Positions 1 to 38,837 of a stretch of 38,837 nt of DNA are shown here, in pieces. A program made the translations under genes and the position numbers. A model generated the notes under the pieces. The model worked only from the letters and a program-made list of their open reading frames with translations, made no database searches and was not told the DNA's origin. Within the stretch, counting starts at the first letter, position 1. Every line of letters begins with the position of its first letter. Source of the DNA: an uncultured Alphaproteobacteria bacterium (GTDB taxonomy: Bacteria; Pseudomonadota; Alphaproteobacteria; HIMB59); NCBI GenBank assembly GCA_902529795.1, contig CABZXY010000007.1, forward strand, positions 1-38,837, read 5' to 3'.

Positions 1-1
1 A

Positions 2-1306
2 AAATTGATCAGCAAACTACCCTTTAAACTAACTGAAAAACAAAAAATAATTATTGAAGAGGTAAATTCATTAAATAATAGTCATTATCGTGAAACAATC
101 TTATTACAAGGAGACGTTGGTTCAGGAAAAACAATTGTATCCTTATTAACAGCTGTTCCGTTTATTGTTAAAGGATATCAAGTTGCCTATATGGCTCCTA
201 CTGAAATATTGGCAAATCAAATATATGAAAATCTTAAAATTCTTATTCAACTTGATGAAATTAATGCTGTTCTATTAACAGGGAGTTCAAAAAACAAAAA
301 TGATATCTATCAAAAAATTAAAGATAAAAAATATAATTTTATTGTAGGAACTCATGCTATCTTTCAAGAGAACTTATCGTTTAATCAATTAAAATACGTC
401 ATCATTGATGAACAACATCGTTTTGGTGTTAAACAACGACTAATTTTGGGAGAAAAAGGTATTAACACTAATATTCTTTTAATGTCAGCTACTCCTATTC
501 CAAGAACTTTAGCGCTAGCGCAATATGGAGAAATCGAGCAAGTAGTTTTAAATGAAAGACCAGCTTTTCAAAAACCCATTATTACAAAAGTTTCAAATAA
601 TGAAAAAATAAAAGATCTTATTATTTACTTAGGAAAATCTATAACAGATAAAAATCAAATATACTGGATATGTCCTCTTGTAGAAGAGTCCGAAAATCAA
701 CGCTATAAAGATGTAGAGTCTAGATTTAAGTCTTTACAAAAAATATTTGGATCAAAAGTTGGTTTACTTCATGGAAAAATGAAAGCAACCGATAAAGAAA
801 ATATTATCAATGAATTTAAATCTGGAAAAATAAGTATTTTGGTTGCTACAACAGTCATAGAAGTTGGAATAGATAATAAAAATGCAAATACAGTAGTCAT
901 AGAGAACTCAGAAAAATTTGGATTATCCCAACTTCATCAATTAAGAGGGAGGGTTGGAAGAGGAAACGAACAGGGTTATTGTTTTGCTATTTATGGTGAA
1001 AATATTACCGATTTATCTAAAGAGCGTCTAAAAGTATTTAAAAATAATTTAGATGGCTTTCAATTAGCAGAAAAAGATTTAGAGATACGAGGAACTGGAG
1101 ATGTGCTTGGATATCGCCAAAGTGGCGATTCTTTATTTAAGTTTGTAGACACCTTGAATGATCAAGAATTAATCAAAGAGTGTTTTGATTATGTAAAAGA
1201 AGTTATTTCTAATAAAAAATTTGAAGATAAAGAATATCAACAAAAAATATATCAATTACTTCTATTTTTTAAGCAACAAGAGGCAATAAAACTACTTTTT
1301 AGCTAA
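2..1306 (+). CDS. recG: ATP-dependent DNA helicase RecG, C-terminal part (5' end lies outside the window)
   Basis: LLQGDVGSGKT Walker A, IIDEQHRFGVKQR DExH box, MSATPIPRTLA, and LRGRVGRG motifs; frame is open to the left edge so the TTG at 5 is not the real start. Confidence 0.95.
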   Translation, partial: KLISKLPFKLTEKQKIIIEEVNSLNNSHYRETILLQGDVGSGKTIVSLLTAVPFIVKGYQVAYMAPTEILANQIYENLKILIQLDEINAVLLTGSSKNKNDIYQKIKDKKYNFIVGTHAIFQENLSFNQLKYVIIDEQHRFGVKQRLILGEKGINTNILLMSATPIPRTLALAQYGEIEQVVLNERPAFQKPIITKVSNNEKIKDLIIYLGKSITDKNQIYWICPLVEESENQRYKDVESRFKSLQKIFGSKVGLLHGKMKATDKENIINEFKSGKISILVATTVIEVGIDNKNANTVVIENSEKFGLSQLHQLRGRVGRGNEQGYCFAIYGENITDLSKERLKVFKNNLDGFQLAEKDLEIRGTGDVLGYRQSGDSLFKFVDTLNDQELIKECFDYVKEVISNKKFEDKEYQQKIYQLLLFFKQQEAIKLLFS

Positions 1307-1936
1307 CTTTTTTTTTGTTTTAGGTAGGGCTTTTTTAATAATTGGTGCTGAGGGTGCCACCAGTCCAGCTGAAATAATATACTTAATTGCTTGATCTACT
1401 GACATTGTTAATTTGGTACATTTGGAAAGAGGAACAAACATTAAAAAACCAGTAGTTGGGTTAGGTGTTGAAGGCATAAACACATTAATCATCTTTTTAT
1501 TTTTACGCATGGCGATTTCACCTTTTGTTTCACTTGTTAAAAATGCCAATGCGTACATATCTTTTTGGGGGTATTCAATTAATACAACTTCTTTAAAAGC
1601 ATTCGATTGAGAAGTCGCAAATGTATCAATAATTTGTTTAACAGTATTGTATATAGAATTTAAACCTGGAATTTTGGATAAAGTAGCATCAACGATACGA
1701 TGATACAGTCGACCAAAAAAACTTCCAGCTACTGCACCTAGTATTGTAAAAAATAAAAAGGCAACTATTAAACCAACACCAGGAATTTCTGAAGGAAAAC
1801 CAAACTGGTTAAGTGGTACGAATGGACGAAAAATCCTATCTGCTAAGCGAACAACAATCCAAGCTACATAAAGTGATAGTCCTAAAGGTGCTACAATTAG
1901 AATACCACTAATAAAATAACTTTGAATTTTTTTCAT
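1292..1936 (-). CDS. DUF502 family membrane protein
   Basis: MKKIQSYFISGILIVAPLGLSLYVAW..., IPGLNSIYNTVKQIIDTF, and PTTGFLMFVP typical of DUF502. Confidence 0.85.
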   Translation of the reverse strand: MKKIQSYFISGILIVAPLGLSLYVAWIVVRLADRIFRPFVPLNQFGFPSEIPGVGLIVAFLFFTILGAVAGSFFGRLYHRIVDATLSKIPGLNSIYNTVKQIIDTFATSQSNAFKEVVLIEYPQKDMYALAFLTSETKGEIAMRKNKKMINVFMPSTPNPTTGFLMFVPLSKCTKLTMSVDQAIKYIISAGLVAPSAPIIKKALPKTKKKLAKK

Positions 1937-1946
1937 TTACTAAAAA

Positions 1947-2126
1947 CTATATATCTAACTTATCTTCAAAGATGTAATACTCTTTGCCATCAATATGAAA
2001 TGATACTTTAACAGGAATATTTTTGGAGTCAGGATTTTCTTGAATATATTTGTGTAATTGTTCTTGTGAATTAATACCTAGACGTTTTAATAATTTACGA
2101 ACTTCTAATTGAATTTTTTCATCCAT
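1947..2126 (-). CDS. small DUF6494-like protein (59 aa)
   Basis: Read by eye; below the ORF-track length cut-off: MDEKIQLEVRKLLKRLGINSQEQLHKYIQENPDSKNIPVKVSFHIDGKEYYIFEDKLDI*. Pattern RKxLKxxGINSQ.. and a C-terminal beta segment resemble DUF6494. Confidence 0.7.
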   Translation of the reverse strand: MDEKIQLEVRKLLKRLGINSQEQLHKYIQENPDSKNIPVKVSFHIDGKEYYIFEDKLDI

Positions 2127-2171
2127 GTATTTATCTTAATTATTTTTTGGAATAAATGAAGATAAAACGAA

Positions 2172-2519
2172 TTAGAAAGAGTAAATGATTGTGAGAATAT
2201 TCTTTAACTCTAATGCAGTAGTCGATATACCAATTACAACAACGAATCTTGCCAAAAATGCTAAAATCTTATTTCCTTTATAGTGCTGTGAACTTCTCCA
2301 AACGCCTATACACGTAGTAAAATAATAAATAAGGTTTAAAAGCAGATATAAGGAAAAGGTGTATATAAAACTTTGAATTTGGATTTTGCTAATTAGTAAA
2401 AGAGGTGCGGAAATAGCAAAATTACCTAAAACATAATAAATCCAATAACTTTTGTATAAAGGAAGTTTCCCTTGAAATAAATTAATAAGATTAATTTCTA
2501 ATTTAGACAATTGATTCAT
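2172..2519 (-). CDS. small multi-TM membrane protein
   Basis: ORF track starts at 2552, but an ATG at 2519 (MNQLSKLEINLINLFQGKLPL...) overlaps the upstream stop (TAATG), giving a better start; hydrophobic segments and GVWRSSQHYKG motif. Confidence 0.6.
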   Translation of the reverse strand: MNQLSKLEINLINLFQGKLPLYKSYWIYYVLGNFAISAPLLLISKIQIQSFIYTFSLYLLLNLIYYFTTCIGVWRSSQHYKGNKILAFLARFVVVIGISTTALELKNILTIIYSF

Positions 2520-2947
2520 TAATAAACCCGTCCCCAATTTATTTTGTTCCATCCTCTTTCATGGAAATAATATAAGACAGCTTTAGTGATTATTTCAAAG
2601 AAAGCAATAGAAGTAGCCCAGTCAAATCGACCTGTGATAAGATAACTTATTAAAAAAGTATCTAAAGAGGCTGCTATTCTCCATGTAAACGCTTTTACTA
2701 ATGACCGAATTCTATTTACTTTTTCTTTAATTCGACCAATATTAAATCTATTCCACAATCTTTCATGCAAATAATAAATGATTGTTTTTGTTATAACTTC
2801 TAAAGTGGCAATATAAAAAGCTAAATCATAGGTATAATTTTCAGATGAAAAATTAATTATAATTAAGCTTAAAATAAAAGTATCAATCGAACCTATTACT
2901 CGCCAACTTATAGCTTTAATAAATGATCTTTTTTTTGTAGCAATCAT
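2519..2947 (-). CDS. DUF2061 membrane protein with two tandem DUF2061 units
   Basis: KAISWRVIGSIDTFILSLII...EVITKTIIYYLHERLWNRF repeated as KAFTWRIAASLDTFLISYLI...EIITKAVLYYFHERGWNKI. Confidence 0.8.
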   Translation of the reverse strand: MIATKKRSFIKAISWRVIGSIDTFILSLIIINFSSENYTYDLAFYIATLEVITKTIIYYLHERLWNRFNIGRIKEKVNRIRSLVKAFTWRIAASLDTFLISYLITGRFDWATSIAFFEIITKAVLYYFHERGWNKINWGRVY

Positions 2948-3696
2948 TAATCTTTGATTTTATAACTTTTGAGATAAAGCTTTGCTGAAAACTTCTTTGA
3001 CTTTATATCATATTGAACAGGAAATTTAATATCATCAACTTCTATATAACTCATTTTAATTTCTTGAAGATTGTTTTTCTTATCTAATTTATGAAGACCT
3101 TGAAAAAAGGGAAAAACGATATTCATAGTTTGAGTTGTTCCAGTATAGATTGTAGGATTATTTTCTTCAAAAATCTCATCACTTAAATTTTTATATTTTA
3201 AAGAATAGATATTCAAACCATCGACTATCATTCGGTTTGAGTCAGTTTGAAATAAGAAATATTGAACTAATTGAGATATAGGATCTGTAAAGAATTGATA
3301 TTGATTGATAAATTGAAATTGCATAGATAATTGATCGTCATTTAATTCTTTAGAAATATCAAAATCTACTATCTGACCATCTGGACTGAAGGTTAAATTA
3401 GCATAAACATCTTGTTTAGTACTTTTTGTTTTGCTTTTGTATGTTAAGGGATGTAGTTGATTATTTTTAATTAAACCTTCAATATTTGTGACAGATTTAT
3501 ATTTAAAGATCATATCTGTCATTCCATAGCTTTGAATGACAAAATCAATAGAATAATTATCTTTGTTTAAAGAGACATCCCATTCAATATCCGCTAAATG
3601 AATTGATTTCCAATCTATTTCGAACTCAAGATTAATCTCTTTGGAGAACATAGATTTTGAATATATTAATGATAAAAAAATGAAAAATATGCGCAT
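2947..3696 (-). CDS. DUF3108 family exported protein
   Basis: N-terminal signal peptide MRIFFIFLSLIYSKSMFS; DUF3108-like pattern (YKSKTKS..., IYSLKYKNL, FPVQYDIKSKKFSAKLYL). ATG at 3696 preferred over TTG at 3699. Confidence 0.65.
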   Translation of the reverse strand: MRIFFIFLSLIYSKSMFSKEINLEFEIDWKSIHLADIEWDVSLNKDNYSIDFVIQSYGMTDMIFKYKSVTNIEGLIKNNQLHPLTYKSKTKSTKQDVYANLTFSPDGQIVDFDISKELNDDQLSMQFQFINQYQFFTDPISQLVQYFLFQTDSNRMIVDGLNIYSLKYKNLSDEIFEENNPTIYTGTTQTMNIVFPFFQGLHKLDKKNNLQEIKMSYIEVDDIKFPVQYDIKSKKFSAKLYLKSYKIKD

Positions 3697-4720
3697 CAAT
3701 AAAGTTTCTTACAGAGATCAAATAATTCATGATTATAGCTTAATAATAGATGTAAGAACACCATCTGAATTTAGAGATGATCACATTCCCAATTCTATCA
3801 ATTATCCGGTTTTGTCAAATAAACAAAGGCATGAAATAGGTATTAGTTATAAAGAAAATTCTTTTTTGGCAAAAAAAAATGGTGCCGAATTAATTAGTTT
3901 TAATATTTCAAAAATAATTAAGAAAATTAAATTTGATAAAAAAGATAAGGTTTTGATTTATTGTTGGAGAGGTGGTTTAAGATCTCTTAGCCTCTATCTT
4001 GTACTGAAACAAATTGGTTATGATGTTTACTTATTGGACGGAGGTTATAAAAGTTTTCGAAAAAGAGTTGTTGAATATCTAGACAAAGAAGCACCTAGAT
4101 TTAAATTTAATCAAATTATGGGAATTACTGGTGTAGGCAAAACATTATTCCTAAAAGAACTATCAAAAACAAAACAAGTTATTGATTTTGAAGGACTTGC
4201 CAATCATAAAGGATCAATACTTGGCGACATCCCTAATAAAGCCCAACCCTCACAAAAATTCTATGAAACTTGCATTTATCAAAAATTAAATGAATTTAAT
4301 AATAAAAAGGATATTTGGGTTGAAGCAGAAAGTATCAAAGTTGGTAAATTAAGTATCCCAAGTAAGGTTTGGAAAACAATGCCATTGGGTAAAAATATAA
4401 AATTAAATGCCACTATTGAGGAGAGAACCAAATATATTTTAAAGGATTATAATTACTTCACAAAAAACCCAGAATTAATGAAAAAAGCCTTAGAGGTATT
4501 AAAAAGAATTATACCAAAAGATGATTTTAAGAACATTGAGGAAAGTTTAAAAAATCAAAATTACTATGATCTAGTTAGTAACTTAATTATTTATCATTAC
4601 GATAAAGCCTATAAAAAAACTCGAGCCGAAAGTTCAACAAATATTATTTCAACTATTGATTTAGAGAAAATTACAAAAAAAGAAATTCAAAAAGTTATAA
4701 ATTTAAGTAAGTATTTTTAA
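3680..4720 (+). CDS. mnmH: tRNA 2-selenouridine synthase (rhodanese + P-loop)
   Basis: IIDVRTPSEFRDDHIPNSINYPVL, IYCWRGGLRSLSLY rhodanese motifs, then GITGVGKTLFLKEL P-loop. Start assigned to ATG 3680 (or 3689) instead of 3641 in the ORF track. Confidence 0.9.
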   Translation: MKNMRINKVSYRDQIIHDYSLIIDVRTPSEFRDDHIPNSINYPVLSNKQRHEIGISYKENSFLAKKNGAELISFNISKIIKKIKFDKKDKVLIYCWRGGLRSLSLYLVLKQIGYDVYLLDGGYKSFRKRVVEYLDKEAPRFKFNQIMGITGVGKTLFLKELSKTKQVIDFEGLANHKGSILGDIPNKAQPSQKFYETCIYQKLNEFNNKKDIWVEAESIKVGKLSIPSKVWKTMPLGKNIKLNATIEERTKYILKDYNYFTKNPELMKKALEVLKRIIPKDDFKNIEESLKNQNYYDLVSNLIIYHYDKAYKKTRAESSTNIISTIDLEKITKKEIQKVINLSKYF

Positions 4721-5636
4721 AGTGACTAAACGTATAATTTTTAAAATTTTCTAATTCTGTAAAAATTAGTCCCCGTCCTCTTTGAACAGAGCCAATTTTA
4801 ACAACATGAATACGATTTAACTTAAAAAGTCTAATATCTTGTTCAGTTAATTTACCAGTAAAAACAGGAACAAACTCTTCCCCAGATGATAGTACTAATG
4901 AAAAATAGTTTTTAGAGCTTAAATTTTTTAATAATAATGGAGATATATCCTTTAAATTATCTATGAGAAATTTCTTTTTAGATTGCCTGGATAATTCTTT
5001 TAAAGAAAAATAAAGAGAGTCAGATATATCCATGCATGAATTAATTCTATTCCTATTAAATAAATTTGAATAAGTAATGATTTTAGGTTTTAAAAATTGA
5101 TCTTTTGATTTTCGAAGTAGATTTTTATTTAGATTTTGTCTTTTTTTAAATATTGATAAATACCCAAATTTTGAAAATCCAATATTCTTGAAAGTATAAA
5201 TGCTATCACCTACTTTGGCATTTTTTCTATTTATAATTTCAGACTTTTTAATTGGTTTGCTGATAAAAGTACTTGAAAGATAAATCTTAGAAGAAGAAGT
5301 TGTATCACCTCCAATTAATTTAATATTATGCTTTGTTAATAGTTTCTTAAAAAATTTAATTATTTGTTGTGTAATTTTAAAACTTTTATTAGGGAAACTG
5401 ATATTTAAAAGCGCATATTCTGGATATCCACCTGAACTTTGTATGTCACTATAATTACACACAAAAAGTCTATGAGCTATTTTAGAGGCATCAAAATGTT
5501 TCAGGTTAAAATGAACGCTTTCAACCAAAGTATCTGTAGATATAAGTTGATGGGATTTGCTTAAGTAAGCACAATCATCATGAATGTATGAGTTATTTGA
5601 AGATACTAGCTTGAATATTCTTTGTTCTAGATCCAA
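4695..5636 (-). CDS. thiL: thiamine-monophosphate kinase-like protein (divergent ThiL)
   Basis: HDDCAYL, ISTDTLVESVHF, NYSDIQSSGGYPEYALLNISFP, LIGGDTTSS, CMDISDSL motifs of the PurM/ThiL fold. Confidence 0.8.
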   Translation of the reverse strand: MDLEQRIFKLVSSNNSYIHDDCAYLSKSHQLISTDTLVESVHFNLKHFDASKIAHRLFVCNYSDIQSSGGYPEYALLNISFPNKSFKITQQIIKFFKKLLTKHNIKLIGGDTTSSSKIYLSSTFISKPIKKSEIINRKNAKVGDSIYTFKNIGFSKFGYLSIFKKRQNLNKNLLRKSKDQFLKPKIITYSNLFNRNRINSCMDISDSLYFSLKELSRQSKKKFLIDNLKDISPLLLKNLSSKNYFSLVLSSGEEFVPVFTGKLTEQDIRLFKLNRIHVVKIGSVQRGRGLIFTELENFKNYTFSHFKNTYLNL

Positions 5637-5654
5637 AATATAGGAGTAAAGGCT

Positions 5655-5870
5655 TTAAAAATTACCTTTTTCTAATTCATCTTCATATTCTCTTGCGCTC
5701 ATAGAGATGGATTGTTTTTGTTTTTTTGTAAGTATTTTCAAAGTATTTTGTATGGCGATTTTATAAGTAGTCAATTGATCAATAATTTCTCTTTCACTAG
5801 TGTTTCTCATCATTTGACTTAGAGCTTGATTTAAACTGTGTAATCTATTTTCTAATGTATTTTTAGACAT
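5655..5870 (-). CDS. hypothetical protein, 71 aa, helical
   Basis: ORF of 71 aa fitting tightly between flanking same-strand genes; no family recognised. Confidence 0.5.
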   Translation of the reverse strand: MSKNTLENRLHSLNQALSQMMRNTSEREIIDQLTTYKIAIQNTLKILTKKQKQSISMSAREYEDELEKGNF

Positions 5871-5898
5871 TTATTAAAAATAATTAAATAATTCTTAA

Positions 5899-7086
5899 TT
5901 AATTAATTCTCTTTCTAACAATAGGAAACGTATCTCTTTTTTTAGTAAGTACCAATTGGAAAACAACATTATCTCCTTTTCTAAAAGATATTTCACTTAA
6001 ATTTAAATATGACTCCCACATTCTAACAAACCTCTCATCATATAGATCTAATACTTGTTTCTCTGCTTTTTTAAAATTTTTATACCAATTTCTTAGAGTG
6101 TCAGCATAGTGCAACCTCAATACTTCTATATCACTTATAATTAGTCCTGATTTTTCAACTGCTGGCATAATCTCGGATAAGGTAGGGATATATCCGCCTG
6201 GAAAAATATACTTACGAATAAAAGCCGGCGTTAATTTAGGAGTACGAACATTACCTATTGTATGCATGACGGCTATACCATCTTCGGATAGAAGATCGCT
6301 GATTTTTTTAAAATAGGCATTATAAAAAGGCTTTCCTACATGTTCAAACATTCCAACCGAAACTATTTTATCGTAAAAGTTAGTTTCGTTTCGATAATCT
6401 TGAAGAGAATATTCTAGATATTGGGTGTTTTTTAATGTTTTTTGATTTTTTAAACAATAACTAATTTGTTCTTCAGATAAAGAAATGCCTTTAACGCTAC
6501 AATTATATTCAGAGCTGAAATGTCTACTCAAAGAACCCCACCCACAACCAATATCTAAAACTTTATCTCCTTTTTTAAGATGAAGCTTATCTGCCAATCT
6601 ATCCATTTTATTTAGTTGAGCCTGATATAAAGAGTCTTTTTTAGTTTCAAAATAAGCGCAAGAGTATTGTCTAGTCTTATCTAAGAATAAATCATAAAGT
6701 TTGTCTGAGAGATCGTAGTGGGAAGCAACATTATTTTTTGATTTCTTAGAAAAATTCAATTGAAATAGAGGGTTAATGATAAGGAATATCCTAGAAAAAA
6801 AGGTTCTTGAAAATTTTTCTAAATATAAATTATAATTTTCAATTAATAAATCTGCAAAATCATAGAATGATGAATTAGGTAATTCATAATCCTTGTCCAT
6901 ATAACCCTCAGAAAGCACTAAGGAGGGTGCATAATATAGCTTAGTTAAAAATTTTTTATGGTTAATCTTCAAGATTAATGGATCTGAGTTATTATCAATG
7001 AGAAAATCCTTGCCCTGATATCGAATTAAAACACTTCTAGAAGTTATGAATTTTTTTAATAGAAATATTAAAAACTTAAAAGTCAT
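5899..7086 (-). CDS. cfa: cyclopropane-fatty-acyl-phospholipid synthase family methyltransferase
   Basis: NNVASHYDLSDKLYDLFLDKTRQYSCAYF, VLDIGCGWGSLSRHFS, SVGMFEHVGKPFYNAYF. Confidence 0.88.
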   Translation of the reverse strand: MTFKFLIFLLKKFITSRSVLIRYQGKDFLIDNNSDPLILKINHKKFLTKLYYAPSLVLSEGYMDKDYELPNSSFYDFADLLIENYNLYLEKFSRTFFSRIFLIINPLFQLNFSKKSKNNVASHYDLSDKLYDLFLDKTRQYSCAYFETKKDSLYQAQLNKMDRLADKLHLKKGDKVLDIGCGWGSLSRHFSSEYNCSVKGISLSEEQISYCLKNQKTLKNTQYLEYSLQDYRNETNFYDKIVSVGMFEHVGKPFYNAYFKKISDLLSEDGIAVMHTIGNVRTPKLTPAFIRKYIFPGGYIPTLSEIMPAVEKSGLIISDIEVLRLHYADTLRNWYKNFKKAEKQVLDLYDERFVRMWESYLNLSEISFRKGDNVVFQLVLTKKRDTFPIVRKRIN

Positions 7087-7224
7087 TATTTAATAAATTA
7101 CTAAACTGTTAACTTATCATAAAACTAAATAAAACTAAGTAATATGTAAAATTAACATATCTTTTAAATAAATTTGATTATAATTAAACTTTAAAATATT
7201 TTAAACGTAATTATATATACAAAT

Positions 7225-7956
7225 ATGAACTCATCTGAAAAAATTGATTTTATATCTGAATGGATTGCTGATTATGCAAAAAAAAGTAATTTTTCATCTC
7301 TGGTAATTGGGATATCTGGTGGAATAGACTCTGCTGTATCTAGTACCCTTTCAGCAAAAACAAATTTACAAACTCACGTTGTGACTATGCCAATTCTTGA
7401 CCATCAAACTTTCAATATCAGAGGGAATAATCATGTAGATTGGCTTAAGAAAAATTTTGACAATATTACCCACCATCATATTGATTTATCCAAGGTTTTT
7501 GGCGAGTTTCAGAATGAATTAGGCTCCAACAATTCTGAACATGGTTATGCTAACTCTCAAGCTAGACTAAGAATGACAACTCTTTATCAAATAGCTGCCA
7601 GCAACAATGGAATTGTAGTTGGAACAGGTAATAAGGTAGAGGATTTTGGTATTGGTTTTTATACAAAATATGGTGATGGAGGCGTCGATATTTCTCCAAT
7701 TGCCGATTGTCTTAAAACAGAAGTTTGGGATATGGGTAAAGAATTAGGAATAAATCAAGAAATCATTGAAGCAGATCCAACTGATGGATTATGGATAGAT
7801 GGAAGAACTGACGAACAACAAGTAGGTTTAAGCTATCAAGAAATTGAAGAGGCAATGCTTAATGAAAAGTCACCTAATAGAGATAGATATCTTGAAATAA
7901 GATCAAAGAATGTTCATAAAATGGAACCTATACCAGTTTGCATTTTACCCAAGTAA
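7225..7956 (+). CDS. nadE: NH3-dependent NAD+ synthetase
   Basis: VIGISGGIDSAVSSTLS PP-loop, NSQARLRMTTLYQIA, GTGNKVEDFGIGFYTKYGDGGVDISPI. Confidence 0.93.
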   Translation: MNSSEKIDFISEWIADYAKKSNFSSLVIGISGGIDSAVSSTLSAKTNLQTHVVTMPILDHQTFNIRGNNHVDWLKKNFDNITHHHIDLSKVFGEFQNELGSNNSEHGYANSQARLRMTTLYQIAASNNGIVVGTGNKVEDFGIGFYTKYGDGGVDISPIADCLKTEVWDMGKELGINQEIIEADPTDGLWIDGRTDEQQVGLSYQEIEEAMLNEKSPNRDRYLEIRSKNVHKMEPIPVCILPK

Positions 7957-7962
7957 ATTATA

Positions 7963-9012
7963 TTAATCTATTCTTTTACCTGATGAGTTATCAAAAATAT
8001 GAACTAAAGAAGGTTGAATATCAAATTTAAATTCATCTCCTGATTTGACATCAATCTTAGAAGATAATTTACAGCTAAATTCTTGATCACCCATATTAGA
8101 ATAGATAATCATATCAGAACCTAAATACTCAACTAAATTTGCCTTACAAGAAATTGAACCACTATTTGAAATTTGTATATCATCTGGTCGAATTCCTATA
8201 CTTGCATCATCGACATTAATTGATTTATTCAAATTAATGGAGTTGTTATCAATTTTAGCGATGCCATTATCAATTTTACAATTAAATATATTCATCTGGG
8301 GTGAACCAATAAATTCTGCTACAAATTTTGTATTAGGTTTTGAATAAATATCTTTTGGAGTACCTACTTGTTCAACGATACCATCATTAATAACCACTAT
8401 TCTGTCACCTAGAGTCATCGCTTCAGTTTGATCGTGAGTAACAAAAATACTTGTAACGCCCATATGACGTTGAAGTTTTTTAATCTCAAGACGCATTTGA
8501 TTTCTTAATTTCGCATCAAGATTTGATAAAGGTTCATCAAAAAGAAAAATTTTAGGGTTTCTTACAATTGCACGACCCATTGCCACTCGCTGTCGTTGAC
8601 CACCAGATAACATACTGGGTTTACGAGATAGATAAGGGTCTATTTCAAGCAATTTGGCGACTTCATTGACCTTATCTTCGATCTCTTGTTTTGAGATACC
8701 TCTGTTTTTAAGGCCGTAAGCCATATTATTGTAAACAGTCATATGAGGATAAAGAGCATAGTTTTGAAAAACCATTGCCACGTCTCTTTCAGAAGGGTCT
8801 ACATTATTTATTGTGTTAGCATCTAGGATAATTTCTCCAGAAGTTATATCCTCTAGTCCTGCAATCATTCTTAATAATGTTGATTTACCACATCCACTAG
8901 GACCCACGAAAACAACAAATTCGCCTTTTTCAACATTTAAAGATGTTTCATTAACTGCCTTGGTCCCGTTAGGATAAACCTTAGTAATATTTTGTAATTC
9001 CAAAAAGCTCAT
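7963..9012 (-). CDS. ugpC: UgpC/MalK-type ABC transporter ATP-binding protein
   Basis: FVGPSGCGKSTLLRMIAG, MLSGGQRQRVAMGRAIVRNPKIFLFDEPLSNLDAKLR; C-terminal TOBE-like region. Confidence 0.85.
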   Translation of the reverse strand: MSFLELQNITKVYPNGTKAVNETSLNVEKGEFVVFVGPSGCGKSTLLRMIAGLEDITSGEIILDANTINNVDPSERDVAMVFQNYALYPHMTVYNNMAYGLKNRGISKQEIEDKVNEVAKLLEIDPYLSRKPSMLSGGQRQRVAMGRAIVRNPKIFLFDEPLSNLDAKLRNQMRLEIKKLQRHMGVTSIFVTHDQTEAMTLGDRIVVINDGIVEQVGTPKDIYSKPNTKFVAEFIGSPQMNIFNCKIDNGIAKIDNNSINLNKSINVDDASIGIRPDDIQISNSGSISCKANLVEYLGSDMIIYSNMGDQEFSCKLSSKIDVKSGDEFKFDIQPSLVHIFDNSSGKRID

Positions 9013-9013
9013 T

Positions 9014-9865
9014 TTATTTCTCCGTTTGTATTAATCCTTTGATAAACCACCTTTGTAAAATTATAACGACCAATACCGGTGGAAGCATTGATAAAATGAT
9101 ATATGCAAATCTCTCACCTGTTCTAGGTAAAGCCACTCCTTCATAATTTTCTGTAAATATAATTTTCATCCCCATCACAACAGTCCAGTATTTCTCATCA
9201 GTTGTCATAATTAAAGGCCATAAATATTGACTGTAACCATAAACAAACATAAAGATGAACATGGCAGCTAACATAGTCTTGGATAAAGGAATTAAAAAAT
9301 CTATAAAAAATCTCCAGCTATTAGCGCCATCTAATTTAGCAGACTCTAAAAGTTCATCTGGTACTGTCTTATAAAATTGTCTAAAGAAGAAAGTCGCTGT
9401 TGCCGATGCAACTAAAGGAAGAATTAGTCCTGTATATGAATTTGTGAGTCCTAGGTCAGATACAATTTTATAACTAGGAAAAATTCTAACCTCTAAAGGC
9501 ACTAATAATGTAATAAAGATTAACCAAAAAATTGGAACTGCTAGTTTGAATCTAAAATATACTAAGGCATATGCTGACATGGCAGAAATTACAACTTTTA
9601 AAGTCGCAATACCTAAGGCCATAATAAAACTGTTTAGAAACATTTTAGTAGCAGTTACTTCTTCTGACCAACCACCTTTTTCATTTAGAACTTCGTTATA
9701 ATTTTGATCAAAATAGTCACCTAAAAAAAATTTCATTCCTTCTGTGATGATTGAGATATTTTCATGAGTTGAGGTAGCAAATGAATACCAAATAGGCAAT
9801 ACCATAAGTAAAACACCTAATAATAAAATTATATGGGAGAGTATTTGAACTGGCTTAAACTTCAT
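9014..9865 (-). CDS. ugpE: ABC sugar/glycerol-3-phosphate permease, UgpE-like, copy 1
   Basis: VPDELLESAKLDGANSWRFFIDFLIPLSKTMLAAMFIFMF EAA-loop motif; paralog of the next ORF. Confidence 0.85.
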   Translation of the reverse strand: MKFKPVQILSHIILLLGVLLMVLPIWYSFATSTHENISIITEGMKFFLGDYFDQNYNEVLNEKGGWSEEVTATKMFLNSFIMALGIATLKVVISAMSAYALVYFRFKLAVPIFWLIFITLLVPLEVRIFPSYKIVSDLGLTNSYTGLILPLVASATATFFFRQFYKTVPDELLESAKLDGANSWRFFIDFLIPLSKTMLAAMFIFMFVYGYSQYLWPLIMTTDEKYWTVVMGMKIIFTENYEGVALPRTGERFAYIILSMLPPVLVVIILQRWFIKGLIQTEK

Positions 9866-10707
9866 TTATCTTGAAAAATTCCTTGTATGAACCACCTTTG
9901 TAAAAAAATAATAATTAATACAGGTGGGATCATTGACATAATCACAAAAGCAAATCTATGAGATATAGACCCATACATAGTTTTTAAGCCCATAACCACT
10001 GTCCAATACTGCTCAGTAGTAGTCATAATAAGAGGCCAGAGGTATTGATTATAACCAAAAACAAACATAAAGATAAATACAGCGGCTATCATTGTTTTAG
10101 ATAAAGGCACTAAAAAATCGATAAAGAATTTCCAACTATTGGCACCATCTAACTTGGCAGACTCTAAAAGTTCATCAGGTACTGATTTATAAAATTGTCT
10201 GAAGAAAAAAGTTGCTATTGCAGAAGCTGAAATAGGCAATATTAGACCCATATAAGAATTAAGAAGATTTAAATTAGACATAATTTCATAGGTTGGCATA
10301 ATTCTAAGTTCAAGAGGAACTAAAAGAGTTATAAATATTAGCCAAAAAATAAATGAAGAATATTTTACTCTATAGTAGACAAGACCATAAGCGGCCATTA
10401 ATGAAGTAGCTACTGACAGTGTAGCTATGCCCGTTGCCATAATAAAACTATTAAAAAACATTTTTAAAGCAGTTATTTCTTGAAAAAAACCTGAAGTTTT
10501 AAACAAAACACTAGAATAGTTATCTATAAAATTGTCACCTAAAAGAAACTGTAAGCCATTAGTATTAATAAATAAGCTCGTATGAGTTGAACTTGCAAAA
10601 ATTATCCAAACAGGGGCTATCATTAAAAGTAGACCAAAAATTAAAATTAAATGATTCAGACTAAATGTTATTCTATTCATCTTAGTTATAATGAATTTTT
10701 CCTTCAA
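9862..10707 (-). CDS. ABC sugar/glycerol-3-phosphate permease, UgpE-like, copy 2
   Basis: Same EAA-loop motif as the adjacent paralog (VPDELLESAKLDGANSWKFFIDFLVPLSKTMIAAVFIFMF); ATG at 10680 (MNRITFS...) is an alternative start. Confidence 0.85.
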   Translation of the reverse strand: MKEKFIITKMNRITFSLNHLILIFGLLLMIAPVWIIFASSTHTSLFINTNGLQFLLGDNFIDNYSSVLFKTSGFFQEITALKMFFNSFIMATGIATLSVATSLMAAYGLVYYRVKYSSFIFWLIFITLLVPLELRIMPTYEIMSNLNLLNSYMGLILPISASAIATFFFRQFYKSVPDELLESAKLDGANSWKFFIDFLVPLSKTMIAAVFIFMFVFGYNQYLWPLIMTTTEQYWTVVMGLKTMYGSISHRFAFVIMSMIPPVLIIIFLQRWFIQGIFQDK

Positions 10708-11560
10708 TATATCTGAATTGGAAAATTGTAATCACAAGAACAATCAACATCATCATAATTGATTGAGCCCCTGCGCTGCCTAAGTCCAAACCTTTAAAGC
10801 CATCTATATATGCTTTATAGACAAGCGTTTTGGTTTCACTTCCAGGTGCGCCGATTGTAGTAGTATCGATGATTCCAAAAGTATCAAAGAAAGAGTATGT
10901 GATATTAATTATAATCAAAAAGAAAGTGGTAGGCATTAATAATGGAAATGTAATAGTCCAGAATCTTCTGATGTTGCTTTTACAGTCAATAATAGATGCT
11001 TCTATTACAGTTTTTTGAATTGCCTGAAGACCAGCTAAAAAGAAAATAAAGTTAGCACTAATTTGTTTCCATGAGCCAGCAATTACTACATATATGTATG
11101 CATCAAATACATCTTGATACCAATTAAAACCCCATAAATTATTAAATAAATGATATAGCAGACCAAATCTTTCGCTAAAAAAATAATTGGCCATAACACC
11201 TACAACCGCTGGTGCTATAGCATAAGGCCAGATCAAAAGAGTTTTATAAACATTTTTTCCATGAAGAACACTATTAGCCTGAACGGCTAATAACAAACCA
11301 ATAGAACCAGTAATAAGTGTTATTACAAAACTATAAATGATCGTAAATTTAAATGCTGTATAGTACGAAGGATCTGAGAAGATAAATTTAAAATTATCAA
11401 AACCAGCAAAATACGAACCAAAACCAAAAGCATCTTGAATGGTAAAAGCGTCTCGAAAAGTTTGGATAATGGGCCAGTAAAGAAAAATTAAAAGAATTAA
11501 TAGCTGGGGAGCTAAAAAAAAATATTGAGAATAACTAGACTTGAATTGAACTTTTTTCAT
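10682..11560 (-). CDS. ugpA: ABC sugar/glycerol-3-phosphate permease, UgpA-like
   Basis: FFLAPQLLILLIFLYWPIIQTFRDAF and EASIIDCKSNIRRFWTITFPLLMPTTFFL. Confidence 0.85.
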   Translation of the reverse strand: MKKVQFKSSYSQYFFLAPQLLILLIFLYWPIIQTFRDAFTIQDAFGFGSYFAGFDNFKFIFSDPSYYTAFKFTIIYSFVITLITGSIGLLLAVQANSVLHGKNVYKTLLIWPYAIAPAVVGVMANYFFSERFGLLYHLFNNLWGFNWYQDVFDAYIYVVIAGSWKQISANFIFFLAGLQAIQKTVIEASIIDCKSNIRRFWTITFPLLMPTTFFLIIINITYSFFDTFGIIDTTTIGAPGSETKTLVYKAYIDGFKGLDLGSAGAQSIMMMLIVLVITIFQFRYIEGKIHYN

Positions 11561-11571
11561 TTATAGAAAAA

Positions 11572-11594
11572 GGAGGGTATATTAAATACCCTCC
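11572..11594 (-). terminator. Hairpin with U5 between ugpB and ugpA (attenuator-like)
   Basis: Perfect inverted repeat GGAGGGTAT-attaa-ATACCCTCC; on the transcribed strand followed by TTTTT (A5 at 11567-11571). Confidence 0.75.
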
Positions 11595-11610
11595 AAAATT
11601 TAGATTAACT

Positions 11611-12918
11611 TTAAAGTGTTTTTGCGAATTGTGCTAAAAGTTTTTCGGCACCATTATCCATGTTACCAAGCGCTTTTTCCACACTGATATCACCATTAAG
11701 CATTGGCTCAACATTTTCGTAAATTACTTCACGAATTTGAGGCCAGTTACCAGCTCTATATCCACCAGGAATAGTTGAACCTTCTAGACCTAATTGATCA
11801 CCAACTGCTTTGTGATAAGGAGAAGTTCTGTAGAAGTTGATAGTTTCAGCTAGCTCGATACCACCTTTAGTAACAGCGGCATAACCAGTCATGTTGTGAT
11901 AGTATAAATCCATCTCTGGTGAACCCATAAATTCAATGAATTTAGCAAGTCCTTTGTACTCTTCTTCTGTATGACCATTTAAGATCCAGTTAGCAGCACC
12001 ACCAATAAATGTTGGATATTCTTTACCACCAGTTACCGAGTCCCAGTAAAGAATTGGGTTAGTTGTAAAGTTCGGTAATACACCTTTCATACCGCCAAAA
12101 GATGCAGCTGAACCAAACCAGAATGCAGCTTCACCGTTTGTGAAAGGTGCTTGGTTATCACCCCATGCTCTACCCTTATATCCGTACCAACCCTTTTCAT
12201 ACCACTCTTTAACTTTTTCCCAGTGCATTACGAACTCAGGAGTATCGGCAAAAAGTGTTTTAGTTGGAACCGCATCATAACCGTTGTTACCATCAGTCAT
12301 TAATAAGTTATGTCTTGAGAAGAAGTTCTCAGTCCAAATCCATGGGCTGTGACTTTGTAGTAATGGAATATATCCAGCGTCAGCAATTTGTTGGGCGATA
12401 GCTTCAAACTCTTCATAAGTTCTTGGCACTTCCTCAATACCTACTTCCGCTAAGATATCCATGTTTGCATACATTAAACAAGTAGAACTATTGAATGGAA
12501 CACCGACCATCTTACCATCAGCGTCAGCATAGAAGTTTTTGATACCTGGGATGTAGTTATCAGCATCTACATCAATGCCATACTTCTCAGCCATCTCTTC
12601 GAAACCAATCACAACACCGTTTTTAACTTGTGCTACCATGATTGCAGCACCGGCATCATAAACCTGAGAGTAATGAGGTTGATCACCTGCTCTAAAAGCA
12701 GCGATAGTAGCAGCCATGTTATCTTCATAACTACCCTTACCTGTTGGAATGACCATGTACTCATCTTGAGATTCATTAAATCTGTTAGCAATTTCAATAA
12801 TCACATCACCTAAAAATCCACTATTACCATACCACCAATGAATTTCGGTTTTACTGTAACTGTTAGAAGTAAAGGCAAATGAAAATAGAATTGCAAATAT
12901 ACTAATTATCTTTTTCAT
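11611..12918 (-). CDS. ugpB: UgpB-like extracellular solute-binding protein
   Basis: Signal peptide, IHWWYGNSGFLGDVIIEIANRFNESQDEYMVIPTGKGSYEDNMAA...; SD AAGGAG upstream. Confidence 0.85.
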   Translation of the reverse strand: MKKIISIFAILFSFAFTSNSYSKTEIHWWYGNSGFLGDVIIEIANRFNESQDEYMVIPTGKGSYEDNMAATIAAFRAGDQPHYSQVYDAGAAIMVAQVKNGVVIGFEEMAEKYGIDVDADNYIPGIKNFYADADGKMVGVPFNSSTCLMYANMDILAEVGIEEVPRTYEEFEAIAQQIADAGYIPLLQSHSPWIWTENFFSRHNLLMTDGNNGYDAVPTKTLFADTPEFVMHWEKVKEWYEKGWYGYKGRAWGDNQAPFTNGEAAFWFGSAASFGGMKGVLPNFTTNPILYWDSVTGGKEYPTFIGGAANWILNGHTEEEYKGLAKFIEFMGSPEMDLYYHNMTGYAAVTKGGIELAETINFYRTSPYHKAVGDQLGLEGSTIPGGYRAGNWPQIREVIYENVEPMLNGDISVEKALGNMDNGAEKLLAQFAKTL

Positions 12919-13031
12919 TATTTTCTCCTTAAAGATTGATCTTAAGTATTAATTATAAAAAATTAATAACGAATTGTGGATACATATTTAAGATAATTTT
13001 AAATATATATGAAATTTATGTTAATATTTTA

Positions 13032-15401
13032 TTAAATACTTGAAAGTAATTTTTTTCTTCTTTTTTGATTAAATATCACGAAACATAACATAATAAATCC
13101 AAATAAATATACCCATTCTTTATTAGGTCTATCTAAATTGCCAATTTGAATAGATGTAATTTCATCATAGAAAAAAAGACCTCTTTGCTCAGCGACACCC
13201 ATGAATTCAAGATTAACTACATCTAAATTTCCTCGATCATTTAATTCCGTTTCAATACCGATAAATTTTTCTATAGACGTATTGGCGTCTTCCTCTACTT
13301 CGAAAGCGAATAATTTATAACGTTCTCCATAATTCGTATATCTAGTTACTTGAAGTCGAATGTCTCTGCCTTGTTCAAAATTGATACCCTCATTCAAGCT
13401 CCCCTCGTATTCAGAAAATTGAGGGTAAATACGATTCATAATTGCATCTGGTCTGAACATTGAAAGAGTAATTAGTAACAATAAGATAGTTTCGTACCAT
13501 TTTAATTTGGTAATAAACCACCCTTGAGTTGCGCTAGTGAAAGTCAAAATAGCAATTAACGAAACAACAAAAATTAAAACACCATGATATACACTGGATA
13601 CGCCAATTAATAATAATTCAGGATTAAAAATAAAAACTAATGGCAAGATTGCTGTTCTAATTTCATAATAAAAAGCTTGAATACCTGTCTTGATAGGATC
13701 TGCTCTTGATATGGCGGAGGCAGCATATGCGGCCAAACCTACAGGAGGTGTAACATCTGCCATTAATCCAAAATAAAATACAAATAAATGTACTGCGATT
13801 ATCGGTAAAACTATTCCAGAGGCACCACCTATTTCCACAATTACATTAGCCATCAGTGATGCTACAACAAGATAATTAGCCGTTGTCGGCAAACCCAAAC
13901 CTAATATTAAACATAAAACCATCACAAGAAGAATGAGAATGATAAAATTACCTCCAGAGATAACCTCAACAACTTCAATCATTGCATTGCTTAATCCAGT
14001 AGAAGCTACTGCTCCCACAATAATTCCAGCAGTTGCAATTGCGATTGCAATATTCGTCATGTTTATAGCACCTCTGATCATTCCTTTAACAACATCTTCT
14101 ATGCCAAGTTTTATTTGTGATAAATAATCAGAAAACTGTTTGTTAGATTTAAAATCTATTTTTTGAAAAATCATCAAAGCCATCATGGCGATAATGCTAT
14201 AAAAAACGGACGAACCCGCTGACCACCTTTTTATTATAAGAAGATAAATGAGAAGCCCTATCGGAAGTAAATAATGTATTCCTGATAGAAAAGTTTGACG
14301 TAATGGAGGTATATCAACTGGTTCCATACCTTTAAGACCTAATTTGCTCGCTTCTAAGTCTGAAATCCAAAATAAAGATAAATAAATAATTATGGCAGGA
14401 ATAAAGGCGTGCGTGATTACTTGAAAGTAAGTAATACCTAGCATCTCAGCCATGATAAATGCAGCAGCGCCCATAATTGGAGGCATGATTTGACCATTCA
14501 CTGAAGCTGCAACTTCTATTGATCCAGCTTTTACTGCAGGAAAGCCTGTTTTTTTCATTACAGGAATAGTAAATGTTCCAGTCGTAACTACGTTAGCGAT
14601 AGAAGAACCAGAAATCATTCCAGTAAGACCAGAGGCTAGAATTGATGCTTTTGCTGGACCACCTCTAAATTTTCCAACAAGAGCAATCGCGAGATTTAGA
14701 AAATATTTTCCACCTCCTGCGTAATCCAACATGGAACCAAATAAAACAAATAAAAAAACAAAACTTACGGATACAGAAATAGGAATTCCAAAAATAGCTT
14801 CACCACCAAACCAATGATAGCCAACTAATCTTTTTAGAGATAAACCCTGATGAGAAATTAAGTCTGGCATGCTTTGGCCAAAAACTGAATAAGCTAAAAA
14901 AACTATTGCAACAATAACTAGCGGCAAGCCTATGGTTCTTCTTGTTGCTTCCAATAATAAAGTGACCGCTATGATTCCAATGATCATTTCTATTGGAAAG
15001 TCATAACTATTACCAAATAAGGTTATAGGTAATTTCCATAAAATTCCATTACTGTAGACAATCTTTTCATAAAAAATGACTATGTACATGGCACAAGCAA
15101 ATGCCACAAGTGCAATAATAATATCTAGAATTCCAAAATTTTTATTTTTATCTTTTTTTAATAAAGGGTATGAGAGAAAAGCGATTAAAAAAGCAAAGCT
15201 GAGATGAATAGCTCTAGCGGGTACATCTATAAAGACTCCAAAACCAACCATAAAAGGAAATGGTGAAGCGTACCAAAGTTGAAACAACGACCAACAAAAG
15301 GCAATAAAAGCAATTGTTTTAAGATGTAAACCAGAAAGGGATCTGGTTTTACTTTCTACTTCGTCATATTTCTTAGCAAGATTGTTATTATTTTCGGACA
15401 T
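13032..15401 (-). CDS. TRAP transporter, fused 4TM/12TM permease
   Basis: 789 aa multi-TM; GMISGSSIANVVTTGTFTIPVMKKTGF, PPIMGAAAFIMAEMLG, LGLGLPTTANYLVVASL, DVTPPVGLAAYAAS typical of fused TRAP permeases. Confidence 0.92.
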   Translation of the reverse strand: MSENNNNLAKKYDEVESKTRSLSGLHLKTIAFIAFCWSLFQLWYASPFPFMVGFGVFIDVPARAIHLSFAFLIAFLSYPLLKKDKNKNFGILDIIIALVAFACAMYIVIFYEKIVYSNGILWKLPITLFGNSYDFPIEMIIGIIAVTLLLEATRRTIGLPLVIVAIVFLAYSVFGQSMPDLISHQGLSLKRLVGYHWFGGEAIFGIPISVSVSFVFLFVLFGSMLDYAGGGKYFLNLAIALVGKFRGGPAKASILASGLTGMISGSSIANVVTTGTFTIPVMKKTGFPAVKAGSIEVAASVNGQIMPPIMGAAAFIMAEMLGITYFQVITHAFIPAIIIYLSLFWISDLEASKLGLKGMEPVDIPPLRQTFLSGIHYLLPIGLLIYLLIIKRWSAGSSVFYSIIAMMALMIFQKIDFKSNKQFSDYLSQIKLGIEDVVKGMIRGAINMTNIAIAIATAGIIVGAVASTGLSNAMIEVVEVISGGNFIILILLVMVLCLILGLGLPTTANYLVVASLMANVIVEIGGASGIVLPIIAVHLFVFYFGLMADVTPPVGLAAYAASAISRADPIKTGIQAFYYEIRTAILPLVFIFNPELLLIGVSSVYHGVLIFVVSLIAILTFTSATQGWFITKLKWYETILLLLITLSMFRPDAIMNRIYPQFSEYEGSLNEGINFEQGRDIRLQVTRYTNYGERYKLFAFEVEEDANTSIEKFIGIETELNDRGNLDVVNLEFMGVAEQRGLFFYDEITSIQIGNLDRPNKEWVYLFGFIMLCFVIFNQKRRKKLLSSI

Positions 15402-15423
15402 TTAGAAGTACAAATAAAAAAAA

Positions 15424-15447
15424 CCCATGCCATTTTACTGGCATGGG
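15424..15447 (-). terminator. Rho-independent terminator-like hairpin between TAXI receptor and TRAP permease
   Basis: Perfect 9-bp stem CCCATGCCA-ttttac-TGGCATGGG followed on the transcribed strand by T8 (A8 at 15416-15423). Confidence 0.85.
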
Positions 15448-15465
15448 CCAAAATGATTTAAATTA

Positions 15466-16461
15466 TTACATCCAACCCATTTCTTTGTAGTACTTTACAG
15501 CACCAGCATGAAGTGGAGCAGAAAGACCATTGGTGATCATGTCTGCAGGGTTTAAGTTAGCAAAGGCAGGATGAAGTTTTTTGAAATCATCTAAGTTTTC
15601 AAATACAGCACGAACAACTTCGTATACTACATCATCGCTTACTGATGCACTACTCACAAAAGTTGCCATCACACCAAAGGTCGTAGCATCTGCTTTTTGT
15701 GATTTATAAAATTGACCAGCCGGAATACTTGCAAAAGCATAAAACGGATTATCATTTACAAGTGCCGCTTCAACGTCAGAGTCTAGATTAACAAAATGCG
15801 CACCACATCCGTCAATTGCTTGACCTATTGCACCGTTAGGAACGCCAACAGTGTAACCAATAGCATCAACTTTACCGTCACAAAGTGCATTAACCTGCTC
15901 AGAAGATGTTAATTCAGTTGCCTGTTTAAAATCATCCATGCTTGTTCCATGAGCGTTCATAAGTACTTCCATTGTTCCTCTTTGACCAGAACCAGGATTA
16001 CCTACATTCACAACTTTACCTGCTAAATCAGACCAAGAATTAATTCCTGAGTCTTTACCAGCAATTAATTGAAATGGCTCCGGATGAACAGAGAAAACTG
16101 CTCTTAAGTCATCAAACTGATTACCTTCCCATTTTGAAGAACCATTAAATGCATGATATTGCCAATCAGACTGGGCTACACCAAATTGAAGTTCACCCTC
16201 TTTAATTTGACCAATATTATAATTTGATCCACCAGTAGATGGAGCAGCACAACGTAGACCGTGTTTACGACCCTCTTTACGTCCCTCTGCGGCCTCTTTG
16301 TGAACCATACGACATACTGAGTTACCAACAACGAAGTAAACACCTGTTGGTCCACCTGTACCAATAGAAATAAATTCTGCAGCTTTTACAGAGGAAATAG
16401 ACACGCTAAGACCTAAAGATAATAAAGCTGCAACGACAATCGATAATGATTTTTTAATCAT
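15466..16461 (-). CDS. TAXI family TRAP transporter solute-binding subunit
   Basis: Signal peptide; FISIGTGGPTGVYFVVGNSVCRMV, CAAPSTGGSNYNIGQIKEGELQFGVAQSDWQYHAFNG; SD AAGGAGGG upstream. Confidence 0.92.
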   Translation of the reverse strand: MIKKSLSIVVAALLSLGLSVSISSVKAAEFISIGTGGPTGVYFVVGNSVCRMVHKEAAEGRKEGRKHGLRCAAPSTGGSNYNIGQIKEGELQFGVAQSDWQYHAFNGSSKWEGNQFDDLRAVFSVHPEPFQLIAGKDSGINSWSDLAGKVVNVGNPGSGQRGTMEVLMNAHGTSMDDFKQATELTSSEQVNALCDGKVDAIGYTVGVPNGAIGQAIDGCGAHFVNLDSDVEAALVNDNPFYAFASIPAGQFYKSQKADATTFGVMATFVSSASVSDDVVYEVVRAVFENLDDFKKLHPAFANLNPADMITNGLSAPLHAGAVKYYKEMGWM

Positions 16462-16524
16462 GATTGTTCCCTCCTTCTGAAAAATTGACTATAAATCATG
16501 CATTATTTGCATACAATATTTTTT

Positions 16525-17760
16525 ATGGTCGAAATTAATAAAAATTTCCACAATTTAGAAAAATCAACAACTTTAGCTATTAATGAAAAATCTAATGAGC
16601 TCTTAAGTCAAGGAAGAGAGGTTTATAAATTTGGACTCGGGCAATCGCCTTTTCCCGTTCCTGAGAGTGTAGCAGAAGAACTTCAAAAAAAAGCTCATGA
16701 AAAAGATTATTTAGCTGTCGCTGGTCTTGAAGAATTAAGAATAGAAATAGCTAAATATCATTCTAATAAAAATAAACATAATTACTCTAGTTCCGATATC
16801 ATTGTTGGCCCTGGATCAAAAGAATTATTATTTCAAATTCAATTTGTTTTAAATTATGAACTAATCTTACCTACTCCAAGTTGGGTTTCTTATTTACCAC
16901 AAGCTATTTTAATGAATAAAAAATTTCACTTTGTAAAATCAAATGCGTCGATTAATTGGGATTTAAATACACAAGAACTTGATGAATTATGTCAAAAAAA
17001 TAAAAAAGCAAAATTATTAATCATTAATTCACCGAATAACCCTTCAGGCACAACTTTTAGTAATTTAAATGAAATTGTAGAAGTGGCAAAGAAACATAAT
17101 CTTATTATCGTATCAGATGAAATCTATTGTGAATTAGATTATGAAGGCAAATATAAATCAATTACTCACCTCTATCCTGAGCGAACTATTATCAATTCTG
17201 GTTTAAGTAAATGGTGTGGTGCTGGCGGTTGGAGATTAGGTTATATGGTCATTCCTGATGCATTAAAAGAAATTACCAATGCGATGACGATCATCGGAAG
17301 TGAAACTTACACTTCGGTAAGCGCTCCTATACAATATGCAGCTATAAAAGCATTTACAGATGACCACTCAGAGTACTTAGATAAGAGTAGGAAAATTTTA
17401 AAATACATAAGTCAATTTATAAGAAAAAGATTTCTTCAAGATGGTATTAAATGTCAACCTGCACAAGGAGGCTTCTATATGTTATGTGATTTTACAGAAA
17501 CAAAACTAGCAAAATTTAATTCAGGTTCATTAATCTGTAAAAAAGTTTTAGAAGAAACGGGTTTTGCCATGTTACCTGGAGAAGATTTTGGTTTTGAAAG
17601 TAATGAAATGTTATCACGTATCGCCTTTGTGGATTTTGACGGTGCTAAAGCTTTACAAAGTTTAAATGATGAAAATTTAAATGATCAATTTATCCAAGAA
17701 TATTGTCCAAAAATATATAAAGGCGTAGAGAGTCTTTGTTCTTATGTTAAAAGTTTATGA
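16525..17760 (+). CDS. class I/II PLP-dependent aminotransferase
   Basis: INSPNNPSGTTFS, IVSDEIYCELDY, SGLSKWCGAGGWRLGY (PLP lysine). Start taken as ATG 16525 (MVEINKNF...) instead of 16498; either possible. Confidence 0.85.
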   Translation: MVEINKNFHNLEKSTTLAINEKSNELLSQGREVYKFGLGQSPFPVPESVAEELQKKAHEKDYLAVAGLEELRIEIAKYHSNKNKHNYSSSDIIVGPGSKELLFQIQFVLNYELILPTPSWVSYLPQAILMNKKFHFVKSNASINWDLNTQELDELCQKNKKAKLLIINSPNNPSGTTFSNLNEIVEVAKKHNLIIVSDEIYCELDYEGKYKSITHLYPERTIINSGLSKWCGAGGWRLGYMVIPDALKEITNAMTIIGSETYTSVSAPIQYAAIKAFTDDHSEYLDKSRKILKYISQFIRKRFLQDGIKCQPAQGGFYMLCDFTETKLAKFNSGSLICKKVLEETGFAMLPGEDFGFESNEMLSRIAFVDFDGAKALQSLNDENLNDQFIQEYCPKIYKGVESLCSYVKSL

Positions 17761-18186
17761 GTTAACAATTTGCCTTAAGGCATAAAGATAGCCATTTACA
17801 CCCATTCCTAAAATCGAACCATGGCAAGCATGAGCAATAATTGACTTCTGTCGAAATTCTTCTCGAGCATAGATATTTGAAATATGCACCTCAATCTTGT
17901 GAATTTTTTTAATCTCTAATGAGTCATGAAGAGATACAGAACTGTGAGTTAAACCACCAGGATTAATAATAATTCCATCAAAACTATCATCTAGTCCGTT
18001 TAATTTATTAATAATCTCTCCCTCAATGTTATTTTGAAAAAATTCAACTTGGCATCCAAGAGTATTAGCCTCTTCTGTGATTAACTTCTCTAGACTCTCT
18101 AAGGAAAAATCACCGTAAGTAGACTTATCTCTTTTGCCTAACATTTCTAAATTAGGACCATTTATAACTAAAATCTTTTTACTCAT
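17755..18186 (-). CDS. aroQ: type II 3-dehydroquinate dehydratase
   Basis: ILVINGPNLEMLGKRDKSTYGDFSLE, FFQNNIEGEIINKL, IIINPGGLTHSSVSLHDSL, EVHISNIYAREEFR. Confidence 0.95.
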   Translation of the reverse strand: MSKKILVINGPNLEMLGKRDKSTYGDFSLESLEKLITEEANTLGCQVEFFQNNIEGEIINKLNGLDDSFDGIIINPGGLTHSSVSLHDSLEIKKIHKIEVHISNIYAREEFRQKSIIAHACHGSILGMGVNGYLYALRQIVNS

Positions 18187-18213
18187 AGCGTTATTCTTAT
18201 ATCAGATTAATCT

Positions 18214-19650
18214 TTAAACCCAACCGGTAATCGTTTTTACCTCAAGGTATTCATCCAGTCCCCATTTGCCACCTTCCCTACCATTGCCCGATTGTCTGTA
18301 ACCTCCAAATGGTGTCCCAGAGTCCATAGAGTGACCATTGATATAGACAACACCGGAACGAAGCCTTTTGGCTACTCTTCGAGCTTTTTCCATATCAGAT
18401 GTTTGAATGTAATTACCAAGACCGTATTCAGTATCATTAACAATGTTAATTGCCTCTTCTTCACTATCAAAAGGAATTATAGATAGGACAGGTCCAAAAA
18501 TTTCTGATTTGGCAATTTCCATATCGTTGGTAACATTTGTAAAGATGGTGGGTTGAATGTAATAACCCTTACTTAAATCTTGAGGCCGATCCGAACCTCC
18601 ACAAGCAAGATTAGCTCCTTCTTTTTTTCCTAATTCAATCAAATTGATAATTTTATCATACTGAACTTTAGATACGACAGGACCAATATGATCACCATTT
18701 TTTTCAGGAGAGTCCACTTTCATGTTAGAAACTTCATTTACTGCTTCTTCAACAGAACGATCATAAATTGATCTTTCCACAAGCATACGTGTTGGAGCAT
18801 CACAAGACTGTCCAGAATTACTCATGACGTTGCGTATTCCCTCTCGAACAGCATTTAAAGGAGCATCAGCGAATACGATATTTCCACCTTTACCTCCTAA
18901 TTCAAGACAAACTCGTTTGATAGTGTGAGAAGCATTTTGTAAAATTAATCTTCCAGCACGAGTAGATCCCGTAAAAGAAACTAAATCGATATCAGGATGT
19001 CCGGACATAAAGGTCCCAACGCCAGCCCCATCTCCATTAATAAGATTAAAGACACCTGCTGGAAAACCAGCCTCATCCATCATGTCAGCAAATAATATTC
19101 CAGATAATGGTGCAATCTCTGATGGTTTTAAAATCATCGTACAACCTGTTGCTAAAGCAGGAATGACTTTGAGTACTATTTGATTAATAGGCCAATTCCA
19201 AGGAGTAATTAAACCACAAACACCAATAGGCTCATGAGTAATATAATTATTAGATTTTTCATTAAACTTATTTTCAAAATCAAAATTTTTTAATTGTTCA
19301 ATAAAATCATTTAAATGATCAAGACCGGATTGCGTTTGTACATCCGATGAAAAATCTTTTGGACAACCCATCTCCGTTGTTATTGCAACAGTCATTTCAT
19401 CAAATCTTTTTTTATAAATTTCTCTAAGTTTATTCAACAACGCTAATCTTTCCTCAACACTAGAAACTGACCATGTATCAAAAGTGTTTTTGGCCGCTTT
19501 TACCGCATTATTTAAATCTTCTTCATTGCCAATAGCTATTTTGGTAATAATTTCCTCATTAGCTGGGTTAATAACATCCAATAACTGAGTAGAATGAGGG
19601 TTTACCCATTGACCATTAATATAGAATTTTTGATTATTTTGATTGTTCAT
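18214..19650 (-). CDS. NAD(P)-dependent aldehyde dehydrogenase
   Basis: LITPWNWPINQ, VSFTGSTRAGRLI, LELGGKGGNIVFADA, NSGQSCDAPTRMLV, EIFGPVLSII. Confidence 0.92.
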   Translation of the reverse strand: MNNQNNQKFYINGQWVNPHSTQLLDVINPANEEIITKIAIGNEEDLNNAVKAAKNTFDTWSVSSVEERLALLNKLREIYKKRFDEMTVAITTEMGCPKDFSSDVQTQSGLDHLNDFIEQLKNFDFENKFNEKSNNYITHEPIGVCGLITPWNWPINQIVLKVIPALATGCTMILKPSEIAPLSGILFADMMDEAGFPAGVFNLINGDGAGVGTFMSGHPDIDLVSFTGSTRAGRLILQNASHTIKRVCLELGGKGGNIVFADAPLNAVREGIRNVMSNSGQSCDAPTRMLVERSIYDRSVEEAVNEVSNMKVDSPEKNGDHIGPVVSKVQYDKIINLIELGKKEGANLACGGSDRPQDLSKGYYIQPTIFTNVTNDMEIAKSEIFGPVLSIIPFDSEEEAINIVNDTEYGLGNYIQTSDMEKARRVAKRLRSGVVYINGHSMDSGTPFGGYRQSGNGREGGKWGLDEYLEVKTITGWV

Positions 19651-19718
19651 AGGGTTATTTTATAAAGATCTCTTTTTTCATATTTTAAGTAAAATAATAC
19701 AATTAGGAGATTATAGAT

Positions 19719-19931
19719 ATGAGAAAATTTATTATTGATATGACTATGTCATATGATTTTAAGGTTACTATTGAAGCTGAGTCAGAGGAAGAAGCAAAAG
19801 CAAAATTCACCTCTACCCCACTCGAAAAACTTGGTGATTATCAGTTCAAATCTTTTTATAAAACTTTTCGAAACATTCAATTAGATGAATTCGATCCTCG
19901 ATTTTATAAAGATGACGGCAAAGTAAAATAA
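19719..19931 (+). CDS. hypothetical protein, 70 aa
   Basis: Compact ORF with ATG; TIEAESEEEAKAKF pattern; 10 bp upstream of the next gene. Confidence 0.6.
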   Translation: MRKFIIDMTMSYDFKVTIEAESEEEAKAKFTSTPLEKLGDYQFKSFYKTFRNIQLDEFDPRFYKDDGKVK

Positions 19932-19940
19932 TTACTTATA

Positions 19941-20657
19941 TTGGATAGCAATATCATCAATCATGAAGAGAGCTATTTATTAAATAAACTTCATGATTAT
20001 CCTGTAACAAAAGGTGAAGGAAAATTTGATAATGATGGTAATCCATTACACTGGCCTGGATGCACCATCATTTGCCCCATTCAACAAAGCTCTTTAGTTT
20101 CAGGTTTATTATCCGAAGTACAGGAAAATTTTAAAGAGATAGCACCGAAGAAAAAATATACTTTTTTACCTCAATCAAGTTTTCATATGACTTTATTTGA
20201 TTGTTGTAATGTCAGTACATTTAAAACTTCTTTTTGGCCAAAAAATATACAAGAAACAGAAAATTATTTAGAAGTTGCAAATATTTTATCTGATCGTTTA
20301 AAAAACTATCAATTTCCCAATCCTTTAACTGTAAAGCTAAATAAATTCTTTGGAGGTTTTAGTACTTTGTTAACTCCCTACTCAGCAAAAGATGAGGAAA
20401 CTTTAAGAAGTTGTCGTGATGATTTAAGTAATTTATTAGGAATAAAATTTGAAAATCACTTGAGATATACTTTTCATATTACATTAGCTTATTTGCTGGA
20501 GCCCCTAACATTAGAAGAAGTAAGTAGATTGATAGATTTAGAAAAAAAAATGAATAAAAAATTTAAAAATGAAATTCCATTAATCTATCTATCTAAACCA
20601 GAAATATGCGTTTTTAAAAATATGCATAAATTTATTAACGTAAATAAATTAACATAA
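19941..20657 (+). CDS. DUF1868 / 2'-5' RNA ligase-superfamily-like protein
   Basis: WPGCTIICPI, FLPQSSFHMTLFDC (HxT) and LRYTFHITLAYLL (second HxT) motifs; TTG start. Confidence 0.75.
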   Translation: MDSNIINHEESYLLNKLHDYPVTKGEGKFDNDGNPLHWPGCTIICPIQQSSLVSGLLSEVQENFKEIAPKKKYTFLPQSSFHMTLFDCCNVSTFKTSFWPKNIQETENYLEVANILSDRLKNYQFPNPLTVKLNKFFGGFSTLLTPYSAKDEETLRSCRDDLSNLLGIKFENHLRYTFHITLAYLLEPLTLEEVSRLIDLEKKMNKKFKNEIPLIYLSKPEICVFKNMHKFINVNKLT

Positions 20658-20774
20658 TAGTTTCTACTACATTCATATTGGTTAAAACAAAATATTTCAG
20701 ATAAATAGACAGAAATAGTATTAAATAAAAAACTTTATAAAATTATTAAAATATAAGATATTTTTAACACTAAA

Positions 20775-21428
20775 ATGGATGAAAATAATACGATTGGGCG
20801 TTCTGTATTAAATCAAATTAAAAAAGATATTATAAGCGGATCACTTAAACCCTCTAGCAAACTTAAATTAGATAATTTAAAAAGTCATTATTCAGTTAGT
20901 ACATCAACAATCAGAGAAACATTAAACAGATTAGTAAGCGAGGGTTTTGTTAAAGCAGAAGAGCAAAGAGGATTTTTTGTATGCCCATTTTCTGAAACTG
21001 ATTTAATAGAGATTGTAAAAATAAGAAATCTGATTGAAAGTTATGGCATAGAACAATCTATTCAAAAATCTAATATTGAATGGGAAAGTAAAGTTGTATC
21101 GGCTTATCATAGATTAAATTTAGAAGAGAAAAATAATTTAAAAAATGAGTCAATTTTTAATGAATGGAAAAAATATGATTTTGAATTTCATGAGATTTTA
21201 GTTTCTAATTGTGACTCGGCCAATCTAATGTCCATACATTCAAACTTATTAGATAGACATAGAAGATACCAAACAATTCTTCATCAAACTAGAGGTCAAA
21301 AATCTATATTAGAGCATGAAGAAATCTTTAATGCTGTATTGAATAAGGACATAAAAAAAACCATTAAAATTCTTCAAATACACCTAGATCAAGGCTTAGA
21401 AAAAGCTCTCACTCTGTTTAAAAAATAA
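20775..21428 (+). CDS. GntR family transcriptional regulator (FCD-type C-terminal domain)
   Basis: N-terminal wHTH IGRSVLNQIKKDIISGSLKPSSKLKLDNLKSHYSVSTSTIRETLNRLVSEGFV; helical FCD-like C-terminus. Confidence 0.88.
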   Translation: MDENNTIGRSVLNQIKKDIISGSLKPSSKLKLDNLKSHYSVSTSTIRETLNRLVSEGFVKAEEQRGFFVCPFSETDLIEIVKIRNLIESYGIEQSIQKSNIEWESKVVSAYHRLNLEEKNNLKNESIFNEWKKYDFEFHEILVSNCDSANLMSIHSNLLDRHRRYQTILHQTRGQKSILEHEEIFNAVLNKDIKKTIKILQIHLDQGLEKALTLFKK

Positions 21429-21430
21429 AA

Positions 21431-23128
21431 TCAAGATATTGACTCTATTTTTGGCATTAAGTTAATTAATTGTTTTGTGTAAGAATGCTGAGGTTGATTG
21501 AACAAACTCTCAGAGTCATTAATTTCACAAACATTACCATCTTTTAAAACAACAATACGATTACACATTTGTCGTATTACTGGTAAATCATGTGAGATAA
21601 AAAGCATGGTTAAGTGTAATTCATCTTGAATATCTTTTAATAAATTGAGAATTTGAGCTTGAATACTAACATCCAATGCTGAAGTAGGTTCATCACAAAT
21701 TAATAGCCTAGGTCTCGTAGCCAGAGCTCGGGCTATTGATATTCTTTGTCTTTGACCGCCAGAGAACTCATGGGGATATCGATCTAAAGACTGTCGGGAC
21801 ATGCCAGCGATATCAATTAAATTATGGATATTTGACTGTAAATCTTGCTGAGTGAGGTCTTTTTGGTAAAATTTTAGAGGTTCAGCTATGATATCTCTCA
21901 CTTTAAATCTTGGATTGAGGGAAGAATAAGGATCTTGGAAAATCATTTGAATTTGACCCCTGCTATATTGAGACTGATATATATTTCGATCGTTATAGAG
22001 TTGATCATTGTAATAATATATTAATCCAGATGATGGTTTTATTAGGCCTGTAATAATTTTAGCTATTGTAGATTTTCCTGAACCCGACTCCCCTACTAGT
22101 CCAAGAGTTTCACCCTCAAACACATCAAAAGTAACATCATTTAAAGCCTTCACCATATCTTTGGTATCTTGTTTTTTTAGTAAAGATCCATCATCAAAAA
22201 CTTTAGAAACATTTTGAAAATTTAAAATTTTTTTATTACTAGTTTCTCTTAAACCCCAAGTTTTTATAATATTTTTTGTCAGGCTAGCTGAATTTGATGT
22301 GATTTCTTTTCCTTCAGGGCTTAGTAGAGTAAAACGATCAATCTTTTTATTTGTAGGAGGAACTGAAATGATTAGACTTTTTCCTTCTGATGATTGCGGA
22401 TTGATTAAAACATCCTTAGTTAAACCTTGTTCAACAATAATTCCATATCTCATAATTGCAACTTTATTGGTTATCTCAGCGATTACACCCATATCATGAG
22501 TAATAATAATTACAGCAAGATTTCTTTTTATAGTTAATTCTTTAATAAGTTTTAATATTTGAGCTTGAATACTGACATCTAAAGCTGTAGTTGGCTCATC
22601 GGCAATTAATAAATCTGGTTCACAGCATATCGATAAAGCAATCACCACTCTTTGTCTCATTCCTCCACTGAATTGGTGTGGATAATCATTAATACGTTTT
22701 TCTGCATCATAAATACCTACTTCTTTTAATAATTGGATTGCTCTTTGAGTTGCATCATGATCGCTTAACTTTAAGTGAGCTTGGATAGTCTCAACTAATT
22801 GCTCTTTAATTGTAAATAAAGGATTGAGAGAAGTTTGGGGATCTTGAAATATAAAACCAATCTTTTTTCCTCTAATTGTTTGGATTAATTTCTCATTATT
22901 ACAAAGTTCAGCATCTTCTAATTGAATAGAGCCTTGAGTAATTTCACCTGGAGGGTCGATTTGATTAATTATGGCATTAGCAATTGTGGATTTACCAGAA
23001 CCCGACTCCCCAACAACACCTAAAATTTCTCCTTTTTCCAAGGTAAAACTGACATTTTGACTAGCTATAATTGTCTCTTTTCTCGTTTTATAGGAAATAT
23101 CTAAATTTTGTATTTTAAGAAAACTCAT
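21431..23128 (-). CDS. dipeptide/oligopeptide-type ABC transporter, fused double ATPase
   Basis: Two Walker A motifs (GESGSGKSTIANAI, GESGSGKSTIAKII) and two signature motifs (FSGGMRQRVVIALS, FSGGQRQRISIARALA). Confidence 0.92.
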   Translation of the reverse strand: MSFLKIQNLDISYKTRKETIIASQNVSFTLEKGEILGVVGESGSGKSTIANAIINQIDPPGEITQGSIQLEDAELCNNEKLIQTIRGKKIGFIFQDPQTSLNPLFTIKEQLVETIQAHLKLSDHDATQRAIQLLKEVGIYDAEKRINDYPHQFSGGMRQRVVIALSICCEPDLLIADEPTTALDVSIQAQILKLIKELTIKRNLAVIIITHDMGVIAEITNKVAIMRYGIIVEQGLTKDVLINPQSSEGKSLIISVPPTNKKIDRFTLLSPEGKEITSNSASLTKNIIKTWGLRETSNKKILNFQNVSKVFDDGSLLKKQDTKDMVKALNDVTFDVFEGETLGLVGESGSGKSTIAKIITGLIKPSSGLIYYYNDQLYNDRNIYQSQYSRGQIQMIFQDPYSSLNPRFKVRDIIAEPLKFYQKDLTQQDLQSNIHNLIDIAGMSRQSLDRYPHEFSGGQRQRISIARALATRPRLLICDEPTSALDVSIQAQILNLLKDIQDELHLTMLFISHDLPVIRQMCNRIVVLKDGNVCEINDSESLFNQPQHSYTKQLINLMPKIESIS

Positions 23129-24042
23129 CGTTTTTTTAATTTTGGATTTAATGCGTCACGCATCCAATCTCCTAACAAGTTGATAGAAAGGGCTAAAACA
23201 ACAAGAAAGATTGCTGGAAAAAATGTAATCCACCATTCTCCTGAAAATAAGAAGTTATTACCAAATCGAATTAGAGTTCCAAGGGAAGGTGTCGTTGGAG
23301 GAACTCCCACTCCTAAAAAGCTCAAGGTAGACTCAGCTATAATTGCAAGAGCTAAACCTATCGTTGCGATGACTAACACAGGACGTAAAATGTTTGGCAA
23401 AATATGCTTAAACATAATGTAGATACCTGATAAACCAATAATTTTTGAGGCTGCAACATACTCCTTATTTTTTTCAACCAAAGTTGAAGCTCTAGTTACG
23501 CGAGCAAATTGTGGCCACTCAGAAATACCAATGGCAAATATTAAAACATAAATAGCCATTTCATCATGCATTGATTTTGAAATAATTGCTCTAGCTATTC
23601 CATCTACTAATAAAGCCATTAATATACTTGGAATTGTTAATTGAACATCAGTTAATCTCATAACAATAATCTCATATTTACCTCCAAGATATCCTGAAGT
23701 TACTCCTAAAAAAACACCTAGCACCATAGCAAAAATAATAGAAGCAAAACCAACGATTAAAGAAATTCTAGAACCATAAATAATAGTAGACAGCATATCT
23801 CGTCCTTGTTGGTCCGTTCCTAAGATAAATCTTATATCTCCTCCTTCTGACCAAACAGGAGGGATAAATGCATCCATCAAGGAAATATTTATAGGATCAA
23901 ATGGATTGTAAGGTGATACCAATTCTGCAAAAAAAGAACAAAAAGCTATTAATAAAAATATCACAAATGAAACAATGGCAACTTTAGAATTAAAAAAACT
24001 ATATCCAATATCTGTATCGTAAAGTTTTTGATAAATTTTCAT
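23125..24042 (-). CDS. dipeptide-type ABC permease, DppC-like
   Basis: FILGTDQQGRDMLSTIIYGSRISLIVGFAS; ARVTRASTLVEKNKEYVAASKIIGLS EAA loop. Confidence 0.9.
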   Translation of the reverse strand: MKIYQKLYDTDIGYSFFNSKVAIVSFVIFLLIAFCSFFAELVSPYNPFDPINISLMDAFIPPVWSEGGDIRFILGTDQQGRDMLSTIIYGSRISLIVGFASIIFAMVLGVFLGVTSGYLGGKYEIIVMRLTDVQLTIPSILMALLVDGIARAIISKSMHDEMAIYVLIFAIGISEWPQFARVTRASTLVEKNKEYVAASKIIGLSGIYIMFKHILPNILRPVLVIATIGLALAIIAESTLSFLGVGVPPTTPSLGTLIRFGNNFLFSGEWWITFFPAIFLVVLALSINLLGDWMRDALNPKLKKR

Positions 24043-24045
24043 GAT

Positions 24046-25023
24046 CTATTCTTTTTCCTCTTTTAGACGTATGCGAGGATCGATAAAATAATAAGTTATA
24101 TCAACGATGAAATTGATCATCACAAAGATGAAGGCAACCATAATCATGTAAGCGGACATGATTGGAATATCCACAAAATAAACTGCATTAATAAATAAAG
24201 AACCCATACCAGGCCATTGAAATACAGTTTCTGTAATAATAGAAAAAGCTATAAGTGTTCCAATGTTGATACCTGTAATTGTGATAACAGGAATTAATCC
24301 ATTTTTAAGAGCATAGCGGTAATTAATAATTTTCTCAGAAATTCCTCTGGCTTTTGCAAATTTAATGTAATCAGTTTGTAAAATTTCCATCATTTCGGCA
24401 CGAACAAGCCTAATAACATACGTCATTTGAAAAAGGCTTAATGTAACTGATGGAAGAATTAACGCTTTTAATCCAGAAATTGTAAGAAAACCCGTAGTCC
24501 AAAATCCTAAATCAATAACTTGGCCCCTACCAAAGGAGGGTAATACACCTAAGATTACTGAAAATAAATAAATTAACATTATACCTATAATAAATGTTGG
24601 AAGAGAGACACCAGCCAATGAAACAACTAAAATTATTTTTGATAAAAAACTATCTCTATGAATACCTGTATAAACTCCTAATAATACACCTACTGAAATA
24701 GCCAAGAGAGCAGATACAAAAACTAATTCCAATGTTGCTGGCATTCGCTCAGAAATTAAATCTGACACAGGTCTTTTAAGTTGATAAGAAATTCCAAAAT
24801 TTCCTTGAACAATATTTTCTACAAAATTATAAAATTGAACATATATAGGATCATTAATTCCTAATTTATCTCTGATTTCTTCACGTCTTTCATCAGATGC
24901 TTCTTGTCCAACCATATTATTAACTGGATCTCCAACAAAATTGAACAAAGAAAAAGAAACAAAAGCTACAATCAACATAACCAAAGAAGCTTGAAATAAT
25001 CTTTTGAGGAAGTAATTGAGCAT
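24046..25023 (-). CDS. dipeptide-type ABC permease, DppB-like
   Basis: MLNYFLKRLFQASLVMLIVAFVSFSLF; YVIRLVRAEMMEILQTDYIKFAKARGISE EAA loop. Confidence 0.9.
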   Translation of the reverse strand: MLNYFLKRLFQASLVMLIVAFVSFSLFNFVGDPVNNMVGQEASDERREEIRDKLGINDPIYVQFYNFVENIVQGNFGISYQLKRPVSDLISERMPATLELVFVSALLAISVGVLLGVYTGIHRDSFLSKIILVVSLAGVSLPTFIIGIMLIYLFSVILGVLPSFGRGQVIDLGFWTTGFLTISGLKALILPSVTLSLFQMTYVIRLVRAEMMEILQTDYIKFAKARGISEKIINYRYALKNGLIPVITITGINIGTLIAFSIITETVFQWPGMGSLFINAVYFVDIPIMSAYMIMVAFIFVMINFIVDITYYFIDPRIRLKEEKE

Positions 25024-25029
25024 GATAAT

Positions 25030-25057
25030 TCTCTGGCCAGCGATTACTGGCCAGAGA
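25030..25057 (-). promoter_or_regulatory. GC-rich hairpin without U-tract between peptide SBP and DppB-like gene
   Basis: Perfect 11-bp stem TCTCTGGCCAG-cgatta-CTGGCCAGAGA; no T run after it on the transcribed strand, so mRNA 3' stabiliser/REP-like rather than terminator. Confidence 0.7.
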
Positions 25058-25069
25058 TAAATTAAGATA

Positions 25070-26644
25070 TTAGTTTACGTTAGCAAAATAAAAGAGTGGT
25101 TCGTTGTTAATTCTTGCATGAATATCAACATTACTCTTTGATGCTTGGTTCACTACTTGATGGTGTAAAGGAAGATAAGGAATGTTATCTTGGATAATAT
25201 CCCAACCCTCAGCGATTAATTGATTTCTTGTATCAATATTAGTCTCTACACCAATAGCAGCTGTAATTTCATCTAATCGATCATTTTTGAAGTTGATCTT
25301 ATTCCAGCTACCTGAGCTCTCTAATAAGAAAGAGAATACATAGTGACTATCATAGGTAGGGACACCCCAACCTAGCATATACATATCACTAGGATTTCCG
25401 TCAGCATCACCTTCTTTTACTTCCTTGAAGTGAATGCTTTTAGTTTTAGCATCTAAACTAACATCAATTCCAATTTTAGCTAACATACCAATAGCCGCTA
25501 CACAAATAGCTTCATCATTAATGTATCTATCGTTTGGACAATCAAGAGTAACCTCAAATCCATCTGGATATCCTGCATCAGCTAACAATTGTTTAGCAGC
25601 ATTAGGGTCATACGGAAGACGTGCATCATGTGCTTTTGTATAACCATTTACACCTGGTGCTGTAATGATACCCGCTGGAAAGCTCTGGCCTCTCATTACT
25701 TTATCTTTTATTGCATCCATATCGAGGGCTTGATACATCGCTTGACGAACTCTCTTGTCTGCGAAAGGATTTTTACCTTTGATGTTAGATGAACTTAGCT
25801 CAGCAGAACCTTGGTCTAGACCAAAAAAGATTGTTCTATTTTGAGCTACTTGACTTATTTGATGATCAGCAGAAGCTGCAATTCGATCTAAGTCTTGAAC
25901 AGGGACAACATTGGTATAATCAATTTCTCCTGATAAAAGAGCTGCAATTCTTGTAGCATCATTTTTGATAGGTAGTAATTCAATCTTATCGATATTAAAT
26001 TGATTTTGATCACCCCACCAATTTTGATTTCTCTCAAACACAGTTCTTACGTCTTGCTCTCTGAAAGTTATAGCAAATGGACCTGTGCCATTAGCAGCGG
26101 AAGCACACTTAGATGTTTCTCCTGCGTCCCAGTTATATGAAAGCTCACAACCCATTTCCTTAGACCAAGACTCTGACATTACAAAAATTTGAACTAATTG
26201 GTTTAATAAAATAGGGTTTGGTCCTTCAGTCTTGATTTGAACGGTTAAATCATCTAGAGCAGTTGCGGAAGTGATGCTCTTAATTAAATCGACCATATCT
26301 GAAGGAGCTGTTTTAGCTCTATTAATACTAAATGCTACATCTGAAGCTGTTAAATCTGAACCATCATGGAACTTAACACCATCACGAAGATTGAATACCC
26401 AAGTCTCAGGATCGACAGCTTCCCATGAAGTAGCTAATTGGGGAACGATATTCATATTAATATCGTGCGTTACGAGTCCTTCATATACTTGTCTAGAAAC
26501 CATATGAGTTGGACCTTCGTTTTGCGCATGTGGATCTAATGTCAATGAGTCACCAGGCATAGACCACTTAATTGTGTTAGCCAATAATGGTGAAGCAAAA
26601 CCTACTAGAAACAATGACAAAACAATAGAAAGTTTGTTTTTCAT
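25070..26644 (-). CDS. dipeptide/oligopeptide-type ABC solute-binding protein
   Basis: Signal peptide; PGDSLTLDPHAQNEGPTHMVSRQVYEGLVTHD; WVFNLRDGVKFHDGSDLTASDV; SBP_bac_5 pattern; SD GGGAGGA upstream. Confidence 0.92.
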   Translation of the reverse strand: MKNKLSIVLSLFLVGFASPLLANTIKWSMPGDSLTLDPHAQNEGPTHMVSRQVYEGLVTHDINMNIVPQLATSWEAVDPETWVFNLRDGVKFHDGSDLTASDVAFSINRAKTAPSDMVDLIKSITSATALDDLTVQIKTEGPNPILLNQLVQIFVMSESWSKEMGCELSYNWDAGETSKCASAANGTGPFAITFREQDVRTVFERNQNWWGDQNQFNIDKIELLPIKNDATRIAALLSGEIDYTNVVPVQDLDRIAASADHQISQVAQNRTIFFGLDQGSAELSSSNIKGKNPFADKRVRQAMYQALDMDAIKDKVMRGQSFPAGIITAPGVNGYTKAHDARLPYDPNAAKQLLADAGYPDGFEVTLDCPNDRYINDEAICVAAIGMLAKIGIDVSLDAKTKSIHFKEVKEGDADGNPSDMYMLGWGVPTYDSHYVFSFLLESSGSWNKINFKNDRLDEITAAIGVETNIDTRNQLIAEGWDIIQDNIPYLPLHHQVVNQASKSNVDIHARINNEPLFYFANVN

Positions 26645-26774
26645 GTTTTTTTTCCTCCCAGAATAAAGACGTAAGAATACATCTTATGAAAGGTATTTTC
26701 AATCAATCTAGGATTAAGAAAAGCTTTGTTCTTTAAAATTATATTAATTAAATTGCTTATGTTAATAAAACCAT

Positions 26775-27875
26775 ATGAACACTCGATTTAATAAAATTTA
26801 TCAGATCCTGGAAAAGAACAATCTTGATGCCATAGCATTAATTCCAGGGTCAAACTTTAAATATTTAACTGGTGGTAGTTTTCCTTTAATGGAAAGACCT
26901 ACAGTACTCATAATCACTAAAGATAAAAATGTAGCTATTCTTCCTAGTCTAGAAGTGGATAGTTTTAATCTATTAAAACATAATGCAGAAGTAATTAGTT
27001 GGCATGATAAAGAGGGATTTAATCAAGCCTTCAAAGAAGCTAGTAAAATTTTGGGCAACATTAAAAATATTGGAGTTGAGGGACAAATAATTAGATTTTT
27101 TGAGACACAAGCCTTTAAAGAAAATTTTAAAGAAATTGAAATTATTAATTTTCATAAAGAGATATCTTCAATTCGAATTAATAAAGAAGAAGATGAAATT
27201 AATATCCTACTAGAAGCAATTAAAATTTCAGAAAAATCATTAGAAAATACATTGAACTACATAAAATTAGGAATGAGTGAATTACAAGTAAAACAATTTT
27301 TGATGCAAGAGCTATATAAAAATGGTGCCGAAGGTTTATCTTTTGATCCGATAGTTCTTACAGGACAAAACTCTGCCATTCCTCACGGACATTCTTCTAA
27401 TCAAAATATGATTAAACAAGGTGATACTCTTTTATTTGACTTTGGAGCTACAGTTAAAGGCTATAAGGCAGATATTACGAGAACTTTTTTTATGATTGAA
27501 ACAGATGAATACCAGAGAAAAGCATATGAAACAGTTAGACAAGCTAATGAAATAGGAATTCAAAAATCAAAGATACCTAATACTATGCATGATGTGGATA
27601 ATGAAACCACAATAATTTTAGAAAAAAGTGATTATAGGGAGTTTATTGTTCATAAAACTGGTCATGGACTTGGCTTAGATGTTCACGAAGATCCATATAT
27701 TGTTAGAGGAAATAAAGCATCGTTAGAGGAAGGAATGGTTATAACTGTCGAACCAGGCTTATATATTCCAGAAAAATTTGGAATAAGAATAGAAGATGAT
27801 GTTCTCATAACTAATGATGAACCAAGAGTTTTAACTAGCTTTCCTAAAGAGCTAAGAATAATTAATAACGAATAA
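26775..27875 (+). CDS. M24 family metallopeptidase (Xaa-Pro peptidase-like)
   Basis: FDFGATVKGYKADITRTF, HKTGHGLGLDVHEDPYI, EEGMVITVEPGLYIPEKFGIRIEDDVLIT. Confidence 0.92.
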   Translation: MNTRFNKIYQILEKNNLDAIALIPGSNFKYLTGGSFPLMERPTVLIITKDKNVAILPSLEVDSFNLLKHNAEVISWHDKEGFNQAFKEASKILGNIKNIGVEGQIIRFFETQAFKENFKEIEIINFHKEISSIRINKEEDEINILLEAIKISEKSLENTLNYIKLGMSELQVKQFLMQELYKNGAEGLSFDPIVLTGQNSAIPHGHSSNQNMIKQGDTLLFDFGATVKGYKADITRTFFMIETDEYQRKAYETVRQANEIGIQKSKIPNTMHDVDNETTIILEKSDYREFIVHKTGHGLGLDVHEDPYIVRGNKASLEEGMVITVEPGLYIPEKFGIRIEDDVLITNDEPRVLTSFPKELRIINNE

Positions 27876-27882
27876 ATTTTTC

Positions 27883-28539
27883 TTAAAATTTTCTAACTAT
27901 TGATAGCCCTAAAGCTACCGCTGGACCAATACCAAAAGCAAATATTAATGTGCCAAGACCAACTGTGCCGCCAAGATACCAACCTATGATTACCACCGTA
28001 AGTTCAATTGATGCTCGAATAAAAGAAATAGGATAGCCAGTAATTCTTGTAAAACCTGTCATTAAACCATCTCGAGGGCCAGGACCTAAATTAGCTACTA
28101 GATAAATTCCACTTCCAAGTCCTACTAAAAGAACTGAGAAAACAGTTAATAAGTATTTTGAGTAGATCGAACTCGGAGGATCAAAATAAAAAGAAGGCAA
28201 ATCTATTACTACAGAAATAATAAAAACATTTAAAAAAGTACCAATACCTGGTTTTTGTTTAAGAAATATCCATAAGAATAAAACAACTAAACTAATAAAA
28301 AAAGTTGCAGTTCCTACTGAAAGACCTGTCTTAATAGATAGACCCTCTGAAAAAACAAGCCATGGTGAGTTTCCAGTGGAAGAAATTAAAATTAAAGCTT
28401 CTCCTAAACCAAAACAGATTAGACCTATTGATAAAAAAAATAACGTTTTAATTTTAGGTTTAAAATTTAGCGGGCTATTAGAACTCCATGACTTGGTAGG
28501 TATTTTATTAATTTTTAAGAAATTAAGTCTGGAAATCAT
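27883..28539 (-). CDS. YczE/YitT-like integral membrane protein
   Basis: Multi-TM; NLGPGPRDGLMTGFTRITGYPISFIRASIELTVVIIGWYLGGTVGLGTLIFAFGIGPAV. Confidence 0.75.
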   Translation of the reverse strand: MISRLNFLKINKIPTKSWSSNSPLNFKPKIKTLFFLSIGLICFGLGEALILISSTGNSPWLVFSEGLSIKTGLSVGTATFFISLVVLFLWIFLKQKPGIGTFLNVFIISVVIDLPSFYFDPPSSIYSKYLLTVFSVLLVGLGSGIYLVANLGPGPRDGLMTGFTRITGYPISFIRASIELTVVIIGWYLGGTVGLGTLIFAFGIGPAVALGLSIVRKF

Positions 28540-28573
28540 ATTTATTAATTAAAGAGAGTACTTTTAATTATTT

Positions 28574-29017
28574 TTAAAGTGTTCCTTTAAGAACATACTC
28601 TAAAATTCGTACCACTTCTTCATTATTAGATGCTACAGCTGACGCTGATGCATCAACTTCTTTTAAAGCGTGTTGATGGTCTTCATTATGAATGACAATA
28701 ATTGATTTGTTAAGTGCTGCTGCATAGCCAGCATCAAAAGCAGCATTCCACTGTTTATATTTTTCACCAAATTTAACAATTACAACATCACTTTCTTTAA
28801 TTGCTTTTTTGGTGCGAATAGAATTAATATTTGCTCCCTTATTATCTTTCCAAAATTTCTTATCTTCAGTACCTAATATTTCTACACCACAATTGTCAGA
28901 ATTTTCATGATTAGTAACTGGTGAGGAAAAATGAATTTCTAAATTTTTTTTGTTACAGAGAGTAATTAATTCATCTCTCCAATTTGTATGAATTTCGCCT
29001 GCTAGATAAACATTCAT
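28574..29017 (-). CDS. YtoQ family protein (nucleoside deoxyribosyltransferase-like fold)
   Basis: NVYLAGEIHTNWRDELI, KAIKESDVVIVKFGEKYKQWNAAFDAGYAAALNKSIIVIH. Confidence 0.85.
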   Translation of the reverse strand: MNVYLAGEIHTNWRDELITLCNKKNLEIHFSSPVTNHENSDNCGVEILGTEDKKFWKDNKGANINSIRTKKAIKESDVVIVKFGEKYKQWNAAFDAGYAAALNKSIIVIHNEDHQHALKEVDASASAVASNNEEVVRILEYVLKGTL

Positions 29018-29195
29018 TATATATAAAAAGCTTATGTTAGTAATTAATATATAGATATATATTTATATTTAAAAATTAGCCTAAAGTATTGGCAAAAAAT
29101 TATATTCTATTAACTAGCTTTGCATACGTCTTTAATAACAGGTGTGTCTGTGCAATCATCACACTTTGTTATTTGGACTAACTAAAAAAGCTATG

Positions 29196-29230
29196 AAAAA
29201 TGTTTTAAAATCAACAACTTAAACATTTTT
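29196..29230 (-). terminator. possible AT-only hairpin downstream of the autotransporter barrel
   Basis: Inverted repeat AAAAATGTTT (29196-29205) / AAACATTTTT (29221-29230), 15-nt loop, no GC-rich core; weak. Confidence 0.25.
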
Positions 29231-29249
29231 TAACACTAAAAAAGTATTC

Positions 29250-30389
29250 TTAAAAACTATATGCGAGCATTAATTCTGCTTTTTGATTTGGATTAGCACT
29301 AAAAGTTTGATTAACATTCAAACCTAAATCAATACCCTGTATATTTTTAGATATGCCTAGTTTAGCGTCAATATTTTCATTACCAACAAATGACAACATA
29401 TATTGAGTCTTACGATTTGATGTAAAGTTAATAGCAAAGTTCATGGCTTCGCTAATTTTACCACTATTGCCCTGGGTATTTTTATAACTGGAATTAATAT
29501 TTAAAAAATCTCCAGTAGTATATGTCAATCCAATTAAAGAGCTTATCAAATGTTTTGAATTTGCTTGTTGCGTATAAGTATAGATTGTTGAGGTATCTGC
29601 CACATAATTCATTTTTGCATCTGAAGAATTACTGAAATCATTTAAATAGGTAATTGATCCAAATGGTTGGAGTTTATTTTCATTTAGTTGAATTTTATCA
29701 CTGAATTCAAGACCAAATGATGCCAAACCACTTTCAATACTTTGGCTCGCATAATTTAAAGCATTTATTCCAGTCTCAGCATAGTCATCAAGTACAGTAT
29801 AACCCAAATCAAGACGTCCAATTGGTGTTACATTAAAGTCAGCTTTATAAAAAGTTTTACCGTAATTAATTGAACCAAATATTTGTGTTCCATCTCTTGA
29901 GCCGGTTAATGTGTTAGAATTATGAATTCTTTTTAGATCACTCTCTATCAAACCAAAGCCCAAGAACATTTCTATAAATTTGTTATCACTAGATGGTTTT
30001 GTTCGATAAATAGATAAATTTACATTTTTACTATCAATTCTTGTTCCATTTGTTCCAATATCCGTATCACTTTGATCATACTGAATAGCAAAACCAAGAA
30101 AATCACTATCACTAATTTTTTTATCAAATCCTAATGCAAAAGCTTGGCCTTCAGTTTCTTGTGATGACGAAGTTAAACTATCGCCAATTTTTGATACATA
30201 CATTGATCCTGTTGACCAAGCGGACCAACTATCTGGCATAATAGAATTGGTATTTTTGGATAAATTATCATTCACTGATAACTCATCATTTACTAAAGAA
30301 GTGAGAACTGTATCACCCACATCAATATGTATTGGTAAATTATGTTTTGATAAAGCATTGCCCAATTTATTTTCTCTTAAATATCGCAA
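29250..30389 (-). CDS. autotransporter beta-barrel half of an interrupted gene
   Basis: Repeating amphipathic strands and terminal ...KAELMLAYSF*; TTG start, no signal peptide; upstream codons back to the TAA at 30456-30458 read IDAQSELAKHYISQSIDTVSNR in the same frame. Confidence 0.7.
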   Translation of the reverse strand: MRYLRENKLGNALSKHNLPIHIDVGDTVLTSLVNDELSVNDNLSKNTNSIMPDSWSAWSTGSMYVSKIGDSLTSSSQETEGQAFALGFDKKISDSDFLGFAIQYDQSDTDIGTNGTRIDSKNVNLSIYRTKPSSDNKFIEMFLGFGLIESDLKRIHNSNTLTGSRDGTQIFGSINYGKTFYKADFNVTPIGRLDLGYTVLDDYAETGINALNYASQSIESGLASFGLEFSDKIQLNENKLQPFGSITYLNDFSNSSDAKMNYVADTSTIYTYTQQANSKHLISSLIGLTYTTGDFLNINSSYKNTQGNSGKISEAMNFAINFTSNRKTQYMLSFVGNENIDAKLGISKNIQGIDLGLNVNQTFSANPNQKAELMLAYSF

Positions 30390-30455
30390 GCGATTAGAGA
30401 CAGTATCGATTGACTGACTAATATAGTGTTTTGCTAATTCACTTTGAGCATCTAT

Positions 30456-32042
30456 TTAGCCTACAACATCTTTAATCGTTGTTGGATCTACCCTATTATT
30501 AACGGTAAAACTAAGCGCCGTGGTTGATGTTATACCCGTATAATCTTCATCATTATCATCATCAAAAGCCCCAGAGTCAATTAAGACATAATATTCAACG
30601 CCATATTCAAAATCAGCAGATGGATTAATAGTTATTTGCGATGTTCCACTTCCCGTTACATTACTGGCTGTAGAAGCAATTGTCTCAACCGTAGTACCAC
30701 CAGATGTTTTATAAATTACTATATCACCATCATCTGCATTAACGCTTTCACTAAAATTTAGAACTATATTAGCGTCTATTTCAACATCCGTTGCATCATC
30801 AGCTGGTACCGATGAAACTAAAGTTGGGGCTGAATTTGTTGTTGTAAAATTTAGTGTCGTGGCATCGCTTATACCAGTATATGCAGCATCTCTGACATCA
30901 TTAAAAGCTCCAGAGTCAATTGTAATGTAATATTGTGTATTCTCTTCCAAATCTGATGTTGGGTTTATAGTAATTTGTGCAGTTCCAGTTCCTGTAACTT
31001 GACTATCTGTGACATCAATTGATGTAACTTCAGTGCCATCAGATTTAAAAATTTTTATATTTCCACTTTCAACATCAACAATTTCATCAAACGTTAGAAC
31101 TATATTAGCATCAAGTTCAATACCTGTTGCATTATCTGCCGGTGAGAAAGTACTAATAACCGGAGTTGATAAATTATTGTTTGCTCCTAAACTGTATGAC
31201 TGAATGAGATGCTGATGATTTTGAGAAATAAACATATGTGATCCATCATCATCAAGTGCAATACTATTAGCTGAGTCATGAAGATTTGCAATTGCACCAG
31301 TTGTTTCGATAAATGTAGCGGTAGTAAGGTCAAACCCTGTTGTTAAAAAGTATTCATCTACGGCTTTATTTTTGTTATCTAAAACAAACATTGTCTTTCC
31401 ATCTGTTGAAAATATCAATGATTTTGGACCAGCACTGGCGTTTGTGTTTGCACTAATGTCGAGACTTCTTCGATAAGTTGCTCCTGATGATAAATCAAAT
31501 CCACCTGCATCCAATGTGTATTCATCGATCTGCTTGTTTGCAGCATCAGTAACAAACATTGATGTACCATCACTATTGAATGCTAAACCACTCGTACCAC
31601 TAGAATTAGTTAAGGTAAAACCTTTCGTAGAAGTTTGCGATGTAGGGTCAAAAGCTGTACTTAAAGTATATTCTGTTAAAGCATTAGTACCTAACGGTGC
31701 AAGATACATTTTTAAACCATTACTACTAAATCGAATATCGTTAGGAGCAGCTATAGCTACATTATCAGGTAGGGAACTTATAAAAGTAACATTTGATATA
31801 TCAAAATTTGTTGTTAGGCTATACTGACCTACGGCTCCTCCAGTTACAAACATTTTGCTACCATCAGTGTTGAAGGTTACACCTCTAATATAGATTACTT
31901 CTTGTTCTCCTGTGCCCTTATTAGCATCATATTGAGTTATTCTTGTTGTTTCAGCTGCTTTGATATTAAAAGAAAAAAAATTGAAAAATAAGAATACTAA
32001 AAAATAAATTAAGCCCTTATTTATGATCAAACTTATAGACAT
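30456..32042 (-). CDS. secreted passenger half: beta-propeller-like repeats plus two SbsA/Big_5-type Ig-like domains
   Basis: Signal peptide; five repeats like VxFxxDGxxMFV...xEYxLxTxFDL; two repeats ...PADxATxxExDANIVLxFxExV...VTGxGTxQITINP...YYxxIDSGAFxD....YTGI; ends TTIKDVVG*. Confidence 0.8.
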   Translation of the reverse strand: MSISLIINKGLIYFLVFLFFNFFSFNIKAAETTRITQYDANKGTGEQEVIYIRGVTFNTDGSKMFVTGGAVGQYSLTTNFDISNVTFISSLPDNVAIAAPNDIRFSSNGLKMYLAPLGTNALTEYTLSTAFDPTSQTSTKGFTLTNSSGTSGLAFNSDGTSMFVTDAANKQIDEYTLDAGGFDLSSGATYRRSLDISANTNASAGPKSLIFSTDGKTMFVLDNKNKAVDEYFLTTGFDLTTATFIETTGAIANLHDSANSIALDDDGSHMFISQNHQHLIQSYSLGANNNLSTPVISTFSPADNATGIELDANIVLTFDEIVDVESGNIKIFKSDGTEVTSIDVTDSQVTGTGTAQITINPTSDLEENTQYYITIDSGAFNDVRDAAYTGISDATTLNFTTTNSAPTLVSSVPADDATDVEIDANIVLNFSESVNADDGDIVIYKTSGGTTVETIASTASNVTGSGTSQITINPSADFEYGVEYYVLIDSGAFDDDNDEDYTGITSTTALSFTVNNRVDPTTIKDVVG

Positions 32043-32150
32043 AATAAATACTCTAAATTGATTAAATATATTTACTTTTATACATAGAATTATCTAAATA
32101 AATAAACATTTGTAATTTATGTATTTTTAAAAAATTTAATAGCTTTATTA

Positions 32151-32204
32151 TGGTTCACCTGTGGTTCACCCAAGTAAATATACTTCAAGCTATTTCAGTT
32201 CACC
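32151..32204. repeat. short direct repeats TGGTTCACC (x2) plus related AGTTCACC
   Basis: TGGTTCACC at 32151-32159 and 32162-32170, and AGTTCACC at 32197-32204, just downstream of the tRNA-Lys 3' end. Confidence 0.6.
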
Positions 32205-32275
32205 TTCTCTAGTTTTGAGAAGAACTAGGTTTCGTTGAAAAAGATATGTTTTTCTAATGAATCTCACCGAATTAA

Positions 32276-32351
32276 TGGTGAGCCCAGCAGGATTCGAACC
32301 TGCGACACCCTGATTAAAAGTCAGGTGCTCTACCGGCTGAGCTATGGGCCC
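32276..32351 (-). tRNA. tRNA-Lys (anticodon TTT), encoded CCA
   Basis: Reverse complement GGGCCCATAGCTCAGCCGGTAGAGCACCTGACTTTTAATCAGGGTGTCGCAGGTTCGAATCCTGCTGGGCTCACCA; cloverleaf pairs by eye. Confidence 0.97.
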
Positions 32352-32371
32352 GTGTAGAAAATGTGAACATT

Positions 32372-32860
32372 TCAAATTTTTGAGAAGAAATCAAGAACTG
32401 GTTTTGGGACACTTTTAGATATATCCCCACCCAAGCTATGTATCTCTTTAATGAATCTAGAAGAAATAAAATGATATTTCTCAGAAGACATTAAAAAGAT
32501 AGTCTCAATTTCGTTATCAATAGATCTATTCATTCCTGTCATTAAAAACTCATATTCAAAGTCTGAAACAGCTCTTAAACCTCTAATAATAACAGAAGCT
32601 TTTTTAGCTTTAACATAATGCACTAAAAGATTATCAAATTTTTCAATTGATATTTTTTTTTGATCTTCCGGTGGAAGATTTTTAATTGTGGATTCAATAA
32701 GATTTAAGCGGTCATCAATATTAATAAAATGGTTTTTGGATTTATTATCAGAAACAGCAACAATAAGCTTATCAACTACATTTAGACTCCTTTGAATTAT
32801 ATCAAGATGACCAAATGTGATTGGATCAAAAGAACCTGGATAAATTCCAATTTTACTCAT
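32372..32860 (-). CDS. coaD: phosphopantetheine adenylyltransferase
   Basis: IGIYPGSFDPITFGHLDIIQRS, VIIRGLRAVSDFEYEFLMTGMNR, FISSRFIKEIHSLGGDIS. Confidence 0.95.
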   Translation of the reverse strand: MSKIGIYPGSFDPITFGHLDIIQRSLNVVDKLIVAVSDNKSKNHFINIDDRLNLIESTIKNLPPEDQKKISIEKFDNLLVHYVKAKKASVIIRGLRAVSDFEYEFLMTGMNRSIDNEIETIFLMSSEKYHFISSRFIKEIHSLGGDISKSVPKPVLDFFSKI

Positions 32861-32861
32861 T

Positions 32862-35528
32862 TTAATCTTCTAACCTCGCGACTGAAACAATCTTTTCTTT
32901 ACTATCAACTTTAAAGACAGATACTCCCTGAGATACTCTGCCAACTACTCGAATGTTTTCTCCAACATTACAACGTAATAATTTACCAGAGTCAGAAATT
33001 AAAGCTATATTATCATCTAAATTTACCTTTAAAGATTGAACTACCCTTCCATTTTTTGGAGTAATAGTAATATTAGTAACGCCTGACCCCCCTCTGTTAG
33101 TAATTCTGTATTCGTATGCAGAGCTTAATTTGCCATAACCATTTTCTGTAATCGATAAAAGATACTCTTCGCTTTCTGCTAATTCTTGAAATTTCTTATT
33201 CATTTTTGAGGTATCTTTTTTGGCTTCATTTTTTGCTTTTAAATAAGACTCTCTTACATCTATAGAAATTTTATTATGAAGAAGACTGCAAATAGATACA
33301 ACTTTATCGTCTTTCGCTAATTTAATTCCTCTAACACCAGCTGAACCTAAACCAGAAAACTCTCTTAAATCCTTTGTGGCAAATCGGATAGATTTACCGT
33401 TAGTTGTTGCCAATTGAACATCGTCATTTTCAATAACAGAAATAACACCAATTAAACGATCGCCTGTTTTAAGTTTAATCGCCGTTTTACCAGAGCGAGC
33501 TAATTTTCGAGTACCACTCATCGCGACATCTTTTAATTTATTTTTTCTAATGTTTCCTAAGCTTGTGGCAAAAACTAAATTATAATTTTCAAAATCACCA
33601 ATATCTTTTGGTAAAGTAAGAATAGAGGAAATTTTTTCATTTTTTGATATTGGAATTAAATTTACAATTGCCTTACCTCTAGAGGTTGGTGTTCCTGCCG
33701 GAAGCTCATAGGCTTTCATTGAATAAACTTTACCCACGGAAGTGAAAAATAAGATTGTATCTCTAGTAGTAGCGGCAAATACTTGTTCTAAAAAATCTTC
33801 ATCGCGTGTAGTCATCGCATTCTTTCCCTTTCCTCCTCTTTTTTGAACTTTATAGGAGGATTTAAGTACTCGTTTGATATACCCTTGATGAGAAACTGTG
33901 ACCACAACATCTTCTTCAATTATTAAATCTTCTGTATCTACTTCTTCAATATCATGTTTTTGAATTTCAGTTTTACGAGGGGTAGCAAAATTATCTTTAA
34001 TTTCATTTAACTCATCTTTTAAGACTTTTAATAATTGCTTATTTGAATTTAGAATTTTTAGATAACTATTAATATCTTCGACTAAAGATTTTAAATTATT
34101 AAACAAATCATCCCTCTCAAGGGCGGTTAACTTTTGTAATCTTAACTCAAGTATCGCTTTTGCTTGTTCTTCATCTAGTAAAATTTTAGAAGATGAAGAT
34201 TTAAAGGAAGGATTAATTAACTTTATGTACTGAGTAATATTTGATTTAGCTGACCATTTTGTTGACAGTAATTTTTGCTTCGCCTCAGCTGGAGTTTTAG
34301 ATTTTTTAATTAAATCAATTACAGCATCAATGTTATTAACGGCTATAGAAAGACCTATCAATATATTAGCTTTTTCTCTAGCTTTATTAAGCTTATAGAC
34401 TGTTCTTTTTGTAATAACGTCTTTTCTAAAATCAATAAAGTGAGAAAGGCCATCTCTTAAATTAAGAGTTAAAGGTTTAGTCTCTTTTAATGCTAGCATA
34501 TTACTGCTAAATGAAGTTTTTAAGGGTGTGTATTGAAATAGTTGATTTTTAATAATTTCAACTACAGCAGAAGATTTCAATTCAATTACAATTCGAACAC
34601 CCTCTTTATTAGACTCATCTCTAATATCATTAATTCCTTCGATAGTTTTGTTATTAACAACATCAGCAATTCTTTCTAAAAGTTTAGATTTATTTTGTAA
34701 GTATGGGATTTCAGTAATCACAATCGCATTTCTGGTTTTAATTTTTTCTTCATGAAGTTTGGAAAGAACGGTTACACTCCCTCTTCCAGTCTCATACATC
34801 GAATTAAGACCTGCGGTTCCTGAAATAATTCCACCCGTTGGAAAATCTGGACCTTTGACAATTTTATGCAATTGTTTTGATGTATTATCAGGTTCATCAA
34901 CAAGAAGTAATGTTGCGTCTATGATTTCACCTAAATTATGGGGAGGAATGTTTGTAGCCATACCAACAGCAATACCACTTGCTCCATTGACAAAAATATT
35001 AGGAAAACGTGAAGGTAAAACTTTTGGCTCAGTTAATGTTTCGTCATAATTAGGTCTTAGTTGAACGGTGTCATATTCTAACTCTTCTAGCATAAAAGAA
35101 GATACTTTATCAAGACGAGCCTCTGTATAACGCATCGCGGCTGCAGGGTCGCCGTCCATGGAACCATAATTACCTTGACCATCTATTAAAGGTAATCGCA
35201 TAGTAAAATCTTGAGCCATTCGTACCATAGACTCGTAAATTGCTGAGTCGCCATGAGGGTGGTATTTACCCATAACATCACCAACTATTCTTGCAGATTT
35301 TTTATAAGGTTTGTTATGATGATATGAAGACTCATACATTGAATATAAAATTCTTCGATGAACAGGTTTTAGGCCATCTCTAATGTCAGGAAGCGCTCTA
35401 GATACAATAACGCTCATAGCATAGTCTAAATAACTTTTTTCTAATTCATCTGTGATATCAATATTTGGATAAACTTTATCGTCTAATACATCTAACAGTT
35501 TTGATTTAGTTTTTTTCTTTTTAGCCAA
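32862..35528 (-). CDS. gyrA: DNA gyrase subunit A
   Basis: [86 protein letters not shown] GyrA box. Confidence 0.97.
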
Positions 35529-35540
35529 TGTTTAAATTAT

Positions 35541-36008
35541 TTAAAAAGGGATATCATCATCAAGCTGTTCAGCGGTTGAGTTATCAGATCCGCCTAGAGC
35601 TTCATCAGCAGCTGAGTCAATTTGATTAGAGTTGTCATCAGATATAGCTGACTGTGATCTAGAGTCTAGCATGGTAAGAACACCAGAATAATTTGGAATG
35701 ACTACTTCAGTTGTATATTTATCGACTCCATTGTTATCGGTCCACTTGCGAGTCTGTAATTGGCCCTCAACATATACTTTTGATCCCTTTCGAAGATATT
35801 TTTCACAAACATCTGCTAATTTATCATTAAAAACAACTACTCGATGCCACTCAGTTTTATCCTCAAGTTGTTGGGTTTCTTTATTTCTATATTTGGTTGA
35901 AGTAGCTATTGAAAAGCTAGCCAATCTAGAGCCTGCTGAGGTGGCGCGAATATCAGGGTCTTTGCCTAAGTTACCAAGAAGAATTACTTTATTTACTGAT
36001 CCAGCCAT
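35541..36008 (-). CDS. ssb: single-stranded DNA-binding protein
   Basis: SVNKVILLGNLGKDPDIR, TEWHRVVVFNDKLADVCEKYLRKGSKVYVEGQLQTRKW, acidic C-tail DDDIPF. Confidence 0.97.
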   Translation of the reverse strand: MAGSVNKVILLGNLGKDPDIRATSAGSRLASFSIATSTKYRNKETQQLEDKTEWHRVVVFNDKLADVCEKYLRKGSKVYVEGQLQTRKWTDNNGVDKYTTEVVIPNYSGVLTMLDSRSQSAISDDNSNQIDSAADEALGGSDNSTAEQLDDDIPF

Positions 36009-36071
36009 GATTATTTTAATTAAAAGATAATAGTAATATATATTAATTCAGCTTTTATTGATACCAAATTT

Positions 36072-38837
36072 ATGGAAAATCCCTCTCCTTTAACTCACAT
36101 CATTGTTCACAATGCATATGAACATAATTTAAAAAACTTAAATCTAAGTTTACCAAAAAATAAACTAGTAGTAATTACCGGAGTGAGTGGATCTGGTAAA
36201 TCAACTTTGGCTTTCGATACAATTTATGCAGAAGGACAAAGAAAGTACATCGAATCACTAAGCGCTTATGCAAGACAATTTCTAGATATGATGGATAAAC
36301 CAAAGGTAGATAAAATTGAGGGATTGTCACCTGCTATTTCTATTGACCAAAAAACTACAAGCAAAAATCCAAGATCTACTGTCGGAACTGTTACTGAAAT
36401 TTATGATTATTTAAGAGTGCTTTTTGCAAGAGTTGGTACTCCTTACTCGCCCACAACTGGGAAACCCATAGTGGGATTAACTAGTTCTGAGATAATTGAT
36501 GAGGTTGTTTCTAAATTTAATAAGAAAAAAATTATGATCATGATGCCACTTATTAAAGGTAGAAAAGGAGAGTACAAAAAATTATTTGATGAGTATTTTA
36601 AAAAAGGATACGAGCGTTTTTATGTTAATGAAAAAATATATCAAAAGAATGAAATACCTGAATTAAGTAAAAATTTTAAACATTCGATAAGTGTCATTAT
36701 TGACAGAGTCATACCTAATGATGAAAATCGTGATCGATTAGCAAACAGTATCGAAATTTGCCTTAATGAAAGTAGTGGCAATGTTGAAGTTTATGATCTT
36801 GAAAGTGAAAAGTTAATAAGTCTATCTAATAAATTTATGTGCCCAGTCAGTGGATTTAGTATAGACGAAATAGAACCAAGACTATTTAGTTTTAATAATC
36901 CTTACGGGGCTTGTAGTGATTGTGATGGCTTAGGAGAGGTAGATGCTTTTGACGAAGATCTTCTCATTCCTGATAAAAATTTAAGTATTAATGAAGGTGC
37001 GATTAATTATTGGTCAGAAAAAGCTCAAAGTAAAATACATCCTAAATTAAAGAAACTATTTCAGAAAAATAATTATAAAGATGTCATTTGGTCTAAACTT
37101 CCTAAAACTTTTCAAAATGAAGTTTTGTATGGAGGTAGGAGCTTTGATGGTCTTATTAATATTATGGATGACATTTATGATGGAACTTCAAGTTGGTGGA
37201 GACAGTGGGAACTTGAAAAATTTAGAAATTCTAAAACGTGCCAATCTTGTCAAGGTAATAGATTAAATGAAAAAGCTTTATGTATCAAAATTAATCAAAT
37301 TAATATTAGCGAACTAACACATTTAAGTATTAACAAATCCCTAAATTGGATTAATAATTTTGAAAAATCATTATCAGATCAAAAAAAATTAATTGCTGCT
37401 CCTCTTAAAAAAGAAATTTTTTCAAGATTAAATTTTTTAAATGAAGTTGGATTAAACTATCTTAGTTTATCCAGAAAAAGTTCAACATTATCTGGTGGTG
37501 AGTCCCAACGAATAAGATTAGCCAGTCAAATAGGCTCTGGTTTAACGGGTGTTACTTATGTTTTAGATGAGCCCTCTATAGGTCTACATCAAAGAGATAA
37601 TCAAAAGCTTATCAATACATTAAAAAATTTAAGAGATCTTGGTAATACAATAATAGTAGTAGAACACGATGAAGATATTATTAGGGAGGCTGATTACGTT
37701 GTCGATATTGGAAAAAATGCTGGTATTAAAGGAGGCTCAATTGTATCCGAGGGATCCTTTCAAAAAATCCTACATAATAAAGATAGTCTTACAAGTGGGT
37801 ATATAAATGGAATTATCAGTCGTTATTCTCAACCTATAAATAAAAATGGCAAAAAAGGATTTATTCAGATTTCTAAAGCTAACGGTAACAACCTTAAAAA
37901 TGTAAGTGTAAAATTTCCACTTGGAAAATTTATTAGTGTAACAGGTGTTTCTGGAAGTGGAAAATCTACATTAATTAATGAAACATTATACGGCGCTGCA
38001 AATAATAGAATATATGAAAAAATAATTAAAACACTTCCTTATGAAAATATTAGTGGAATTGAAAATATTGATAAAGTAATAAACATTGACCAATCACCAA
38101 TTGGGAGAACTCCTCGTTCTAATCCTGCTACATATGTTGGTTTATTTACCCCTATTAGAGAATGGTTTGCGAATTTACCTGAGGCGAAAGTAAAAGGTTT
38201 TAAACCTGGTAGGTTTTCATTTAATGTTAAAGGAGGGAGATGTGAGAGTTGTGAAGGTGACGGTCTTAAAAAAATTGAAATGCATTTTTTAGCTCCAGTT
38301 TATGTTAAATGTGAAGTATGTAATGGGAAAAGATACAATAAAGAAACTTTATCAGTACAATTTAAGTCTAAAAATATTAGCGATATTTTATCTATGACTG
38401 TCGATGATGCTTGTGAATTTTTTGAAACAAATCCTCAGGTATTCTCTAAATTAAAAACACTTCAAAATGTTGGTCTTGGCTATATTTCTATTGGGCAAGC
38501 AGCCACTACCCTTTCCGGAGGCGAGGCTCAAAGGATAAAATTATCAAAAGAATTATCAAAAAGACAAACTGGAAAAACCTTATATATTTTAGATGAGCCT
38601 ACTACTGGATTACACTTTGATGATATTAAAAAATTATTAGAAATTTTACATAAACTTGTTTCTTATGGAAATACAGTAATAGTAATCGAACATAATTTAG
38701 ATGTTATAAATACTAGCGATTGGATAATTGACCTTGGCCCAGAAGGAGGAGATCAAGGAGGAAGCATTCTCTTTGAGGGGTTAACTAAAGAATTAATTAA
38801 ATTAAATAATAACCAAACAGGCATTTTTTTAAAAAAA
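36072..38837 (+). CDS. uvrA: excinuclease ABC subunit A (3' end outside the window)
   Basis: Read by eye, absent from the ORF track because it runs off the edge: MENPSPLTHIIVHNAYEHNLKNLNLSLPKNKLVVITGVSGSGKSTLAFDTIYAEGQRKYIESLSAYARQFL; SGGESQRIRLASQ; CESCEGDGLKKIEMHFL zinc site; LSGGEAQRIKLSKEL. Confidence 0.96.
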   Translation, partial: MENPSPLTHIIVHNAYEHNLKNLNLSLPKNKLVVITGVSGSGKSTLAFDTIYAEGQRKYIESLSAYARQFLDMMDKPKVDKIEGLSPAISIDQKTTSKNPRSTVGTVTEIYDYLRVLFARVGTPYSPTTGKPIVGLTSSEIIDEVVSKFNKKKIMIMMPLIKGRKGEYKKLFDEYFKKGYERFYVNEKIYQKNEIPELSKNFKHSISVIIDRVIPNDENRDRLANSIEICLNESSGNVEVYDLESEKLISLSNKFMCPVSGFSIDEIEPRLFSFNNPYGACSDCDGLGEVDAFDEDLLIPDKNLSINEGAINYWSEKAQSKIHPKLKKLFQKNNYKDVIWSKLPKTFQNEVLYGGRSFDGLINIMDDIYDGTSSWWRQWELEKFRNSKTCQSCQGNRLNEKALCIKINQINISELTHLSINKSLNWINNFEKSLSDQKKLIAAPLKKEIFSRLNFLNEVGLNYLSLSRKSSTLSGGESQRIRLASQIGSGLTGVTYVLDEPSIGLHQRDNQKLINTLKNLRDLGNTIIVVEHDEDIIREADYVVDIGKNAGIKGGSIVSEGSFQKILHNKDSLTSGYINGIISRYSQPINKNGKKGFIQISKANGNNLKNVSVKFPLGKFISVTGVSGSGKSTLINETLYGAANNRIYEKIIKTLPYENISGIENIDKVINIDQSPIGRTPRSNPATYVGLFTPIREWFANLPEAKVKGFKPGRFSFNVKGGRCESCEGDGLKKIEMHFLAPVYVKCEVCNGKRYNKETLSVQFKSKNISDILSMTVDDACEFFETNPQVFSKLKTLQNVGLGYISIGQAATTLSGGEAQRIKLSKELSKRQTGKTLYILDEPTTGLHFDDIKKLLEILHKLVSYGNTVIVIEHNLDVINTSDWIIDLGPEGGDQGGSILFEGLTKELIKLNNNQTGIFLKK

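Follow-up and report, generated by a model that had tools for sequence, protein, structure and literature searches.

A single in-frame TAA divides an accessory, mosaic autotransporter gene in an uncultured marine alphaproteobacterium

An autotransporter gene is interrupted between its passenger and its beta-barrel by a single in-frame TAA, and the interruption is probably a recent and genuine mutation that has cost a mobile, mosaic surface gene its function. We found the gene in a stretch of 38,837 nucleotides from an uncultured alphaproteobacterium; the whole stretch was analysed and is referred to as the window. The stop itself is an ordinary event by which a dispensable surface gene was inactivated, probably recently, and the interest of the case lies in its setting: two genomes that are otherwise distant differ less at the synonymous sites of the barrel than in any other gene compared, passengers have crossed species almost unchanged, and the gene has been gained and lost beside a tRNA gene. 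If confirmed, this would be a measurable case of surface variation in streamlined ocean bacteria, with the stop marking a recombination point.

The divided reading frame and its homologues

The earlier note on this DNA described one autotransporter gene split by a single in-frame TAA, and the alignment bears this out at the positions given in Table 1: 30 close homologues align end-to-end with the two halves as one ORF, far more than chance would give. Of the features that define a type Va autotransporter, a PF03797 barrel lies at the C-terminal end and a Sec-type signal peptide at the N-terminal end, where passenger residues 1-29, judged by eye and without a prediction program, show an n-region, an h-region and an AXA-type c-region. 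The single polypeptide that joins signal peptide, passenger and barrel is broken here by the TAA and is found in the aligned homologues. By eye we agree that the barrel ORF has no signal peptide, and there is no evident ribosome site upstream of its TTG start. Two-partner secretion (type Vb) was rejected because the barrel ORF matches PF03797 only and has neither a POTRA domain nor a signal peptide; an independently exported barrel was rejected as well.

Table 1. Positions in the window of the autotransporter gene, its parts and its neighbours
Feature	Position	Strand	Basis
Passenger ORF, 528 aa, ATG start, product ends at the TAA	30456..32042	-	ORF list and translation
Sec-type signal peptide MSISLIINKGLIYFLVFLFFNFFSFNIKA	31956..32042	-	Boundary by eye; position conserved in homologues
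Beta-propeller-like passenger part, SGL repeats	31173..31943	-	Pfam SGL 6.5e-10; L002 model and PDB fold matches
First Big_5 (bacterial Ig-like) domain	30840..31166	-	Pfam
Second Big_5/CopC-like domain, inside the tract 88-98% identical in nucleotides to the L006/L007 genes	30504..30830	-	Pfam and nucleotide comparison
Mosaic switch interval, other-family-like to same-genus-like, containing the stop	30447..30464	-	Informative sites
In-frame TAA	30456..30458 (30458..30456 as read)	-	Serine (TCN) at the same column in all aligned close homologues
Open 22-codon linker IDAQSELAKHYISQSIDTVSNR, from the stop to the TTG of the barrel ORF, same frame	30390..30455	-	
Autotransporter beta-barrel ORF, 379 aa, TTG start	29250..30389	-	PF03797 Autotransporter 1.6e-33 (Pfam)
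tRNA-Lys(TTT), where the gene is inserted in this genus	32276..32351	-	
ytoQ-like gene (PF11071), neighbour of tRNA-Lys at empty sites	28574..29017	-	Pfam

The passenger matches Big_5 in two stretches (2.4e-27), and its N-terminal part is a beta-propeller as predicted by a model of the homologue L002 together with PDB fold matches. That AlphaFold2 model, of the whole homologue from six sequences, gave a confident propeller and an unusable barrel (mean pLDDT 47.7); a second model of the barrel and linker had a mean pLDDT of 28.0. In type Va autotransporters a linker helix runs through the barrel pore; both models place a putative helix just after the stop column, but with a pLDDT there that is very low, no higher than about 50.

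Homologues were drawn from related genomes, 36 of the 150 searched giving matches; six loci came from a scan of genome contigs, and the title of each names an uncultured Alphaproteobacteria bacterium and an AG- isolate. The alignment comprised 30 non-redundant close homologues of the same order and the more distant L037. The earlier note had considered that homologues might be coded as two separate proteins, but each aligned homologue is a single ORF, most of them of about 750-940 aa, a few running off or starting near the end of a contig or locus. Every one has serine at the stop column, encoded by TCA, TCC or TCT in the close homologues. The suggestion that the TAA arose from a TTA leucine codon is therefore unsupported. 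A wider search of the order (162 genomes), made with the last Big_5 domain, linker and barrel as query, returned the window's own genome (G000) as the only match with an internal stop. A second interrupted homologue, with one TAA in G066, was dismissed when it proved to be an intact ORF of 1136 aa whose end the match had overrun. The gene thus carries the mark of a pseudogene, a disrupting mutation that is absent from intact orthologues.

The TAA is the sole lesion: the 401 downstream codons hold no other, and both halves are otherwise intact, as had been claimed. The linker that follows the stop ranks among the best-conserved stretches of this gene family. The earlier view that the stop is either recent or an artefact is supported, and the stop, if real, is young. 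Under neutral decay the probability of finding no second stop is 0.65 at 0.01 substitutions per site and 0.14 at 0.05. The earlier note had proposed dN/dS of the barrel as a check. The window branch gave 0.41 (bootstrap 0.23-0.84), alongside 0.49 (L002) and 0.23 on two same-genus branches; the point estimate is below one, but it mostly reflects the time before the stop, and the event is too recent for this value and the missing second lesion to tell whether purifying selection was lost after it.

Mosaic structure and insertion at tRNA-Lys

The accessory status of the gene and its mosaic structure are additions to the earlier reading. Between the window and the same-genus genome G022, the barrel (29253-30455) has a pS of 0.114, below that of every other gene among the 407 that reach 150 aa, for which the median is 0.70, and both genes flanking the autotransporter have a pS of 0.63. 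G018 is closer to the window in the flanks (0.28 for coaD, 0.30 for gyrA), yet its barrel is farther away (0.188) than that of G022. Passengers of genes with two Big_5 domains were compared pairwise, and the end of the window's passenger, from about 30854 to the stop, is 88-98% identical in nucleotides to the genes L006 and L007 of another family, which sit at a different genomic position. Before the stop, 77 of 82 informative sites are other-family-like; after it, 22 of 26 are same-genus-like. Judged from these sites, the gene is a recombinant of an other-family-like passenger end and a same-genus-like barrel. The stop lies inside the 17-base switch interval; a position drawn at random from the gene would fall there about 0.6% of the time, a figure worked out post hoc.

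Recent exchange of passengers between species is well supported by comparison of the sequences. The passengers of L020 and L023 are 99.9% identical in nucleotides, against 94% for their barrels and 91-93% for the downstream flank. Across the family, passenger identity ranges from 41 to 100% in amino acids and that of barrels from 71 to 99%, and pairs whose barrels exceed 90% may have passengers below 50%. These crossings, and a switch point that falls at the linker, are what one would expect if broken passenger-barrel alleles circulated as reversible off states and were replaced by exchange within the conserved linker. We regard such an allele as very unlikely here: about 31 genomes yielded no second broken allele, no known repeat or inversion machinery toggles the stop codon, and phase variation works far faster than exchange between species. 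It is also unlikely, although a little less so, that the gene belongs to a surface-variation system of an ocean order in which a near-constant barrel and divergent propeller passengers recombine between species at the linker and nonsense alleles serve as replaceable off states; of this reading passenger exchange is well supported, but not that the stop acts as an off state.

A wider set of loci gives a similar picture. Nine of them (L020, L023, L013, L028, L005, L025, L034, L004 and L024) have passengers that are 98-99.9% identical between different species, with barrels at 92-96% and most downstream flanks at 91-94%.

The autotransporter gene in this genus sits between tRNA-Lys and the ytoQ-like gene, and it is carried by four of 52 same-genus genomes (three close copies and one distant copy). 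At 21 of the 30 coaD/tRNA-Lys sites inspected the position is empty, with ytoQ at most 60 bp after the tRNA; among the genomes with an empty site are G029, assembled as a single contig, and G038, whose CoaD shares 98% identity with that of the window. The gene is thus dispensable and mobile, an accessory of the genus. In G022 the autotransporter lies between tRNA-Lys (L002:4361-4436) and a perfect 48-bp copy of the 3' part of that tRNA (L002:7338-7385), an arrangement that looks like an att duplication flanking a single-gene island without an integrase, and like site-specific insertion. A tRNA-borne island would have a duplicated tRNA end on its far side; relatives have empty sites and G022 has the duplication, but the window has no distal tRNA copy. 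The integrase gene of an integrative island is absent, the autotransporter ORF standing alone between tRNA-Lys and ytoQ in both the window and G022. It is from these arrangements that we infer how the gene entered the tRNA-Lys site. A check for phage origin confirmed no relative in viral contigs and found none in phage records.

The same site showed two further features. In G037 (L170:1219-4611) this tRNA-Lys holds a different insert of about 3.3 kb, which ends in a 42-bp tRNA copy (97.6%) and has one ORF that by eye resembles an outer-membrane beta-domain protein. Paired GTGAACCA motifs lie between tRNA-Lys and the gene in the window (32151-32169), and G022 has a similar pair upstream of the gene and a single copy downstream; the pairs are possibly recombinase arm sites or a regulatory element.

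Origin and consequences of the stop

The case for a real mutation has to contend with the fact that the stop is known from one genome and from its assembly alone. An error of amplification, sequencing or assembly, in which a single wrong base, or a faulty join in the conserved linker, has put a stop into a gene that is intact in the cell, is the alternative that deserves most attention, although we consider it unlikely. The stop is a single-base event in a single genome, and the nearest named relatives are AG- records, probably single-cell assemblies. The GORG-Tropics benchmark for such assemblies (PMC11247762) puts mismatches at 5 and indels at 3 per 100 kb, figures that apply only if the window is itself a single-cell assembly, for which the AG- names of its relatives are the sole indication. 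Since about 5.2% of base changes in the compared genes create a stop (computed), that benchmark, if applicable, predicts about 1.1 false stops in the 429 kb compared, and one was seen: when 457 conserved genes (143,045 aa) were set against G022, no internal stop other than this TAA was convincing.

From the same benchmark, if applicable, one would expect some 12 indels across these genes, yet none of 419 genes of at least 130 aa shows a change of frame against G022, which suggests that the assembly is cleaner than the benchmark. A random error would strike the autotransporter gene with a chance of about 0.65%, its share of the compared sequence, yet the stop lies in the gene with the strongest signal of transfer, and 8 kb from the contig end. 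Its place at the exact switch point could reflect a consensus error at a chimeric join, but a chimera would need two joins, and the upstream and downstream flanks both belong to the genome's own locus.

These counts follow filtering, for the first scan for disruptions returned mostly antisense ORFs or wrong starts. Two cases were set aside as unconvincing: a short change of frame in an ORF of 113 aa, and a 189-aa ORF that looks antisense (G022 C12, hit in C4). In G038 (L168:2059-6795), the nearest relative by CoaD protein, several genes are broken across frames, and this looks like an indel-rich assembly.

The intact downstream frame, together with the branch dN/dS estimate below one, would also suit functional readthrough or a two-protein system, in which a leaky or suppressed UAA leaves the passenger mostly periplasmic and in part displayed at the surface. 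The earlier note had raised readthrough, and we found no positive evidence for it. In this genome TAA closes 315 of the 457 conserved genes, each time within 10 residues of where the homologue ends, and no tRNA with a UUA anticodon, the candidate suppressor, was found in the 774 of 961 kb examined. On these two grounds genome-wide reassignment or suppression of the stop was rejected, in agreement with the earlier note. The stop is conserved in no homologue, having one carrier among about 31, and the barrel frame offers neither a signal peptide nor, by eye, an evident ribosome site; dN/dS mostly records the time before the stop. Readthrough is thus the least probable of the accounts considered, and a highly improbable one.

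The reading we prefer is a real and recent loss of function in a monomeric (type Va-like) autotransporter gene, which sits as an accessory insertion downstream of tRNA-Lys in this uncultured marine alphaproteobacterium. Recombination has joined an other-family-like passenger end to a same-genus-like barrel, and the nonsense codon would have been acquired very recently at or next to the recombination point. Translation would end at the UAA; the passenger would be exported by Sec and, having no barrel to anchor it, would by analogy with the workings of type Va proteins then stay in the periplasm or be degraded. The barrel frame would be untranslated or, if restarted, unable to reach the outer membrane because it has no signal peptide. 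With the passenger unanchored and the barrel not exportable, this cell lineage would have the surface protein switched off, and recombination could put an intact allele in place of the broken one.

Comparison with known systems

Inactivation of autotransporters by stop codons is of a kind already known in Brucella and Campylobacter. The Brucella type Va genes bmaA, bmaB and bmaC are pseudogenised by premature stops (PMC8111173), so that either the passenger has lost its barrel or the barrel ORF has no signal peptide, with intact orthologues in related strains, as for the gene in the window. In Brucella, however, many strains often share the broken state as a fixed one, and further mutations have accumulated, whereas the present gene carries a single stop, in a single genome, and a recombination breakpoint falls at it. 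The capC and capD autotransporters of Campylobacter, which show lineage-specific decay (PMC7168839), are likewise accessory genes common to several species and inactivated by stops or frameshifts, but theirs is a population-scale pattern over thousands of genomes and ours is a single carrier.

Nearer in habitat, hypervariable region 1 of SAR11 holds autotransporters (PMC2217521) and an adhesin is described from coastal SAR11 (PMC12636525). Compared by kind and not by homology, these too are variable, gained-and-lost autotransporters of streamlined marine alphaproteobacteria; the present case differs in that one gene alone is inserted at tRNA-Lys, and that the barrel is shared while passengers are exchanged. 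HIMB59 has flexible genomic islands whose content is replaced in place by homologous recombination (PMC10734472), and this replacement at a fixed position in a streamlined marine alphaproteobacterium resembles what we describe. The phosphate islands of that study lack tRNA borders, whereas the autotransporter gene abuts tRNA-Lys and is accompanied in G022 by the 48-bp tRNA duplication.
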